A DNA stretch of 64,000 bases, taken from contig NZ_FOES01000002.1 of assembly GCF_900110685.1 (NCBI RefSeq), positions 1 to 64,000 on the forward strand, read 5' to 3'. Position 1 is the stretch's first letter, and every line of letters starts with the position of its first letter. Both the position numbers and the translations under genes were made by a program. The notes under the pieces are model-generated. The model worked only from the letters and a program-made list of their open reading frames with translations, made no database searches and was not told where the DNA came from. The stretch comes from Piscibacillus halophilus (GTDB lineage Bacteria; Bacillota; Bacilli; Bacillales; Alkalibacillaceae). This document shows positions 1 to 64,000 of the stretch, in pieces.

Positions 1-224
1 AAATTATTTGGAAGCGATGGAAAAAGGTTAAAACAAGATATAAAAGTCTTGTTCAGCTTAAAATACCAAAACAAAAAGCTTGGGAATGGGCTAATACAAG
101 GAAGGGATATTGGTGCATAGCATGTAGCCATATACTTCACAGAGCTATTAACAATAAAATTCTCGAGAAAGCTGGTCTAAAAGACTTGAACCAACTTCTC
201 GAGAAAGCACACTCAAACTATTGA
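1..224 (+). CDS. ltrA: Group II intron reverse transcriptase/maturase, C-terminal fragment
   Basis: Reading from base 3, about 73 codons stay open to a TGA at 222-224. The peptide contains IIWKRWKKVKTRY, then IPKQKAWEWANTRKGYW and ILHRAINN, the conserved C-terminal maturase (domain X) region of intron-encoded reverse transcriptases. This domain binds the intron RNA and helps it splice. The polymerase domain with its YADD motif would lie to the left of the window. The stop codon overlaps the first bases of domain V, as is usual for these introns. No HNH endonuclease domain is visible, consistent with class C introns, which lack one. The gene is partial because of the window edge, not because of visible damage. 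Confidence 0.85.
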   Translation, partial: IIWKRWKKVKTRYKSLVQLKIPKQKAWEWANTRKGYWCIACSHILHRAINNKILEKAGLKDLNQLLEKAHSNY

Positions 225-290
225 ACCGCCGTATACGGAACCGTACGTACGGTGGTGTGAGAGGTCGGAGGTTAATCACCTCCTCCTACT
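223..290 (+). ncRNA. Group II intron domains V and VI
   Basis: Domain V is the 34-nt hairpin at 223-256. ACCGCCGTA pairs with TACGGTGGT (one G-U), an inner ACGG/CCGT helix is capped by a short loop, and the CGC triad sits at 228-230. Domain VI follows, with GGAGGT (267-272) pairing with ACCTCC (278-283) around a TAATC loop that would carry the branch-point adenosine. These are the catalytic centre and the branching helix of the ribozyme. Both look intact, so the 3' half of the ribozyme could still be active. Confidence 0.8.
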
Positions 291-297
291 CGATTAT

Positions 298-384
298 TGC
301 TATTTTAATGACGGAGCTGCTATGGCTCAAGGGGTTACATTAACTCTCGATTCTTATAATCATTATTCAAATATGAAACCTTAA
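298..384 (+). other. Short open frame just after the intron end (possible 3' exon remnant)
   Basis: A frame of 28 codons ending in TAA (382-384) starts almost exactly at the inferred intron end. It reads NDGAAMAQGVTLTLDS in its middle. It has no ribosome binding site of its own, so if it is coding it would be the tail of a gene interrupted by the intron. I do not recognise the peptide, and an open run of this length can arise by chance. Confidence 0.2.
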
Positions 385-445
385 ATTCCCAATTTACTGT
401 GACATTCATACAATGACTATGACAAATGTTATAGGAGGTATTTGT

Positions 446-1363
446 ATGAGTAAAGGTTCATTAGATACATTTTTGAATGAGATTCATCATTGGACGACTC
501 GCTTTAAAGAACATTGGAACCAATCAACACATATAAAAGAGAATTTAGAAAATCTCGAAGTTGAACAATTTGAGAATAACTTGAATCATCATATGGAAAG
601 AATCTCTTATTTTCTAGATCATAAGGATGAATTCAATAAAGATGTCGCAAACGAATTAAAATTACAAGCACATAATCTAGCGGATCAGTGGCAACAACTA
701 GATACTAACAATCCACAACGCCAGGTCAATGACAATGTTGTTGGTATCGGTCAGCACCAACTCCCTCCCCTTCCCTACGCGTACAATGCTCTAGAACCAT
801 ATATTGATGAAAGAATTATGCGACTACATCATGATAAACATCATAGAAGCTATGTTAATGGGCTTAATAAAGCAGAACGTGAATTGGAAAAAGCTCGTCG
901 ACAAAATAACTTTGATCTTGTTAAACATTGGGAACGGGAATTAGCTTTTAATGGTGCAGGTCATTATTTGCATACGATTTTCTGGTACATTATGAGTCCA
1001 GAGGGTGGTGGAAAGCCACGAGGGAATATATTAAGAGCGATTAATCAATCCTTTGGTAGCTTTGATCAATTTAAAAAGCAATTTTCTGAAGCTGCGAAAA
1101 ATGTAGAAGGTGTTGGTTGGGCTATTCTTGTTTATTCTCCTCGTTCTCATCGATTAGAAATTTTACAAGCCGAAAAGCATCAAAATTTAAGCCAATGGGA
1201 TGTCATTCCATTACTTGTTCTTGACGTTTGGGAACATGCGTATTATTTGCAGTATGAGAATGATCGAGATCAATATGTGGATCAATGGTGGAATATCGTC
1301 GATTGGGATGAAGTTGGCAGACGTTATAATGAGGCTAGAAAGGTGAAATGGAAAGCTTATTAG
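446..1363 (+). CDS. sodF: Superoxide dismutase (Fe/Mn) with N-terminal extension
   Basis: Converts superoxide to hydrogen peroxide and oxygen. The C-terminal 200 residues are a complete Fe/Mn SOD: first metal histidine in LHHDKHHRSYV, second in HYLHTIFWY, and the last two ligands in LDVWEHAYYLQY. About 95 residues precede this domain, helical and charged (LENLEVEQFENN...), making the protein 305 residues against roughly 200 for ordinary SodA. Extended enzymes of this kind are known in bacilli (B. subtilis SodF is 281 residues). The start at 446 is chosen because AGGAGG lies 6-10 bases before it; an ATG at 413 has no such site. A terminator follows directly. No signal peptide is seen, so it is cytoplasmic. 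The role of the extension is unknown. Confidence 0.88.
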   Translation: MSKGSLDTFLNEIHHWTTRFKEHWNQSTHIKENLENLEVEQFENNLNHHMERISYFLDHKDEFNKDVANELKLQAHNLADQWQQLDTNNPQRQVNDNVVGIGQHQLPPLPYAYNALEPYIDERIMRLHHDKHHRSYVNGLNKAERELEKARRQNNFDLVKHWERELAFNGAGHYLHTIFWYIMSPEGGGKPRGNILRAINQSFGSFDQFKKQFSEAAKNVEGVGWAILVYSPRSHRLEILQAEKHQNLSQWDVIPLLVLDVWEHAYYLQYENDRDQYVDQWWNIVDWDEVGRRYNEARKVKWKAY

Positions 1364-1368
1364 AAGGC

Positions 1369-1394
1369 GGTGTTAGCTTTTATAAGCTAACACC
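1369..1394 (+). terminator. Rho-independent terminator after sodF
   Basis: GGTGTTAGCTT (1369-1379) and AAGCTAACACC (1384-1394) form an 11-bp perfect stem with a 4-base loop, followed by a T-rich run. It begins five bases after the SOD stop codon. Confidence 0.85.
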
Positions 1395-1457
1395 TTAATT
1401 TAATTTACATAAGATATTTACAGTAAACTTTTAGTTATAGGTTGTTCAATCTCTCTC

Positions 1458-1466
1458 TGTTATAAT
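1458..1466 (+). promoter_or_regulatory. Extended -10 promoter for the phosphodiesterase gene
   Basis: TGTTATAAT matches the extended -10 (TGnTATAAT) recognised by the housekeeping sigma factor. The -35 element is weak. The gene starts 30 bases downstream. Confidence 0.5.
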
Positions 1467-1496
1467 AGTTTAAGAGATATTTGGGGGGATATAAAT

Positions 1497-2423
1497 TTGG
1501 GAAAGAAGAAAAAATTAACTAGAGAACAGTTGATTAAACGAGGTTCAATGACATTAGGAATAATAGGCGCTATTTATGTCATTTTAAACTTAATACCACT
1601 TCATTCAATTGAGGTGCAACCATTTTATGACCAGGACAAGCCATTAGTCATCGCACACCAAGGCGGAGAACATCTTGCTCCATCTAGTACGATGCCTGCA
1701 TTTCAAAATGCAGTCGATTTAGGGGTTGATGTATTAGAGACTGATATTCACATCTCTAAAGATGGACATTTAATTGCCATTCATGATCCTACAGTCGATC
1801 GAACAACAGATGGAACTGGGGCAGTCAATGACTTAGAATTGATTGACTTAAAAGCTTTGGATGCAGGTTACTACTGGGAAGATGAAGATGGTGAACATCC
1901 ATACAGGGGAAAAAGAATTGAACTTATAACGGTGGAAGAATTGTTTAAAACCTTTCCGGATCAACGTTTTATGATAGAAATTAAAGATACGAACCCCTAT
2001 GAAAGAATGGATGAGATCTCAGAAAGGTTATCTGGTCTAATAAATGAGTATGGATTAGAGGATCAAGTGTCTGTGGCTTCATTTGATCATGAAATCATTG
2101 AGACTTTTCAAAAACATGATGATCATGTTGCAGTATCAGCCGGAGAACAAGAAGTTAGAAAGTTTGTTATAACGCATAAATTTTATATAAAAAACCTTTA
2201 TAAACCTTCTGTCAATTCTATGCAATTACCTTTGGAAGCAAGCGGTTATGATTTAACCACCCCTGATATACTAGACAGTGCTGAAAACATGGGATTACAC
2301 ATACACTACTGGACAATAAATGATCAAGATACAATGAGATTATTAATTGAACGGGGCGCCGATGGCATTATAACAGATCGGCCTGATTTATTATTAGAGG
2401 TCCTAGATGAACTCGAGTATTAA
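1497..2423 (+). CDS. Glycerophosphodiester phosphodiesterase family protein, membrane-anchored
   Basis: Hydrolyses glycerophosphodiesters to glycerol-3-phosphate and an alcohol. The start is TTG, 6 bases after GGGGGG. Residues about 15-36 form one transmembrane segment after a lysine-rich start (MGKKKKL), so the catalytic domain is probably outside the membrane. The GDPD signatures are present: AHQGGEHLAPSSTMPAF at the start of the barrel, ETDIHISKDGHLIAIHDPTVDRT with the catalytic histidine, and a closing GADGIITDRPDLL. Two family positions differ from the textbook motif: HRG is HQG, and the PENT glutamate is serine, a variant I associate with a Gram-positive subfamily. It stands alone between terminators. 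The exact substrate (lipid head groups or teichoic-acid glycerophosphate) is unknown. Confidence 0.85.
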   Translation: MGKKKKLTREQLIKRGSMTLGIIGAIYVILNLIPLHSIEVQPFYDQDKPLVIAHQGGEHLAPSSTMPAFQNAVDLGVDVLETDIHISKDGHLIAIHDPTVDRTTDGTGAVNDLELIDLKALDAGYYWEDEDGEHPYRGKRIELITVEELFKTFPDQRFMIEIKDTNPYERMDEISERLSGLINEYGLEDQVSVASFDHEIIETFQKHDDHVAVSAGEQEVRKFVITHKFYIKNLYKPSVNSMQLPLEASGYDLTTPDILDSAENMGLHIHYWTINDQDTMRLLIERGADGIITDRPDLLLEVLDELEY

Positions 2424-2470
2424 TTTTACATAAATTCTAATATAACAAGTAGTAATTTTGCCAATAAAAA

Positions 2471-2494
2471 AAGGACTTGATTTTCCAAGTCCTT
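2471..2494. terminator. Bidirectional terminator
   Basis: AAGGACTTG (2471-2479) and CAAGTCCTT (2486-2494) form a stem flanked by A-run and T-run. It serves the convergent genes on both sides. Confidence 0.85.
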
Positions 2495-2499
2495 TTCCT

Positions 2500-3459
2500 T
2501 TATTCAAAACCATTCACCGTTTCCCCGCGTATCGGATCTTTTCCATTTTCTAGCTTTATTCTAATCGATGTAGCTTCCTCCCATTCTGGACCATCAACGA
2601 CATGAAAATGAATATGAGGTTCTGAAGAATTTCCAGAGTTTCCGACAAACCCTAATAAATCACCAGCACGTACTTGATCACCTTCATTCACTTTTAAAGA
2701 ACCTTGTTGTAAATGAGCAATCACACTATATTCATGATGATCATGTTCCAAAATAACGTGATTTCCTAGTGGTTCTTTGGCGTTTGTTTCTACGGTAGGT
2801 GTATTATCCTTTATATCATTTTCAACTGAGACGACAGTTCCATCAGCTGGTGCTAAGACATCCTCTCCAAAAGCATAGTAGCTTTCATTATTTTTATGGT
2901 CGCCTTCAAACGTTGAACCATCTTTTTCAATGACTAAATCATACGCATATCTCTGATTTTCTGTTGCGTAATGGTAATTAACCAATTCATTTGTTCCACC
3001 CCAAAAGGTGAACCATTCACCTTTCATGGGCATCTGATAAGTTACTTCAGTATAAATATTATCGCTTTCTAGATTAGAAATAACTGGAGTAAGCCTCAAT
3101 CCTTCTATTGTAAAGTCATCTGCAAAATGACCTTGTATTCCCTTATCTCCTTCTACACTGATCCATTGATACTCTGTTACATTTTGAAAAGGCATTGTTG
3201 AAGCAAGAACAAATTCATTCAGACCTTGATTAAAATCTTTACCAAGTTCTTCAAACTCTTCAAACGATACCATATCCTGAAATGACTCACTAGTTTGGTT
3301 ATAAATCGTTTCAAAATTACCTTCTAAAAACTCATTAGGTAACTCCTCAGGAGAAAATTTTTCATCAGGCATAGAATCATCCTTTTCTGGTTTCGAACCA
3401 CCGCATGCTACTAATATGAAGCATAATAAAATAGCCAAAATAGTAATATAAAATTTCAT
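2500..3459 (-). CDS. M23-family metallopeptidase lipoprotein
   Basis: A secreted lipoprotein with a LytM-type (M23) domain, expected to cut peptidoglycan cross-bridges or regulate other hydrolases. The start at 3459 follows GGAGAGG and gives a clean lipoprotein signal, LCFILVACGG, with the lipidated cysteine near residue 19. Residues about 35-110 resemble the DUF3887-type domain often placed before M23 or hydrolase domains. The M23 core is at the C-terminus: VLAPADGTVVSV, then HVILEHDHHEYSVIAHL, GDQVRAGDLLGFVGNSGNS and the zinc motif HIHFHV. The first zinc ligand pattern (HxxxD) is not obvious, so activity is uncertain. It ends at a bidirectional terminator. Confidence 0.8.
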   Translation of the reverse strand: MKFYITILAILLCFILVACGGSKPEKDDSMPDEKFSPEELPNEFLEGNFETIYNQTSESFQDMVSFEEFEELGKDFNQGLNEFVLASTMPFQNVTEYQWISVEGDKGIQGHFADDFTIEGLRLTPVISNLESDNIYTEVTYQMPMKGEWFTFWGGTNELVNYHYATENQRYAYDLVIEKDGSTFEGDHKNNESYYAFGEDVLAPADGTVVSVENDIKDNTPTVETNAKEPLGNHVILEHDHHEYSVIAHLQQGSLKVNEGDQVRAGDLLGFVGNSGNSSEPHIHFHVVDGPEWEEATSIRIKLENGKDPIRGETVNGFE

Positions 3460-3526
3460 CGTGACCTCTCCTTCGATCATTCATATTATTAAGACGGTCA
3501 TGAACAGGTAAAGTTTCATATTGAGA

Positions 3527-4978
3527 TCAACTATTTAATAATGTGAAAATATACCCTTTCATATCAACTAATCGATTGAATTTAGGGAGTTCCTTAGTCC
3601 CTGCCACGATCAATGGGGTAATCGAATCTTCCTTATGCAACGACCCATGACATGCTCCCCCAATATGTACGGGGGTCTTTTTAGCTAAAAATTCACACCC
3701 TGGCTTTGCATTTACGACCAAAAAGCGTCCTTGATGAGAATTTAAAGCTCCATATAACCTTGCTAGAGCATCAGGAAAATCTCTATATTCTATAATGTCT
3801 TGTTTGATCTTTAAGTCTAATATTTCAGGATTTCCACTAATTGTCCAATATTGATAATATTCATCTCGTACCTCTCCGCCTCTAGAAAATTTAAGTTCAT
3901 CCGAATGGAGACCAGAGACAACTTTTATGTGTTCATCCTCTTTCCATGCCATTACGTCAATTCTAGAATCTTGTCTTAGGGTGTAAGCCAATCTATCTAT
4001 ACTTAATCGATCATTTAATAAATAAATATAAGCCATTCGTTGATTGACTGCTATTACAAGCTCATCATCATCTTGCACAGGCTTATTAATTGAATGAATT
4101 TTGTAATCAGATAATAAATGATTTAAGTTTATTTCTACATCTTTAAAGCTCCAAGTAGTAATCGATTGACCATTATCCCCCATGACAATCCAAATATTCT
4201 TCTTAACTGCTTCTTCCCAACTATTATACAAATTTAATGTTTTTTGAATTTCCTTATCAATCTGTTTAATCCCTCGTACATCATAAGGTCCAAGATTATG
4301 TACACGTAGGTCCATATCTTGGAAAATGCAAAACGTAAAATCAGGTAGTAATTCATTCTTAATGAGATATCTTAATTAACGACCAGCATATTTGCGGTTT
4401 CCGCCAATCAATACAGGAGCAAAACTTCTTTTTCTTATACTTTTAAAAGCTCCAAGGGATAAATAATTAGGTGCATTCGTTGTGATGGGAGAACCAATAT
4501 TAGTTAACCAACGTAACAATAATGGAACCCTTAAAATCTTCTTGCTATGTCCACGATAAATAAAAGAATTAATCGCGGCACTCTTCTTCCCTTCACTATT
4601 TAAATCTTCGAATAACGTTGTCAAATTTGGATTTAAATCTATATTGTTTAAACGATTAAACATGTTTAAAACAGATCGACTAAATCCCACACTTATTGTC
4701 TCTCTTAAACCAGTACCATAATTAACGATTTGTTTATTTTTGACATCATACCAATTCAATGCTGGTATATGATGCTGATCTGGATAGGTACCTGTTAATA
4801 GTGTACTATCAATGGTTACTGACATAGTTGGAAAAGCGCTGACCATATCTGGAATGAAAGTACCATGATTCATTAAAAATTCTATTGCAGGAGCTTTACC
4901 TTTTTTTATCGAGTACTGAAGTGGTTCCGTCATTAAACTATCAATATTGAGTAAGATCATAGGCTTAGACATTTTCAT
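3527..4978 (-). pseudogene. Alkaline phosphatase-superfamily phosphodiesterase, split by one in-frame TAA
   Basis: Two frames, 4376-4978 (200 codons) and 3527-4315, lie in the same reading frame and together make one 483-residue protein. The only interruption is a TAA at 4376-4378 (after ...NRKYAGR). The codons between the stop and the next ATG are all sense and read like protein (LRYLIKNELLPDFTF...). The N-terminal part has the metal site MILLNIDSL and the nucleophile-threonine motif SAFPTMSVTIDSTLLTG of the nucleotide pyrophosphatase/phosphodiesterase branch. The C-terminal part has HIGGACHGSLHKEDSITPLIV with further metal-binding histidines. TAA is one transition from CAA (Gln). It could be a young pseudogene, a sequencing error, or a readthrough case. 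Confidence 0.82.
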
Positions 4979-5041
4979 AACCTCATTTATTGTATTGTTA
5001 CCTACCTCTACTCTTTCCTAAATTTAAGATTTTTATATAAT

Positions 5042-5067
5042 AAAAAAAAGCGCTACCTTAGTAGCGC
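5042..5067 (-). terminator. Terminator after pbpC
   Basis: GCGCTAC (5050-5056) and GTAGCGC (5061-5067) pair across CTTA. On the minus strand the stem is followed by an eight-T run, 30 bases past the PBP stop. Confidence 0.85.
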
Positions 5068-5096
5068 CAAAACAAGTTTACATAATATTATTATCG

Positions 5097-7139
5097 TCAC
5101 CTATTATCATATATTTGTTTAGCTAATTCAACGACATGTCCGCTTCCACCTTCATCTTCGACTCCTTCAACCATTAAGGCTAATAGAAAATCAGGTTTTT
5201 TCTGATCGTACGACACAAATACACCGTTCTCAACGCCTTCTTCATCTCGACTTGATTTAAGCTCTGCCGTCCCAGTTTTACCTGCAATTTCATGATCTGG
5301 GAGATCTATATCTTGTGCCGTTCCTTCAGAAACAACCTTTCTTAATAAATCTTGAATTAACTGGGCATCATCTGGATTCACGGCTTGATCAATCCATACA
5401 GATGATTCTTCACTCTGAGTTAACAATGGTTTCATAACTGTTCCATCATTCACAATTCCACTATAAAGTGAGGCTAAGTGAACTATATTCATAAGGACTT
5501 GACCTTGCCCATATGCACTGTCTGCTAACTGTACTTCACTCTCAAAATCTCCACTGTTAGATATTTGAGAATCGACTAACGGGTATTCGAATGGTAGTTC
5601 CTCACTAAATCCTAGTTGTGTTAAACCTTCCTTGAAACTGTCTGCCCCCATTTCAGTTGCTAGCATCGCAAAGTAAATATTGTCTGAATTCTTGATCGCA
5701 CTTTCTAAATCCACTTGAGTGTCTTGATCATAAACACGTGTGACAGAATAATTACCCCAAGAATCATCCTTTTGCCATTGTTTACCGTTGATTTCTTTTG
5801 TTTCATTTGGATCTAACTCACCTTGACTTAATCCTACCAATGCACTAATGGGTTTGATCGTCGAACCTGGTGAGTAGGCTGAAGCAAAACGATTTAAGGT
5901 CGGTTCAAGTTCGTTTTCTGATAGTGCCTCATAATCAGATTGCTTAAACCCAAGGACGTAATGGTTCGGATCAAAAGCAGGAAAACTAATCATGCTTGTC
6001 ACTTCACCAGTTTCAGGATTCATGGTGACTGCTGTCCCAGCTTCATCCTTCAAGGTTTCATAGAGTTCTGTTTGTATATTCATATCAATCGTTAACTCAA
6101 TTGTTTCACCGTTGACAGGGTCTTTTTTCGCTACTGTTCGTGTGGACCCATCTGATTTTTGAATATACAATTCTACTCCATCTTCACCTCTTAACTCTTC
6201 CTCATATAATTCTTCAAGACCTCGTTTACCAATTATGTCTTGAGATGAATACCCTTGTTCCTCATACTCCTCGAGTTCCTCTCTGGTTATCGCCCCAACA
6301 TAACCTGTTAAATGAGCTGCCGCTTCTCCATAAGGGTACACTCGTTCAACAGTATAATCAGAACCTACGCCATCAATTGCGATTGCACGTGACATTAAGT
6401 CCTCATCATCTAAGCTAAGTTTCTTTATTGGAACTAATAAATGAGATTCTACCCAATCTTGATTAAGTTTATCTGTAATATAATCTTCGGAAACATCTAA
6501 AATATTAGCTAGTTTTGATAAATCTCCATCGTTGAAATTTTCAGGGACGATACCTATTTCATAGACTTCTCCTTGAGTTGCTAATAGTTCACCATTACGA
6601 TCGACTATGTCTCCTCTTGTAGCTGGTACTGTCGAATATCGAACTTCATCCCCTTTTTCCATTTCAGGAAGTATAAATGAAGGATCCCATTCAACTTGCC
6701 AAGGACTTTCAGGGTTTAAATCAACATCACTTTCTCCGGCATATTCTTCATCTACTAACTTTTCAAGATGAAGGTCTTTCTCGTATTCAACTTTACCAGC
6801 AATCGTATCAAATGAAATGTTAATTGGAACATTAGTTGATTGTAATGTCTCAAGATCTTCTTCAGTTAACTCTTGCTCTTCTAGAACTTCAATAGAAAGG
6901 TTATTAATTTCTAACGTTTCATAAAGATTTTGATATCTTTCTACATAATCTTCATGTTTATATTCTGCTTTTGTTCGTTGTAATAGTAGATCCTCATATA
7001 TAGTTTCAAAATCCTGCTTTTGCCAAAGGTCGATATATTGATTAACCGTGTCATAAGGATTTGTGTATTCAGGCTGATCATCTTTTGAACATGCGGCTAT
7101 GAATATTAGACCAATGATGACAAATAAAACTTTCTTCAC
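5097..7139 (-). CDS. pbpC: Class B penicillin-binding protein 3, MecA-like lipoprotein
   Basis: A peptidoglycan transpeptidase of the PBP3/PBP2a type, attached outside the membrane. Domains in order: lipoprotein signal (VIIGLIFIAACS), an NTF2-like MecA N-terminal domain (about 30-140), a dimerisation domain beginning PATRGDIVDRNGELLA, and the transpeptidase with SPGSTIKP (catalytic Ser near 421), SDN, and KTGTAEL near 620. GTG at 7139 is preferred over GTG at 7148, since AAAAGGGG ends 8 bases before it while the other overlaps the site. The 680-residue length fits B. subtilis PbpC. Homologues have low beta-lactam affinity; this is family knowledge. The protein is very acidic, fitting a salty habitat. 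Confidence 0.92.
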   Translation of the reverse strand: MKKVLFVIIGLIFIAACSKDDQPEYTNPYDTVNQYIDLWQKQDFETIYEDLLLQRTKAEYKHEDYVERYQNLYETLEINNLSIEVLEEQELTEEDLETLQSTNVPINISFDTIAGKVEYEKDLHLEKLVDEEYAGESDVDLNPESPWQVEWDPSFILPEMEKGDEVRYSTVPATRGDIVDRNGELLATQGEVYEIGIVPENFNDGDLSKLANILDVSEDYITDKLNQDWVESHLLVPIKKLSLDDEDLMSRAIAIDGVGSDYTVERVYPYGEAAAHLTGYVGAITREELEEYEEQGYSSQDIIGKRGLEELYEEELRGEDGVELYIQKSDGSTRTVAKKDPVNGETIELTIDMNIQTELYETLKDEAGTAVTMNPETGEVTSMISFPAFDPNHYVLGFKQSDYEALSENELEPTLNRFASAYSPGSTIKPISALVGLSQGELDPNETKEINGKQWQKDDSWGNYSVTRVYDQDTQVDLESAIKNSDNIYFAMLATEMGADSFKEGLTQLGFSEELPFEYPLVDSQISNSGDFESEVQLADSAYGQGQVLMNIVHLASLYSGIVNDGTVMKPLLTQSEESSVWIDQAVNPDDAQLIQDLLRKVVSEGTAQDIDLPDHEIAGKTGTAELKSSRDEEGVENGVFVSYDQKKPDFLLALMVEGVEDEGGSGHVVELAKQIYDNR

Positions 7140-7172
7140 ACCGTACACCCCTTTTCCAAATTAACCAAAATA

Positions 7173-7499
7173 TTATTGATAATATGTAAGAATTTTTTGA
7201 AGCTTTAGTGCTTCTGATAAATCTCCTTTAGCTTTTATTTTCCCCATCATAAAAGCCGTTGTTGCGTTCAATTTCCCCTCTAATAACTTCTCAAAATGAC
7301 TTTGATCCATTTTAAGTAAACAAGTTGGTTCATCTAATAACTCATTTATTAAATGAACTTGATTCTTATTAATTTCCACACTCCAGGTATCCTCTACATC
7401 GGTTATTACAAATGAAAAGGTGGATGTCATGCCCTCAATGTGGCTTGGATTGGCATTCATCTTATCTTTTAATTGATTAAGCCTATTTTCTAACGACAA
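7173..7499 (-). CDS. SCP2 sterol-binding domain protein
   Basis: A 108-residue protein consisting of a single SCP2-like lipid-carrier fold: FSFVITDVEDTWSVEI, then DEPTCLLKMDQSHFEKLLEGKLNATTAFMMGKIKAKGDLSEALKL. The G-K-I-K-A-K-G-D element and the following helix are the usual signature. Such small bacterial SCP2 proteins bind hydrophobic ligands, but the substrate is not known. It lies 33 bases upstream of pbpC on the same strand and may share its transcript. ATG at 7499 follows a GGGGGA site. Confidence 0.8.
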   Translation of the reverse strand: MSLENRLNQLKDKMNANPSHIEGMTSTFSFVITDVEDTWSVEINKNQVHLINELLDEPTCLLKMDQSHFEKLLEGKLNATTAFMMGKIKAKGDLSEALKLQKILTYYQ

Positions 7500-7547
7500 A
7501 TCTTATCTCCCCCTTTTCTTTGATTATACCAAAAATTTGTAAGTTTC

Positions 7548-7573
7548 GTTTATCTTTTAAAAGCTTGGGGAAT
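7548..7573 (+). promoter_or_regulatory. SigB-like general-stress promoter
   Basis: GTTTAT (7548-7553) and GGGAAT (7568-7573) with a 14-base spacer match the SigB consensus (GTTTAA, 12-15 bases, GGGWAW). A membrane peptide gene starts 33 bases downstream. Homologues of this peptide are, from memory, part of the Listeria SigB regulon, which agrees with the site. Confidence 0.6.
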
Positions 7574-7605
7574 ATAATTTATAACACAAGTTAAGGAGTG
7601 ATGAC

Positions 7606-7752
7606 ATGCTCTGGACTATCATTTGGATTATTTTAGGAATATGGTTAATTGGCCTATTACTGGATATTGCGGGTGGGTTAATCCATATCCTCCTGATTAT
7701 TGCAGGTATTATTTTCATTTATCAATTAGTCACCGGAAAGCGTAAATTATGA
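7606..7752 (+). CDS. Small membrane protein, lmo0937 family
   Basis: A 48-residue protein starting at ATG 7606 after TTAAGGAGTG. It is almost wholly membrane: two hydrophobic stretches (TIIWIILGIWLIGLLL and LIHILLIIAGIIFIY) joined by DIAGG, ending in a basic tail GKRKL. This matches the lmo0937-type family of two-helix stress peptides. A SigB-like promoter sits just upstream and a terminator just downstream, so it is a single-gene stress unit. Molecular function is unknown; a membrane role during salt, ethanol or acid stress is inference. Confidence 0.75.
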   Translation: MLWTIIWIILGIWLIGLLLDIAGGLIHILLIIAGIIFIYQLVTGKRKL

Positions 7753-7758
7753 TCATAT

Positions 7759-7789
7759 AGGGCTTTAGAGACAAACTCTCTAGAGCTCT
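7759..7789 (+). terminator. Terminator after the small membrane protein
   Basis: A 13-bp stem (7759-7771 with 7777-7789, two G-U pairs) around a CAAAC loop, followed by a TTCTTTTC run. Confidence 0.75.
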
Positions 7790-7814
7790 TTTCTTTTCTA
7801 AGTGTAGGGTGGAC

Positions 7815-7823
7815 TGATATAAT
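7815..7823 (+). promoter_or_regulatory. Extended -10 promoter of msrA
   Basis: TGATATAAT fits the extended -10 element; no good -35 is seen. The msrA start is 28 bases downstream. Confidence 0.5.
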
Positions 7824-7850
7824 ACTATTTATCAAAAGTGAGGTGTTAAT

Positions 7851-8378
7851 ATGACAAACCAATATGAAAAGGCGACTTTTGCTGGTGGTTGTTTTTGGTG
7901 CATGGTTAAACCGTTTGACCAATGGGATGGTGTTCATTCAGTTATTTCTGGTTATACTGGTGGCCATGTTAATCATCCAACCTATGAACAAGTTAAGACT
8001 GGTGAAACCGGGCATTATGAAGCTGTACAAATTACATATGATCCATCTAAAATTTCTTATCAAACGATTTTAGATTTATATTGGCCTCAGATCGATCCGA
8101 CAGACCCTGATGGACAGTTTCACGACAGAGGTCCTCAATATAGAACAGCTATTTTTTATCATAATGAAGAACAGAAACAATTAGCCACACAATCAAAAGA
8201 TGATCTAGAAAACAGTAGAAAATTTTCGAAGCCAATTGCTACTAAAATACTTAAAGCAGATACCTTTTACCCTGCAGAAGATTATCATCAAGATTTTTAT
8301 AAAAAAAATCCTGACTATTACCAAGAAGATCGAGCTAAATCTGGTCGTGATGATTTTATTGAGGAAAATTGGAATTAA
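7851..8378 (+). CDS. msrA: Peptide methionine-S-sulfoxide reductase MsrA
   Basis: Repairs oxidised methionine (S-sulfoxide) using thioredoxin. The catalytic motif GGCFWCM is at residues 12-18, followed by SGYTGGHVNHPTYEQVKTGETGH and the substrate-pocket region QIDPTDPDGQFHDRG. YHQDFYKKNP near the C-terminus is also typical. At 175 residues it is a complete single-domain MsrA. ATG at 7851 follows GTGAGGTGT. It is monocistronic between its own promoter and a terminator. A second MsrA domain, fused to MsrB, is encoded at 17943-18896, so the cell has at least two copies. Confidence 0.95.
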   Translation: MTNQYEKATFAGGCFWCMVKPFDQWDGVHSVISGYTGGHVNHPTYEQVKTGETGHYEAVQITYDPSKISYQTILDLYWPQIDPTDPDGQFHDRGPQYRTAIFYHNEEQKQLATQSKDDLENSRKFSKPIATKILKADTFYPAEDYHQDFYKKNPDYYQEDRAKSGRDDFIEENWN

Positions 8379-8400
8379 ATTAAAGATCTTTTCTAGAAAT

Positions 8401-8492
8401 CCACTAAATTGTAAGGTTGAGTGCCTGCATAAAATACACTGCGATAGACGAGCAAAGTGTGTATGAACAGACGTTGTGCTTGTGCCCTGTGG
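8401..8492 (+). ncRNA. Possible structured RNA element in the msrA 3' region (unassigned)
   Basis: This gap between msrA and its terminator is more GC-rich than its surroundings and has no coding frame. CCAC (8401-8404) can pair with GTGG (8489-8492), and ACACT/AGTGT can form an inner helix. I do not recognise a known RNA family. It may be an untranslated tail, a decayed sequence or a small RNA. Confidence 0.2.
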
Positions 8493-8535
8493 GTAAAAAT
8501 AATTTCACTTCTAATTTCGATCAAATTAAAAAGAG

Positions 8536-8577
8536 AGACCTTAAAGTCATTCTTGACGACTTTAAGGTCTTTTTTTA
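8536..8577. terminator. Bidirectional terminator between msrA and the S9 peptidase
   Basis: AGACCTTAAAGTC (8536-8548) and GACTTTAAGGTCT (8558-8570) form a perfect 13-bp stem followed by a T-run; the opposite strand also ends in T-rich sequence. The T-run overlaps the stop of the minus-strand gene. Confidence 0.85.
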
Positions 8578-10548
8578 CTTAAGATAATGATCAAACCAAC
8601 TTGAAATATGGTTTAATCGCTCGATTCTTAGATTTGGTTTTCCAGTTCGAGATAAGTTGTGATCTGACTCAGGAAATCTCACAAATTCTGTTTCAATCCC
8701 TTGGTGTTTTAATGCAATATAAAGTTGTTCTGCTTGTTCCATTGGACAGCGGAAGTCTCGCTCATTATGAATTATTTTTAAGGGGGTCTTCATATTCTCA
8801 ACGTAAGCAATCGGGGAGTGCTTCCACAGTTTCTCCACTTCCCCAAGATCAGCTTGAATTTGCCATTCATTAAAATAATATCCGATATCACTTACGCCCC
8901 TGAAACTAATCCAGTTAGAAATACTTCTCTGAGTAACAGCAGCTTTAAATCGATTCGTATGACCCACAATCCAATTCGTCATAAAACCACCATAACTACC
9001 ACCTGTTACGCCTAGACGATTTTCATCTATCCAATCGTATTTAGCTAACACGTAGTCAACACCATTCATAATATCTTGGTAATCTCCATTTCCATAATCA
9101 CCACGAACTGAATTAACAAACGTTTGACCATAACTATGGCTTCCGCGTGGGTTTACGTATAGAACCGCATAGCCCTTAGCCGCTAAATATTGCATCTCAT
9201 GGAAAAACGTATTCGCATAAAAAGCATGCGGACCTCCGTGAATATTAACAATCATAGGATATGTTTCATTCTCTTTATATTTAGCGGGTTTCATAAACCA
9301 TCCATGAACCGTCCAATCATCTTTACTTGTATAAGAAATTGGCTCTGGCTTAACAATTTCAACTTCGTTTAAAAACGCTTCGTTAAATGACGTTAACTGT
9401 TTCAGATCCCCAGTCGGAATGTCTAATGAATACACTTCACTAGGGTTTGTTGTTGTACTAATTGTTAGAATGGCTTTTTGTTGTTCAGCTTGAAGATCAA
9501 AACCGAACACATGTAAATCTTTATTTAATGCCGGATAAAGCTCCCCATCTACATTACCGTAGTATAGAGATACATTACCATGATCTGATACAGGGAAATA
9601 AAAGTCCCGATCTGACGCCCATATAACGTCTTGTAAGATAGTTTGTTGTTGAGTATCAGCTGCTACAAAGTCACCAACTGGTGCGTCTAGTTCTGTTGTG
9701 AGTGGTGTTACGATTCCAGTATTTAAATCATAATGAAGAATCTCAGTGTGAGTGGCATTGTAATATTCTCTTCCCATATGAACAAACAGCACTTGATCTC
9801 TATTAGGCGAAACTGAGAAGCTTGAAACATACCCTTCCTCTGTTGGGATTTCCTGATCTTCTTCTGTATCTACATGATGTATATATACATTATGATTAAA
9901 ATTAAAGTCTTGATTTATATCTTCATCTGTTGAATAAATAAAAGCTGATTCGTTTAGCCACCCTTGAAAAATATAATTCTGTTTACCTTCTTTAATTGTT
10001 TTAGTCTCTTCATTCTCTAAATCTACGAGTTTGATTTGCTGATATTTTTCTTTTAAAACACCTGCACCATCAGCCTTGTATTTCATACGAGTGATGACAG
10101 TCGGTTTAGGTAGCTCCTTCTCGTCATCTTTTTGATCATCTGATTCACGATCAACTGATTCAGCAACTTGATAGATGACTTTATTACCGTCTAGTGAAAA
10201 TTCAGCACTTGTGACACCATCTTTTTCATTTGTCACTTGCTTGGCTTCTCCACCGTTTGTTGATAAAACAAATACTTGGTTTTTTTCGTCTCGGTTAGAT
10301 AAAAATAGAATTTTCTCACCATCACGAGACCATCTAGGATGTGACACACGGTCTTTACCGAAAGTCCACTGTGTGACATCATTTGATTTTAAATCAAGAT
10401 GAAATAAATTAGATATATATTTATTATCTTTTTCATCCATATGTGTTTTAACAAAAATGGCTTCATTTTTAGTCGGCGAAACTCTTGGATCTGATACTGA
10501 ATCTATTTGGTATAAATCTTCTGCTTTTATTAATCTTTTACTCGACAT
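8575..10548 (-). CDS. yuxL: S9 family peptidase (acylaminoacyl-peptidase-like, YuxL type)
   Basis: A cytoplasmic serine peptidase of the prolyl oligopeptidase family, expected to release acylated or ordinary N-terminal residues from short peptides. The first 400 residues form a WD/beta-propeller (repeats such as PRWSRDGEKILFLSNRDEKN), which gates the active site. The C-terminal alpha/beta hydrolase carries GGSYGGFMTNW (nucleophile Ser), the Asp in HNERDFRCP and the His in SDHNLSR. ATG at 10548 is preceded by AGAGGGGG; the longer frame to 10605 has no such site. With this start the protein has 657 residues, the same size I recall for B. subtilis YuxL. It is transcribed alone. Confidence 0.88.
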   Translation of the reverse strand: MSSKRLIKAEDLYQIDSVSDPRVSPTKNEAIFVKTHMDEKDNKYISNLFHLDLKSNDVTQWTFGKDRVSHPRWSRDGEKILFLSNRDEKNQVFVLSTNGGEAKQVTNEKDGVTSAEFSLDGNKVIYQVAESVDRESDDQKDDEKELPKPTVITRMKYKADGAGVLKEKYQQIKLVDLENEETKTIKEGKQNYIFQGWLNESAFIYSTDEDINQDFNFNHNVYIHHVDTEEDQEIPTEEGYVSSFSVSPNRDQVLFVHMGREYYNATHTEILHYDLNTGIVTPLTTELDAPVGDFVAADTQQQTILQDVIWASDRDFYFPVSDHGNVSLYYGNVDGELYPALNKDLHVFGFDLQAEQQKAILTISTTTNPSEVYSLDIPTGDLKQLTSFNEAFLNEVEIVKPEPISYTSKDDWTVHGWFMKPAKYKENETYPMIVNIHGGPHAFYANTFFHEMQYLAAKGYAVLYVNPRGSHSYGQTFVNSVRGDYGNGDYQDIMNGVDYVLAKYDWIDENRLGVTGGSYGGFMTNWIVGHTNRFKAAVTQRSISNWISFRGVSDIGYYFNEWQIQADLGEVEKLWKHSPIAYVENMKTPLKIIHNERDFRCPMEQAEQLYIALKHQGIETEFVRFPESDHNLSRTGKPNLRIERLNHISSWFDHYLK

Positions 10549-10626
10549 ATGATCCCCCTCTAAAGTTAATGCAATAATTAATTGCATTATAGCGAAATAA
10601 GTCATTTTTGTCGAATATTCAAACTA

Positions 10627-13600
10627 TTATATCTCATCTAACAACTTATTGAATCTAGTTAAATAATCTGAATTTTGATAAATAAGTCGTTTGTTTTTAA
10701 TTAATTCGAGTTGATCTTTTTGATAGTTATGAATTAATTGTTCTTTGACGTTCTTAAATTCTTGATCGTAATGTTCACAAAGGAATTTATTTAATAAGTC
10801 AACACTTTGCTTTACCGAGTCTTGAGTATATTTCTTAACCTCTTCAAATAACTCATTGACCTTTTGCTGTTCGAAAAATTCTTTCTTGTTTTTATATAGA
10901 GATAATAGATTTTCAATCTGAGATTCAGATAATAATGACTCAATGTTAAAGGTTTCTAAATCTGAATAGGAACCATTATATTTATATAGTTTAGATAATT
11001 GAGTATGTTGATTAATATACTGATTAACGTTTTTAGCCCAATGATCGATTGTAACGGACAATTGTCGATCTAAAATAATATTTGTCGTACTAATTTCTTT
11101 CGACCATTGCTCTGTAATATAGGATTGCAATTTCTTAAGGGCTACTTTTAATTGTTCCTTCCCTTTCTTTCCATTTGCATTAATTGTTGCAGGGTTAATC
11201 GATTCTTTCATAAGATCATTCATTTGAATCATTAATCGTTGTCGAAGATAATGTGTTAATTCATCAATCTCTTGTACAAGCTCATTAGTCCACTGAGTAT
11301 CTTCTTGCTTTGAAACCCAATGGGAAATCTCGTTAACTTCTTTTGTAAGTTCGTGTAAATTTTGTTCCTGCTCTTCAGTGCCATAAGACGCCTCTTGAAT
11401 AGTAGAAGCTAAGAATTGTTTCAACCTTTTAAACTCTAATTCTAGTTGATTTGCTATAAGCTCTTTGGCTTCATGTTCGATAAATTCGTCGAAGCGTTTG
11501 AAGAATGGTTGATCGTTAATAGCCTCATCCCCTTCTAGTAAGGCTTTACTAGATATGGCATAGATTGAAGGCTGTTGAATACCATACTGCTTTAGTTGAT
11601 CATTCAAGTAATTAGTAACTAACAATAACTCCTCATCATTCTTAGCTAAATCTGCTGCATTAAGAATAAAGAACATTTTATCAAGAGCAAATGTTTCTTT
11701 GACTCGACCTAATTGCAATAAGAATTCACGGTCCGCCCTAGAGAAGGCGTGGTTATAATAGTTGACATAAATAATCGCATCAGAGTGTTTCACGTAATGG
11801 AATGATGTATTTGTGTGTCGAGCGTGTATCGAATCAGCCCCAGGTGTATCAACTAACGTAATTCCTTTACGAGTTAATTCACAATCATAATAAACGGTCA
11901 TTTCCTCTACAAAACAAGAAATAGACTCAACCGTTACATATGAAGAAAATTCATCCAAGTCAATTGTGAACGTTTTTCCTAAATTTTCTCTTGAATGTTT
12001 ATATCCTTTTAAAAATGCATTAAGGAAAGACGCTTCCGTTTTGTTAAGCTGTTGATTAAATTGTGATTGATTTTTATTTAGAAACTTTACTAAATCCGAT
12101 AAATCATTAAATGTCTGACTGGTATAAGGCTCAATCATTAAAAATAACTGCTTTAACATTTGATCTGTTGTTTTAAATCTGACTTGAACATCACCATGTG
12201 GATGCTCTTCCGATACAGGAGCAATTTTATTAATCGCTGCTGTTGTCGGATTTGGAGAAGCTGGTAAGACTGATTCACCTAGCCACGCATTAGCAAATGA
12301 TGATTTACCAGCACTAAATGCCCCAAATAACGCAATAGTTAAATTGGCATTTTCTAATTGATTTAATTGATGATTAATGGAATCATAAAAAGGTTTTAAA
12401 GGCTCTAAATCACTCATGTTATTAAGTAACTGATGCGATTTTTCTTGAATAGCATGGATATCAAGTGTTGTTGGATTTGTGATATTTTGGCTTTGTATTT
12501 CTCCTTCAACATCAATCCGTTCAGTGAATTGTACCAATTCATTGATATCAATGTACTCAACATTTAAGAATTCTTGATAGGCTTGTTCAATATGTTCATT
12601 AGATGAGTAGCTATGAGTAAAAGTCTGGTCTTTTATTTCATTAGAAAGCTGTATTTGTTGATGTTCAAGATTTTCTAACTCATTAAACTGTTCTAATTCA
12701 CCTTCTATTAAATGGACCTTTTCATTAATACCATTTACTTTTTCCTGCAGATTATCTGTTACGAGTTCCTCCAATTCACTCATAATGGGAGCAGCCTTTT
12801 GTTTAACTAACTGAGATAAATCTTTGTGTAATTGATTCGTATAAATTAAAACGGAATTCGAATTCACTTCAGCAGAAGGATTGACTGACTTTTTCAAATC
12901 ACCTTCTGTTACATTAACATTAAAGTCTTGTATGGTCTGAGTTAATGCTGAATCTTCAATTTGATAATCATTTAATCGATTAATTAATAAACGTCGAACA
13001 TGCCAAACCATCTCCGTCTTGACACGCTCTTGAATATCGTTTAGGAATATTTCCAGTCGTTTTTCCCGTTCCTCCTTCGTTTTTTTCTTCGCAAATAACT
13101 TACCTACTTTAAATTTGGGCTGGATTGATTCTAAGTATCCCTTAGCTAATTCACGTGTTTCAAATGTCATAATATAGGCATTTTGGAAGATCTCGTTTAA
13201 ATCTTGATTGAGGTTCATTCTTAATTGTTCAGTTTCATTTAAAATTGTGTTTCTTTCTTCAATCAAACGTTTGATTGAATCTCTTTTTTCCGCTACCATA
13301 TCAAAATTATATTGATCAAGTTGTAGCTTGTGATAAGTCCACTCATCAATTATTCTTGATAATTCAAACGTCAATTTTTCTTTAATTAATTCATCTTTTT
13401 CATCTATGAGTCCTTTTAAAAATGCTTGTAATTCAAGAAATTGATTTAATGGATGATTAGTTTGTAGTAATGATGTATAATAAATACTTTTCGGGTGAAT
13501 CCCCCACGATTGACAACTTTCTTTAAGAGATTGTTTAAACGAATCAAATAAAAGTTCCGATTCATTATGTTTATCTACCTGATTAACCACCATAATGTAA

Positions 13601-14175
13601 GGAACTCCATTCTCTTCAAGTTCTTTAAGAAACTTGAAGTTAACCTCTGATTGAACATGATTGTAATCCATCACATAAACAAAAAAGTCAATTAAATAAG
13701 TATTAGATAACGTTCTTTTGAACTCTTCATCATCAGAAGAATCAATACCTGGAGTATCCATTAAAGTCACTTGGTTTTCTAATAATGGTAACGGTTTTTT
13801 TATAGATAGTGACTGAACGGTATCACCATTTCTCGCTAACTGATTAACATGATTTGAGTTAATCTCATTTTCTTTAGCATATTGTTCATTAGGTAAATGA
13901 TAAATAATCTCGTCTTCTCCGTACTGAACTTCCACTATATTTGCACTTGTTGGAATAGGACTTGACGGTAAAATATTCTCTTCTAATAAGGCATTAATTA
14001 ATGTGGATTTACCGGCTGAAAAGTGGCCGGTAAACCCAATTGTCATTCTTTGTTCTTGCCATTTATCATACAATTTTAATAATTTCTTATCTAAGTTTTG
14101 ATATGGTTCACTTTTCAATTCGTTCCAAATTAAATCAAAATGAAACGAAGTTGAAACGGATTCTGTTGTAATCAT
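10627..14175 (-). CDS. dynA: Bacterial dynamin-like GTPase DynA (two fused dynamin modules)
   Basis: A 1182-residue membrane-remodelling GTPase. Two full dynamin units lie in tandem: P-loop GHFSAGKST at residues 50-58 with switch DTPGIDSS and base motif NQVDK, then a second P-loop GAFSAGKSS near 620 with DTPGADSIHARHT and NAADLAK. Between and after them are long helical stalks rich in Q, E, N and L. DynA of B. subtilis has the same head-to-tail fusion (about 1190 residues) and acts in membrane fusion, repair and phage defence by delaying lysis; those roles are family knowledge. Its ATG overlaps the stop region of the upstream diguanylate cyclase by four bases, indicating translational coupling. 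Confidence 0.93.
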   Translation of the reverse strand: MITTESVSTSFHFDLIWNELKSEPYQNLDKKLLKLYDKWQEQRMTIGFTGHFSAGKSTLINALLEENILPSSPIPTSANIVEVQYGEDEIIYHLPNEQYAKENEINSNHVNQLARNGDTVQSLSIKKPLPLLENQVTLMDTPGIDSSDDEEFKRTLSNTYLIDFFVYVMDYNHVQSEVNFKFLKELEENGVPYIMVVNQVDKHNESELLFDSFKQSLKESCQSWGIHPKSIYYTSLLQTNHPLNQFLELQAFLKGLIDEKDELIKEKLTFELSRIIDEWTYHKLQLDQYNFDMVAEKRDSIKRLIEERNTILNETEQLRMNLNQDLNEIFQNAYIMTFETRELAKGYLESIQPKFKVGKLFAKKKTKEEREKRLEIFLNDIQERVKTEMVWHVRRLLINRLNDYQIEDSALTQTIQDFNVNVTEGDLKKSVNPSAEVNSNSVLIYTNQLHKDLSQLVKQKAAPIMSELEELVTDNLQEKVNGINEKVHLIEGELEQFNELENLEHQQIQLSNEIKDQTFTHSYSSNEHIEQAYQEFLNVEYIDINELVQFTERIDVEGEIQSQNITNPTTLDIHAIQEKSHQLLNNMSDLEPLKPFYDSINHQLNQLENANLTIALFGAFSAGKSSFANAWLGESVLPASPNPTTAAINKIAPVSEEHPHGDVQVRFKTTDQMLKQLFLMIEPYTSQTFNDLSDLVKFLNKNQSQFNQQLNKTEASFLNAFLKGYKHSRENLGKTFTIDLDEFSSYVTVESISCFVEEMTVYYDCELTRKGITLVDTPGADSIHARHTNTSFHYVKHSDAIIYVNYYNHAFSRADREFLLQLGRVKETFALDKMFFILNAADLAKNDEELLLVTNYLNDQLKQYGIQQPSIYAISSKALLEGDEAINDQPFFKRFDEFIEHEAKELIANQLELEFKRLKQFLASTIQEASYGTEEQEQNLHELTKEVNEISHWVSKQEDTQWTNELVQEIDELTHYLRQRLMIQMNDLMKESINPATINANGKKGKEQLKVALKKLQSYITEQWSKEISTTNIILDRQLSVTIDHWAKNVNQYINQHTQLSKLYKYNGSYSDLETFNIESLLSESQIENLLSLYKNKKEFFEQQKVNELFEEVKKYTQDSVKQSVDLLNKFLCEHYDQEFKNVKEQLIHNYQKDQLELIKNKRLIYQNSDYLTRFNKLLDEI

Positions 14176-15242
14176 CGTGACTCCCCTATACGTTCAAATG
14201 ATTCTTGAAACATGATTTGGTCTTTCCCGTTAGATTTAGCTAAATACAAATGTTCTTCAGCTCGATTTAACACATCTTCTTTATAATCCTCAGGTTGTGC
14301 AAAAGCAACCCCATAACTAATCGTAATATTCATGTCTTTTAATTCTGGAATTAACTGAATTCCATGCTGAAATAATATATTCCATTCTTTAACTTGTTGT
14401 TCAATAAAGCGTTTATGACGATCAAATAGTATAATCGCAAACTCTTCTCCACCATATCTAAACGAATAACTTTCCGCTTTATCTAATTGGTGTTGCAATG
14501 TATTACCAAAAGCTGATAAAACTTGATCCCCTAATGTATGTCCAACTCGATCATTTATTTGTTTAAAGTTGTCAATATCCGCTAGAATCAATGTAAATTC
14601 TTTATCACTTTGTGTAAGTTTTGTTAAAGTGTTTTGGAAAGAGCGATGGTTGTATAACCCTGTAATGTAGTCTTTAACAAATTGATCCTGAAAAGTTACA
14701 TGTTCCTTTTGATATTCCCGTTCTCTTCGTGTCAGCGTGTTTGCAAACAAACCAATGATTATGAAAAAGACGACATTAAAAATATATGTCCACAATACGT
14801 TAGAGGTTAGTTCATTAACTTGATAAAAACTAACGGCCGTATACCCTAATATGGTAAATATGACGGCAAATATAGTTCCTTTTGCTCTCCAGTAAATTGT
14901 ACCGTGTATAAGGAATAAATACACGACTGGGACAAACCAACTATTAATACCACCAGTAAGTGCTATCAACCAAAAAATAACCAAAAAGTCCATTAATATA
15001 GCAGCTTTTATAATAAATCGCGTTAATTTCTTTTGTTTGTTTACAAAAAATAAAGTAAGCTGAGTGATTAACATATAAGAAATAGCAACAATCATTAAGT
15101 AATCAACTGTTTCTAACGATAACTGTAACTCTTGACGTAGCGGTTCATAATAAAACAAAAAACCACATACAATTAAGAAAAACCATCTTATAACGGAAAA
15201 TAGTTGCTCAATTTGAATATCAGTTAAGTATAATCGTTTCAT
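14172..15242 (-). CDS. Membrane diguanylate cyclase (GGDEF)
   Basis: Makes the second messenger cyclic di-GMP from two GTP. The first 170 residues hold about six transmembrane helices. The GGDEF domain follows, with ADIDNFKQINDRVGH and the active-site variant RYGGEEFAI (GGEEF), both fully conserved for catalysis. No RxxD inhibitory site is evident just before it. ATG at 15242 has GAGGTG 8 bases upstream and is preferred over 15272. The layout resembles DgcK (YhcK) of B. subtilis. It overlaps dynA by four bases, so c-di-GMP synthesis and DynA are probably co-expressed, a pairing I do not know from B. subtilis. Confidence 0.85.
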   Translation of the reverse strand: MKRLYLTDIQIEQLFSVIRWFFLIVCGFLFYYEPLRQELQLSLETVDYLMIVAISYMLITQLTLFFVNKQKKLTRFIIKAAILMDFLVIFWLIALTGGINSWFVPVVYLFLIHGTIYWRAKGTIFAVIFTILGYTAVSFYQVNELTSNVLWTYIFNVVFFIIIGLFANTLTRREREYQKEHVTFQDQFVKDYITGLYNHRSFQNTLTKLTQSDKEFTLILADIDNFKQINDRVGHTLGDQVLSAFGNTLQHQLDKAESYSFRYGGEEFAIILFDRHKRFIEQQVKEWNILFQHGIQLIPELKDMNITISYGVAFAQPEDYKEDVLNRAEEHLYLAKSNGKDQIMFQESFERIGESR

Positions 15243-15280
15243 ATCCTTGGCACCTCGTAAGAATTTATTCATTAATAAAA

Positions 15281-15343
15281 CTCGCCAAATGGCGAGCCCC
15301 TTTTGGTAGAATAGGAAGAAATCATGCGCTTAAAAACATGATT
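15281..15343 (-). other. Two leader hairpins before the cyclase-dynA operon
   Basis: CTCGCC/GGCGAG (15281-15296) forms a tight 6-bp stem with a 4-base loop and, on the minus strand, runs into TTTTATT before the cyclase start. AATCATG/CATGATT (15320-15343) forms a second 7-bp hairpin. The first could act as an attenuator or as a backup terminator for the ferredoxin gene. Confidence 0.4.
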
Positions 15344-15351
15344 AAAGTGAA

Positions 15352-15380
15352 AAAAGGCTGAATATCATATCCAGCCTTTT
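15352..15380 (-). terminator. Terminator after ferredoxin gene
   Basis: AAAAGGCTG and CAGCCTTTT pair around a 12-base AT-rich loop; on the minus strand the stem is followed by T residues, a few bases past the ferredoxin stop. Confidence 0.75.
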
Positions 15381-15391
15381 GACCATATAAA

Positions 15392-15628
15392 TTATTCCTG
15401 GAAAAACTTTCGGTTGATCTCGATATATTCGCGTTCTTCTTCAGGAAGCTCGTCTTCATGGTAAATTGCTTCTACAGGGCAAACCGCCTCGCATGCTCCA
15501 CAATCAATACAAATATCTGGATCTATATAGAACATGTCTTTACCTTCTTCGATACAATCAACCGGGCAGACTTCAACACATTCTGCAGCTTTTTCATCCT
15601 TACAAGGTGATGTAATAATAAATGCCAA
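15392..15628 (-). CDS. 7Fe ferredoxin ([3Fe-4S][4Fe-4S])
   Basis: A 78-residue electron carrier. Cysteine spacing is Cx7Cx3CP for the first cluster (SPCKDEKAAECVEVCP) and Cx2Cx2Cx3CP for the second (CIDCGACEAVCP), the Azotobacter FdI pattern in which one cysteine of the first site is lost, leaving a 3Fe cluster. Here that position is glutamate. The start is TTG at 15628, placed 5 bases after AAAGGAGTGG; the translated protein then begins MAFIITS, the usual N-terminus for this family. The tail is strongly acidic (EDELPEEERE). It is not the single-cluster Fer of B. subtilis. Its redox partner is not visible nearby. Confidence 0.9.
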   Translation of the reverse strand: MAFIITSPCKDEKAAECVEVCPVDCIEEGKDMFYIDPDICIDCGACEAVCPVEAIYHEDELPEEEREYIEINRKFFQE

Positions 15629-15787
15629 AGTAACCACTCCTTTATTTTTCTCTAAAACTATCTTAACACATTTTATATAAGAAACCATGCTAGTGCAATG
15701 CATTCTAATAAAATTATAAGCACTTTTTTGTGAATGTGCAAATATACATGTAATAGTGTCCCATCTTATGCTTAAGGAGGATTTTAC

Positions 15788-16975
15788 ATGAACTTAGTCA
15801 TTCAACCAGGAATGACCTATTACCGAATTTCAAATTTATTTAATATTCCTCTACAACAACTGATCAACGCCAATCCATATACAGATCCAAATATGTTAAG
15901 AATTGGTCAAGTGGTCAACATTCCTCACTATGACGTTCAAGAGTATCAAATTCAACAGGGAGATACCCTTTGGATTATAAGTCAACGATTTCAAATTCCG
16001 ATCGAAAGGATTTTGGCAGCCAATCCTGTTGACCCGTATCAGTTAAGGGTTGGAGATGGAATCTTATTACCAATTAGAATTGATGAAGCCGTATTAAGTT
16101 TTGATCAACCTTACACTTTTTCCAAACTTGAGGAAGACTTATTTTTATTAGTGAACACTTTTCCACTTATAACGTTAAGAGAAATAGGTCGATCTGTTAT
16201 GAACAAACCCATTTATGAAGTGTCCATTGGAGAAGGTGATAAACACGTTCACATCAATGGGTCATTTCATGCGAATGAATCCATAACGACTTCGGTAATC
16301 ATGCGTTTCCTACATGATTACTTAGTATCCCTCTCCTCAAATGAACCTATTCGAGGAGTAGATATGAATACTTTTTACAATGAAGTTACATTATCATTAG
16401 TCCCGATGGTTAATCCAGACGGGGTAGATTTGTTAAATGAAGGATTACCTGAAGAAGAAGAATTTCGTGACCTAGTTTTAACTATTAATAATCAAAGTAC
16501 AAATTTCAATAACTGGAAGGCTAATATAAGAGGTGTTGACCTTAATAATCAATATCCAGCTAATTGGGAAATTGAAAGTAATCGAAAGCGTCAACAACCT
16601 GCCCCACGAGATTACCCGGGTCCTAGCCCTTTATCAGAGCCAGAAGCTATTGCCATGGCTAATTTAGTAGAAGAAAAAGATTTTGACCGCGTACTAGCAT
16701 TTCACACTCAAGGCGAAGTCATATATTGGGGTTATGAAGGTCTAGAACCACCAGAGGCACAAACAATTGTAGAAGAATATAGCCGTGTGAGCGGCTATGT
16801 ACCAATTCGATATGTAGATAGTCATGCCGGGTTTAAAGATTGGTTTATTCAGGAATATCGAAGACCTGGTTATACAGTTGAACTAGGTCGAGGAACAAAT
16901 CCGTTACCTTTTAGCCAATTCAACGAAATTTATGAAGAATCGTTAGGAATCTTTTTATCCAATCTAACTGTATAA
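15788..16975 (+). CDS. LysM-M14 gamma-D-glutamyl-L-diamino acid endopeptidase
   Basis: Cuts the gamma-D-Glu to diamino-acid bond of peptidoglycan stem peptides. Two LysM wall-binding repeats open the protein (about 2-46 and 52-97; IQPGMTYYRISNLFNIP and IQQGDTLWIISQRFQIP). The M14 zinc carboxypeptidase domain follows from about 110, with FHANES carrying zinc ligands His and Glu near 161-164, a third ligand in AFHTQGEV, and the catalytic Glu in YTVELGRG. There is no signal peptide, as in endopeptidase I of Lysinibacillus sphaericus, which acts on spore cortex or mother-cell wall. Length (395) matches that enzyme. AAGGAGG lies 9 bases before the ATG. Confidence 0.9.
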   Translation: MNLVIQPGMTYYRISNLFNIPLQQLINANPYTDPNMLRIGQVVNIPHYDVQEYQIQQGDTLWIISQRFQIPIERILAANPVDPYQLRVGDGILLPIRIDEAVLSFDQPYTFSKLEEDLFLLVNTFPLITLREIGRSVMNKPIYEVSIGEGDKHVHINGSFHANESITTSVIMRFLHDYLVSLSSNEPIRGVDMNTFYNEVTLSLVPMVNPDGVDLLNEGLPEEEEFRDLVLTINNQSTNFNNWKANIRGVDLNNQYPANWEIESNRKRQQPAPRDYPGPSPLSEPEAIAMANLVEEKDFDRVLAFHTQGEVIYWGYEGLEPPEAQTIVEEYSRVSGYVPIRYVDSHAGFKDWFIQEYRRPGYTVELGRGTNPLPFSQFNEIYEESLGIFLSNLTV

Positions 16976-16976
16976 A

Positions 16977-17013
16977 AAAGAACGAGCAAGCATATTAAAC
17001 TTGCTCGTTCTTT
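16977..17013. terminator. Bidirectional terminator
   Basis: AAAGAACGAGCAAG (16977-16990) pairs perfectly with CTTGCTCGTTCTTT (17000-17013), flanked by A and T runs; it separates two convergent genes. Confidence 0.9.
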
Positions 17014-17610
17014 TTAAAGATTTAAGTACCAGTCTTTAGCAGCCTCAACTTCATCACGTGTTAGTTGATGCCCCATGTTAGTCCAATGCAAGTCTACACT
17101 TATACCGGACTTTTCTAAACTTGTTTTTAGTTCTTCAGCTTCTGATGCTGGACAAATAGGATCATTTTTACCTGCACCAATGAAAACGTTAAGATTTGAA
17201 TGGTTTGGTAAATGAATTCCACGACGCGGAACCATCGGATGAAACAGCATGGCGCCTTTTAGAGTATCTTGATAGTGATACAACAGGCTTCCAGCAATAT
17301 TAGCACCGTTGGAATAACCAACAGCATATACTTGATCACGATCAAATCCGTATTCTTGACTCTTTTCATCCAAAAAGTCATTTAACTCTTTCGTTCTCTT
17401 TATAAGGTCTTCTTCATCAAAAACGCCTTCTGCAACCCTTCTAAAGAATCGATTCATTCCATTTTCATTTACATTTCCCCTAACACTTAATATATTAGCT
17501 TCAGGGTCAATCATATCTGCAAGAGGTAATAAATCCTCTTCGTTTCCACCAGTACCGTGTAATAACAACAATGTCTTCTCATTTTGTCCTTCACGAAAGA
17601 TATGCTTCAT
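17014..17610 (-). CDS. Alpha/beta hydrolase, carboxylesterase (MhqD-like)
   Basis: A 198-residue serine hydrolase of the phospholipase/carboxylesterase family. It has the oxyanion segment LLLLHGTGGNEEDL, the nucleophile GYSNGAN, the acid in GAGKNDPICP and the histidine in NMGHQL. Proteins of this type in Bacillus (MhqD and relatives) are linked to quinone and electrophile stress, often beside an MhqO ring-cleaving dioxygenase; no such partner is present here, so the substrate is open. ATG at 17610 follows GGAGGG. It stands alone between terminators. Confidence 0.8.
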   Translation of the reverse strand: MKHIFREGQNEKTLLLLHGTGGNEEDLLPLADMIDPEANILSVRGNVNENGMNRFFRRVAEGVFDEEDLIKRTKELNDFLDEKSQEYGFDRDQVYAVGYSNGANIAGSLLYHYQDTLKGAMLFHPMVPRRGIHLPNHSNLNVFIGAGKNDPICPASEAEELKTSLEKSGISVDLHWTNMGHQLTRDEVEAAKDWYLNL

Positions 17611-17676
17611 GAAAACCCTCCTAATTTATCTTGAATTCAAAATAAATTATACTTAATTATTCATCTTCAGTCAAAG

Positions 17677-17710
17677 AAAGCAGTTTCCAACTTATAGCTG
17701 AAAACTGCTT
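17677..17710 (-). terminator. Terminator downstream of the DUF6501-like gene
   Basis: AAGCAGTTT and AAACTGCTT arms around a 13-base middle form a stem; on the minus strand it is followed by TCTTTG. It lies 18 bases past the stop of the 67-residue gene. Confidence 0.65.
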
Positions 17711-17727
17711 GCCTTCCATGTTGATGA

Positions 17728-17931
17728 TCACTGTTCGTCAAAATAATCCTTTAAAAATCCACCCATTTTTCCGGAATCATCGACAATAAAATAAAATTCT
17801 TCAGTCTCATTTTTGACATCATAAACTTTACCTTGAGTTAAAACATTCTCAACCGTAAATTTCTTAGCATTCGTATTCGTGCACTTAATTTGCTTAATTG
17901 TCTCATTATTATACCAAGTTTTATGAATCAT
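17728..17931 (-). CDS. Small conserved protein (DUF6501-like)
   Basis: A 67-residue protein with no signal or membrane segment. Its sequence (TWYNNETIKQIKCTNTNAKKF, then VYDVKNETEEFYFIVDDSGKMGG) matches a short conserved Bacillaceae family of unknown function that I believe is DUF6501. The C-terminal VxDDSGKxGGFxKDYF segment suggests a small beta-barrel. It lies 11 bases downstream of msrAB on the same strand and ends at a terminator, so the two are likely co-transcribed. AGGTG precedes the ATG. Confidence 0.65.
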   Translation of the reverse strand: MIHKTWYNNETIKQIKCTNTNAKKFTVENVLTQGKVYDVKNETEEFYFIVDDSGKMGGFLKDYFDEQ

Positions 17932-17942
17932 ATGATCACCTC

Positions 17943-18896
17943 TTATTTATCTTCAAATAATACTTTATATTTACCGTAACCTTTTTCTTCTAATTCTTCG
18001 ACGGGGATAAATTTTAAAGCAGCTGAGTTAATACAGTATCTCATACCGCCTTCTGCCACAGGCCCATCATCAAAGACATGTCCTAAATGAGAGTCCGCAT
18101 ATGAACTTCTAACTTCAATACGTCTCATTCCATGCGATGTATCTAAATTCTCTTCTAATTGAGCAATTGGTCGTGTAAAGCTTGGCCAACCACACCCCGC
18201 ATCATATTTATCTCTTGAAGAAAAGAGTGGTTCACCGCTAACGACATCAACATAAATTCCATCGCCTTCGTGATCCCAATATTCATTTTGAAACGGTACT
18301 TCAGTGGCATCTTCCTGAGTGACTTTATATTGAATATCTGTTAGTTGTTCACGCAACTTCTCTTTGTCTTTTTTCTTCCAATTTTCTTCTATAAACGCTT
18401 TACGCCCTGACCCTTTTTTATACATATTATAATGAAGAGAGTTTTTCTTATAATAATCTTGATGATAATCTTCTGCAGGATAAAATTTCTTTGCTTCTCG
18501 AATTTCTACAACAATTGGTTGATTGAATTTTCCGCTTTCAATCAACTTTTGCTTAGATTGTTCTGCAAGTGCCTTTTGCTTTTCGTTATGATAGAAAATG
18601 ACTGGCTTATATGATTCTCCGCGATCATTAAACTGACCTTCGTAATCCGTTGGATCAATTTGTTGCCAATAAACTTCTAATAATTGCTCATAAGGGAATA
18701 TATCTGGGTTAAATGTTATTTGTACAGCTTCAACATGACCTGTTGTCTCAGAACATACCTCTTCATATGTTGGATCTTCAGTATGACCACCTGTATAGCC
18801 AGATATAATTTCTTCAATACCTGGCCGACGATCAAATGGTTCTACCATACACCAAAAACAGCCACCTGCAAATGTTGCTTTTTCAAATTGTGCCAT
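17943..18896 (-). CDS. msrAB: Fused methionine sulfoxide reductase MsrA-MsrB
   Basis: Reduces both S- and R-sulfoxides of methionine in one polypeptide. The N-terminal MsrA domain (1-170) has GGCFWCM and [11 protein letters not shown]. The C-terminal MsrB domain (about 180-317) has [20 protein letters not shown] and the catalytic cysteine in [11 protein letters not shown]. The two pairs of zinc-binding CxxC are absent, so this is the zinc-free MsrB form. ATG 18896 is chosen since GAGGTG lies 8 bases upstream; the GTG at 18905 overlaps that site. It follows the VrrA-like gene by 11 bases and precedes the small DUF6501-like gene, making a three-gene unit. Confidence 0.93.
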
Positions 18897-18907
18897 TTCA
18901 ATCACCT

Positions 18908-19444
18908 CTAAATATATAATTTAGGTCTTGGAAATTCACTTTCACCTTTAATGTTTTTAGACTTTCTCTTGTTTTGTGTTGGTGTCTTTGAACGATGTGT
19001 TTCAGACTTCTCTTCACGTTCAGTTTCCTTTACCTTATCAATCTGATCTTCATCCTCTGTAACTGGTTGGAAGTCCTCAGTTTCTACTTTTTCCTCTCCC
19101 TCTTCCTCATCATTTTCCATCATTATTTTAACCATATCAATAAACATGGGGAAGTTCTTAACAAAAGGCCCATATTGTTTAATATAAGGAGATACTTGTT
19201 GTATAATACCTAACCCTTTTTGAACATGATTTAATGTTTCATATAATTGAGCATATTTCGAAGCCATTCCTGGGGCCCCAAAAGATGTTTGTGAAAAAGG
19301 GCCCACCTGATTCTTTCCTAATAAATTATGAAAAATTCTATTCAACCCCTTTTTTTGTGGCATTGGTTGAAAAAAGGGTTGATGATAATGAGGATATTGA
19401 TGCCACTGGTGATCCATTGGTGATTGAAAGTCAAACGGATTCAT
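18908..19444 (-). CDS. VrrA/YqfQ-like low-complexity protein
   Basis: 178 residues in three parts: an N-terminal segment rich in His, Gln, Pro and Phe ([18 protein letters not shown]), a conserved helical core (about 60-105: [30 protein letters not shown]), and a charged tail rich in Glu, Lys and Thr ending [13 protein letters not shown]. The core resembles YqfQ/VrrA of Bacillus, known for variable repeat regions. Function is unknown; a spore or cell-surface role has been proposed for relatives. GGAGGAA precedes the ATG. It seems to be the first gene of the unit with msrAB. Confidence 0.6.
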
Positions 19445-19519
19445 CGTCTATTCCTCCTTCGTAATCATAATATATACTACGAAATAGACGAGTATCTTGT
19501 TTAGGCAAATGACATATTT

Positions 19520-20182
19520 TTAAAAACACCAATCAATCTTTGATTTCCCATGTTCTGATAGATATGTATTTGTTTTAGAAAAAGGCTGACTGCCAAAAAA
19601 ACCACGATGTGCAGAAAGCGGACTAGGGTGTGGTGCGGTCAATATTAGATGGCGACTCTCATCAATATTTACACCTTTTTTCTGTGCATGCTTACCCCAA
19701 AGGATAAATACAACATGATCTTTATGATTATTTAATACTTCTATGACGCGATCGGTAAGTCGCTCCCAACCCAATTGTTTATGTGAATGAGCTTTTGCTT
19801 CCTCAACTGTTAAAACAGTGTTTAAAAGCAGTACCCCTTGTTCTGCCCAATGAGATAAATCACCATGTGGAGGATGCGCACAGCCTAAATCATTTATTAA
19901 TTCCTTATAAATATTTTTTAGTGAAGGAGGAAGTGCAAGTCCTTTATTTACTGAAAAACTCAAACCATTAGCCTGTCCTTGCCCATGATATGGATCTTGT
20001 CCTAATATCACAACCTTCGTTTTTTGAAAAGATGTTAAATTTAACGCTTTAAAAATTTGATCCTTTGGGGGATAAATTTTCTTGGTCTCATACAGCGTTT
20101 CCACCTTAGTCATCATTCGATTAAAAAAAGGTTGTTGCAATTCTTCATCTAAATACTGTTTCCAATCACTTTGTATATTCAA
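19520..20182 (-). CDS. ung: Uracil-DNA glycosylase
   Basis: Removes uracil from DNA, starting base-excision repair. Family 1 motifs are complete: the water-activating loop GQDPYHG at 61-67 (Asp63), the uracil-binding LLLNTVLTVE region, and the DNA-intercalation loop HPSPLSAHRGF near 186. The 220-residue length is normal. AGGGAGGGG is just upstream of the ATG. It lies 67 bases downstream of the DUF2584-like gene, the same order as near ung in several bacilli. Confidence 0.96.
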   Translation of the reverse strand: MNIQSDWKQYLDEELQQPFFNRMMTKVETLYETKKIYPPKDQIFKALNLTSFQKTKVVILGQDPYHGQGQANGLSFSVNKGLALPPSLKNIYKELINDLGCAHPPHGDLSHWAEQGVLLLNTVLTVEEAKAHSHKQLGWERLTDRVIEVLNNHKDHVVFILWGKHAQKKGVNIDESRHLILTAPHPSPLSAHRGFFGSQPFSKTNTYLSEHGKSKIDWCF

Positions 20183-20249
20183 TCAGACCCCTCCCTATTA
20201 AATTTCCTGGGAAAGCGCATTATAACTGTAATTTCGACATATTACGTTT

Positions 20250-20498
20250 TTAATTGACAGAACGTAACGAGATTAACTGATAATGACAAATCGTTTGTTG
20301 ATTTTCAAAAACTAATTTCACAACTTTGGCGACACCTTTTTTATCATATCCAGGCTTCCGCACGACTTCAACCGTCTCATCTATTGGGAATAACTTATAA
20401 CCATCAAACGTAATTTCAAAAATATCATGATCTTCTTTGATTCGTTTTTCGTCACCGTTTGTGACAATTCTCCATTCCATAGTTAAAGGTGTTGGCAT
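20250..20498 (-). CDS. Conserved small protein (DUF2584-like)
   Basis: An 82-residue soluble protein, MPTPLTMEWRIVTNG at its start, a middle FEITFDGYKLFPIDETVEV and an end CHYQLISLRSVN. The pattern is that of a short Bacillaceae family I believe is DUF2584, of unknown function and predicted beta-rich fold. GAGGTGAG lies before the ATG. It is upstream of ung on the same strand and may be co-transcribed with it. Confidence 0.65.
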   Translation of the reverse strand: MPTPLTMEWRIVTNGDEKRIKEDHDIFEITFDGYKLFPIDETVEVVRKPGYDKKGVAKVVKLVFENQQTICHYQLISLRSVN

Positions 20499-20673
20499 CT
20501 AACTCACCTCTCATCAATCAATTTAAATTAGTTATATTATATCATGAGACGTAGACTTAATGGGATTTACAGCTTTAATTTATAAAGGTTCACCCACGCT
20601 GTTTTGAGATTGCCCATACATTTTCCTATGTGAATGCATAATTTACAAGTGAAACGAAAGGGAGGAATGAAAC

Positions 20674-20754
20674 ATGGGCCATAAATATGGTGGTGGATTC
20701 ACTTTAATCGTTGTATTGTTCATTCTTTTAATCATTGTAGGAAGCTCTTATTAG
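20674..20754 (+). CDS. YjcZ-family sporulation peptide
   Basis: A 26-residue peptide, MGHKYGGGF followed by one hydrophobic helix (TLIVVLFILLIIVG) and SSY. GGGAGG lies 6 bases before the ATG. This is the pattern of the tiny membrane peptides (YjcZ family) made during sporulation and often present in many copies. It is the only plus-strand gene in this gap. The rest of 20499-20845 holds no other coding frame that I can support. Confidence 0.8.
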   Translation: MGHKYGGGFTLIVVLFILLIIVGSSY

Positions 20755-20821
20755 TAAGGTTCCTCAGAACTTTATTGATAATAAAAATGCTTTAAAAAAG
20801 CGAAGACCTACAGAAAAAATT

Positions 20822-20847
20822 AACCAGGTGACAAGAATCACCTGGTT
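20822..20847 (-). terminator. Terminator at the end of the tat-yozE unit
   Basis: AACCAGGTGA (20822-20831) pairs with TCACCTGGTT (20838-20847). On the minus strand it overlaps the yozE stop and is followed by a TTTTTT run. Confidence 0.8.
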
Positions 20848-21064
20848 AATTTATTTGAATATATTCTTCCCACACTTGATCAAAAGTCGTTAAAGCCTCA
20901 GAAAAAGGTGTGTGATATTCTAAGTACTGACTAATTTCTAAATAATCTGAGGAATGTTTCGGAAAATCATGATCATGAAACATCCAATCAGCTAAAGCCT
21001 TTCTTGAATCATTCTTTTCTTGTATTCCCCGATACATCATCATAAAATGGTAAAAAGATTTCAC
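20846..21064 (-). CDS. yozE: YozE family protein
   Basis: A 72-residue protein of the YozE/SAM-like fold: KSFYHFMMMYRG at the N-terminus, then LADWMFHDHDFPKHSSDYLEI and a tail FDQVWEEYI. These match the YozE family, small helical proteins of unknown function with a fold resembling SAM domains. It follows tatC by 13 bases on the same strand and ends at a terminator, so it is the last gene of the tat operon here. AGGATGGTG precedes the ATG. Confidence 0.85.
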   Translation of the reverse strand: MKSFYHFMMMYRGIQEKNDSRKALADWMFHDHDFPKHSSDYLEISQYLEYHTPFSEALTTFDQVWEEYIQIN

Positions 21065-21077
21065 TTAAACACCATCC

Positions 21078-21842
21078 TTAATCCTCTTCTAGTTTCTCCA
21101 AATGTTTCATACGACGTTTGTGTACGATTGCTGACATAAGAATAGCAATTTCATAAAGTATAATTAACGGTGCTGCCACAAGGATCTGCAATATAAAGTC
21201 AGGTGGTGATAACATTGTTCCTAAAATAACTAAAATAAGATATGCGTACTTTCTTGTCTTTCTCATAAAAGAAGGTTCAATAATACCTAAGCTTGTTAAA
21301 AACATAGCAATTAATGGGACCTCAAAGAATATAGCAAAAGGAAGCGTAATTTGCATGACAAATTTAAAATAGTTTACTGCCGTAAACATTTCATTTACTA
21401 GACCCTCACCTAAGTCTAATAAAAACTGTAAAATGAGGTCTTTAATAACGAAATATCCAAATACTAATCCTAATAAAAATAAAATAAACAGAGCCGGAAT
21501 ATACATTAAACTGACTTTTCGCTCATGTGAAGTCAATCCAGGTCTTATAAACAACCATAATTGAAATGCAAAAAACGGCAATGTCACAATAATTCCAGTA
21601 ACAGTTGCTATTATGATATATATCCAAATGATTTCAAAAGGACTTAAAACATTTAAGGTAAAATCAACATCTCGCTCCATAAAGCGGTAGATCTCTTCTA
21701 CATAAATAAAACCCGCTCCAAAAGATAGTATAAAGACGATTAACGTCCATATTAGACGTTTTCGTAATTCTCCTAAATGTTCTGTCCAGTCCATAACCTC
21801 TTGTTCTTGATTAGCTTGTTGTTGTTCTTCCATTGGATTCAT
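21078..21842 (-). CDS. tatC: Twin-arginine translocase subunit TatC
   Basis: The signal-recognising core of the Tat pathway, which exports folded proteins. Six transmembrane helices are visible in 254 residues. The N-terminal cytoplasmic motif DWTEHLGELRKRL, which contacts the twin-arginine signal, is present, as are SPFEIIW and FEVPLIAMFL. It lies 42 bases after the second tatA gene. A likely client, the Rieske protein QcrA with an SRRQFL signal, is encoded at 59154-59663. Confidence 0.95.
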   Translation of the reverse strand: MNPMEEQQQANQEQEVMDWTEHLGELRKRLIWTLIVFILSFGAGFIYVEEIYRFMERDVDFTLNVLSPFEIIWIYIIIATVTGIIVTLPFFAFQLWLFIRPGLTSHERKVSLMYIPALFILFLLGLVFGYFVIKDLILQFLLDLGEGLVNEMFTAVNYFKFVMQITLPFAIFFEVPLIAMFLTSLGIIEPSFMRKTRKYAYLILVILGTMLSPPDFILQILVAAPLIILYEIAILMSAIVHKRRMKHLEKLEED

Positions 21843-21884
21843 CCTTTATTACTTCATAAAATAAGATGTAAGGGAAATTCCCCC

Positions 21885-22106
21885 TTACACCTTATCATTC
21901 TTTGAATCATTAGAATCTGAAATTTTGTCTTGTTTCTTTTGTTGGCTTTGGTCGTCAGACATTAAATCGCTAGTGGCCTTTTTAAATTCCTTTAAAGACG
22001 AACCAAAAGCTTTACCGATTTCAGGTAATTTAGACGGCCCAAAAACAATTAAAAGTACAATGACGATTAAAACTAATCCCGGAATACCTATATTTGCAGG
22101 ATTCAT
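21885..22106 (-). CDS. tatA: Twin-arginine translocase subunit TatA (second copy)
   Basis: 73 residues: an N-terminal membrane helix ([16 protein letters not shown]), the [13 protein letters not shown] hinge with its conserved Phe/Gly, then an amphipathic helix ([10 protein letters not shown]) and a charged tail. TatA oligomers form the transport path. It lies between the other tatA and tatC, with 21 bases before it, AGGTG before the ATG, and about 55% visible identity to its neighbour, so the pair looks like a tandem duplication. Confidence 0.93.
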
Positions 22107-22127
22107 ACGATCACCTCGTTAGGCAAG

Positions 22128-22307
22128 TTATTGATGATCAATCGTTTTCTTCGAAGACTGTTCATCATCTGTTAACTCTTTAGTTGATTTTTTAAATTCT
22201 TTTAGTGTTTTACCTAAAGCTTCTCCTAGTTCAGGTAACTTCTTCGGTCCGAATATGATTAATAGAATTAATACAATTAAGATTAATCCTGGTAAACCTA
22301 TAGACAT
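22128..22307 (-). CDS. tatA: Twin-arginine translocase subunit TatA (first copy, 59 aa)
   Basis: A short Tat[22 protein letters not shown], then [22 protein letters not shown] and a tail rich in Asp, Glu, Ser and Lys. GGAAGGTG lies before the ATG at 22307. All TatA hallmarks are there (membrane helix, FGPKKLPE hinge, amphipathic helix). It is first in the tatA-tatA-tatC order. Two different TatA proteins per TatC may allow mixed pores or client preference; this is inference. Confidence 0.92.
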
Positions 22308-22411
22308 TATAACACCTTCCGCTGATTATTTAACAACTCTATTGTCGCTGATTTGTCCACTATTTGCAAATTATATATGACTCTGTAATAAAACGTTCAA
22401 TAATTCTCATC

Positions 22412-22894
22412 TTAACGTTTGCGTTCATAGACATAATAAGTATGTTCGTAAGGGTTTCTTTCATCCGTTTCCCCTTTAAGTTCTTCAACAACTTTCCATT
22501 CAGAGAAATCTATAGAAGGAAAATAAGTATCACCATCAAATGTATCATGAATTCGCGTTATATACAGTCGATCAGCAATTGGCAAAGCCATCTTAAACAA
22601 TTCTGCACCACCGATTAGAAACACCTCATCATCGTTTAAATAAGGCTTTAATTCATCAATCGAATGTATAACGGTGCAACCTTCTGCATTATATGATAAA
22701 TCGCGAGTTAAAACGATATTTTGGCGGTTCGGCAACGGACGGCCAATTGATTCATATGTTTTTCGACCCATAGCAATTGTGTGCCCAGTTGTGACCTTCT
22801 TAAAATATTTTAAATCATTAGGTAAATACCATGGTAAGTCATTATCTTTTCCAATAACATTGTTTTCATCCATGGCTAATATAAACGATAGCAT
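22412..22894 (-). CDS. dfrA: Dihydrofolate reductase
   Basis: Reduces dihydrofolate to tetrahydrofolate with NADPH, recycling the dihydrofolate made by thymidylate synthase. Family motifs: MDENNVIGKDNDLPWYLPNDLKYFK with the catalytic acidic residue, TIAMGRKTYESIGRPLPNR, and the NADPH loop VFLIGGAELF. The 160-residue length is normal. It starts 11 bases after thyA on the same strand, the classic thyA-dfrA operon. No resistance-type change can be judged by eye. Confidence 0.96.
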   Translation of the reverse strand: MLSFILAMDENNVIGKDNDLPWYLPNDLKYFKKVTTGHTIAMGRKTYESIGRPLPNRQNIVLTRDLSYNAEGCTVIHSIDELKPYLNDDEVFLIGGAELFKMALPIADRLYITRIHDTFDGDTYFPSIDFSEWKVVEELKGETDERNPYEHTYYVYERKR

Positions 22895-22905
22895 ATGTTC
22901 AACTC

Positions 22906-23865
22906 CTATACGGCAATTGGTGCTTTAATGGCTGGGTGTGGATTGTAATTTTCCACTTTAATATCTTCCACATCAAAATCAAAGACAGATTCTAGATCAT
23001 CGTTTAAGACGAGAGTTGGCAAAGGTTTAGGGTCTCTCGATAGCTGTTCTTTAACTTGATCAAAATGATTATGATAAATATGTGCGTCACCTATGGTATG
23101 AATAAATTCTCCGACTTCTAAGCCACATTCTTTAGCAATTAGATGAGTGAGTAACGAATAGCTTGCAATGTTAAATGGAATTCCTAAGAAAATGTCTCCA
23201 CTTCTTTGATACAGTTGACAAGATAGCTTTCCATCTTGTACATAAAATTGAAATAACGTATGGCAAGGTGGTAACGCCATGGATGGGACATCTTCAGGGT
23301 TCCATGCTGATACAATCAGACGCCTTGACTGAGGAGATTTCTTAATATTTTCAATCACCTGTGCAATTTGATCAATGGTTTCATTCGTCGAACTCTTCCA
23401 GTGACGCCATTGTTTTCCATAAACATCTCCTAAGTGACCAAATTTTTCAGCAAACTCATCATCTTCAAGAACTGCTTTTTTAAATCGTTTCATTTGCTCT
23501 TCATATTGTTTATTAAAATCTGGGTCTTGCTGAGAACGAAGTCCGAAGTCCGTCATATCTGGTCCATCATATTCGTCACTTTCAACCCAATTTTTAAATG
23601 CCCATTCATTCCAAATGTTATTGTTATGAGAAAGTAAATAACGGATATTTGTATCACCTTTTAAAAACCATAACAACTCACTGACAATTAACCTGAATGG
23701 TACGCGCTTAGTCGTTAATAAAGGAAAGCCTTCCTCTAAATCAAACCTCATTTGATATCCAAATACTGAACGAGTTCCAGTACCAGTACGATCTCCTCGA
23801 TCAGAACCATTTTTTAATACGTGTCTACATAAATCCAAATATTGTTGTTCATTCCTATGTACCAT
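22906..23865 (-). CDS. thyA: Thymidylate synthase
   Basis: Methylates dUMP to dTMP using methylenetetrahydrofolate. The catalytic cysteine is in [12 protein letters not shown] (about residue 199), with [16 protein letters not shown], the arginine motif [14 protein letters not shown] and the HIYHNHFDQ folate site. At 319 residues it is the long form with a roughly 50-residue insert ([20 protein letters not shown]...), as in Lactobacillus ThyA, unlike the 264-residue type. AGGTGGGAGG lies before the ATG. The promoter is at 23893-23920. Confidence 0.97.
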
Positions 23866-23892
23866 GGTTATCCTCCCACCTTATTTTACTAT

Positions 23893-23920
23893 ATTGTAAC
23901 AAATAAAGTTGTCCTGTCAT
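23893..23920 (-). promoter_or_regulatory. Housekeeping promoter of thyA-dfrA
   Basis: On the minus strand ATGACA (-35) and TACAAT (-10) are separated by 16 bases, about 28 bases before the thyA start. Confidence 0.5.
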
Positions 23921-23977
23921 AGATTCTAGATGCCCTCATATAATACCAACATCATAAATAGAAAAGGTGATGGTTAG

Positions 23978-24970
23978 ATGGTTAAAAAGAAAAACAGGCA
24001 CCCAATCATTATGAGCACTATGGCTGGTAGTATTGCGTTCAGCTCCCCTCTTGCCTTCACTTTACCTGTAGAAGCAATCTCCAAAGAACAATTCGAAGAA
24101 CTACAAAAACTGTCCTACGGAGAGCACCATGAAGCTGTGGTACATTTGCAACGCAAACTTAAAACATTAAAATACTATCAAGGTACATATTCTCCTGAAT
24201 ACGATGCCTTAACCGAACATGCATTAAAAATGTTTCAAGAGGAAAACGAGCTAAATGCTACTGGTAAAGCGGATGAAACAACGTATTTAAAAATTGAAGA
24301 AGAACTCAATTCCCACCATAAAGAAGTAATTGAAAAGTATGCAACAAAAATCCAACACGGAGAACAATCTAATCGTGTCAAGCAAGTTCAAATGGCATTA
24401 GAGCATTTTGGTTTTTATCAAGATGAAATAGATTCAATAGCTGGTCCAGCCACTAAAACAGCATTGGAACGAATGAACAAGGCACATCAATTGGAGCTAG
24501 ATTTATCCGATTATAACCAAATTGTTCATGTTTCAGAGCGTGAGTCTCAAGAAAACAATGTCCAGCAAGCTGTTCAAACAAAGTCTCAGGCAGAGGTTCA
24601 ACCATCTGCTCAATCAGATTCAGTAACATCAACCGCCAAAAACTATATGGGTTCTCCATATGTGTGGGGTGGTACTTCCCCTTCAGGTTTTGATTGTAGT
24701 GGCTTTTTACAGTATGTTTTTGAACAACACGGAATTTCATTGCCAAGAACAGTAGATAGTATTTATTACTCCACAAAACCAGTCGATCAACCAAGTGTTG
24801 GAGACCTTGTATTCTTCGAAACATATAAACCAGGTCCATCCCATGCTGGAATTTATTTAGGAGATGGTAACTTTATTCACGCCGGTTTAAGTAGTGGTGT
24901 CACCATTAGTAACATGAATAATTCTTATTGGAGTTCTCGATATATAGGTCCTAGAAGGGTCGCTAACTAA
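23978..24970 (+). CDS. Secreted NlpC/P60 (C40) cell-wall hydrolase
   Basis: A DL-endopeptidase expected to cut D-Glu to diaminopimelate bonds of peptidoglycan. A Sec signal (about 1-33, ending LPVEA) precedes two peptidoglycan-binding_1 repeats (HHEAVVHLQRKLKTLKYYQG and SNRVKQVQMALEHFGFYQD), a Gln/Ser linker, and the C40 domain with catalytic Cys in GFDCSGFLQY, His in PSHAGIYLG and third residue in NFIHAG. The organisation resembles LytE/CwlS-type autolysins but uses PG_binding_1 instead of LysM. AAAGGTGATGG precedes the ATG. Its TAA shares bases with the TAG of the convergent DUF72 gene. Confidence 0.92.
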   Translation: MVKKKNRHPIIMSTMAGSIAFSSPLAFTLPVEAISKEQFEELQKLSYGEHHEAVVHLQRKLKTLKYYQGTYSPEYDALTEHALKMFQEENELNATGKADETTYLKIEEELNSHHKEVIEKYATKIQHGEQSNRVKQVQMALEHFGFYQDEIDSIAGPATKTALERMNKAHQLELDLSDYNQIVHVSERESQENNVQQAVQTKSQAEVQPSAQSDSVTSTAKNYMGSPYVWGGTSPSGFDCSGFLQYVFEQHGISLPRTVDSIYYSTKPVDQPSVGDLVFFETYKPGPSHAGIYLGDGNFIHAGLSSGVTISNMNNSYWSSRYIGPRRVAN

Positions 24971-25812
24971 AACAAATTCATCTGACTTGGATTTAAATTC
25001 TCATATTGAATGTTTAACAATCGTTGGAGTTGCTTTGCGTTATGATAAGCATCTCCACCAGAGTTGTTATTAAAGAGAACAGTAATTTGGTTGCTGTTCT
25101 CTTTTAATGTCAAAATCTGATCACGCCACTCTTCCAGTTCTTCATCATTATAATGATATAAAAAACGTACTTTACGCCAGTTCTCATTTCCATTTTGGTT
25201 CCACCCCATTACATTACGGCCATGAAACCTAATTAAAGTATTTTTAACATTTGTAACCTCTGGAACAGTCGGAATAGATCCTTCACCGGCTTGTGGTTCA
25301 TCACATATAGCATGGACCCATTTTTCTTCCCTCATAAACTTTAGAGTTGATTCTCGTACAGGATCTTCAAACCACGTCCGATTTCTAAACTCTAATGCGA
25401 GATCATATTGATCAAATTGTTCCCTAATAAACCTAAGTCGATTAACATTTTCCTTAGACAACTTAAACCAAGGTGGGAACTGAAATAAAATACAGTTTAA
25501 TTTATTTGCATCTAATAATGGTTGTATACCTGATTGATAATCCTTAAACATCGACTTAATATCTTTTCGAGTATATTGCTTTCGATCATGACCAGTGAAA
25601 GCTTGAAAGGCTTTAACGACAAATGAAAAATTTTCTGGTGTTTGTTTCTCCCATTTTTGATATTGTTCTTCATTCAAAATACTGTAAAATGCTGCATCCA
25701 ATTCAACCACAGGAAAATGTGCAGCATACGCCGCTAATTTATTCCTATACATATGTTCTTGTTCATGTATGTCTGGGTGGTCGCCCCAACCAGTCAAACC
25801 AATATGTATCAA
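24967..25812 (-). CDS. yunF: DUF72 family protein (YunF-like)
   Basis: A TIM-barrel protein of 281 residues. The start motif MIHIGLTGWGDHP, the central VELDAAFYSIL and FVVKAFQAFTGHD, and the C-terminal TVLFNNNSGGDAYHNA are typical of DUF72. The biochemical role is unsettled. TTG at 25812 is chosen because GAGAGGGAG ends 4-5 bases before it and because family members start exactly here; the longer frame to 25923 adds nothing conserved. Its TAG (24967-24969) overlaps the TAA of the convergent hydrolase gene. Confidence 0.85.
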   Translation of the reverse strand: MIHIGLTGWGDHPDIHEQEHMYRNKLAAYAAHFPVVELDAAFYSILNEEQYQKWEKQTPENFSFVVKAFQAFTGHDRKQYTRKDIKSMFKDYQSGIQPLLDANKLNCILFQFPPWFKLSKENVNRLRFIREQFDQYDLALEFRNRTWFEDPVRESTLKFMREEKWVHAICDEPQAGEGSIPTVPEVTNVKNTLIRFHGRNVMGWNQNGNENWRKVRFLYHYNDEELEEWRDQILTLKENSNQITVLFNNNSGGDAYHNAKQLQRLLNIQYENLNPSQMNLF

Positions 25813-25928
25813 TATTCTCCCTCTCTTGATAAGAATTCTTACATTTAGTATATCCAACATCGCTTGACGTTGTCTATATCCATCAGTTATACTTATAAGT
25901 ACAATAAAGATGTAAGGTATCATGAATT

Positions 25929-25996
25929 GGGTAACTTCTATAGAAGTGAATGATTGATTTATGATCCTTCATTTCTATAGGAGTTGCCCTATTTTT
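25929..25996 (+). other. 22-bp perfect hairpin with T-run, before the cold-shock gene
   Basis: Bases 25929-25950 pair without a mismatch (three G-U pairs) with 25968-25989, around a 17-base loop, followed by TATTTTTA. The arms contain the palindrome ACTTCTATAGAAGT (25934-25947). No plus-strand gene lies just upstream for it to terminate; the nearest ends at 24970. It could be a terminator of an unseen small RNA, a leader element, or a degenerate inverted-repeat element. Confidence 0.6.
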
Positions 25997-26061
25997 ATAT
26001 CTGCATACTTATTGTGAAATTAAGCACCACTTAGGTGAAAGTTTTAGGAGGATTTTGTATC

Positions 26062-26262
26062 ATGCAAAACGGTGTAGTAAAATGGTTTAACGCTGAAAAA
26101 GGTTATGGTTTCATTCAAGTTGAAGGTGGAGACGATGTATTCGTACACTACTCTGCAATTCAAGAAGAAGGTTTCAAAACTTTAGACGAAGGTCAAGAAG
26201 TTAATTTTGAAATTGTTGAAGGCGATCGTGGACCTCAGGCTTCTAACGTTGTAAAAAAATAA
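26062..26262 (+). CDS. Cold shock protein (CspA family)
   Basis: A 66-residue single-stranded nucleic acid-binding protein acting as an RNA chaperone. Both RNA-binding motifs are intact: KGYGFIQV (RNP1) and VFVHYSAI (RNP2), inside the standard five-stranded barrel. TTAGGAGGA lies 9 bases before ATG 26062; the longer frame to 26035 runs through the leader. It begins [12 protein letters not shown] as CspB/CspD proteins do. A terminator follows. Confidence 0.96.
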
Positions 26263-26276
26263 ATAAAATATATTTT

Positions 26277-26309
26277 AAGTCGGTAACTACTGAGTAGTTG
26301 CCGGCTTTT
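26277..26309 (+). terminator. Terminator after the cold-shock gene
   Basis: AGTCGGTAACTAC pairs with GTAGTTGCCGGCT (13 bp, two G-U pairs) around TGA, followed by a TTTTTT run. Confidence 0.85.
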
Positions 26310-26368
26310 TTCTTGTTGTATCACTTGATAATTATGGTCACCTATAATATTATTAATTCTATTGTGCA

Positions 26369-26408
26369 GACGCAGTTCGAAAAATCCTGCGATATCAAAA
26401 CTAAGGAG
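26369..26408 (+). promoter_or_regulatory. preQ1-I riboswitch
   Basis: CGCAG (26371-26375) and CTGCG (26387-26391) form stem P1 around TTCGAAAAATC. The A-rich tail then leads into AAAACTAAGGAG (26397-26408), the conserved pseudoknot end of class I preQ1 aptamers. The AAGGAG is also the ribosome binding site of the transporter at 26418. Ligand binding would therefore hide the site and lower translation when the queuosine precursor is plentiful. Confidence 0.75.
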
Positions 26409-26417
26409 ATGATATGA

Positions 26418-27095
26418 ATGACAAATGAGTTATTATGGATTGTTTTTGCACTCGTCAACTTTTTATTACTCATACTGATTTATCGTATTTTCGGTAAGAA
26501 TGGTTTACTTGTTTGGATTGGGATGTCTACAGTTGTAGCTAATCTCCAAGTTTTAAAAATGGTGGAACTGTTTGGAGTAACCGCAACGTTAGGAAATATT
26601 GTTTATGGTTCCATTTTTCTGGCGACTGATATTCTAAATGAGAAGTATGGGAAAGATGAAGCTAAAAAAGCAGTGTGGTTAGGGTTCTTTACGCTAATTA
26701 CCATGGCCATTGTTATGCAAATAGCTTTACGTTTTGAACCAGCTGCATCTGACCAAGTAAATGATGCGTTACAGACATTATTTGATTTAGTTCCACAGGT
26801 TGCTTTAGGTAGTTTGTTGGCATATATTGTCAGTCAAAATGCAGATGTGTATATTTTTTCAAAGCTAAAAAGTAAATTTAAATCAGATCGATACCTTTGG
26901 GTTCGAAATAACGTCAGTTCTATGCTAAGTCAGCTTTTAGATACAGCAATATTTACAATTATTGCATTTTGGGGACTGCTTACAACTGAACTAGATGTTT
27001 GGTTCCAAATTTTCTTATCCACTTATTTTATTAAGTTCATGGTAGCAGCGATTGACACACCATTTATGTATTTAGCCAAGAAATTTCATAAATAG
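26418..27095 (+). CDS. Queuosine precursor transporter (YhhQ/VUT family)
   Basis: Imports preQ0, preQ1 or related 7-deazapurines for the tRNA base queuosine. It has six to seven membrane helices in 225 residues and family motifs GNIVYGSIFLATDILNEKYGK, SQNADVYIFSKLK and RNNVSSMLSQLLDTAIF. The preQ1-I aptamer directly upstream is independent support for the substrate. ATG 26418 comes 9 bases after AAGGAG, and an ATG at 26414 would be out of frame. A terminator follows, so it is monocistronic. Confidence 0.93.
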   Translation: MTNELLWIVFALVNFLLLILIYRIFGKNGLLVWIGMSTVVANLQVLKMVELFGVTATLGNIVYGSIFLATDILNEKYGKDEAKKAVWLGFFTLITMAIVMQIALRFEPAASDQVNDALQTLFDLVPQVALGSLLAYIVSQNADVYIFSKLKSKFKSDRYLWVRNNVSSMLSQLLDTAIFTIIAFWGLLTTELDVWFQIFLSTYFIKFMVAAIDTPFMYLAKKFHK

Positions 27096-27096
27096 T

Positions 27097-27137
27097 AAAA
27101 GGGTGTTCCCTTCTTGACTTTTTGGGGACACCCTTTT
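27097..27137. terminator. Bidirectional terminator
   Basis: AAAAGGGTGTTCCC pairs with GGGGACACCCTTTT (one mismatch/G-U) around a 13-base middle, between convergent genes. Confidence 0.85.
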
Positions 27138-27139
27138 AC

Positions 27140-27964
27140 TTATAATGTTTCTATTTCGTTCTCTTCATAGCTAATCCAATCACTAAAGCTTCCTACGTAT
27201 AATCGTACATTTCGAAAACCAGCTCTCCATAAGGCTACAACGTTTGGTGCAGCTGTGACTCCAGAACCACAATAAACAATAATTTCATTAGCATCTTGAT
27301 AATTCATAAAGTATTCTTTTAAATTATCTTTGGCTTTAAATAATTGGTTCTCATCCAATATCTTAGTCCAATCAGAGTTTACAGCTCCTGGAATGTGTCC
27401 TGCTTTATGATCGATTGGTTCATGCTTTCCTAAATAACGCTCATAACTTCTAGAATCAATTAAAACAACTCTCTCCTCTTCTTTATGTTGTTTAACATAA
27501 GGCATATCCGCTACCAAGTGTTCTTGAATTTGATAATCACCATATTGAGATTTGGATTGAATAGGATTTGATTTCGTCACTGAATAACCCGTTTCCATCC
27601 AATCTTGGATTCCTCCATTCATTAAATAAACATTTGGATGCCCAATAAACTTTAATAACCAATACATTCTTGATGAAAAAGCTCTGTTTTGACAGTACAC
27701 TACAACTGTTGTATCACGATTAATTCCCCGTTCTGCAAGTCGAGCTGTAAAAGTATCAAGTGAAGGTAAAGGATGGCGGCCTCCTGTACTTTTTACTTCT
27801 CCACTTAAATCCTTTTCGAGGTCAAAATAAACGGCATTTGGAATATGCCTGTGTTGATACTGCTCCATTCCCCATTGAGAGTCTTGTAAATTAAAGCGAC
27901 AATCAGCAAAAATAACATCTTCTTCTGTATAAAGTTTATAAGCTTCTTCAACAGAAATAATCAT
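27140..27964 (-). CDS. Sulfurtransferase, two-domain rhodanese
   Basis: Transfers sulfur from 3-mercaptopyruvate or thiosulfate to cyanide or thiols. Two rhodanese domains: the first (1-130; DCRFNLQD, VVVYCQNRAFSSRMYW) and the second (150-274) with the catalytic loop YCGSGVTAAPN near residue 233. CGSGVT is the loop typical of mercaptopyruvate sulfurtransferases, while thiosulfate enzymes more often have CRKGVT. The first domain also keeps a cysteine in its loop. GGAGAG precedes the ATG. It is 12 bases downstream of bpsB on the same strand and may be read with it. Confidence 0.9.
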   Translation of the reverse strand: MIISVEEAYKLYTEEDVIFADCRFNLQDSQWGMEQYQHRHIPNAVYFDLEKDLSGEVKSTGGRHPLPSLDTFTARLAERGINRDTTVVVYCQNRAFSSRMYWLLKFIGHPNVYLMNGGIQDWMETGYSVTKSNPIQSKSQYGDYQIQEHLVADMPYVKQHKEEERVVLIDSRSYERYLGKHEPIDHKAGHIPGAVNSDWTKILDENQLFKAKDNLKEYFMNYQDANEIIVYCGSGVTAAPNVVALWRAGFRNVRLYVGSFSDWISYEENEIETL

Positions 27965-27976
27965 TATATTCTCTCC

Positions 27977-28486
27977 TTATTTAGATAAATATTGTTGCAA
28001 AGCTTGATTTTCAAGTGGGATCCGCTTATTCATCAACCATAGATGTGCTCCGAGAAATACGATTGCCGTTAAATAGGCATGGAACATGAGGGGTATGATG
28101 AAAAATTCTAACCCAACCACCCAATAGTTTGGATGTTTACACCATTTATAAGGTCCTTTTTTCACTAATCGAGAATTAGGTAATACAATGATCTTCGTAT
28201 TCCAAAACCTTCCTAACGCCCCTAGACACCAAAACCTAAAGGCTTGTAATAATAAAAATGCTATAAAAATGACAAGTGATATCTCCTTATTCCACTGATG
28301 AGCGGCGTAACTTTCTATCAGTAATGATATAAAAAATAAAGAATGGGTGATAACAATGTATCGATAATACGGATCCTCAACCTCAATCGCACCTTTTCCT
28401 TTTTGATATTTTTCATTTGATTTAGCAATGAGTATTTCCGCTAACCTCAAGCTTATTAAATAGATGGTGATCATGATATAAACCAT
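27977..28486 (-). CDS. bpsB: Alkylpyrone O-methyltransferase BpsB (YpbQ), ICMT family
   Basis: A 169-residue integral membrane methyltransferase with about four helices and the isoprenylcysteine methyltransferase signature LVKKGPYKWCKHPNYW near residue 110. In B. subtilis the homologue YpbQ methylates the triketide alkylpyrones made by the type III polyketide synthase BpsA. Here the two genes are again adjacent, one base apart, which strongly supports that role. The product is expected to be a lipid-like alkylpyrone methyl ether. Confidence 0.88.
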   Translation of the reverse strand: MVYIMITIYLISLRLAEILIAKSNEKYQKGKGAIEVEDPYYRYIVITHSLFFISLLIESYAAHQWNKEISLVIFIAFLLLQAFRFWCLGALGRFWNTKIIVLPNSRLVKKGPYKWCKHPNYWVVGLEFFIIPLMFHAYLTAIVFLGAHLWLMNKRIPLENQALQQYLSK

Positions 28487-28487
28487 G

Positions 28488-29549
28488 TTATTGCCACTCC
28501 ATCAATAATATTTCTGAGGTGAACCCAGGACCTAAAGCTGTTACTAGGTGGTAAGGTAAATTGAATTCACCATATTGCAACGCTTCTTTAATGACAAATA
28601 AAACTGTTGGCGAAGACATGTTTCCATACTTTTTTAGTATGTTTTTAGAGAATTGAAGGTCTTGATGATTGTCCATAATTGCCTCAACTTCTTCTAATAC
28701 CTTACGTCCACCTGGATGCGCTAAAATATGTTCAATATATGAAGATGAAACGTTTTGCTGAGACAAAAACGATGTTAAGTGATTATTCCAAAAAGTTTTA
28801 ACTAAATTGGGAATTTCAGTCGCAAAAATGACGTAAAATCCATCATCTCTGACATCCCAACCCATTACATCCATACTATCGTTTAACAATTTAGAACTCG
28901 TTTCTTTAATATGTAATTTAGGTGTTTTTAGCTGTTTTACAAGTGGATGTTCTCTCCCTAATAACAGGGCACAGCCTGCTCCATCCCCGAATAATGCAGC
29001 TCCCACAATATTCTGTTTGTCTAATCTATCATGATGAAAGGCTACACTAGCTAATTCACAAGTGATAATCAATACAGAATCATCTGGATTAGCCTTGAGA
29101 TAGTCATGTGCTCGTGATAAAGCTATTCCCCCTCCAGCACAGCCTAAGCCAAATAGCGGATACCTTTTAACATTATCACGAAATGGTAATCTATTTAATA
29201 AATGTACATCCAAAGGTGGGGTCAATACTCCTGTGCTTGTGACGGATATGATCGCATCGATATCCTTTATATGTAACTCTTGATCTTTAAGACAATTTAA
29301 TATGGCTTTTTCAGCTAAATGAACCCCTTGTTTTATAAACAATTCATTGCGTTCTTTCACCCCATGCGGTTCCTGAAACCAAATCGGGTCAACAACAAAA
29401 TAACGTTGTTCAATATTAGCAGTATCAAATACAGATAAATACTTTGAAAGCCTGCGATCTTCTAATAGTTTAGAAATAAAACCTTTTGCTTGATTCTGCT
29501 TTAATTCATAATTCGGTAGAGCAGTTCCAATGTTGTATAATACCGACAT
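28488..29549 (-). CDS. bpsA: Type III polyketide synthase BpsA (BcsA)
   Basis: A chalcone-synthase-like enzyme that extends long-chain acyl-CoA with malonyl-CoA to alkylpyrones. The nucleophile is in GLGCAGGGIALSRA (about 145), the catalytic His in HILAHPGGRKVLE and the Asn in KKYGNMSSPTVLF. The loop GDGAGCALLLG is also typical. The 353-residue length is normal. GAGGTTG is upstream of the ATG. It is first in the bpsA-bpsB operon. Confidence 0.93.
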   Translation of the reverse strand: MSVLYNIGTALPNYELKQNQAKGFISKLLEDRRLSKYLSVFDTANIEQRYFVVDPIWFQEPHGVKERNELFIKQGVHLAEKAILNCLKDQELHIKDIDAIISVTSTGVLTPPLDVHLLNRLPFRDNVKRYPLFGLGCAGGGIALSRAHDYLKANPDDSVLIITCELASVAFHHDRLDKQNIVGAALFGDGAGCALLLGREHPLVKQLKTPKLHIKETSSKLLNDSMDVMGWDVRDDGFYVIFATEIPNLVKTFWNNHLTSFLSQQNVSSSYIEHILAHPGGRKVLEEVEAIMDNHQDLQFSKNILKKYGNMSSPTVLFVIKEALQYGEFNLPYHLVTALGPGFTSEILLMEWQ

Positions 29550-29625
29550 AAAGGAAACAACCTCTTTCTTTTTAATCTATCCCCTACTATTACATTTTCC
29601 AATCAATGGTATTTTATACTAATAA

Positions 29626-30405
29626 TTAGAACCCATAAATCGTCATGCCACCATCCACCATTAACGTTTGTCCTGTCATATAGTTACTCGCTTCCGATGC
29701 TAAAAATACTGCTGGACCTGCAATCTCTTCTAACCGACCAATTCTTTTTAAAGGTGTTCGGTTAACAATATCTTGAACATACTGATCATCTTGTAAAAGC
29801 TTTTCCGTTAAAGATGTCGGAAAATACCATGGACCTATAGCATTGATGTTAATCCCATATTTCCCCCACTCTATTGATAAAGTTTTGGTCATTTGTATGA
29901 GGGCTGCTTTTGTCATGGCATAAACAACACCTGTTCTAAGAGCGGTCTGCCCAGCAACAGATGAAATAGATATAATCTTGCCTTTAATTTTATGTTTAAT
30001 CATGTTTTGAGCCGCATATTGTGAAAGAAAGAATGCACTCTTCATGTTCGTGTCAATGATTTGTTGATATTCTCCTTCGGTTACTTTTATTGCTTCACTT
30101 CTGATATTCATCCCAGCGTTATTAACCAAAATATCGATCCCTTTATTTTGAGTTAGCTCATCCAGTTTTTGAGTAATTTCACTTAATTCTGTCACAGAAG
30201 AAGTAATATAATTGGCTTTTACATTGAATTGTTCTTCCAACTGTATCGTTGTTTTCTGTAGATCATTTTCATTCCTTGCAACTAAAATGACATCTGCTCC
30301 AGATTCAGCATATGCAAAAGCGATCGCTCTTCCAATTCCCTTTGTTGCACCCGTAATAACGGCGAGTTTTCCTTTTAAATTGAAGTTAGGTAAATAAGAT
30401 TCCAT
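29626..30405 (-). CDS. Short-chain dehydrogenase/reductase (SDR)
   Basis: A 259-residue classical SDR. NAD(P) site TGATKGIG at 18-25, structural NNAG, catalytic Ser in ISISSVAGQ, and the YxxxK pair in YAMTKAAL. ADVILVARNEND (Arg after the second strand) suggests NADPH preference. It ends in MTGQTLMVDGGMT like gluconate 5-dehydrogenases and FabG relatives. The substrate cannot be told from sequence. GGGAGGCGG precedes the ATG. It is located between the M32 peptidase and bpsA on the same strand. Confidence 0.87.
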   Translation of the reverse strand: MESYLPNFNLKGKLAVITGATKGIGRAIAFAYAESGADVILVARNENDLQKTTIQLEEQFNVKANYITSSVTELSEITQKLDELTQNKGIDILVNNAGMNIRSEAIKVTEGEYQQIIDTNMKSAFFLSQYAAQNMIKHKIKGKIISISSVAGQTALRTGVVYAMTKAALIQMTKTLSIEWGKYGININAIGPWYFPTSLTEKLLQDDQYVQDIVNRTPLKRIGRLEEIAGPAVFLASEASNYMTGQTLMVDGGMTIYGF

Positions 30406-30431
30406 TTGTTCCGCCTCCCTTAAAGTTAAAT

Positions 30432-30459
30432 AAGGCTATTCCGGTTAAAGAATAGCCTT
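30432..30459 (-). terminator. Terminator after ypwA
   Basis: AAGGCTATTC (30432-30441) pairs with GAATAGCCTT (30450-30459) around an 8-base loop, just past the carboxypeptidase stop; the minus strand continues TATTTAAC. Confidence 0.7.
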
Positions 30460-30464
30460 TTAAT

Positions 30465-31967
30465 TTACCAATTGTAAATTTGTCCATACTTATCTGTTAA
30501 GTACTGGATCAAATGATCAGGATTTAACCCTTCTCCCGTTACTTCTTTTAATAGATCTAATGGTTCCTTCATACTTCCTTTTTGGTGAATATTTTGATTC
30601 AACCAATGCTTAACTGGAGATAAATCATCATTTCGAATGGCTTCGTCAATATCAATAGATTGATTTAGTGCTGTTTTAAGTTGTGCACCATACATGTATC
30701 CTAAAGCGTAAGACGGAAAATACCCAAAGCTTCCATCAGACCAATGTACATCTTGTAACACACCATCCGCATCTTTTTCAGGTCGAATCCCTAAATATTC
30801 TTCCATTTTATCATTCCAAAGTTGCGGTAAATCTTTTACCTCTATTTCTTCATTTATTAAGCCTTTTTCTAATTCATAACGGATCATAATGTGTAGCGGA
30901 TAGGTCATTTCATCCGCTTCGATTCGTATAAAAGTTGGTTTTACCTCATTAATAGCTCGATAAAATTCATGCTTAGGAATATCTTTGAAGGATTCTGGTG
31001 CGTAATCTAAGAATAACTCATAGTATTGATCCCAGAAGGTTTCATTACGACCCACAAAGTTCTCCCAGAATAAAGACTGAGACTCATGGATTCCCATAGA
31101 AACCGCGTCGCATACAGGAGTATCGTATAAGTCTTTATTTAAACCTTGTTCATATAATGCATGGCCACCTTCATGAACGGTTCCAAATACAGCCATACGG
31201 AAATCATTCTCATCATAACGCGTCGTCACACGTACATCATCATGATTAATATTAATGGCAAATGGATGAACCGTTTCATCTAAACGACCTGCTTTAAAAT
31301 CATAACCCATTTTTTCTAAAACTTTTAAGGCAAACGCCTCCTGTTTTTCTTTAGGAAAATGAGTCAAAATGGCATCCGTGTTAGGTTTATCAGTTGAAGT
31401 GTTTACTTTTTCAATCAATATCCCTAGATCATCTCTTAATTTAGGAAATACTTGATCTAGAGTTTTTACCGTCACACCTGGTTCATAATTATCTAACAAC
31501 GCATCATAACGGTTCTCTTTGTAACCCCAATATTCAGCAAACTTAATGTTAAAAGCTACAATCTTCTCTAAATAAGGTCTAAACATCTCAAAATCGGATT
31601 TTTCTCTTGCTTCCGTCCACACCGATTCCGCTTGTGATGTTAATTCAACAAATTCTTTATACTCTTCAACAGGAATTTTTCTCGATTGATTATATTCTTT
31701 TTCTACTAATTCAACAGAACGTTTAATAACAGGGTCGCTTGAGTTTTTCAACTGATCAATATAAGACTTCATTTGATCGGATGTTTTAAGCTCATGTACC
31801 TTTTGAGATAAAAATGACAATGTTTCTGAACGTCGCTGAACGCCCTTTTTCGGTGCCTTTGTTCTTAAATCCCACGCCATTAACTTAATAGCTTCTCCAT
31901 AAGATTCTATTTGTTTATAATATTCCAAAAATTCTTTTTCTACTGAGGTATAGGTTGCTGTCCCCAT
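30465..31967 (-). CDS. ypwA: Metallocarboxypeptidase, M32 family
   Basis: A thermostable-type zinc (or cobalt) carboxypeptidase that trims C-terminal residues from peptides. The metal motif HEGGHALYEQG is near residue 264, with the further ligand Glu in MGIHESQSLFWEN and the family motif DEMTYPLHIMIRYELE. The all-helical 500-residue chain is the normal M32 size, with no signal peptide. AGAGGA precedes the ATG. It stands alone between ypsC and the SDR gene. Confidence 0.94.
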   Translation of the reverse strand: MGTATYTSVEKEFLEYYKQIESYGEAIKLMAWDLRTKAPKKGVQRRSETLSFLSQKVHELKTSDQMKSYIDQLKNSSDPVIKRSVELVEKEYNQSRKIPVEEYKEFVELTSQAESVWTEAREKSDFEMFRPYLEKIVAFNIKFAEYWGYKENRYDALLDNYEPGVTVKTLDQVFPKLRDDLGILIEKVNTSTDKPNTDAILTHFPKEKQEAFALKVLEKMGYDFKAGRLDETVHPFAININHDDVRVTTRYDENDFRMAVFGTVHEGGHALYEQGLNKDLYDTPVCDAVSMGIHESQSLFWENFVGRNETFWDQYYELFLDYAPESFKDIPKHEFYRAINEVKPTFIRIEADEMTYPLHIMIRYELEKGLINEEIEVKDLPQLWNDKMEEYLGIRPEKDADGVLQDVHWSDGSFGYFPSYALGYMYGAQLKTALNQSIDIDEAIRNDDLSPVKHWLNQNIHQKGSMKEPLDLLKEVTGEGLNPDHLIQYLTDKYGQIYNW

Positions 31968-31987
31968 ATAATCCTCTCCCGTCTAAA

Positions 31988-33127
31988 TTATTTTTTACCA
32001 AAGTATTGGTAATAATTAGTTTGGATAAATCCATTAAACAATTTTCGTTTTTTAGTGGCGCTTTGTCCATAACATTTTTCGAATTCTTTATAGGACGTCA
32101 TGATGTAAACACTCCACTTAGGGTAAGAAGACATAATGCTTCCAAGCGCTTTATAAATTTCTTCTACAGTGTCCTTTTCTCCTAAACGTTCACCATATGG
32201 AGGATTACCAATTAAATAACCTTTCTCCGTTTTTGGAACAAAATCCTGCACACGCATTTGTTTCCAATTAATTAAATCGACTAATCCTGCTTCCATTGCA
32301 TTTTGTTGAGCAATTTCAACCGCTTGATGACTTATATCTGATCCAGTAATATCTAGTGGTTGATCATAATTAGCTAAATCTTCTGCTTCCTCTAATGCAC
32401 GTTCCCACACTGATGAAGGAATCACATCCCATTCTTCAGCAGAAAACTCACGGTTAAAACCCGGAGCAATGTTCTGACCTATTAAGGCTGCTTCAATTGG
32501 AATTGTTCCTGATCCCGTAAATGGATCAACTAATGGATCATTAGGTGTCCAATTCGTTAATTGAATCAAGGCAGCTGCTAACGTCTCTTTTAAAGGAGCT
32601 TCACCTTGTCCAACTCGGTATCCACGTTTATGTAATCCAGAACCAGATGTATCTATAGATAGCGTAACTTGATCTTTTAATATAGCAACTTCGATCTTAT
32701 ACCTTGCACCAGTTTCCTCTAACCTGGAAGAGATACTATAAGCTTCTTGCAATCTTGAAACAATGGCTTTCTTAACAATCGATTGACAATCTGGTACAGA
32801 ATATAACTTTGACTTATGAGATTTGCCCACGACATGAATAAAACCTTCTTTAGAAATCCACTCTTCCCAAGGTAAGGCTTTTGTTTGTTCAAATAGTTCT
32901 TCAAAAGAATACGCGTAAAACTCTCCCATTAGTAGTTTTACCCGATCTGCGGTACGTAGCCACAAATTACTTCTGGCTATACCTAAAATATTTGATTCGT
33001 ACATCACGCGGCCATTATCTGTTTGTATATTCTCATATCCAAGTTGTTTAACTTCGTTTTTTACGATTGATTCTAATCCCATAGCTGCTGTTGCAATTAA
33101 TGTTATTGGCTGTGACAACGTTTCCAT
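31988..33127 (-). CDS. ypsC: THUMP-domain RNA methyltransferase YpsC (RlmL-type)
   Basis: A SAM-dependent methyltransferase expected to modify 23S rRNA guanine N2. An N-terminal ferredoxin-like/THUMP RNA-binding region (1-160) precedes the Rossmann catalytic domain with DPFTGSGTIPIEAALIG (SAM loop), ITGSDISHQAVEIA, and the active site IGNPPYGERL (NPPY). Length is about 380 residues as in B. subtilis. The start is uncertain: ATG 33127 has GAAAGG only one base away, and a TTG at 33136 has no clear site either. It lies just downstream of rnpB on the same strand, so rnpB read-through may supply the transcript. Confidence 0.9.
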   Translation of the reverse strand: METLSQPITLIATAAMGLESIVKNEVKQLGYENIQTDNGRVMYESNILGIARSNLWLRTADRVKLLMGEFYAYSFEELFEQTKALPWEEWISKEGFIHVVGKSHKSKLYSVPDCQSIVKKAIVSRLQEAYSISSRLEETGARYKIEVAILKDQVTLSIDTSGSGLHKRGYRVGQGEAPLKETLAAALIQLTNWTPNDPLVDPFTGSGTIPIEAALIGQNIAPGFNREFSAEEWDVIPSSVWERALEEAEDLANYDQPLDITGSDISHQAVEIAQQNAMEAGLVDLINWKQMRVQDFVPKTEKGYLIGNPPYGERLGEKDTVEEIYKALGSIMSSYPKWSVYIMTSYKEFEKCYGQSATKKRKLFNGFIQTNYYQYFGKK

Positions 33128-33182
33128 TCCTTTCAAAGAACAACAATTGCTCTAGATAATATGTAAGGCATAAATAAGATGC

Positions 33183-33586
33183 GACCAGTAAGTGTCTCGT
33201 AAGCCATGTTCTGTACCTTCGTACTACAATCGGCGGTCAACCTCGTACTCCAGTCGTAACCATCTATCTGCAAGCTTATAACTTGCCTCTCTGCTAGGTT
33301 GAATTCCCTGCAGAAAGTGCCCCTACCATTTTTTGGGTTGCTCACTCGTGGGGTTTACCTCGTTCCACTTTGATTGTTTCCAATCAAAATCGTCACTGTG
33401 GCACTTTAAAGGTAATCCAATCATATCCATAGACTTAGATTGTTTCCCTGCCGTTAGCTAACCTTTAGTTAACTACCTTGACTTATGGTTTCGTCAAGCA
33501 CGAACACTACAAGCGTCTCAGCCTGTGTGAGCATGGACTTTCCTCTCTGCGAATCACAGAGCGGTTACATCAACACTTACAACCAT
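33183..33586 (-). ncRNA. rnpB: RNase P RNA, type B
   Basis: The catalytic RNA that matures tRNA 5' ends. On the minus strand it has the universal blocks AGAGGAAAGTCCATGCTC near the 5' end, AAAGTGCCACAGTGACGA in the middle and GTACAGAACATGGCTTAC at the 3' end, where ACAGA..TGGCTTA is the near-invariant P4 partner. Helix P1 closes the molecule: GTAAGTGT (33573-33580) with ACACTTAC (33187-33195 region). The middle sequence matches the Bacillus type B fold. It lies between gpsB and ypsC as in B. subtilis. Ends are approximate. It explains the otherwise gene-free stretch here. Confidence 0.95.
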
Positions 33587-33655
33587 CAAATTTATGCCTG
33601 AACTATAAAGTTTAACATAAAAGTCCTATCATCGCATTAGTAATATCTAACAGTT

Positions 33656-33955
33656 TTATTCTGTGTATTTCTTTCCAAATACGGCTTTCTCTAAATTAGA
33701 CAAACGTTGTAATACATCGTAATTTATTTGACCTCTTTGTCTAGTCTGATTCGTAGCCGTTGTAGATCCATTTGGCTTACTGGTTGTTTTTAATCTTCTG
33801 TTTTCCTCTTTTAGAGATTCAATCTCTTTTTGAAATGCTTCATAATCTTGAATAACTAAATCTAAAAATTCATCAACCTCATCTTGATTATAACCTCTTA
33901 TTGTTGTTTTAAACTCTTTGTCCAAAATTTCTTGACTCGTTAAATTTGTTTTCAT
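33656..33955 (-). CDS. gpsB: Cell division regulator GpsB (DivIVA-like)
   Basis: A membrane-associated coiled-coil adaptor that moves PBP1 between septum and side wall. The N-terminal DivIVA-like motif [23 protein letters not shown] is intact (1-30), followed by a coiled coil ([22 protein letters not shown]), a Ser/Thr/Gln linker and the C-terminal trimer segment [17 protein letters not shown] 33955 sits after GTAGGAGG. Its partner PBP1 (ponA) is encoded at 37301-39907 in this window. Confidence 0.95.
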
Positions 33956-33976
33956 CAAAAAACCTCCTACCATACT

Positions 33977-34540
33977 TTAAAATTCATTTTGATTCCATTC
34001 CTGCATTTCTCGAGCTAAATCATCTAAATCAAAAGAATTTATAATCGTTACATTATATTCATGTTGTTCTTGATATTTCAAAATTAGATCATAAAAAAAT
34101 TTTGGTGATCCGCCAAATTCCTCTTCATATAACAAAATACACCCATCCGTCTTCTCAATAAACCATTTATTTTTTATAAAGTATTGTTTAGGACCTTCAT
34201 AAGATTTTTGGCTTAATGGCTGATAAAAGTCTGCTTTTTCTAGCATCCTCTGATAAATGGTTTGTTTATCTTCTTTCCATATTTTCTCCTGATCAACAAA
34301 AGGGGGTATAAGAGCTACTTTCACCGAATAATCTTGTTTCAAATCTTGAAGGACATCAAAGGCCCATGTCTCAACCCCTTGTTGACCAGATAGTAACACC
34401 CATTCAAGACCATTATCAAGGTAATCCACTAACCTTCTTTTAATAGCCTCTTTAATAATTTGTACTTTGTCGTCTTGGTCACTAAAGATATTCAGTTCGT
34501 GTGGCTTATATCCTGTAATTGTAATTGATTTTAAATCCAT
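33977..34540 (-). CDS. ypsA: YpsA, SLOG-family protein (DUF1273)
   Basis: A 187-residue protein with the nucleotide-binding SLOG fold: ITGYKPHELNIF at the N-terminus, LSGQQGVETWAFDVL (the GxxxGvE loop) and ILLYEEEFGGSPKFFYD (GG..K). YpsA influences cell division and growth in Firmicutes, although its ligand is unknown. It lies 21 bases upstream of gpsB on the same strand, an old and conserved pairing. Its minus-strand start region is separated from cdd by a terminator. Confidence 0.9.
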   Translation of the reverse strand: MDLKSITITGYKPHELNIFSDQDDKVQIIKEAIKRRLVDYLDNGLEWVLLSGQQGVETWAFDVLQDLKQDYSVKVALIPPFVDQEKIWKEDKQTIYQRMLEKADFYQPLSQKSYEGPKQYFIKNKWFIEKTDGCILLYEEEFGGSPKFFYDLILKYQEQHEYNVTIINSFDLDDLAREMQEWNQNEF

Positions 34541-34553
34541 ATTGATAGTATAT

Positions 34554-34582
34554 CAAAAAAAGGGCTAGTTTGTACTAGCCCT
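34554..34582 (-). terminator. Terminator between cdd and ypsA
   Basis: AGGGCTAGT (34561-34569) pairs with ACTAGCCCT (34574-34582); on the minus strand the stem is followed by seven T. Confidence 0.88.
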
Positions 34583-34598
34583 TGTGGTTATTTTTTCA

Positions 34599-35009
34599 TT
34601 ATTTTTCCTGTCCTGCATGAAGGTCGTCTTGGTTAAATGAAAATGGAAGTAAATCTTTGACTTGAACCTCTTTAATTTCTTGATCTTTATTACTAATATA
34701 TACAGGCATTTCAGGATCAAAAAATTCGCTCATCACTTGTCTACAAGAACCACATGGTGGTACAGGTCTTGTTGTATTGGCTATTACCGCCATAGACTTA
34801 AATTGACGTTCCCCTTCTGACACTGCTTTAAAAATCGCAACCCTTTCTGCACAACATGTAACAGGGTAAGCCGCATTTTCGATATTAAACCCTTTATAAA
34901 CTTTCCCATCAGTTGTTAATAATGCCGCTCCAACAGGAAATGTTGAATACGGAACGTAAGCTTGACTTAACATACTTTTTGCTTCCTCAACTAGTTGCTC
35001 ACGATTCAT
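34599..35009 (-). CDS. cdd: Cytidine deaminase
   Basis: Deaminates cytidine and deoxycytidine to uridine forms for pyrimidine salvage. The zinc and catalytic motif TCCAERVAIF holds Cys53 and Glu55, and PPCGSC supplies Cys86 and Cys89; FNIENAAYP binds the nucleoside. The 136-residue length is that of the homotetrameric enzyme. In B. subtilis cdd lies elsewhere (with era), so its place here between ypsA and yppE is a local rearrangement. GGGGAGAAC precedes the ATG. Confidence 0.95.
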   Translation of the reverse strand: MNREQLVEEAKSMLSQAYVPYSTFPVGAALLTTDGKVYKGFNIENAAYPVTCCAERVAIFKAVSEGERQFKSMAVIANTTRPVPPCGSCRQVMSEFFDPEMPVYISNKDQEIKEVQVKDLLPFSFNQDDLHAGQEK

Positions 35010-35030
35010 GTCGTTCTCCCCTATTCTACC

Positions 35031-35381
35031 TTATTGATCCAATATTAAATTCAAATTGTATTGAACTGATTGATATAATTCAACAAAGCGTTTTTTTCTA
35101 ACATCATTAAAATAACTGTGCAAGATCATAATTTCTATATTATCTTTCGTGTTTTTTATTTGATTTGGAAAGATCGGTAATTTGTGTACATGAGTATTAG
35201 CTTCTTCTTCCCATTTTTCAATTTTTTCAAAGACGGGCGTTGCTTCCTGTTTCATTAAGTTAAAGTCATCATAATTTTTTCGGTCAAACTTACGTTCATA
35301 AAAATACCTATGATGCATCTCTTCTAAATCTCGATTTTTTATTTCTTCTGTTAGTCGCAAAAATTCCTCCACGTCAATCAC
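35031..35381 (-). CDS. yppE: YppE family protein (DUF1798)
   Basis: A 116-residue helical protein. The conserved stretch NTKDNIEIMILHSYFND near residue 85 and YDDFNLMKQEATPVFEKI identify the YppE family, a four-helix bundle of unknown function. The start is GTG at 35381 after GGCAAGG; an alternative is a later in-frame codon, so the start is tentative. It is 21 bases upstream of cdd on the same strand. Confidence 0.82.
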   Translation of the reverse strand: MIDVEEFLRLTEEIKNRDLEEMHHRYFYERKFDRKNYDDFNLMKQEATPVFEKIEKWEEEANTHVHKLPIFPNQIKNTKDNIEIMILHSYFNDVRKKRFVELYQSVQYNLNLILDQ

Positions 35382-35395
35382 CTTGCCTTCAAGTC

Positions 35396-35542
35396 TTACT
35401 TTACCATGAATTTTTGCGACACGCTATCATTTCTTTTCATATCTGGATTCACCATCTGCATACGTTTTTTTAAATGTTCCAATTCAATTTCCAAACGTTG
35501 TAGAGACTCTAATAAATATTCCTTATTATTAGGATACTTCAT
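35396..35542 (-). CDS. Small coiled-coil protein, 48 aa (unrecognised)
   Basis: ATG 35542 follows AAAGGAGGAG at ideal distance, and the frame runs 48 codons to TAA. The product begins MKYPNNKEYLLESLQRLE and continues IELEHLKKRMQM, a heptad-like helix, then a short tail. I do not recognise it. It sits between yppE and yppC, the position of yppD in B. subtilis, but it is shorter and I see no clear link. The strong ribosome binding site and 14-base gap to yppE argue that it is real and co-transcribed. Confidence 0.65.
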   Translation of the reverse strand: MKYPNNKEYLLESLQRLEIELEHLKKRMQMVNPDMKRNDSVSQKFMVK

Positions 35543-35638
35543 CGACATCTCCTCCTTTGCCTAACTAATTAGTCATTAGATTTTGAATTCCTTTACGTCC
35601 GACAAACAAAGAAGGAAAGTTACAAAGGTTCTTATGCT

Positions 35639-36601
35639 TTAGCTTTTTTCGACAGATTCATGTTTAATAGAACCTTTCATCGTTCCTAAATGTTTGATCC
35701 ATTGACGTTTTTTATAGAATGAATGATTAATCGGTTTTATGTTTTTAAGAGGCTCCTCTTTAAACCACCGTCTTTTAATTTTGGTATAAGCTGACCAATC
35801 AACGCGATAATCGTTAATTTGGTGTTGCGTATCGCGATAAAAATCTGTTAAATTATGACTCTGTGTTAATGGTGTCTCCATAAATTGTTCGTATTCCATT
35901 CGATCTCCTGTAACGTCTACATGATCAGCGAAAGATTTAAATAATGGGTATAAGTGGGGGTAAAACAAAATATTTGCGATTCTCTTACCGATCGCGATAC
36001 GTTTGTTGACACTTAAAAAATTAGAAACAAAATCACCATACAATTTACCTTGTTCGGTAGGAAGTAATACCGCATTAAAATGAACCATGTTTTGCCCTTG
36101 AAAAGGAATGGTTCGAAAAACTTTCCTTTTATAAGGTTGTTTCTCCATGATTGGCTGCTCGATTAAATTTTGTTCATTTATAATTTGTGCGTAAAGTAAT
36201 CGTTCTTCATCATGTTCCCTAAAATATCGATACCATTCCTCTTCGACAAAATTAGAAACTTGAAAATGCTTTAATAGGAAAAACAGTGGTGTTTCTTTTT
36301 CGACTGATAATTGATATATCAATAATTGAGGATATGCATCTTGAAAAATATACCAATTAATGCTTTCATAGGTTAAATAAAGTGACTTACGTTGATCTTC
36401 ACTTAAGAACTGTACATAAGGTTCGCTTTGCAAATCTGTCATATTCCACCCAGCATTCCTGGATACAAAACTTGCTAAAAAAGACCATTTAATTTCAGGA
36501 AACCGTTCATAAAAATTTAAATACGCTTTCGTTCTTGTTACATTATTTTGATTATGTATTTTCGTCTGTTCTTTAATATAGTTAACGATTAATGGAATCA
36601 T
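35639..36601 (-). CDS. yppC: YppC, DUF2515 family protein
   Basis: A 320-residue cytoplasmic protein of unknown function. The N-terminal motif NNVTRTKAYLNFYERFPEIKW with SFVSRNAGWNMTDL, and HFNAVLLPTEQGKLYGDFV further on, are typical of DUF2515. In bacilli it is conserved next to and divergent from recU, as here, with 92 bases between the two starts. It has no catalytic motif that I can name. Confidence 0.85.
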   Translation of the reverse strand: MIPLIVNYIKEQTKIHNQNNVTRTKAYLNFYERFPEIKWSFLASFVSRNAGWNMTDLQSEPYVQFLSEDQRKSLYLTYESINWYIFQDAYPQLLIYQLSVEKETPLFFLLKHFQVSNFVEEEWYRYFREHDEERLLYAQIINEQNLIEQPIMEKQPYKRKVFRTIPFQGQNMVHFNAVLLPTEQGKLYGDFVSNFLSVNKRIAIGKRIANILFYPHLYPLFKSFADHVDVTGDRMEYEQFMETPLTQSHNLTDFYRDTQHQINDYRVDWSAYTKIKRRWFKEEPLKNIKPINHSFYKKRQWIKHLGTMKGSIKHESVEKS

Positions 36602-36661
36602 GTTGTCAGCCTTTCTTAACTATTTTGTAATAGTATATCCAAATCTATTAGGATTAAAATT

Positions 36662-36670
36662 TGATATAAT
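36662..36670 (+). promoter_or_regulatory. Extended -10 promoter of recU-ponA
   Basis: TGATATAAT matches an extended -10. The -35 is weak. The recU TTG start is 24 bases downstream after GAGGAGG. Confidence 0.5.
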
Positions 36671-36693
36671 AATTGTATTGAGGAGGTATTAGA

Positions 36694-37326
36694 TTGAAGT
36701 ATCCAAAGGGAAGTCGTCATCATAAAAGTTCTACAAAACAACCAAACTATAAACAGCCGACTCAATTTGGAAATCGAGGAATGACCCTCGAAAAAGAATT
36801 GAATGAAACGAATAAATTTTATTTAGAAACCAATCAAGCTGTTATTCATAAAAAACCGACACCCATACAAGTGGTTCAGGTTGATTATCCAAAGCGTAGT
36901 GCAGCTGTCATAAAAGAAGCGTATTATCAACAACCATCTACCACAGATTATAATGGGATCTATAAAGGTAAATATATTGACTTTGAAGCAAAACAAACTA
37001 ATAATAAAACTTCCCTACCGTTCTCAAACATACACGAACACCAAGTCCAACACATGAGAAAAGTTGAGGAACATGGGGGAATTAGTTTCTTTATCATTCG
37101 TTTTAAAGCTTTGAGTGAAACTTTTTTTCTTCCCATACGTCAGTTTATAAAGGTTTGGGATCAGCAATTTGAGGGTAATAGAAAATCGTTACCCTACCAA
37201 TTCATCAAAGAAAATGGTCATATCATCCCATTTACCTTACAAAAGAAAGTCGATTATTTAACAATCATTGACCGTGTGTACTTCAATGGAGGAGATAAAG
37301 ATGAGTCAAGAAGTCAAAAGCCGTAA
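36694..37326 (+). CDS. recU: Holliday junction resolvase RecU
   Basis: Cuts four-way DNA junctions during recombination and aids chromosome segregation. Key motifs: NRGMTLEKELNETN at the N-terminus, DYNGIYKGKYIDFEAKQTNN (active-site Asp, Glu and Lys near 85-100) and FSNIHEHQVQHM. The 210-residue length is normal. The start is TTG at 36694, with GAGGAGG 8 bases before it. Its last 26 bases overlap the start of ponA, so the two are translationally coupled, as in B. subtilis. Confidence 0.95.
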   Translation: MKYPKGSRHHKSSTKQPNYKQPTQFGNRGMTLEKELNETNKFYLETNQAVIHKKPTPIQVVQVDYPKRSAAVIKEAYYQQPSTTDYNGIYKGKYIDFEAKQTNNKTSLPFSNIHEHQVQHMRKVEEHGGISFFIIRFKALSETFFLPIRQFIKVWDQQFEGNRKSLPYQFIKENGHIIPFTLQKKVDYLTIIDRVYFNGGDKDESRSQKP

Positions 37327-39907
37327 GGCAAAGAAACAAACAAAAAAGAAAAACAAAAAAATAAATTGGAAGAAAGTATTTATATCATTAGCTATTATTG
37401 GTGTCTTATGTATGTTCGTCGTAGCAGGTGTCATCTTTTCATATGTTAAAGATGCACCTCCATTAAATGCAGAAGAATTACAAGTACCATTATCGACTAC
37501 TATTTTAGACCGAGATGGTGAGGTCATTGCTGAATTGGGCGCTCAAAAACGTAAAGCCATCGATTATGATGAAATACCACAAGTGCTTGAAGAGGCTGTT
37601 TTAGCAACAGAAGACGTGCGCTTCTACCAGCATAATGGAATTGATTTAAAACGTATTGGTGGTGCAGTCATAGCTAATATTAAACAAGGTTTTGGGGCGG
37701 AAGGTGCAAGTACCATTACCCAACAGGTTGTAAAAAACGCATTTTTAACAACTGAAAAAAATGTTAAACGTAAAATTCAAGAACAGTATCTAGCTTTTAA
37801 ACTAGAGCAAGAATATAGTAAAGAAGAAATTTTAGCTATGTATCTTAATATTATCGCTTATGGTAAAGATATTTATGGGGTTCAAAAAGCTTCTGAAGCC
37901 TTTTTCGGTAAAAGTAATTTAGAAGACTTAACGTTAGCTGAAGCTGCTCTATTAGCGGGGATCCCGCAACGACCAAACGCTTATAACCCATTTATCGATC
38001 CAGAATTAGCTGAACAACGTCGTAACACTGTTCTTAACCTAATGGTTAAGCACGGGAAAATATCTGAAGCTGAAGCAGAAGAAGCTAAGGCGATTAAGGT
38101 TACTGACATGATTCAAGACAGTTATGAATCTGATATTCCTTACGAAGCATTTATTGAGCAAGTCTTAATTGAAACTGGCCAACACCTAGATGATGAAGTA
38201 GATGTTTATTCAGCCGGTTTAACCATTCACACAACATTAGATCAGGACGCACAGAAACATGTAGAACATTTATTAAGTAGTGAAGACAGTCCGGTTTACT
38301 TTGAAGATGATGAAGTTCAAGCCGGTGTTTCTGCTATTGACACGCAAACAGGTGAAATTCTCGCTATAGGTGGCGGACGTAATAAAGAAGGTATTTGGGG
38401 CGGTATGAACTATGCTATTAACTCAAATGGTCGCCAACCTGGTTCAACTATAAAACCAATTGTTGATTATGGTCCTGCTATAGAATTCGAAAAATGGTCC
38501 ACTTATCATCAATTCTTAGACGAAGAAGTGGATAACTATGGTGATAGTGATGATCAACTTAATAACTTTGATCAACGTTTCCGCGGCTGGATGACGATGC
38601 GTGAGGCATTATACCAATCCATCAACGTTCCAGCTTTCAAAGCATTTGATGAGGTCAGAAATAATCATTCAGATGAAAAGATTAAAGACTTTGCGCGTGG
38701 TTTAGGATTACCGTATGATGAGCCACTGTACCCTTCTGACTCTATTGGGGGACACCATCAATTCAACCCATTACAACTAGCGGGTGCTTATGCTGCTTTT
38801 GGTAATGGTGGAATTTATAATAAACCACATGCTGTAACGAAGATTGTGTATCCTGAAGGTGAGAAAGAAATTGATCTTAAACCTGAATCCAATATTGCAA
38901 TGGAAGACTATACAGCTTACATGATTACTGACATGTTAAAAGATGTTATAACACGAGGAACTGCTTCTGATGTCAATGTGGGCAACTTACCTGTTGCAGC
39001 TAAAACTGGTACAACAAATGACTCAAAAGATTCGTGGTTAGTTGGTTATACGACGAACTATACGATATCAGTATGGGCAGGTTACCCTTCTGAGAAAACA
39101 TTATCGACTGATGGTAAGAATATACCAAAAAACGTTTTTGGTAATTTAATGACTCACATGTCACAAGGTGTTGAGACTGCAGATTTTGAAAGACCAGATT
39201 CAGTAGTTGAAGTTGGAATTGAAAAAGGCTCAAGACCTGCTAAATTACCGAGTGATTACACACCAAGCGATCAAATTGTGACTGAACTGTTTGTTAAAGG
39301 AACAGAACCAACAGATGTATCTGAAGAGTTTGACCAACTTGACCCTGTCAACAATTTATCAGCTGAGTTCGATGAAGAACGTGGTGTTATTGAAATTTCT
39401 TGGGACCATCCACAAGACGATGATGATATTAACTATAGAGTTCGAGTATCAGTAGATGGAAGTGAGATGCAAGATGTTACCACACTAGACGAAACATTGA
39501 TTGTATTTGATGAAATCTCACCTGATACGTCATACACGTTTGAAGTAACGGCTGTTTCCGATGATAACGAATCAGAACCAGCTCAAACTTCCATCGAGAC
39601 TCCTAAAGAAGAGGACGAAGAGGAATCCGATCCCTTAGACGATTTCCTTGATGAAGACGAAGATGAACAAGAAGACAACCAAGGCAACCCTGGTAATGGA
39701 AATGGTAATGGAAATGGTAATGGAAATGATGATGGAAATCAGGATAATGAAGAAGGCAACCAAGATGAAGAAGAAAACGAAGAAGGCGAAGAAGACCAAA
39801 ATGAAGAAGATGAAGAAAGTGACAGTGACGACAATGACAACGGAGATGGCGAGGAAAACGAAGAAGAAGGCTCTACTCTAAACGATGTTATTAACCAAGA
39901 AGACTAA
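37301..39907 (+). CDS. ponA: Bifunctional penicillin-binding protein 1A/1B (PBP1)
   Basis: Polymerises and cross-links peptidoglycan. Order: basic cytoplasmic start, membrane helix (about 25-50), glycosyltransferase family 51 domain (60-240; ATEDVRFYQHNGID with the catalytic Glu, STITQQVVKNA), transpeptidase domain (QPGSTIKP with catalytic Ser near 381, SIN, KTGTTNDSK near 568), a fibronectin type III domain (about 690-770), and an extreme Asp/Glu/Asn-rich tail of about 95 residues with a Gly-Asn repeat. ATG 37301 follows GGAGGAG inside recU. Its helper GpsB is encoded nearby. The tail is longer and more acidic than I expect for B. subtilis, fitting a saline environment (inference). Confidence 0.96.
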   Translation: MSQEVKSRKAKKQTKKKNKKINWKKVFISLAIIGVLCMFVVAGVIFSYVKDAPPLNAEELQVPLSTTILDRDGEVIAELGAQKRKAIDYDEIPQVLEEAVLATEDVRFYQHNGIDLKRIGGAVIANIKQGFGAEGASTITQQVVKNAFLTTEKNVKRKIQEQYLAFKLEQEYSKEEILAMYLNIIAYGKDIYGVQKASEAFFGKSNLEDLTLAEAALLAGIPQRPNAYNPFIDPELAEQRRNTVLNLMVKHGKISEAEAEEAKAIKVTDMIQDSYESDIPYEAFIEQVLIETGQHLDDEVDVYSAGLTIHTTLDQDAQKHVEHLLSSEDSPVYFEDDEVQAGVSAIDTQTGEILAIGGGRNKEGIWGGMNYAINSNGRQPGSTIKPIVDYGPAIEFEKWSTYHQFLDEEVDNYGDSDDQLNNFDQRFRGWMTMREALYQSINVPAFKAFDEVRNNHSDEKIKDFARGLGLPYDEPLYPSDSIGGHHQFNPLQLAGAYAAFGNGGIYNKPHAVTKIVYPEGEKEIDLKPESNIAMEDYTAYMITDMLKDVITRGTASDVNVGNLPVAAKTGTTNDSKDSWLVGYTTNYTISVWAGYPSEKTLSTDGKNIPKNVFGNLMTHMSQGVETADFERPDSVVEVGIEKGSRPAKLPSDYTPSDQIVTELFVKGTEPTDVSEEFDQLDPVNNLSAEFDEERGVIEISWDHPQDDDDINYRVRVSVDGSEMQDVTTLDETLIVFDEISPDTSYTFEVTAVSDDNESEPAQTSIETPKEEDEEESDPLDDFLDEDEDEQEDNQGNPGNGNGNGNGNGNDDGNQDNEEGNQDEEENEEGEEDQNEEDEESDSDDNDNGDGEENEEEGSTLNDVINQED
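39692..39727 (+). repeat. 12-bp tandem repeat in ponA tail (3 copies)
   Basis: GGTAATGGAAAT is repeated three times exactly (39692-39703, 39704-39715, 39716-39727), encoding Gly-Asn pairs; a decayed copy follows. Slippage here would alter tail length in frame. Confidence 0.9.
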
Positions 39908-39912
39908 ATAAT

Positions 39913-39946
39913 AAAAACGAGGCTGATCATTTTCAGCCTCGTTTTT
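39913..39946. terminator. Bidirectional terminator between ponA and nth
   Basis: AAAAACGAGGCTGA pairs with TCAGCCTCGTTTTT around a 6-base loop. On the minus strand the 5' arm is the last coding bases of nth. Confidence 0.88.
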
Positions 39947-40583
39947 TCATGCGCTTTTGCCCTTCTCGGCAAATATCTAATAATGGACATTCAGGACAAT
40001 TAGGATTTTTAGCTTTACAATGATAACGTCCAAAGAAAATCATTCGGTGATGAGTAACACTCCACTCTTCCCTAGGTACTTTATTCATTAATGTTTTTTC
40101 AACTTCTAACACTGAGTCTTTCCAACGACAAATACCTAATCGTTTAGAAACTCGTTCGACGTGTGTATCAACAGCGATGGCAGGTTCGCCAAATGCCACG
40201 GACATAACGACATTAGCCGTTTTCCTCCCCACCCCTGCTAAGTTAATTAACTCTTGATAGTTAGAAGGTACCTGACCATTATGTTTTTCGATTAAATCAG
40301 CACTTAATTTTCTTATGTTTTTAGCTTTATTTCGATATAGACCAATTCGTTTAATATCATTTTGTAACTCTTCTAAAGATACAGCTAAATAATCCTCTGG
40401 TGTTTTATATTTTTTAAACAAATCTGGTGTCACTTTATTAACTAAAGCATCTGTTGCTTGAGCAGATAAAACAACAGCGACTAATAATTCAAATTCATTT
40501 GAGTGTGTTAATTCACACTCTGCATCTGGAAACATTTCTTCAAGTGCATCTAAAACTTGTCTAACCCCTTTTTTATTTAACAT
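39933..40583 (-). CDS. nth: Endonuclease III
   Basis: A DNA glycosylase/AP lyase that removes oxidised pyrimidines. The helix-hairpin-helix LAGVGRKTANVV (catalytic Lys near 120), the catalytic Asp in AVDTHVERVSKRLG and the [4Fe-4S] cysteines in CKAKNPNCPECPLLDIC are all present. The 216 residues are a full-length protein. It follows dnaD by 10 bases. Its end overlaps the terminator shared with ponA. The gene ypoC, which I recall between nth and ponA in B. subtilis, is not here. Confidence 0.96.
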   Translation of the reverse strand: MLNKKGVRQVLDALEEMFPDAECELTHSNEFELLVAVVLSAQATDALVNKVTPDLFKKYKTPEDYLAVSLEELQNDIKRIGLYRNKAKNIRKLSADLIEKHNGQVPSNYQELINLAGVGRKTANVVMSVAFGEPAIAVDTHVERVSKRLGICRWKDSVLEVEKTLMNKVPREEWSVTHHRMIFFGRYHCKAKNPNCPECPLLDICREGQKRMKKRG

Positions 40584-40593
40584 TGTCTCCCCC

Positions 40594-41274
40594 CTACTCT
40601 TCTAGCCAATTGTAATATACAGAAGTATCTCTTTTAGGCTTTTGTGTCTGTTGATTTGACTGAGCACGATGAGTTTGATTGGATTGTTTAGTTTCGTTTA
40701 CACTTTTTATTCCTTTTTTCTTCCACTCATTTAAGATTCGATCGATATATCTGAAATTCAATTTTCCCATTAAAACTGCTTCGCGTAATGCCGCTTTAAT
40801 TAAAGCAGGTTTAAAACGATCATCATCCAACCAGTAACTAATCGTTTCAATCTCAATCGGAGATAATGCCCGTCCAAATTCTTGTTCAATTAGATTAAAC
40901 AATTTCCCCTCTTCATCTTTCGATTGAGTTACTTCTTGGTCTACTTCATACAGTTTTTCAATTAAAGGAGTGATTGAATACCACTCATGCACCACTTGTT
41001 GGTCATCTTCAAATTGATCGATTGTTAAAAGACCTTGATTACGCAGTTTTTTTAACACATTTGAAACGTCATTAGAGTTAATTGTCATGTGATTGGCTAT
41101 TTGGTCAAATGAAGGTAATAAATCGCCTTCTTTCTGCCATCTAATAATTTGTAAAATAACCATGAGATCCACTTCGGTTAATCCTAAAGAGTGATAACCT
41201 TTAATAAGGAGAGATGGAATATTAATTTGGTCAACTAAAATCTTTTGATATGAAAATGGTAAGTTCAATGACAT
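40594..41274 (-). CDS. dnaD: DNA replication initiation protein DnaD
   Basis: A primosome protein that works with DnaB and DnaI to load the replicative helicase. The N-terminal winged helix (1-100; GLTEVDLMVILQIIRWQ, LRNQGLLTID) precedes the DDBH2 domain (about 125-195) with FGRALSPIEIETISYWLDD and the YIDRILNEWKKKGI signature. ATG 41274 follows AAGGTGG and gives 226 residues; the 41316 start has no site. A hairpin separates it from asnS upstream. Confidence 0.94.
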   Translation of the reverse strand: MSLNLPFSYQKILVDQINIPSLLIKGYHSLGLTEVDLMVILQIIRWQKEGDLLPSFDQIANHMTINSNDVSNVLKKLRNQGLLTIDQFEDDQQVVHEWYSITPLIEKLYEVDQEVTQSKDEEGKLFNLIEQEFGRALSPIEIETISYWLDDDRFKPALIKAALREAVLMGKLNFRYIDRILNEWKKKGIKSVNETKQSNQTHRAQSNQQTQKPKRDTSVYYNWLEE

Positions 41275-41302
41275 ACCCACCTTTGAATATTCTAATAGAA
41301 AG

Positions 41303-41325
41303 AGATGACTCAACACGGAGTCATC
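41303..41325 (-). terminator. Hairpin between asnS and dnaD
   Basis: GATGACTC (41304-41311) pairs with GAGTCATC (41318-41325), with a T-rich minus-strand tail. It may end or reduce asnS transcription before dnaD. Confidence 0.6.
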
Positions 41326-41335
41326 CCTCTGTAAC

Positions 41336-42634
41336 TTATGGATATAAACGATTTAGTAATCTAGGGAATGGAATTGTTTCACGAATATGTTCGGTTCCAG
41401 TGATCCAAGCCACTGTTCGTTCAAGACCTAACCCAAAACCTGAGTGAGGTACACTTCCGTATTTTCTTAATTGTAAATACCATTCATATGCAGGTCCGTT
41501 CAATTGATGTTCATCATAACGTTGTTTCATTAACTCTAAATCATCAATACGTTCTGACCCTCCAATAATCTCACCATAACCTTCTGGTGCGATTAAATCT
41601 GCACATAACGCAACTTTTGAATTATTTGGATCAGGTTTCATATAGAAAGCCTTAATTTCAATAGGGAAATGAGTAATAAAAACAGGTTTGTCATATGCTT
41701 CCGCAATGGCTGTTTCATGTGGGGCCCCAAAATCATCTCCCCAGTCAATATCGTCAAAACCTTTATCTTTTAAGAATTGAATAGCATCATCATACGTAAT
41801 TCTTGGGAATGGAGCCTTAATGTTTTCTAACTTCGATGTATCACGCTCAAGAGTTTGTAATTCAATCTTACAGTTCTCTAAAACGGATTGTACAACGTGA
41901 GAAACATAATTCTCTTGTATTTTTAGGCTTTCTTCATGATCTATAAACGCCATTTCTGGCTCAATCATCCAAAACTCAATTAAGTGACGTCTCGTTTTAG
42001 ATTTTTCAGCTCTAAACGTCGGACCAAATGAGAACACTCTTCCCAATGCCATTGCCGCTGCTTCCATATAAAGCTGACCACTTTGTGATAAGTACGCATC
42101 TTCATCAAAATATTTAGTATGGAAGAGTTCCGTTGTTCCTTCAGCAGAAGCTCCAGTAAGAATTGGAGGATCTACTTTGACGAATCCTTCTTGATTAAAG
42201 AACTCATATGTCGAGCGAATTATTTCGTTTCGTACTTTCATAATGGCATGCTGTCTTTTAGAGCGTAACCATAAGTGTCGATGGTCCATTAAAAATTCCG
42301 TACCATGTTCTTTTGGCGTAATAGGATAATCTTCCGCTTCATGAATCACCTCAAGGTCCGAAACCTGTAGCTCATATCCTAAAGGACTCCTGTTGTCTTC
42401 TACCACCTTACCTGTTACGTATAAAGAGGTTTCTTGTGTTAAAGATTTAGCCATTTCAAAAACTTCTTCTGATACAGCGGACTTAACGACGACCCCTTGT
42501 ATAAACCCTGTTCCATCTCTTAATTGTAGAAAGGCAATCTTACCGCTTGAACGTTTATTATGTAACCAAGCGCCAATGGTCACTGTTTCTTCTAAATGAT
42601 TTTTAACCGTAGCTATAGTCGCTTTCAACGTCAT
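41336..42634 (-). CDS. asnS: Asparaginyl-tRNA synthetase
   Basis: Charges tRNA-Asn. An OB-fold anticodon-binding domain (1-110; [24 protein letters not shown]) precedes the class II catalytic core with motif 2 [22 protein letters not shown] and motif 3 [15 protein letters not shown] near the end. Length 432 is standard. It lies 12 bases downstream of aspB on the same strand. No T-box leader is visible in that short gap, so it is presumably expressed with aspB, which provides aspartate for asparagine. Confidence 0.97.
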
Positions 42635-42646
42635 ATCCTCCTTGCT

Positions 42647-43831
42647 TTATAATGAGTATTTTTCTACGAATCGTTTAATGCGTTTAGCAGCTTCTTCTAA
42701 CTGATCCAATGATGTTGCATATGATAAACGAACATTGTCTTCTGATCCAAATCCTGACCCTGGAACGATGGCCACTTTCTCTTCTTCTAACAATTGGGCA
42801 ACCCATTCATCAGTCGTATTAAATGGAGAAGCCTTTACGACTTCTTTTACATTCGGAAATAAATAGAATGCTCCATCTGGTTTCACACATGTAACATGAG
42901 GAATTTCAATAATCCAATTGTATAACTTATTTAAGCGCTCTTCAAAAGCTTTCTTCATCTTGTCAACTTCTTCTTCAGAATGCTCATATGCCGCAATGGC
43001 AGCATATTGTGCAATTGATGTCGGGTTTGAAGTAGCGTGGGATACTAGATTGGACATTGCTTTAATGACCTTCTCGTCCCCTGTAGCATATCCTATTCTC
43101 CAACCAGTCATGGAATGAGATTTACTTACACCATTAATAATAATGGTTTTTTCTTTTAGTTCCGGTGAAACAGAAGCAATGGAAACGTGATTCTCATTAC
43201 CGTAAATCAATTTTTCATAAATTTCATCCGACACAATCCATAAATCATGTTTAAGAGCGATTTCTCCCAATGCTTTAAGCTCTTCTACACTATATAACAC
43301 ACCTGTCGGGTTACTTGGTGAATTAAGGATGATTGCTTTAGTTTTAGGTGTGATCGCTTCTTCAAGCTGCTCAGGTGTTAATTTAAAATTATTCTTCTCT
43401 TGCGCTTTAACAAAAACAGGCTTCCCTTCCGAAAGCTTAATTTGTTCTGGGTAACTGACCCAATATGGAATTGGAACAATGACCTCATCGTCTTTATTAA
43501 GCAGCACTTGAAAAAGGGTATATAATGCGTGCTTTGCACCCGTGGTAACAATGATTTGATTACGAGTATAATCAAGCTCATTATCTCTTTTAAACTTATT
43601 AATGATGGCATCTTTTAATTCAACTAAACCGCCAGCTGGTGTATACTTTGTCTTTCCTTCATCCATTGCTTTTTTAGCAGCATTCAGAATATAATCTGGA
43701 GTGTTAAAATCTGGTTCTCCTGCTCCTAAACCAATCACATCATGTCCTTCTGCTTTTAATGCTTTAGCTTTAGATGTTATTGCTAATGTACTTGATGGTG
43801 TAAGAGCTTGGACTCTTTCTGCTAGTTTCAT
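42647..43831 (-). CDS. aspB: Aspartate aminotransferase
   Basis: A PLP enzyme interconverting aspartate/2-oxoglutarate and oxaloacetate/glutamate. Family I motifs: GAGEPDFNTP, the PLP-Asn in LNSPSNPTGVLYS, the Schiff-base Lys in INGVSKSHSMTGWRIGY (about 236) and the substrate Arg in NVRLSYATS. The 394-residue length is normal. GGAGGAG precedes the ATG. It is co-oriented with ypmB, 30 bases upstream, and with asnS. Confidence 0.96.
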   Translation of the reverse strand: MKLAERVQALTPSSTLAITSKAKALKAEGHDVIGLGAGEPDFNTPDYILNAAKKAMDEGKTKYTPAGGLVELKDAIINKFKRDNELDYTRNQIIVTTGAKHALYTLFQVLLNKDDEVIVPIPYWVSYPEQIKLSEGKPVFVKAQEKNNFKLTPEQLEEAITPKTKAIILNSPSNPTGVLYSVEELKALGEIALKHDLWIVSDEIYEKLIYGNENHVSIASVSPELKEKTIIINGVSKSHSMTGWRIGYATGDEKVIKAMSNLVSHATSNPTSIAQYAAIAAYEHSEEEVDKMKKAFEERLNKLYNWIIEIPHVTCVKPDGAFYLFPNVKEVVKASPFNTTDEWVAQLLEEEKVAIVPGSGFGSEDNVRLSYATSLDQLEEAAKRIKRFVEKYSL

Positions 43832-43861
43832 ATGTAAACATCTCCTCCTATTAATTCCTGT

Positions 43862-44365
43862 TTAAAAAGAAATAGAGTCATACAGTTCGCCATTGTCGAA
43901 TCGAAAAGTTTGAAAATATAACCTACCTTGACGTTCATAAATAATTTCCCAAACATAACGATTATTTAAAACCCCTAATTGGATGGAATCTAAATCACAT
44001 TCTTCACAATTTGATTCCCACTGTTCAAGCATTTCGTTCTCCGTCAGGCCTTCATCAGATTGAACATATTTAATTTCGGCATCTTCCTCTTCTTCACTAT
44101 TGATCTGAGGGACAAACACATAAAGAGTATTTCCTTCCTCGTCTTCCCCTGTTATTACTACATAAGATTGTCTTCCGTTAAATAATGAAGATGAAGTGAC
44201 GGAGTTAATAGGTGTCTCAGCGAATGCTTGTTCAATGGCTTCATCATAAACGGCGTTTTTATCATTTTGAACACCATTATAAATGACTGATAGTACCACA
44301 ATAAATATAATAACTCCTACTCCTAATAACAGCCCTGTTGTTAGTAGAACTTTACGCATTTTCAA
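43862..44365 (-). CDS. ypmB: YpmB-like membrane-anchored protein (DUF5590)
   Basis: About 167 residues: one N-terminal membrane anchor (TTGLLLGVGVIIFIVVLSVIY) and an extracytoplasmic domain with two short PepSY-like repeats (YVVITGEDEEGNTLYVFVPQ, VWEIIYERQGRLYFQTFRF). The start is set at TTG 44365, eight bases after AAAGGA; ATG 44374 touches that site, so it is less likely, though possible. Function is unknown; the place just before aspB matches B. subtilis. The outer domain is strongly acidic. Confidence 0.82.
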   Translation of the reverse strand: MKMRKVLLTTGLLLGVGVIIFIVVLSVIYNGVQNDKNAVYDEAIEQAFAETPINSVTSSSLFNGRQSYVVITGEDEEGNTLYVFVPQINSEEEEDAEIKYVQSDEGLTENEMLEQWESNCEECDLDSIQLGVLNNRYVWEIIYERQGRLYFQTFRFDNGELYDSISF

Positions 44366-44449
44366 TGTATTCATCCTTTTATTTAATCACTGCTATTATT
44401 ATAACAATTCAAAGCATTATTTTGTTAATCAAAAGTCAACTTCCACAAT

Positions 44450-45199
44450 TTATTCTCTTTTTAAGTAAAGTTCATAATCATCCTGCATAATCGTAATATG
44501 CGCTGAAACTCCACGCCTTAAGGCATAAATATCCACCCATTGCTTTTGAAATAATTCAATAAGTGATTCTAATTTATTATGTTGATTAATGATCGCGACT
44601 TCAGGATCAAGTTTAACTAAGTCCTCCTCAGACAATTGTTCAGCCTTTACATTATCAGGGAGAAATATAACCTGTGTATGCTTGTTCCATAAATCGTGAT
44701 TAATTGCACCTTCATACCAAAAACAAATAAAATCTCCATTCGAAATGGCCACATGACTACTTTCTTTTTCTGTATCATACACATGGTCAATATAATACTT
44801 TGAACTAATAGCAATTCGTTCGTTTCTTTCTAAAAGATAAGTTTGGTTACTAAAATCTTCTGGTATGGTACACACTTTTTCTTCACTTTTAGGAAGATAA
44901 ACATTATCAACTGAAAAATGCTTAAGAATCATGGATAGATTACCACAATTCTCATGATTGACACGAGTGATTAATATTCCTTTAATGTGCTTATCTTCTA
45001 AAGCCTTAATATATTCTAATACCTCACTTCGACTCTTCAAACTTCCAGTGTTAATGATAAAGACTTCATCTTCATTTAAATGCATAATAGCAAGGTTTCC
45101 AGACGACAGAGGTTCGAATACAATCTCTTCATCAGCTGTTACCGTTATATTAGAAATTAAACAAATGCTTAATAAAATTAACAATACTCGACCTTTCAA
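44450..45199 (-). CDS. Secreted metallo-beta-lactamase-like protein with degenerate metal site
   Basis: A 249-residue protein with a Sec signal (VLLILLSICLISNITVTA). Its core resembles the ComEC-type MBL domain: FIINTGSLKSRSEVLEYIKAL (normally LIDTG) and ILITRVNHENCGNLSMILKHF, where the HxHxDH metal motif would be. Here it reads RVNHENC, so most zinc ligands are gone, and later ligands are not evident either. It is therefore probably not a hydrolase. TTG 45199 is favoured: GGGTG lies 6 bases upstream. It occupies the slot between dinG and ypmB held by the small ypmA in B. subtilis. I do not recognise a described family. Confidence 0.6.
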   Translation of the reverse strand: MKGRVLLILLSICLISNITVTADEEIVFEPLSSGNLAIMHLNEDEVFIINTGSLKSRSEVLEYIKALEDKHIKGILITRVNHENCGNLSMILKHFSVDNVYLPKSEEKVCTIPEDFSNQTYLLERNERIAISSKYYIDHVYDTEKESSHVAISNGDFICFWYEGAINHDLWNKHTQVIFLPDNVKAEQLSEEDLVKLDPEVAIINQHNKLESLIELFQKQWVDIYALRRGVSAHITIMQDDYELYLKRE

Positions 45200-45233
45200 T
45201 ACCTTCACCCGCTTTTAATATAACTAACTATTA

Positions 45234-47921
45234 TCATTCGTCTTTATCAGCGTTATATGACAACCAGTTTTTTGCATCTGTTAGTAATTGATGTCTTCGA
45301 TCGTGTAACAAAGGTACTTCAGGTATGGCTTTTAAAAATTGTTTCCCATAATGTTTTGTCATTATTCGTTGATCTAATACAATAAATAAGCCTCGATCCT
45401 CTTCCGAGCGAATAAGTCTGCCAAAAGCTTGTCTAAATCGTAAAACGGCCTGTGGTAACATCCAATGATAAAAAGCATTTTTATTTTCTTCTTCTAACTG
45501 TTTGGATTTTGCTTGAAACATCGGATGATTAGGTGTATCGAATGGTAAACGTACCATAATAACTATTTTAACGGATTGACTATGGATATCAATTCCTTCC
45601 CAAAAGGAACTCGTTCCTAATAATATGGCTTTATCCGTTTTTTCAAACAACTTCTTTAATTTTTCACGACTTCCTGTTTGAACTCCCTGTGCCAAAATCG
45701 GTATTTTTTGTTGTCGGTCCATCACCTTTAACATTTTGTAAACCGATTTAAGCATTTCATATGACGTAAAAAGAACAATCGCTTTTTCTTCTAACTCTTC
45801 AATTAAAGTCATAACGAATGAAGCGACTTCTTCCTCGTACTCTAAGGTTGAAATCTGCTTAATATCTGGAAAATCATTAGGTACATATAATCGAACTTGA
45901 TGGTGATAATCATATGGAGATGGGAGATACAAACAATTAGTATTCTCGCTTAATCCTATCTCTTCCAAAAACGATTCAAAAGAATGATTCGTCCTTATGG
46001 TAGCACTCATCAATACAGTTGGTGCCTCATTATTAATGACATTTTGTTGAATAAACTCTTGTACATTAATCGGTTCTATATTTAATTGGACAGCATTTTT
46101 GGCTCCATCCTGATCAATATCAATCCACCGGGCATCTGTTTCACTGTATTTAAAAAATGATTTTAATGTAGTTTTGACATCTTCTAAATCATCTAATATT
46201 TTTTGTTTTGTTACCTTTTTCCAGTTATTGTAGTACGTGTTTTGTTTAACAATGGCTGTTACTTGTTCTAAATCTAATAGCACATCGTTTAATTGTTGTT
46301 TTAAATGTCCGGATAAAATGATATCCAAATGGTACTGATCTAAAGGTAATTGCACCTTACCAGTATCTGATAAAGCATCTTTCTCTGAATGTAAAAATAA
46401 TACTGCTTGATATATTGAACGAAAAAACTGATCAATAGAGTGTTTTAAACGTTCGACCGATGTGTGGTGCGTTAAGCTTTCAATGTTATTTAATACATGT
46501 GCAATTGATACATAATCAATTTGACGTCCTAATTGTTTTTGAACAACGTCTTGTAAACGATGAGCTTCATCAATAATTAAATAATCATATTCTGGTATTC
46601 GATTAGATCGATACACATGCTCTGTAATTAAAAATGCATGATTAACAATAATCACTGAAGCATTCCTAGCTTTAACCAAAGCGCGTTTAAAGTAAGAACT
46701 TTGCTCCTCATCTTCATTTGACATAACGCCTGAAATGTATGGCCAAATATCTTCACCTTTAGACGGTAATTGTATTTCATCTTTATCTCCTGTTTGAGTT
46801 TCAGTTAACCAAACTAAAATAATGGCTAAGCTTAATGCTGTATCATAATTATAATCATCAATTTCTTCTAAATAAAAACGTAATTTATTCAAATGTATAT
46901 AATGCATAGGACTTTTTAATACAGCAATCGATTGATTGGTATTGAGTAATGTTTCGACCTTCATCCAATCTCTACTTAATATTTGATGTTGTAATTGAAT
47001 GGTACTTGTACTAATTAACGTCTTCTTTTGGTGAGACTGTGCTTGGTACAATGCTACTAATAAATAACTAAGTGTCTTTCCAATTCCAGTTTCAGCCTCT
47101 ATAACGGCATGTCTTTTTTCTAAAAAAGATTGATTGATTTGATGAGACATTTTTATTTGGCTTTCTCTTAGCTTCAGCTGATCATCAGACCAATTTCCTA
47201 AAAATTCATTCAAACTCAAGGAAGTTAATCCAGGTATAGGGGTAACCGACTTATTCATTGAAGTTCTCACAGCAAATCCATTTTCAAATGTGATGCTGTA
47301 AGGGTCTCGTTTGTATCTTTTGTATTGAATGAGATCTTCAATGATTTGTTCAATGTCACCATTAAATACACGAGTTAAAGGTTGTAATTGATTTAAAGTT
47401 TCAAAAGGTAAATTTTCTAATTTATTAACGAGCTTGATGAATAATAAGCCTGTCACATAAGCATCTGATAAAGCCCTGTGAGGTGAATAATGTTCAATAT
47501 TTAAATAACTTGTTATATCTTCTAATTTGAAACTATCTGCTCTTGGATATAATACTCTAGATAACTCAACCGTATCAATAATCGGTAATTGCAATGGGTC
47601 ATATCGATGTTGCTCAAAAGCTTCATTTAAAAAATTGTAATCAAACTGAACTTGGTGAGCAACAAAATACACATCTTCAAAAAAAGGTAATATTTCCGGT
47701 ATAATCTCTTCAAATGTTGGAGCGTTTGACACATCCTCATCGGTAATTCCTGTTAACCTCGTGATAAAAGGCGGGATATCTTGTTTTGGCTTAACTTTGG
47801 TGGAATATTCTTGGATAATCTTTTGATTTTCAATGACAACTAATCCAATTTCTATGATTTCATCACCTTTTTTTACCGAATGCCCAGTTGTTTCTAAATC
47901 CACTACTACGTATCGATTCAA
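45234..47921 (-). CDS. dinG: DinG-type exonuclease-helicase
   Basis: An 895-residue fusion. The N-terminal DnaQ-like 3'-5' exonuclease (1-170) has DLETTGHSVKKGDEIIEIG and the later HRALSDAYVT motif. The superfamily 2 helicase of the XPD/DinG type follows, with Walker A ETGIGKTLSYL near 283, DEAH box IDEAHRLQD near 455, LMSATIRTNHSF and VLRFRQAFGRLIRSEEDRG at the end. The four iron-sulfur cysteines of E. coli DinG are absent, as in the Gram-positive type, which acts chiefly as a nuclease. Its role is presumed to be in DNA repair or R-loop removal. Confidence 0.94.
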   Translation of the reverse strand: MNRYVVVDLETTGHSVKKGDEIIEIGLVVIENQKIIQEYSTKVKPKQDIPPFITRLTGITDEDVSNAPTFEEIIPEILPFFEDVYFVAHQVQFDYNFLNEAFEQHRYDPLQLPIIDTVELSRVLYPRADSFKLEDITSYLNIEHYSPHRALSDAYVTGLLFIKLVNKLENLPFETLNQLQPLTRVFNGDIEQIIEDLIQYKRYKRDPYSITFENGFAVRTSMNKSVTPIPGLTSLSLNEFLGNWSDDQLKLRESQIKMSHQINQSFLEKRHAVIEAETGIGKTLSYLLVALYQAQSHQKKTLISTSTIQLQHQILSRDWMKVETLLNTNQSIAVLKSPMHYIHLNKLRFYLEEIDDYNYDTALSLAIILVWLTETQTGDKDEIQLPSKGEDIWPYISGVMSNEDEEQSSYFKRALVKARNASVIIVNHAFLITEHVYRSNRIPEYDYLIIDEAHRLQDVVQKQLGRQIDYVSIAHVLNNIESLTHHTSVERLKHSIDQFFRSIYQAVLFLHSEKDALSDTGKVQLPLDQYHLDIILSGHLKQQLNDVLLDLEQVTAIVKQNTYYNNWKKVTKQKILDDLEDVKTTLKSFFKYSETDARWIDIDQDGAKNAVQLNIEPINVQEFIQQNVINNEAPTVLMSATIRTNHSFESFLEEIGLSENTNCLYLPSPYDYHHQVRLYVPNDFPDIKQISTLEYEEEVASFVMTLIEELEEKAIVLFTSYEMLKSVYKMLKVMDRQQKIPILAQGVQTGSREKLKKLFEKTDKAILLGTSSFWEGIDIHSQSVKIVIMVRLPFDTPNHPMFQAKSKQLEEENKNAFYHWMLPQAVLRFRQAFGRLIRSEEDRGLFIVLDQRIMTKHYGKQFLKAIPEVPLLHDRRHQLLTDAKNWLSYNADKDE

Positions 47922-47948
47922 TTTTTTCCACCTCTTTTCATCACCAAA

Positions 47949-47972
47949 AATAAAACTCCCAAGCTGGGAGTT
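47949..47972 (-). terminator. Terminator after panD
   Basis: AACTCCC (47954-47960) and GGGAGTT (47966-47972) pair across AAGCT; on the minus strand a TTTATTTTT tail follows. It ends the pan operon. Confidence 0.8.
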
Positions 47973-48354
47973 AAATCATTGTTATTGGAGCTTCTTCAGT
48001 CAGCAATTGTTCAATTTGATTCAATTCATTTAATATGGCGATTCTAGGTCGATGGTTTAAGGCTTCTTCTTTAGTCATCATAGCATATGACATAATAATA
48101 ACGACATCACCTTTTTGAACACGTCTGGCAGCTGCACCGTTTAAACAAATAACTCCACTTCTTCTCTCACCAGCGATCACATATGTTTCAAATCGTTCCC
48201 CATTATTGTTATTAACGATTTGGACTTTTTCGTGTGGTAAAATACCAACTTGGTCTAGTATATCTTGATCAATCGTAACACTACCAACATAGTTTAAATT
48301 GGCTTCTGTAACTGTGGCACGATGAATTTTCGCATTCATTAATGTACGAAACAT
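47971..48354 (-). CDS. panD: Aspartate 1-decarboxylase (pyruvoyl enzyme)
   Basis: Makes beta-alanine for pantothenate. The proenzyme cleaves itself at the Gly24-Ser25 bond in NYVGSVTID to form the pyruvoyl group; Lys9 ([10 protein letters not shown]) and Tyr58-region residues are in place. ATG 48354 gives 127 residues, the standard length, while the 48369 start would add five. GGGAGTG lies before it. It follows panC by one base. Confidence 0.96.
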
Positions 48355-48355
48355 T

Positions 48356-49231
48356 CTATTCACTCCCATACTTAATTAAACCGGTTGAATCCATTATTAA
48401 ATTGTCGATTAGACGTGCTTTTTTATAATAAATCGCAACCGCAATTATTATATCATGATTTGGGTCAATGTTTTCATTTAAATTAGGGAATGATAAGCAA
48501 TCTACATAATCGATCTTACCTGTAGTGTGTTCATTTAAATATTTTTTAATAATATCAATGACGACTGATCGTTCCCAGCTTTGATTGCTTTTTATGTAAT
48601 CTTGTCCTTTTAATAATGACTTAAAAAGATGGTGGGCTTCTTCCCGTTCAAAAGACTCCAAATTAACATTCCTTGAACTTAAGGCTAATCCATCAGCTTC
48701 TCTAACAGTGGAAACAGGGTTCAATTGTATGTCAAAATTTAGATCTTGTATTAATGCATCTACAACTGCCACTTGTTGAGCATCTTTAGAACCAAAATAA
48801 ACTTGATTAGGTTGAATGATATTAAACAATTTTGATAAGACCGTCACTACCCCTTCAAAATGACCCGGTCTTGACTTACCACATAATACATCAGTCCGTC
48901 TTACCACATTTAATTCGATCGATTGATCTTCAGGATACATCTCATCTACATCTGGATAAAAAACAGCCTCAACACCATCTTGCTTTAAAATGTTAGCATC
49001 ACGTTCGAAATCTCTAGGATAACTCTCTAAATCTGAGGATTGGTTAAATTGTAATGGGTTCACAAACACACTTACAATGACAACATCATTATGTTGTTTA
49101 GCTTGTTTAATTAAAGCTCGATGTCCAGCATGTAGATACCCCATCGTCGGAACAAAACCAATTGTATCTCCATTACGTTGTCTCTCTTTAACATAATTTC
49201 TCATTTCGGTAATTTTTGTGATGGTTTTCAT
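48356..49231 (-). CDS. panC: Pantothenate synthetase
   Basis: Joins pantoate and beta-alanine using ATP. Nucleotidyltransferase motifs: [16 protein letters not shown] (HxGH), [25 protein letters not shown] and the loop [10 protein letters not shown]. The 291-residue length is slightly above usual. Its ATG overlaps the panB stop by four bases, so translation is coupled in the panB-panC-panD operon. Confidence 0.97.
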
Positions 49232-50064
49232 GATGTACCCCCATATAACCCTTTCAATACTTCTTCATCTATCGAGTATGTATGCTCTTTTGATGGAAAT
49301 TTCTCTGTTTTAACATCTTCAATATAGTGATTTAATGCCCTAGTAGCCTGTTCATTAAAGTCAGCATATGGTTTAACAAATTTCGCTAGCCGTTCAACCC
49401 CATATTGTAATAAATCATGATAGACTAATACTTGTCCATCACATTGTTTTCCGGCTCCAATACCGATTGTTGGAATGGTTAATTCTTCTGTTATAACAGA
49501 AGCGAGCTTCTCTGGAACACACTCCAATACTATAGCAATTGCACCAGCTTGTTCTAAAGCCTTTGCTTCTTCTATTAAACGTTTTGCATCTTCATTTGTT
49601 TTACCCTGTACTCGATAACCACCCATCACGTTGACTGTTTGGGGTGTCAATCCGATGTGAGCAACAATCGGAATGCCTGCTTTCGTTAAAGCTCTCACTG
49701 ACTCTAATATTTCATGTCCACCCTCAATTTTTAACGCATGAGCACCCGTTTTTTGAAAAATAATTTTAGCATTTTCCATAGTTGTTTCAAGAGATACATT
49801 AAAAGACATAAACGGCATATCAATAACAGTAAATGTATTTGGAGCTCCTCTTCTAACAGCTTTTCCATGGTGAATCATATCGTCGACTGTAACTGGAATC
49901 GTTGAATCATATCCTAATACGACCATCCCTAAACTATCTCCCACTAAAATCATATCCACGCCTGCTTGTTCACTCGTTTTCGCTGATGGATAATCATATG
50001 CCGTCATCATGACAATTTTTTCAGAATCACTTTTCATTTTTTGAAATGTACGATGTGTTTTCAT
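49228..50064 (-). CDS. panB: Ketopantoate hydroxymethyltransferase
   Basis: Transfers a hydroxymethyl group from methylenetetrahydrofolate to ketoisovalerate, the first step to pantothenate. TIM-barrel motifs: [29 protein letters not shown] (metal Asp), [18 protein letters not shown] and [19 protein letters not shown] 50064 follows GGTGAGGTG; with it the length is 278. It begins ten bases after birA, so pantothenate genes follow the biotin regulator on the same strand. Confidence 0.96.
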
Positions 50065-50074
50065 CTTTAACACC

Positions 50075-51046
50075 TCACCATAGAATTTCAGCGGAATATA
50101 AATGGTGGATTTTATCATTTTCATCCATAACCATTAACGCGCCGTCCTCATCAATACCAAATACTTTTGCATCCCATTCTTCTTGTGTACGAACGGTTAC
50201 CCATTCACCTAATTTATAGGCGTAACTCTCCCATTGTTGTTTTATTTTTGAAAAACCTTCATCAATAAACAAATCAAACTTAGCCTCAAGCTCAACTAAT
50301 AAATCTTTTAAAACTTGATTTAGATTAAACATTTGGCCAGATTCAAGGTGCAAAGAAGTAGATTTATTTCGATCAGATTCGAATAAATCTTGATTTTGGT
50401 GATTCATATTAATTCCTATTCCTAAGATAATGTACTGAACTGCATCTTGCTCTGCTTGCATTTCAGTTAAAATACCTGCTAGTTTCTTTCCGTTTATAAA
50501 TAAATCATTCGGCCATTTGATTTTAATATCAATATTGTTCTTTGCAAAATAATCCGCTATAGCTACAGCAGCGACTAAGGTTAATTGAGAAGCTCGTTTT
50601 GGTTCAACACCACTAGGTCGTAAAATCGAACTAAACCATAATCCAAGTCCATCTTTGGATTCCCAGTATCGTCTCATACGTCCACGACCTTTAGTTTGTT
50701 CTCTTGCAACGACCACGGTTCCATGTGAAGCGCCTTCTCTAGCCAAATCATGAGCAACAATTTGAGTCGAAGCCACTTGTTCTTGATAGATGAGCTGTTG
50801 ACCAAGCCAATCGGTTTTCAAATCCCACCGTAGTGCTGTTTCTGAAAGTTCATGAGGTGTGGTTACAATGCGATAACCTTTGTTCGTCACTCCCTCAATC
50901 TGGTAACCTTCTTTTTTCAAGGCATTCATATGTTTCCAAACCGCAGAACGCGAAATCTGCAATTTATCGGAAAGCTCTTGTCCAGATATGTAGGGTTGGT
51001 GGTGATTCGATAATAAATCAATTAATCGTTTTCTTGTCTCTTCCAT
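50075..51046 (-). CDS. birA: Biotin-protein ligase and biotin operon repressor BirA
   Basis: Attaches biotin to acetyl-CoA carboxylase and represses biotin genes. The N-terminal winged helix (1-65; [23 protein letters not shown]) binds DNA; the ligase core has [12 protein letters not shown] (biotinyl-AMP loop, about 118), [17 protein letters not shown] and [10 protein letters not shown], and a small C-terminal domain ends the protein. Class II BirA, 323 residues. Its start overlaps the end of cca by 25 bases. Confidence 0.95.
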
Positions 51047-52227
51047 TCCCTCACCTTACTTTCAATCTCTTCTCGACTGTTCTGTAATTCACCTTTTATA
51101 ACTGCTTCTTCAATTCTATTTAAGTATTTCCCAATCCATTGACCTCTCTTTTCATGTGGAAACCACTGAAGTAAATTTTGACCTGTTACGATCAATTCAC
51201 TTCGGTCTTTAATGGGCAATGATTGATATTGGCTTTGTAATTCCTTAATATTGTAGCTTTTAAGATTAAACAGTTTAATAATTTGAAGTAGATCAGGAAG
51301 CTGTTTCCCCACATTGTATAACACAACGTTACTCATGCCCTGATCCTGATAACTTTTATAACTATCGATTAAATGTATAGCTTTCCGCTTGATGTTATTA
51401 GAAACCTTATAAGTTTTAGTCCATGTATGTAGAGAAATATTAGGATCTATTAAATGAAAAATAGCAAACATAACACCTGCATGATTAAGAGGTTGATTAA
51501 AAACCATTTTATTTAACCGTGAAAATATATGATGACGATCCTTAAATATCGGTAATGACTGATCCATTCCTGTTTGTCTAATAATTTTCAAAGCAGAATT
51601 TATATTAGCATGTTTAAATAATTTGACCAGTTCATCTGTGATTCTTTCGACTGAGATTTTATTTAGTAAATGATGTTGCTCACTAATGGCTGTCAAAGTA
51701 GCTTCATCCAAATTAAAATTTAACTGGCTGACAAACCGAACACCTCTAAGCATTCTTAGTGGATCTTCTGTAAACCGATCATGAGGATTGCCCACAGTCC
51801 GAATAACTCTTTCATTTAAATCCTTTTTACCATCAAATGGATCTAGTAAATTTCCCTCTAAATCCATCGCAATAGCATTGATAGTAAAATCTCTACGACT
51901 TAAATCTAGCTTTACATCTTTTACGAAAGAAACTTCACTTGGATGTCGATAATCTTTGTACTCACCTTCTGTACGATAAGTCGTCACTTCAAACGACTCT
52001 CCATTATGAATAACTAATACCGTTCCGTGTTCAATACCGACTGGTACTGTTTTAGGAAAAATTCTTTGCATATCATTAGGTGTTGCATTTGTTGCAATAT
52101 CAATATCACCAATATGACGACTAATTAAGCAGTCTCTGACAGCACCACCGACAAAAAAGCATTCATAACCATTATCTTCTAATGTTTCCATGACTGGTTT
52201 TGCTTTAATAAAGGGTTGATCTAACAT
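51022..52227 (-). CDS. cca: tRNA CCA-adding enzyme
   Basis: Adds or repairs the 3' CCA of tRNA without a template. Class II nucleotidyltransferase head: FFVGGAVRDCLISRHIGDIDIATNATP (GG and DxD), RRDFTINAIAMD, RFTEDPLRMLRGVRFVSQL (ERxxxE/RRDxxxxAI neighbourhood). The C-terminal half is the helical neck, body and tail. The 401 residues are the size of the Bacillus enzyme. It sits between bshA and birA with close spacing. Confidence 0.95.
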   Translation of the reverse strand: MLDQPFIKAKPVMETLEDNGYECFFVGGAVRDCLISRHIGDIDIATNATPNDMQRIFPKTVPVGIEHGTVLVIHNGESFEVTTYRTEGEYKDYRHPSEVSFVKDVKLDLSRRDFTINAIAMDLEGNLLDPFDGKKDLNERVIRTVGNPHDRFTEDPLRMLRGVRFVSQLNFNLDEATLTAISEQHHLLNKISVERITDELVKLFKHANINSALKIIRQTGMDQSLPIFKDRHHIFSRLNKMVFNQPLNHAGVMFAIFHLIDPNISLHTWTKTYKVSNNIKRKAIHLIDSYKSYQDQGMSNVVLYNVGKQLPDLLQIIKLFNLKSYNIKELQSQYQSLPIKDRSELIVTGQNLLQWFPHEKRGQWIGKYLNRIEEAVIKGELQNSREEIESKVREWKRQEND

Positions 52228-52248
52228 ATATTTTCACCTAGTTCTGTT

Positions 52249-53382
52249 CTAATTACGATCTAAAACCTCATTGTATATAGTTTCGTATTGTCTAACGATG
52301 AGATTTGAATTAAAGTTTTCATATGCGTAAGTCTTGGCGTATTTGGAAAATTGGTTCCATAACGAATCATCAGACAGTAAATGAATGGCTTTTCTACTTA
52401 TTTGTTCAATATTTCCTACTTCACATATAAATCCATTCTTACCATCCGCAATAACTTCTGGAATACCGCCAATATCAGTTCCAATACAAGGCACACCACT
52501 AATCATCGCCTCTAATAATACTAACCCAAAGCTCTCCTTTTCAGAAAGTAATAATTTCAAATCACTTATATTTAATAAATCATGAATATTATCTTGTCGT
52601 CCAAGGAATAAGACTTGATCATTTAAATCAAGTTCATTAACTAAGTCGCGAATTTTAGTATGTTCTGGCCCATCACCTACTAAAAGGAGTTTAGCATCTA
52701 CCTGTTTCGTAACTTGATCAAAGACCCGAATGACATCCTCCACTCGTTTAACTTGTCGAAAGTTTGAAATATGAATTAATACTTTTTCATGGTCTTTGAT
52801 TTCAAACTTATCTTTTAAATCTTCTTGCGTTAATGCTGTATCCTTCACTGGTTCAATAAAATTATAAACAACTTTAATAGGCTTTTGAATATGAAAAGAT
52901 TCTTCCGTTTGTTTTCTTAAACTATTTGAAACAGCTGTCACTTGATCAGACTGGTCAATGGCATAACAAATCATGTGTTTTAGGTTGTCATCAATGCCTA
53001 AAATTGTAATATCTGTACCGTGTAAGGTAGTAACAATTTTTACATCTCTTTTAGCCATTTGTTTAGCAAATATTGAACAAATCGCATGAGGAACGGCATA
53101 ATGGGCATGAATAATATCTAACTCTTCTCGATCGATGACCTCCGCGATTTTACTTGCCAGCGCTAAATCGTATGGTGGATTTTTAAAAACTGGGTAATTA
53201 GATACTTCAACCTCATGAAAATATATATTTGGGTAAAGCCTTTTTAAACGAAATGGCATCGTTGTTGAAATAAAATGAACTTCGTATTGTTGTTCTGCTA
53301 GTTGAATTCCCAATTCAGTCGCAACGACTCCTGAACCACCCACTGTAGGATAGCAAACGATACCGATTTTTTTACCCATCAT
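52249..53382 (-). CDS. bshA: BshA, N-acetylglucosaminyl-malate synthase (bacillithiol)
   Basis: First step of bacillithiol synthesis: joins UDP-GlcNAc to L-malate. GT4 glycosyltransferase fold: [20 protein letters not shown] at the N-terminus, [22 protein letters not shown] and the UDP site [32 protein letters not shown]. Length 377 is standard. The start is ATG 53382 or the adjacent ATG at 53379. It overlaps mgsA by 11 bases. The deacetylase gene bshB1, placed between mgsA and bshA in B. subtilis, is missing. Confidence 0.95.
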
Positions 53383-53797
53383 ATCTGACTCGCTTCTCTT
53401 TAATTGTTCTCCAATCTAACCATCCACTTTCAAGACCCCTGATTAATATTTCTGCAGAAGCTTCGTTTGTAGCCAACGGAATTTTATAGACGTCGCATAA
53501 ACGTAGTAATGCTGTAACATCTGGTTCATGCGGTTGAGCGGTTAATGGGTCTCTAAAAAAGATAATCATATCCATTTCATCATTAGCAATTCTTGCACCT
53601 ATTTGTTGATCCCCACCTAGCGGCCCACTTTGAAAGCGTTCAATGGTTAAGCCGGTATCATTCGTAATTAACTTACCTGTTGTACCAGTTGCAAATAAAT
53701 TATGTTCTGAAAAGATTTCTTTATATGCCGTTACAAAGTCGATCAAATCTTGCTTTTTCTTATCGTGCGCTATAAGTGCGATATTCAAATTAAACAC
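53372..53797 (-). CDS. mgsA: Methylglyoxal synthase
   Basis: Converts dihydroxyacetone phosphate to methylglyoxal and phosphate, a glycolysis bypass. Motifs: [10 protein letters not shown], phosphate loop ATGTTGK, catalytic Asp in [14 protein letters not shown], and [14 protein letters not shown]. The 141-residue length is normal. It lies 3 bases after dapB and overlaps bshA; bacillithiol helps remove methylglyoxal, so the order is sensible. Confidence 0.96.
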
Positions 53798-53800
53798 CTG

Positions 53801-54604
53801 CTATTCCATTAAATTTTCTAATCCGTAAACAAAGTGGTCAATTTTCATAACTTCTTCTACAGCGAATTTGACCCCACTCATAAACGATTTACGGTCCGTA
53901 GAATTATGTTGGATCGTAAGTGTTTGTCCACTTTGTCCAAAAATAACTTCCTGTTGGGCAATAAATCCTGGTAAACGAACACTGTGAACATGCATACCGT
54001 CAATATCTGCCCCCCGTGCTCCTGCAATTGTTTCATGTTCGTCAGGATGCCCCTGCTTCATGGAATCTCTCACTTCTTTAATTAGTTGAGCTGTTTTAAC
54101 TGCGGTACCAGAAGGAGCATCTAGTTTTTCGTCATGGTGCTTTTCTATAATTTCGACATTTGGAAAGTATTTAGCCGCCATTTGAGAAAAACGCATCATC
54201 AACACAGCACCAATAGCAAAGTTGGGTGCAATGACAACTCCAGTTTGTTGATTGTGACTGAGTTTCTTTAATTCATCTAACTGTCCATCTGAAAAACCAG
54301 AAGTACCAATAACAGGTCTAATGTGATTATGTAATGCTAATTTTGTATGCTTGAATCCTGTTTCTGGATTCGTTAAATCAATAAAAACATCTGCATTTAA
54401 GCGTTCAAAAGCTTCTTCAGCATCTGTATATATAGGTGCATTAAGATTTGGGAGTCCATCAACCTCACTTACTAATTGACCATTATGTTTTCGATCGATA
54501 CAACCAACCAACTGAAAGTTATTTGTTTCATCAATCATCTTCAAGGCTTCTGTTCCCATTTTTCCTCTAGGTCCCGCTAGCATTACGTTAATTGTTTCAC
54601 TCAT
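53801..54604 (-). CDS. dapB: 4-hydroxy-tetrahydrodipicolinate reductase
   Basis: A lysine and diaminopimelate pathway enzyme. The N-terminal dinucleotide loop AGPRGKMGTEALKMI binds NAD(P)H, and the catalytic region EKHHDEKLDAPSGTAVKTA holds the active His and Lys; the C-terminal tetramer segment is present. 267 residues. It also feeds cell-wall mDAP and spore dipicolinate. Four-base overlap with ypjD shows a tight operon. Confidence 0.96.
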   Translation of the reverse strand: MSETINVMLAGPRGKMGTEALKMIDETNNFQLVGCIDRKHNGQLVSEVDGLPNLNAPIYTDAEEAFERLNADVFIDLTNPETGFKHTKLALHNHIRPVIGTSGFSDGQLDELKKLSHNQQTGVVIAPNFAIGAVLMMRFSQMAAKYFPNVEIIEKHHDEKLDAPSGTAVKTAQLIKEVRDSMKQGHPDEHETIAGARGADIDGMHVHSVRLPGFIAQQEVIFGQSGQTLTIQHNSTDRKSFMSGVKFAVEEVMKIDHFVYGLENLME

Positions 54605-54942
54605 ACTTCATTCTCCTTTTTCGTCCATCGGTTTTGATCTCTATCTTCAATTTTAGACATACTTATATCAAATGCTTCAGATAAATCAATATCTAACGAG
54701 TTAGCAAATGTTATGAGGACAAAAAATAAATCCCCTAATTCCTCTTCGATTAACTTGTCTTTTTCAGTACTCTTTTTAGGCTTTTCACCGTAATGATGGT
54801 TCACCTCGCGAGCTAGCTCCCCTAATTCTTCAGATAATCGAGCCATCATAGCTAAGGGTGAAAAATAACCTTCTTCAAATTGACTAATAAAATCATCGAC
54901 TCTTTTTTGCATGATTTGAATATCTTGTTTCGAGTTCGTCAT
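54601..54942 (-). CDS. ypjD: MazG-like nucleotide pyrophosphohydrolase YpjD
   Basis: A 113-residue house-cleaning enzyme that hydrolyses non-canonical NTPs. The MazG signature is clear: ARLSEELGELAREVNH with ExxE, then LIEEELGDLFFVLITFAN with EExxD. ATG 54942 is chosen because AAAGG lies 8 bases upstream; an ATG three bases earlier (54945) and a GTG at 54951 are also possible. It opens the ypjD-dapB-mgsA-bshA-cca-birA-pan cluster. Confidence 0.9.
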   Translation of the reverse strand: MTNSKQDIQIMQKRVDDFISQFEEGYFSPLAMMARLSEELGELAREVNHHYGEKPKKSTEKDKLIEEELGDLFFVLITFANSLDIDLSEAFDISMSKIEDRDQNRWTKKENEV

Positions 54943-55017
54943 CATAATCACCTTTCTAATTGCCTAACCTAATGGTAGCTAAATCCAACAATTTTGACAA
55001 ATCTTTTTGTTTATATA

Positions 55018-55046
55018 TTGAACCAAAAATATCCATTGACTATAAT
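55018..55046 (+). promoter_or_regulatory. SigA promoter of ypjC
   Basis: TTGAAC and TATAAT separated by exactly 17 bases, 33 bases before the gene start: a near-consensus housekeeping promoter. Confidence 0.75.
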
Positions 55047-55079
55047 ATGGTGTGATGTGTTGTAAAAAGGAGGGAGCAA

Positions 55080-55949
55080 ATGAAATATAATATCAAATTT
55101 AAAAATATATTCTTTATTCTATTAGGATCTGCTATATTTTCATTTGGAATTGTTAATTTTAACATGGAAAATAACTTAGCAGAAGGTGGATTTACAGGCA
55201 TTACCCTTTTATTATACTTTATGTTTTCTTTAGATCCTGGGCTTATGAACTTAGTATTGAACATTCCCGTTTTCTTTATTGGTTGGAGATTATTAGGTGC
55301 AACGACATTTATATATACAGTACTAGGAACGGTGGCTGTTTCAATATTTTTATGGATATTTCAAATTTTCCCTTTAGAATTTTCATTAAGAAATGATATG
55401 ACTTTAGCAGCGTTGTTCGCAGGAACCTTTATTGGTGTTGGGCTAGGTATCATTTTCCGATATGGCGGGACGACAGGCGGAGTCGATATTATCGCAAGAC
55501 TTGTTCATAAATATGTTGGATGGAGTATGGGACGAACGATGTTTTTATTTGATGCAATCGTCATCATTTCATCGATTGTCTTATATTTAAAGCCCATTCA
55601 GGGGATGTACACACTTGTTGCAGTCTTCATCGCTGCAAGAGTGATTGATTTTATCCAAGAAGGTGCTTATACTGCGCGTGGCGCCATGATTATTTCAAAT
55701 CAAAGTCAAGCCATAGCAAAGCACATCCTTAAACATATGGACCGGGGTGTTACAGTTTTAAATGGTAGTGGCAGCTTTACTGGTGAGGAACGAAATGTCT
55801 TATACTGTGTTGTTGGCAGAAATGAGATCGTCAAACTAAAGGAAATTATCAATGAGATTGATCCCCATGCATTCGTAGCCGTCACTTCTGTGCATGATGT
55901 ATTAGGGGAAGGATTTACATTAGACGAAAATAAAAAGCCACTCACATGA
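55080..55949 (+). CDS. ypjC: YitT-family membrane protein YpjC
   Basis: 289 residues: five to six membrane helices forming the YitT domain (SAIFSFGIVNFNMENNLAEGGFTG, RYGGTTGGVDIIARL) and a soluble C-terminal DUF2179 domain (about 205-280; RGVTVLNGSGSFTGEERNVLYCVV). Members are proposed transporters of unknown substrate. AGGAGGGAG precedes ATG 55080. It is the only plus-strand gene in this block and has its own strong promoter and terminator. Confidence 0.9.
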   Translation: MKYNIKFKNIFFILLGSAIFSFGIVNFNMENNLAEGGFTGITLLLYFMFSLDPGLMNLVLNIPVFFIGWRLLGATTFIYTVLGTVAVSIFLWIFQIFPLEFSLRNDMTLAALFAGTFIGVGLGIIFRYGGTTGGVDIIARLVHKYVGWSMGRTMFLFDAIVIISSIVLYLKPIQGMYTLVAVFIAARVIDFIQEGAYTARGAMIISNQSQAIAKHILKHMDRGVTVLNGSGSFTGEERNVLYCVVGRNEIVKLKEIINEIDPHAFVAVTSVHDVLGEGFTLDENKKPLT

Positions 55950-55974
55950 CTTTATACACTCGTAGAAACTATAA

Positions 55975-56010
55975 ATCACCAGTAATGATTTTAAAATCAT
56001 TACTGGTGAT
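55975..56010. terminator. Bidirectional terminator (18-bp inverted repeat)
   Basis: ATCACCAGTAATGATTTT and its exact complement meet without a spacer, giving a 16-bp stem with a 4-base loop, followed by TTCTTTAT; convergent genes lie on either side. Confidence 0.85.
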
Positions 56011-56040
56011 TCTTTATAATATTACTATTAAACGTTTTAC

Positions 56041-56721
56041 TTATTCATTCATGTGTAAAAACATTAACACAAATCGAACGAGCTCCATTAAGGCGACAAC
56101 GGCAGCTGCTACATATGTTAGAGCTGCAGCATTTAATACCTTTTTAGTCTCAGGGTGTTCTGAACTCGTTATGACACCAGATGATACAAGTTGATCCATA
56201 GCTCGATTTGAAGCATTAAATTCAACTGGTAATGTTACAAGCTGGAAAAGGACAGCAAAAGCCATAAATACAATACCAATACCGACTAAGCCAGTTGCCC
56301 CTAATATAATACCAGCTAAAATTAAAAAGAATGACATGTTTGATCCTAAACTTGCAACAGGGACTAATGCGTGTCTAAAACGTAAAAATGCGTATTCTTC
56401 AGCGTCTTGAATAGCGTGTCCGACCTCATGAGCTGCAATCGCTGCTGCAGCCTTTGAATGTTGATGATAGTTATGGGATGATAGTCGAACAACCTTCTTA
56501 CGCGGATCATAATGGTCACTTAAAAATCCTTTTGTTTCTTCGACACGGACATCGTATATACCATTTTCCTGTAATATTCTTCTTGCGACATCCGCCCCTG
56601 ACATACCTGAAGAGTTAGGAACTTTCATATATTTTTTGTAAGTATTTTTTACTTTACTTTGGGCCCACAAAGGCAAGATCAAAAGGATCGCAAAGTAAAT
56701 GAGAAAAGATCCCATCCCCAT
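56041..56721 (-). CDS. Zinc metallopeptidase, YugP family
   Basis: A 226-residue integral membrane protease. Zinc motif HEVGHAIQDAEEY near residue 97, preceded by VVRLSSHNYHQHSKAAAAIA; three to four membrane helices (at 5-20, 120-140, 145-170 and near the C-terminus). Substrates are unknown. GGAGG precedes the ATG. In B. subtilis yugP lies elsewhere; here it is between ypjC and ypjA. Confidence 0.9.
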   Translation of the reverse strand: MGMGSFLIYFAILLILPLWAQSKVKNTYKKYMKVPNSSGMSGADVARRILQENGIYDVRVEETKGFLSDHYDPRKKVVRLSSHNYHQHSKAAAAIAAHEVGHAIQDAEEYAFLRFRHALVPVASLGSNMSFFLILAGIILGATGLVGIGIVFMAFAVLFQLVTLPVEFNASNRAMDQLVSSGVITSSEHPETKKVLNAAALTYVAAAVVALMELVRFVLMFLHMNE

Positions 56722-56760
56722 TTTGGCATTCCTCCATTTCTTTTTCTCTATTTAATAATT

Positions 56761-56940
56761 TTAATCTTCAGGTTCATTTTTATCAACAAAATTGCTCTCT
56801 TCTGTCACGTGGTTGTAACGTTTCCATGCAACATATGTTAAAGTGAGTAATACACTTCCAAATACAATTAATATGGTAAGAAACATTCCACTTGCGGAAG
56901 AGTGCGTCATGATCAGAGAGTGTTCAAAGGTGTTAAACAT
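56761..56940 (-). CDS. Small single-pass membrane protein, 59 aa (ypjB slot)
   Basis: ATG 56940 follows GGAGGG by 7 bases; the longer frame to 57012 has no such site. The peptide starts MFNTFEHSLIMTHSSASG, has one membrane helix (MFLTILIVFGSVLLTLTYVAW) and a charged tail KRYNHVTEESNFVDKNEPED. It is 28 bases downstream of ypjA, where B. subtilis has the larger ypjB. The helix followed by WKRY resembles what I recall of the C-terminal anchor of YpjB, so it may be a reduced relative; that is inference. Confidence 0.65.
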   Translation of the reverse strand: MFNTFEHSLIMTHSSASGMFLTILIVFGSVLLTLTYVAWKRYNHVTEESNFVDKNEPED

Positions 56941-56968
56941 AGATGACCCTCCACGAACTTTTTCTATA

Positions 56969-57568
56969 TTATATTGCTCGTGGGGTTGTATTCGAACGTT
57001 GTCCCATTCCATATTTATAGACTAACCAAATAGAGAGTAAACTTAACCAAAATGTGAAATAACCAATATGTGACATATACTGATTAAGTGAACCGTATAT
57101 AGGCATCATTCCATATACATAATCAATAACATCGTTATGTAAAGTCCAAACTCCAGCAATTACTAAATGAATTAATTCAATTGTGTAAAAAGATGCATAT
57201 AACAAGCCTTGTATGGCCATGGCACCATGAGAGGCAATTAACATTAAGCCAGCAGGTGTTGTGTGACCGACCTCAATAAACGTTAATATGTTCATGACAA
57301 CAGCCCATACCCCATATTTAAATAAAGTAAGCATGGCTAATGCCTCAAACAATTTAAAATTTTTCCCCATAAGGAATCCAATCAATACAATTACAAAAAA
57401 CAAGGAGGCTGTCGGACTATCTGGTACAAAAGGTATAAAATGTAGTGGAGTTTGTACTAGCTGATATTCATACCAAATGTAACCATAAATCGTACCCAAT
57501 ATATTAATTATGAGTAGAAGGATTAGAAAAGTACGATCCATTAATAAAAATTTGATCTTCATGAGCAT
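56969..57568 (-). CDS. ypjA: YpjA, DUF1405 membrane protein
   Basis: A 199-residue protein with about five membrane helices. Motifs FIPFVPDSPTASLFFVIVL and KYGVWAVVMNIL are typical of DUF1405; the function is unknown. AAGGTG precedes the ATG. It follows the qcr operon on the same strand after a terminator, as in B. subtilis, suggesting a link with the respiratory genes. Confidence 0.88.
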   Translation of the reverse strand: MLMKIKFLLMDRTFLILLLIINILGTIYGYIWYEYQLVQTPLHFIPFVPDSPTASLFFVIVLIGFLMGKNFKLFEALAMLTLFKYGVWAVVMNILTFIEVGHTTPAGLMLIASHGAMAIQGLLYASFYTIELIHLVIAGVWTLHNDVIDYVYGMMPIYGSLNQYMSHIGYFTFWLSLLSIWLVYKYGMGQRSNTTPRAI

Positions 57569-57589
57569 ATTATCACCTTAATTATATTA

Positions 57590-57624
57590 AAAAGCTGACT
57601 TGCTTATGACACAAGTCAGCTTTT
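57590..57624 (-). terminator. Terminator of the qcr operon
   Basis: AAAAGCTGACTTG pairs with CAAGTCAGCTTTT around a 9-base loop, 4 bases past the qcrC stop. Confidence 0.85.
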
Positions 57625-57627
57625 ATC

Positions 57628-58440
57628 TTAGTGTGAATCTTCTTCAGAGTCTTCACCCTCACCTGCTGCCTGTTCATTTGTAGATACAATGAATTCAGCA
57701 AGTTGGTTTAATTCTTCATCAGTACCATCGAACTGATCAGATGGCATCTCACCGATACCATTTTGTGCTATATCTTTAATCTGATCTTCGTTATAAGGAA
57801 TTCCAACTAATGACGGTCCTAAACCTGGGTTACCTTGTAAGGAATCACCATGACAAGAGAGACAGTTATTCGCAAATACTTCGTAACCTGGATGTTCCTC
57901 ATCAATTTCAACATCCGGTACAGCTTCGACGGAATAATCTGCTCTTTCATCCCAATTTACGTGAGCAGCTGATTTGTATGTTAACCAAATAGTCGCCGCA
58001 ACACCTAGAATCATAAGTCCTGTCGCAATAGGACGCTTAGATGGTTTACGATCCGGTCCAACATCTAAGAACGGTGCTAATAGTAATGCACCAAATCCTA
58101 ACCCCGGAATAATGACCGTACCGATTACAACATATTCAGCTGCTGCGTACTCATATTTCAGTAATTCATAAAGGAATAAGAAATACCAGTCCGGTAATGG
58201 TATATAAGATGAGTTATTTGGATCAGCTTGTTGTTCTAATGGAGAAGGTGCAGCTGCTACTAAACATAAAAATCCAATTAAGAAAACAGCACCTACTAAC
58301 CATTCTTTCAATAAGAAGTTTGGCCAAAAAGCTTCCGTTCTACCAGGATATTCTGAATAGTCTTTTGGAATTTTATTTCGACTTTCTTTATCAGGAACAC
58401 GGGAGTCCCCGACGAACTTCATTCCTTTACCTCTTTGCAC
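57628..58440 (-). CDS. qcrC: Menaquinol:cytochrome c reductase cytochrome b/c subunit
   Basis: Fusion of the subunit IV part of cytochrome b (three helices; PLPDWYFLFLYELLKYE) with a C-terminal cytochrome c domain. Haem is bound at CLSCHG near 195, with the axial Met in GEMPSDQFDG. GTG 58440 after GGAGGG is chosen, giving MQRGKGMKFVGDS, the usual QcrC start. The tail is acidic (EGEDSEEDSH). It belongs to the qcrA-qcrB-qcrC operon of the bacterial bc complex. Confidence 0.95.
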   Translation of the reverse strand: MQRGKGMKFVGDSRVPDKESRNKIPKDYSEYPGRTEAFWPNFLLKEWLVGAVFLIGFLCLVAAAPSPLEQQADPNNSSYIPLPDWYFLFLYELLKYEYAAAEYVVIGTVIIPGLGFGALLLAPFLDVGPDRKPSKRPIATGLMILGVAATIWLTYKSAAHVNWDERADYSVEAVPDVEIDEEHPGYEVFANNCLSCHGDSLQGNPGLGPSLVGIPYNEDQIKDIAQNGIGEMPSDQFDGTDEELNQLAEFIVSTNEQAAGEGEDSEEDSH

Positions 58441-58475
58441 TGTGTTCCCTCCTTTTCATGACATGGAATTAAATC

Positions 58476-59150
58476 TTATAGTGGTCCAGAAATACCTTGA
58501 CGTCTAATCATAATAAAGTGCGCACCCATTAAAGCGAACAGGGCTGCTGGCAGGAAGAAAACATGTATCGCAAAGAACCTTGCTAATGTCTTTGCACCTA
58601 CAATTTCTGGATCACCAGCTAGTAGTGTCTTCAAGTCTCCACCAATATATGGAACACTTTCAGCAATCTCAAGTCCTACTTGAGTTGCGAAAAACGCTTT
58701 GTTGTCCCAAGGCAATAGATAACCTGTAAAACCTAACCCTAGCATTACGAAAAATAATAGAACACCTACGATCCAGTTTAGTTCACGTGGTTTCTTATAA
58801 GCACCTTGGAAGAATACACGTAATGTATGTAAGAAAATCATTACGATAACAACACTCGCTCCCCAGTGGTGCATCCCTCTTACAATTTGTCCATGAGCGA
58901 CTTGAGTTTGTAAGTATTTAACCGATTCCCATGCATTAACGATATCTGGAACATAGTACATCGTTAAGAACATACCAGATAAAACCTGAATTACAGTTAC
59001 GAAAAACGTCAGTCCACCAAAGCAATAAACAAATGCCGAGAAATGGTGAGCTGGGTTTACGTGCTCTGGCACTTCGTGGTCAGCGATATCTCGCCAAATA
59101 GGCGTAATATCTAATCGCTCATCAATCCAGTCGTACAATTTATGCAGCAT
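58476..59150 (-). CDS. qcrB: Menaquinol:cytochrome c reductase cytochrome b subunit
   Basis: The short cytochrome b6-type subunit with four membrane helices. Haem-binding His pairs are visible in HHFSAFVYC and GMHHWGAS with HTLRVF and FAIHVFFLPA; the quinol-site region GYLLPWDNKAFFAT is intact. 224 residues, as in B. subtilis. It follows qcrA by 3 bases and precedes qcrC by 35. Confidence 0.96.
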   Translation of the reverse strand: MLHKLYDWIDERLDITPIWRDIADHEVPEHVNPAHHFSAFVYCFGGLTFFVTVIQVLSGMFLTMYYVPDIVNAWESVKYLQTQVAHGQIVRGMHHWGASVVIVMIFLHTLRVFFQGAYKKPRELNWIVGVLLFFVMLGLGFTGYLLPWDNKAFFATQVGLEIAESVPYIGGDLKTLLAGDPEIVGAKTLARFFAIHVFFLPAALFALMGAHFIMIRRQGISGPL

Positions 59151-59153
59151 CTA

Positions 59154-59663
59154 TTACGCCCCCTTTCTTGATTTCGCTTTACCTAGTAATAATTTTCCAT
59201 CTTCAATTCTATACTCATACGCATGTAATGGTTCCGTCGGTGGTGTATTTGGTAAGTTTTCACCGAGCTTGTTATATCGACCATCATGACATGGGCAGTA
59301 GAATTGGTCAGGATATTCTTCATTAGAATTCCAGTCAACCACACACCCTAAGTGAGTACATACTGGTGATAACGCGAGGATTTCATCTTCCTCAGTTCTA
59401 AAAATCCAAGCTGTATGTTCTGCTTGAGATTCATACCAACCATCTACTTGGTCAGTGGAGAACGTTTTACGTTGAGGTTCATTCGTGATTTCGTCTACAT
59501 CCATAACATAAACAAAATCAGTTTCTTTTTCACCTTTAAGTAACGGATCAACCGCAAAACCTACCATTGGGGCAATCATAGCTGCACCCATGAATCCTCC
59601 GACACCAGTTAATGTGTAGTTCAAAAATTGTCGACGCGATACTTGGTTTTTCTTATCAGTCAT
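59154..59663 (-). CDS. qcrA: Rieske iron-sulfur subunit of menaquinol:cytochrome c reductase
   Basis: Carries electrons from menaquinol to cytochrome c. The [2Fe-2S] ligands are in CTHLGC and CPCHDG. The N-terminus has a twin-arginine signal, SRRQFLNYTLTG, followed by a hydrophobic anchor, indicating Tat export; tatA, tatA and tatC are at 21-22 kb. ATG 59663 sits 5 bases after GGGGGG and AAAG; the 59687 start is less likely. First gene of the qcr operon. Confidence 0.95.
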   Translation of the reverse strand: MTDKKNQVSRRQFLNYTLTGVGGFMGAAMIAPMVGFAVDPLLKGEKETDFVYVMDVDEITNEPQRKTFSTDQVDGWYESQAEHTAWIFRTEEDEILALSPVCTHLGCVVDWNSNEEYPDQFYCPCHDGRYNKLGENLPNTPPTEPLHAYEYRIEDGKLLLGKAKSRKGA

Positions 59664-59764
59664 GTCTTTCCCCCCTCTATTCATCAATTACAACGAACAG
59701 GGTATTGATGATACACATATTTATTAGGACAATACAATGATAGCGTAATCCTCAAAAGTGGTCA

Positions 59765-59794
59765 ATAAAAACCACATTTTAGATGAAAAAATGT
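59765..59794 (-). terminator. Terminator after ypiF
   Basis: On the minus strand ACATTTT and AAAATGT pair around a 7-base loop, followed by GGTTTTTATT. Confidence 0.65.
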
Positions 59795-59799
59795 CATAA

Positions 59800-60267
59800 T
59801 TAATCCTCCCAACTATCTTTTATTAATGATTGTATTTCCTTAACTTGTGATTGAACTAATTGTTGCGTTTCCTGTTGGTTTAAATCAGTATCAGACATAG
59901 CAGGAATCCAAATTAGCTCAGCTTCCATATCTTTGGTTATTTTTCTCCACTTATTATCTGAAGTTATAAGAAAAATATATTTAAAAGGTTGATGTTCCAA
60001 ATGTACTAAAAGGTTTTGTAAACGACCTTTTTCGTCTTCTTGTATTTTGTCTGATTTCAAGTAGTTATATTCAGGTAAGACAAAAACACGTCCCTTTAAC
60101 TCATTTTCTATTTGACTTACGTATAATTGAATTAAGTCTTTTTGAACAGATAATTGTAATAAGTCTTGATCTGATTTAAATGTGTAAGGGATTAATGGAA
60201 GGATAGCTGTATCAATATACTCTTTCGCTTGTGTATATTGTTTTATATCTGAACTAATATATTTCAT
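59800..60267 (-). CDS. ypiF: YpiF, DUF2487 family protein
   Basis: A 155-residue soluble protein of unknown function. YISSDIKQYTQAKEYIDTAILPLIPYTF at the start region (read in parts) and VFVLPEYNYL are typical of DUF2487. It is conserved just before qcrA in bacilli. AGGAG lies before the ATG. It is 10 bases downstream of ypiB. Confidence 0.85.
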   Translation of the reverse strand: MKYISSDIKQYTQAKEYIDTAILPLIPYTFKSDQDLLQLSVQKDLIQLYVSQIENELKGRVFVLPEYNYLKSDKIQEDEKGRLQNLLVHLEHQPFKYIFLITSDNKWRKITKDMEAELIWIPAMSDTDLNQQETQQLVQSQVKEIQSLIKDSWED

Positions 60268-60277
60268 ATAAAAACTC

Positions 60278-60832
60278 CTAGGATTTATATTTCTTGCTTT
60301 CCATTAAATCTTTAAGTTCTTTACTCCATTTATTGAAGGATTGAACATCTCCAATATCCAAAGCGTAATCAATTTTATTCTTAAGAATGTTGATTTTAGA
60401 ATGATGAGAAGATTCTTCTAAAATGTTCTCTAAAAGAATGTAATCTTCATTTTCTAAATAGTAATCATCAGGTAAATATGGGTTGTCTTCCAATACTTCA
60501 GCATATTCAACAGATTGTCTATTCCCATCAAATATAATTTCAACATACATTGTTTCATCTGGGTTAAGCCTGATATCGTGAAATGCTTTATCAACGTCTG
60601 TGGTCACAACATGATCTTTATAGTATCTGAAGGGTCTTTTTACTTCGTCATCAGTAGAAATAATGATACTTCGAGGACATAAATGTGCCTCAAATACAAA
60701 ATGAATATTCTGTAGAATGTGTTCACGTTTTAAAATATACTCAAGTAACCATACCATTTCACGACGCTCTGTTTTGTAATTGTCTAAATACCATTTAATA
60801 AAGACTCTCTTTTGATTGGTTGATACACCCAT
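60278..60832 (-). CDS. ypiB: YpiB, UPF0302 family protein
   Basis: A 184-residue protein of the UPF0302 (YpiB) family: KRVFIKWYLDNYKTERREMVW at the N-terminal side, EAHLCPRSIIIST, and the C-terminal short IDEAL-type motif region INILKNKIDYALDIGDV. ATG 60832 is favoured, with GAGGGTG upstream; GTG 60841 overlaps that site. Function unknown. It lies in the conserved ypiA-ypiB-ypiF order. Confidence 0.88.
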   Translation of the reverse strand: MGVSTNQKRVFIKWYLDNYKTERREMVWLLEYILKREHILQNIHFVFEAHLCPRSIIISTDDEVKRPFRYYKDHVVTTDVDKAFHDIRLNPDETMYVEIIFDGNRQSVEYAEVLEDNPYLPDDYYLENEDYILLENILEESSHHSKINILKNKIDYALDIGDVQSFNKWSKELKDLMESKKYKS

Positions 60833-60846
60833 AGCCTTCACCCTCT

Positions 60847-62103
60847 TTATAGTCCACCCTGTAATCGATGTACAAAATCTTTTGTATCAGCGTCCTCAGG
60901 GTTTTGATTTAGATATTCTTTCAACATACTAATCGCTTTTTCCATCTGTCCTTCTTCTATTAAGAAGTAACCATATTCTTTTAAGAAATCCGTATCATTA
61001 TGATAAGTTAAGTAAGCTTTTTCAAAAGATTTTCTTGCTTTATCAAATTTTTCTAGTTCATTGTATACTTGTCCTGCCCTCCAATCTAAAATTTCTGGAT
61101 AAGGCTCGAACTTCATTAATTCTTCCACTAATTTTTTAGCATCATTCCACTCATCACGTGATTCGTAAATATTGATTAACTCTTCAATTGCTTTTTCGTG
61201 ACCAGGATCTAGTGATATAGCCTCTTTTAGGTAGCTTTTAGCTTCTTCAATATTATTTTGCTTTAACTCATTGCGTGCAATGGTAATATATAAGTCAATG
61301 TTATATTCATCTTTCTTAAGTCCTTTTTTCAGAATATCATTTGCAGCATCCATCACGCCTTCTTCTTCATAAGCTTTAGCTAAATAAGGATAAACACTCG
61401 TGTAATCTGGATCTAAATCAATTAAGTCATTCCAAGCTTTAATCGAGATATCATAGCGTTCTAATTGAAAAGCCGTATAACCATATTTAAATAGTTGATC
61501 TGGTTCCTTTAACTCTAATTCCTGATAGAACGTTAAAGCATTCTCCCATTTTCCGACTGAAGCATAACATTCAGCTAGGCGTTCATGTATGCTTACAAGT
61601 GGAAATTCACCTTCGTGGGATTGTATTTTTTCATAGTGATCAAGTGCTTTATGAAATTCTCCATTATGAAAAGCCAGTTCTGCTATACCAAAGTCTATTA
61701 AATAGTTATCGGGTTGTAATTCTTTTGCCTGTAACAGCTTTTGTTCTGCCACTTCATTTAAACCTTGAGACTGATAAATATCTGCTAAAATCATTAATGC
61801 ATTGATATAGTCAGGGTCATCGGGCTCTATACTTTCTATTAAGTCCAAGGCTTCAGTGTCCATTTCTAAATCTATATATATATCAGCTAGCTGAAACTTA
61901 ATTTGGTGATCATCCGGATACGTGCGGTGTAGCTCTTCAAATAAACGTCTAGCTTCATCTAAAAAGCCCCACTGTTGAAGTAATTCTGCAACCGAAAATT
62001 GATCTTGCTCACTGATCTCGTTTGCATTCTCCATTAAGTGATTGACCGCTTCATTGACATTGCCTGCATCATAAAGCTCAAGTGCTTCAGTTATTGGATC
62101 CAT
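60847..62103 (-). CDS. ypiA: Tetratricopeptide-repeat protein YpiA
   Basis: A 418-residue cytoplasmic protein built of about eleven to twelve TPR units (for example LFEELHRTYPDDHQIKFQLAD and YLKEAISLDPGHEKAIEELI), so a protein-interaction scaffold. There is no catalytic domain. It precedes ypiB by about 14 bases and follows aroA on the same strand, as in B. subtilis. GAGGGAA precedes the ATG. Confidence 0.92.
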   Translation of the reverse strand: MDPITEALELYDAGNVNEAVNHLMENANEISEQDQFSVAELLQQWGFLDEARRLFEELHRTYPDDHQIKFQLADIYIDLEMDTEALDLIESIEPDDPDYINALMILADIYQSQGLNEVAEQKLLQAKELQPDNYLIDFGIAELAFHNGEFHKALDHYEKIQSHEGEFPLVSIHERLAECYASVGKWENALTFYQELELKEPDQLFKYGYTAFQLERYDISIKAWNDLIDLDPDYTSVYPYLAKAYEEEGVMDAANDILKKGLKKDEYNIDLYITIARNELKQNNIEEAKSYLKEAISLDPGHEKAIEELINIYESRDEWNDAKKLVEELMKFEPYPEILDWRAGQVYNELEKFDKARKSFEKAYLTYHNDTDFLKEYGYFLIEEGQMEKAISMLKEYLNQNPEDADTKDFVHRLQGGL

Positions 62104-62155
62104 TTATTTCCCTCCAACAATATAACCATTATTTGTCATAATCATTATACAATAG

Positions 62156-63436
62156 TTATTTTAAAATTTGATTCAATTCGTCAAAAAATCCTGGATACGA
62201 AATACTTATACAGTCAGGATTATTTAAGCGAACCGGAGAACTCGTTATTAATGAAGCTATTGACGCCATCATAGCTATTCTGTGATCTCCATATGTATCA
62301 ATTTCAGAACCAAATAGCTCATTTCCACCATTGATCACCATTCCTTGGGGTGTTTCTTCGATTTGGGCACCTAATTTCTTTAAAGTTTCAACGGTGGACT
62401 TAATTCTATTTGATTCTTTATATTTCAGTTCTTCAATATGATTAATTTCCATACTTCCATTAACTTGAGTAGCAATTAATGCGAGTAACGGGACTTCATC
62501 AACTAAAGTAGCTACTTCATCTGCCTTTAATTCAGTCGCTTTTAGATTAGGAGAATAGCGTATCTGTAAATCACCCACAGGCTCATCACCTTCATACCTC
62601 CTAATCGTTGAATTAATCATAGCGCCCATTCTTTTAAGAACTTGGATCAAACCAGTTCTTGTTGGATTTAAACCTACATTTTCAATAATCAAATCACTAT
62701 TAGGAACTATAACAGCCCCAGCAATCCAAAATGCCGCTGAGGATATATCACCTGGAACATGTACGGTTGCCCCGTGCAATGTTTGTTGGCCATTAATAGT
62801 GATGCTTTGATCATCCCTATAAACTGTTCCTCCAAAAAGTGGCAGCATGCGTTCTGTATGATCCCTTGTTATATTGGGCTCAATTACAGTGGTCTTACCG
62901 TTAGTTAACAATCCAGCTAGTAAAACTGCAGATTTAACCTGAGCACTATCAACTGGTAACGTATATTGGATTGGTTGTAAACCTCCACCATGGATAATCA
63001 TAGGTAAAGTGTTTTGTTGAGATACGATGTTAGCCCCCATTTTATGAAGTGGTTCAATAACTCGGCCCATTGGTCTCTTACTTAAAGAATCATCACCTAT
63101 TAGGTTGGTCTTCATAGGTAAAGCTGATAATATTCCGCATATTAACCTTACCGTCGTACCAGAGTTTCCCATATTAAGAGGTGCATCGGGTTGCTTCAAT
63201 CCATTGATTCCATGACCATTAACCTTAACATTTGTCCCGTTTTTTTGGATCTTGACTCCTAATTTTTCAAAAGCGTTAATCGTTCTTAAGCTATCTTCTG
63301 ATTCTAGAAAATTATGAACTATAGTCTCACCTTTAGCCAATGAGCCTAACATGATTGAGCGATGTGAGATGGATTTGTCACCTGGCACTTCGATTGTGCC
63401 AACTAAACGTTTCCCCTCGTTATAAAGTGTTTTCAT
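62156..63436 (-). CDS. aroA: 3-phosphoshikimate 1-carboxyvinyltransferase (EPSP synthase)
   Basis: Joins shikimate-3-phosphate and PEP in aromatic amino-acid synthesis. Key motifs: PGDKSISHRSIMLG near residue 15, NMGNSGTTVRLICGIL, SAQVKSAVLLAGL and DELTDEV-type ADEVATLVDEVPLLALIA, with RIKESDR-type YKESNRIK. ATG 63436 is preferred (AAAGGA 9 bases upstream), giving 426 residues. It follows aroB by one base. In B. subtilis (gene named aroE) trp, hisC and tyrA lie between; here they are absent. Confidence 0.95.
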   Translation of the reverse strand: MKTLYNEGKRLVGTIEVPGDKSISHRSIMLGSLAKGETIVHNFLESEDSLRTINAFEKLGVKIQKNGTNVKVNGHGINGLKQPDAPLNMGNSGTTVRLICGILSALPMKTNLIGDDSLSKRPMGRVIEPLHKMGANIVSQQNTLPMIIHGGGLQPIQYTLPVDSAQVKSAVLLAGLLTNGKTTVIEPNITRDHTERMLPLFGGTVYRDDQSITINGQQTLHGATVHVPGDISSAAFWIAGAVIVPNSDLIIENVGLNPTRTGLIQVLKRMGAMINSTIRRYEGDEPVGDLQIRYSPNLKATELKADEVATLVDEVPLLALIATQVNGSMEINHIEELKYKESNRIKSTVETLKKLGAQIEETPQGMVINGGNELFGSEIDTYGDHRIAMMASIASLITSSPVRLNNPDCISISYPGFFDELNQILK

Positions 63437-63437
63437 A

Positions 63438-64000
63438 TTATCCATTCCTTTTATACATCTTTTCCATAAAATCATATAAATATTGTTTGATCTTTGGTGT
63501 AGGCATTGATTGAATATAAGGCTTTCCAATTTCCTTCAGTAATATGAAGTGAATATTTTGGTTGATCGTTTTTTTATCGTTTAACATTTTTTCTATTAAT
63601 ACGTCGACATCATTGTCTGATATTAAGGACAATGGATAATCTAGTTGTCTTAACCAATCGATTAAAGAATCAGTTAATAACCGATTTTCTGTACCATTAA
63701 TTTGTTCAGATAGAAATAGGTTAAAAAGTATTCCATACATAACACTTTCCCCATGTGTGTATGGTTTAATCGCTTCAATTGCATGTCCAAGTGTATGACC
63801 AAAGTTAAGATGTTTCCTTATTCCTGACTCTGATTCATCCTTTTCAACGATTTCTTGTTTAATTCTAATCGACCTTAGTAATAACTCATCAAATCCATCG
63901 ATTATCGGATTAATAGAAAAAGCCATCATTTGTTTTAATTGTTCTAATAGCTTAGCATCTGCAATGAACCCATGCTTTACCATTTCAGCAAAGCCAGACC
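63438..64000 (-). CDS. aroB: 3-dehydroquinate synthase, C-terminal part (runs off right edge)
   Basis: Second step of the shikimate pathway. The visible half has SGFAEMVKHGFI at its upstream end, then LNFGHTLGHAIEAI and HGESVMYGI, which hold the zinc-binding histidines, and LLKDKK-like LNDKKTINQNIHFILL near the end. The N-terminal NAD-binding domain lies beyond base 64000. The frame is open to the window edge, so the gene is cut, not broken. It is upstream of aroA on the same strand. Confidence 0.93.
   Translation of the reverse strand, partial: SGFAEMVKHGFIADAKLLEQLKQMMAFSINPIIDGFDELLLRSIRIKQEIVEKDESESGIRKHLNFGHTLGHAIEAIKPYTHGESVMYGILFNLFLSEQINGTENRLLTDSLIDWLRQLDYPLSLISDNDVDVLIEKMLNDKKTINQNIHFILLKEIGKPYIQSMPTPKIKQYLYDFMEKMYKRNG

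Follow-up and report, generated by a model that had tools for sequence, protein, structure and literature searches.

What might a protein do outside the cell if it has the fold of a metallo-beta-lactamase (MBL) and has lost the residues that bind the metal? The question is raised by a gene next to dinG in Piscibacillus halophilus. We examined it in a 64,000-nt window (the whole stretch analyzed, positions 1 to 64,000 of contig NZ_FOES01000002.1) and in related loci from the same order, Bacillales, and from other orders of the class Bacilli.

The gene and its setting

Between dinG and ypmB/tseB there is a single open frame (44450 to 45199, minus strand), which encodes an exported, degenerate ComEC-type MBL protein of 249 aa, here called X. 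The original prediction placed an ORF at this interval, and the minus strand is indeed open there, with a TTG start at 45199. This start has GGTGAAGG just before it, and GGTGA lies ahead of the equivalent start in L002, L003, L004, L010, and L011. Residues are numbered from the GTG at 45208 (252 aa), where the mechanically called ORF opens. The hydrophobic N-terminus ends in VTA|DEE and by eye is a putative type I signal peptide (45134 to 45199, minus strand; predicted from sequence to be cut after VTA, residue 25). A hydrophobic N-terminal segment recurs in all 107 X homologues, in keeping with the signal peptide that had been proposed, and a crude pattern picks out a lipobox-like sequence in 13 of them.

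The neighboring genes are also on the minus strand. The conserved upstream neighbor, the helicase/exonuclease gene dinG (45234 to 47921), ends 34 nt before X, and 75 nt separate X from the start of ypmB/tseB (43862 to 44374; TseB domain, PF17881). The conserved downstream neighbor (42647 to 43831), matched across loci, is presumably aspB, a name that we take from the gene order of Bacillus subtilis. A terminator-like site occurs upstream of dinG (47972 to 47954), and none was found in the window in the three gaps from dinG through X and tseB to aspB. The weak matches of this type that fall within dinG, X, and aspB are no evidence of function. Elsewhere in the window, the left edge carries a group II intron match (224 to 294; RF00029, 47.3 bits) and a class B RNase P RNA is located at 33195 to 33576.

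Fold and the former metal site

The window protein has nothing above a curated cut-off in Pfam or NCBIfam (best NCBIfam E 0.007), so the original prediction was right in knowing no named family for it; single X members gave weak Pfam matches, mostly to unrelated families. A family profile of 29 X homologues, searched against the PDB, matched the ComEC beta-lactamase-like domain over its full length (30bt, E 1.3e-16; 9ic4, E 1.6e-16). Pce/CbpE followed at E ~1e-9, and the first match that is clearly not an MBL was calmodulin at E 0.34. The structure model, built from a three-sequence alignment, is weak (mean pLDDT 60.6), although blocks over residues 41 to 140 average 76 to 89. Foldseek ranked RNase J first and 9ic4 second, and the 50 matches listed are all MBL-fold proteins by name. 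VIA-align placed ComEC 9ic4 at the top (Z 15.3, 198 residues aligned, rmsd 3.4), a tie (within 1) with Pce, PqsE, and RNase J at 14.4 to 14.9. Profile, Foldseek, and VIA-align thus agree on the MBL-like beginning that had been suspected, and the fold check did not refute it. X has the alpha-beta-beta-alpha arrangement of the MBL fold superfamily, with the C-terminal 45 residues of the model (208 to 252) below pLDDT 50.

Within this superfamily, X resembles the C-terminal domain of ComEC in fold, in full-length homology, in its extracellular side, and in the common landmark [ND]TG; outside the window clade LKV is also common to both. X differs in being a stand-alone exported protein of 249 to 252 aa with one N-terminal hydrophobic segment, and it does not have the OB fold and competence membrane (channel) domain that accompany the MBL domain in ComEC/Rec2, the full ligand set, or HHGS. 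The same genome has a separate full-length ComEC (L112, a 736-aa open frame). Pce/CbpE is similarly an extracellular MBL-fold protein, and compared with ComEC it is the more distant relative of X by profile and tied by fold (Z 14.9). Unlike X, it is described as a Zn-binding enzyme (PMC8579336). X has neither the Zn esterase site nor the choline-binding repeats of that group, its ligands being gone and its length too short for repeats. With PqsE, INTS9, and other MBL proteins X has the scaffold in common, a similarity of fold only, with no close sequence relation; INTS9 and part of PqsE function rest on protein contacts. X has no match to YpmA (DUF4264, PF14084). It does have the features that define its own family: a gene after dinG, an export segment, lost metal ligands, and the motif W-[IV]-[DE]-x-Y.

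Aligned with the ComEC of its own genome, the former metal motif II (44939 to 44968, minus strand) is TRVNHENCGN in place of THxDxDHxGG. Here ILITRVNHENCGNL of X aligns to IIISHYDTDHAGSL of ComEC, with the ligand changes H to R82, D to N84, D to E86, and H to N87; H85 of X is off any ligand position. In the same comparison ITRVNHENCGNL of X lies opposite ISHYDTDHAGSL of ComEC. At the site of the ComEC HHGS (motif V; 44645 to 44656, minus strand) X has DNVK, and the Asp of GD is lost. We scored seven ligand positions, namely four in motif II, the GD Asp (the least certain of the seven, in a part of the alignment with many gaps), and the two His of HHGS. The window protein has R, N, E, N, G, D, and N at these positions, which sets it apart from catalytic metallo-beta-lactamases. 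The change of THxHxDH to TRVNHENC, originally read as a loss of metal ligands, therefore stands, and the later ligands are gone too. For Moorella glycerini ComEC, H598, D600, D602, H603, and D700 are described as metal coordinating; mutation of H598, D602, H603, or D700 virtually abolishes nuclease activity, and D600A lowers it about five-fold (PMC12455585).

The loss is family-wide. Among 82 homologues from the order, 43 keep none of the seven ligands, 33 keep one, and 6 keep two. By position, 2 retain the first His and 21 the second ligand; the motif Asp survives in 10, the last His in 0, the GD Asp in 2, and the two His of HHGS in 7 and 3. In the 25 homologues from other orders the counts are 0 ligands in 7, 1 in 8, 2 in 5, 3 in 4, and 4 in 1; by position, the same series runs 0, 1, 6, 15, 10, 0, and 2. 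Each of 27 intact MBL/ComEC sequences has all seven; for motif II, by which the set was picked, this follows by construction, but GD and HHGS played no part in the choice. An alignment of 68 sequences from the whole collection gives the same ligand picture. The pattern is graded, with residual second-site residues mainly in deeper X lineages. Two proteins of one family, both in the dinG slot (L115 and L120, f35), have THxGExY at motif II, where the first His is there and the remaining site is gone; both fall inside the order's clade, and their His may have been regained or retained until late. No intact HxHxDH was found when the altered motif was checked across dinG-slot orthologues, those of the order keeping at most two of the seven ligands.

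X also has features of its own. The family motif (WVDIY here; 44525 to 44539, minus strand) includes Trp224, which has a weighted frequency of 0.97 in 81 X homologues; intact relatives have Gly at 0.49 in that column. Cys88 (44945 to 44947), adjoining the dead motif, has a likely partner in Cys113 (44870 to 44872; both minus strand). Among the 81 rows, 25 have both cysteines, one has Cys88 only (L101), none has Cys113 only, and 55 have neither. Because the 25 rows group together in the quick tree (branch support 74, or else the value printed next to it), the pair was probably gained once and kept through much divergence. A Cys88-Cys113 disulfide beside the dead loop is thus likely in the window's wider clade, judging from these residues. 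X proteins are for the most part acidic, with median net charges of -16, -11, and -12 in three groups versus -1.5 for intact relatives, although the ranges overlap widely (-32 to +11 for X, -58 to +31 for intact).

Neighborhood, distribution, and descent

A conserved gene position had been proposed for X, and the wider set of loci agrees: dinG is the upstream neighbor in 80 of 83 loci from the order and in 19 of 25 from other orders, the remaining 6 having no dinG match within the stretch. In a first set of 69 order genomes with X, dinG is directly before X with no probed gene between them in 68; dinG was not found at L036, and the matches at L100 and L111 are partial. tseB was found at 68 of these 69 loci. 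At L106, X, YpmA, and aspB are there and the locus has no TseB match. Weaker matches gave 30 further loci. Fourteen are X by neighborhood and do not have the motif; dinG accompanies X in 12 of these. The remaining 16 retain the motif, and their fetched flanks (≤1.5 kb) contain none of the four neighbors. A class-wide search, for which stronger matches only were taken, gave 36 loci, of which 10 retain the motif and 26 do not (25 from other orders, 1 from the order), dinG adjoining 20 of the latter. Left out were L006 and L031 (broken frames; L006 was counted for neighborhood only), L041 (a different MBL), L029 and L030 (from the genomes of L002 and L003), and L043-L072 and L143-L145 (repeat or shorter loci).

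The gene was originally assigned to the ypmA slot. Its place between dinG and ypmB stands, and the idea of a substitute for ypmA does not. YpmA is present in 54 of the 69 first-set loci and is missing in L001-L014 and L036. It was found in 0 of the 14 window-clade genomes searched (the window is without it between 43862 and 45234), in all three genomes searched from the rest of that family, and in 54 of 55 X-bearing order loci outside the window clade. X is thus an additional gene upstream of ypmA, which the window clade has lost. In many families a few hundred bp or another gene separates X from ypmA-tseB. In some families, as at L038 (5482 to 6870) and L040 (5333 to 6634), an amidohydrolase-like gene, by eye adenosine/methylthioadenosine deaminase-like, lies between X and ypmA.

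Motif-bearing paralogues occur elsewhere in the genome at 25 of 26 loci. The nearest intact relatives that we found, stand-alone exported ComEC-like MBLs of Bacilli (L124, L138, and L174), have the same domain and an export-type N-terminus; unlike X, they retain motif, GD, and HHGS, and a supported branch separates them from X. One motif-bearing locus (L178) has an aminotransferase match on the opposite strand. At another (L175, 4302 to 7350), an intact ComEC-like MBL (HAHADH) lies 37 nt downstream of a 663-aa DinG-family helicase that apparently has no exonuclease domain. We rejected this locus as a counter-example, as the helicase is a paralogue (24% identity over the matched part); the locus has no significant ypmA, tseB, or aspB match. 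It is possibly an independent or older pairing of a DinG-type helicase with a ComEC-like MBL.

X was detected in 36 of 61 order genomes (by profile at E 1e-44 or better, plus G060 by slot) and is absent by profile from 25, so the gene is dispensable; TseB was found in 57 of the 61. The slot was inspected in 20 of the 25 X-less genomes (G027, G055, G057, G076, and G079 were left out), and none of the 20 had an X-profile match even at E 10. In 18, dinG is followed by YpmA as the nearest probed gene; in the other two, dinG is outside the stretch. One of the 18 (L199) has 1.7 kb between dinG and YpmA with no X match. Across the class, matches at E 1e-25 or better came from 59 of 200 genomes, intact paralogues included.

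A tree of 98 rows places 81 X sequences on one side of a branch with 100/100 support, opposite 16 intact MBLs and ComEC. A quick tree of 134 rows likewise puts 107 X sequences on one side (SH-aLRT 98), with 82 from the order in one clade at 99; the truncated L126 was excluded from the trees. Rooted on the intact set, the tree has L173 and L165 branching first. The early branching of L165, with four of the seven ligands, fits stepwise ligand loss; the placement of L173 is unsure because its branch is long. In five close X pairs dN/dS is 0.04, 0.06, 0.09, 0.11, and 0.35 (two further pairs are saturated), which indicates purifying selection on X in the tested pairs. In a Piscibacillus salipiscarius draft (L031), dinG, X, and aspB are all in broken frames; since dinG and aspB are broken as well, an assembly or sequencing error is likely.

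Possible roles

We infer that binding without catalysis is the function that best fits the sequence evidence; the binding or sensing role originally suggested is likewise conjectural. X probably descends by vertical inheritance within Bacilli from a ComEC-type MBL phosphodiesterase and would now be an exported pseudo-enzyme with a binding or scaffolding role in the envelope. Metal-dependent hydrolysis would have been given up and the scaffold turned to binding, so that X may hold a ligand or a partner protein on the outside of the membrane. A candidate surface for such contact is formed by the W-[IV]-[DE]-x-Y segment together with the refilled pocket, and in the window clade the disulfide may stand in for the metal as a loop clamp. 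Given that TseB is the next exported product in the window's gene run, envelope assembly would be our guess at the space in which to look for partners. Deeper X lineages keep Asp and His residues that might still hold one metal.

A more ambitious version of this account seems rather unlikely to us. It would make X a class-wide exported pseudo-MBL family acting as a non-catalytic regulator of Bacilli envelope assembly, with stepwise loss of the site and a disulfide replacing the metal, possibly in a redox-responsive way. Most of the first metal site of an exported ComEC-like phosphodiesterase would have disappeared early, and the remaining second-site residues would then have been lost lineage by lineage.

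TseB is a cell-wall elongation regulator, and X could be its accessory, binding the outer PepSY domains of TseB or a penicillin-binding protein (PBP) and tuning cell-wall elongation. We regard this as unlikely, while giving it some weight. The gene order dinG-X-(ypmA)-tseB-aspB is conserved, both products are exported, and in the window no terminator-like site interrupts the 75 nt between them. PMC10653890 connects TseB and CopD, its homologue in pneumococcus, with PBPs, and PMC4406074 links TseB to cell division. The latter source also describes B. subtilis ypmA-ypmB-aspB as a three-gene operon, which counts against this reading, as do the spacing or extra gene between X and ypmA-tseB in many families and the wider occurrence of TseB (57 versus 36 of the 61 genomes). 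Mirror-tree analysis of the five locus genes in 45 genomes, run with no exported controls, gave a partial correlation of 0.38 for X-TseB. With the exported controls YycI, YycH, and DivIB (30 genomes), the value was 0.23, the same as for X-DivIB (0.23), and the specificity of a TseB partnership by this measure was gone. YycH and YycI are known partners, and this control pair reached 0.73 in the 30 genomes; X-dinG was 0.01. As X-TseB equals the value for the unlinked exported DivIB, we do not claim coevolution.

Given its homology to a DNA nuclease domain, X might instead be a nucleic-acid guide, an inactive ComEC nuclease with its binding of DNA outside the cell preserved; such a role has been suggested for the degenerate C-terminal domain of Streptococcus pneumoniae ComEC (PMC8579336). 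The counterpart of ComEC S728 remains Ser in 17 of 25 other-order and 24 of 82 order homologues, but the window protein has neither this Ser nor the Lys of ComEC LKV. The acidity of X, even with ranges that overlap those of intact relatives, weakens the reading further, and we consider it improbable. More improbable again is an enzyme with a rebuilt site, in which N, E, Y, D, or F would replace the His and Asp ligands, possibly with one metal in deeper lineages. Recurrent replacements (first His to Asn in 27 of 82, last His to Tyr in 44 of 82, HH to D/E then F/Y) and the ligands remaining in L165 (four of seven) and four others (three each) would suit such a site. The window protein does not have the common replacements (it has R, N, E, N, with D-N for HH), so the rebuilt site is not itself conserved.

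Decay to a pseudogene is largely refuted, and we give it next to no credence. Repeated loss (dinG then ypmA in 18 of 20 X-less slots) would be expected of a decaying gene, as would the fragmented X of the Piscibacillus draft, but there dinG and aspB are fragmented too. Frames are open in divergent lineages, the Trp and the Cys pair are conserved, and dN/dS is 0.04 to 0.35 in the five pairs. Since ligand loss and the position beside dinG are family-wide and the motif-bearing paralogues are separate, X is neither a pseudogene nor a local oddity; conserved position, ligand pattern, tree, dN/dS, and other-order homologues together rule this out.

Inactive MBL domains are already known, also within ComEC. 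The S. pneumoniae ComEC domain is described as having undergone a natural loss of MBL ligands like that of X, with His to Asn and Asp to Glu changes (PMC8579336, PMC12455585), but it stays inside ComEC, whereas X is a separate family adjoining dinG. A literature search, with most subscription journals outside its scope, found no paper on a stand-alone exported dinG-linked family. X is an old exported family that keeps its genomic position and has no curated model, and it places an unstudied exported gene near tseB. B. subtilis is not known to carry X, while many of its relatives have it. The traceable gradation from an active site held together by metal to a scaffold without it would make X a natural case of an MBL enzyme turning into a binding protein.
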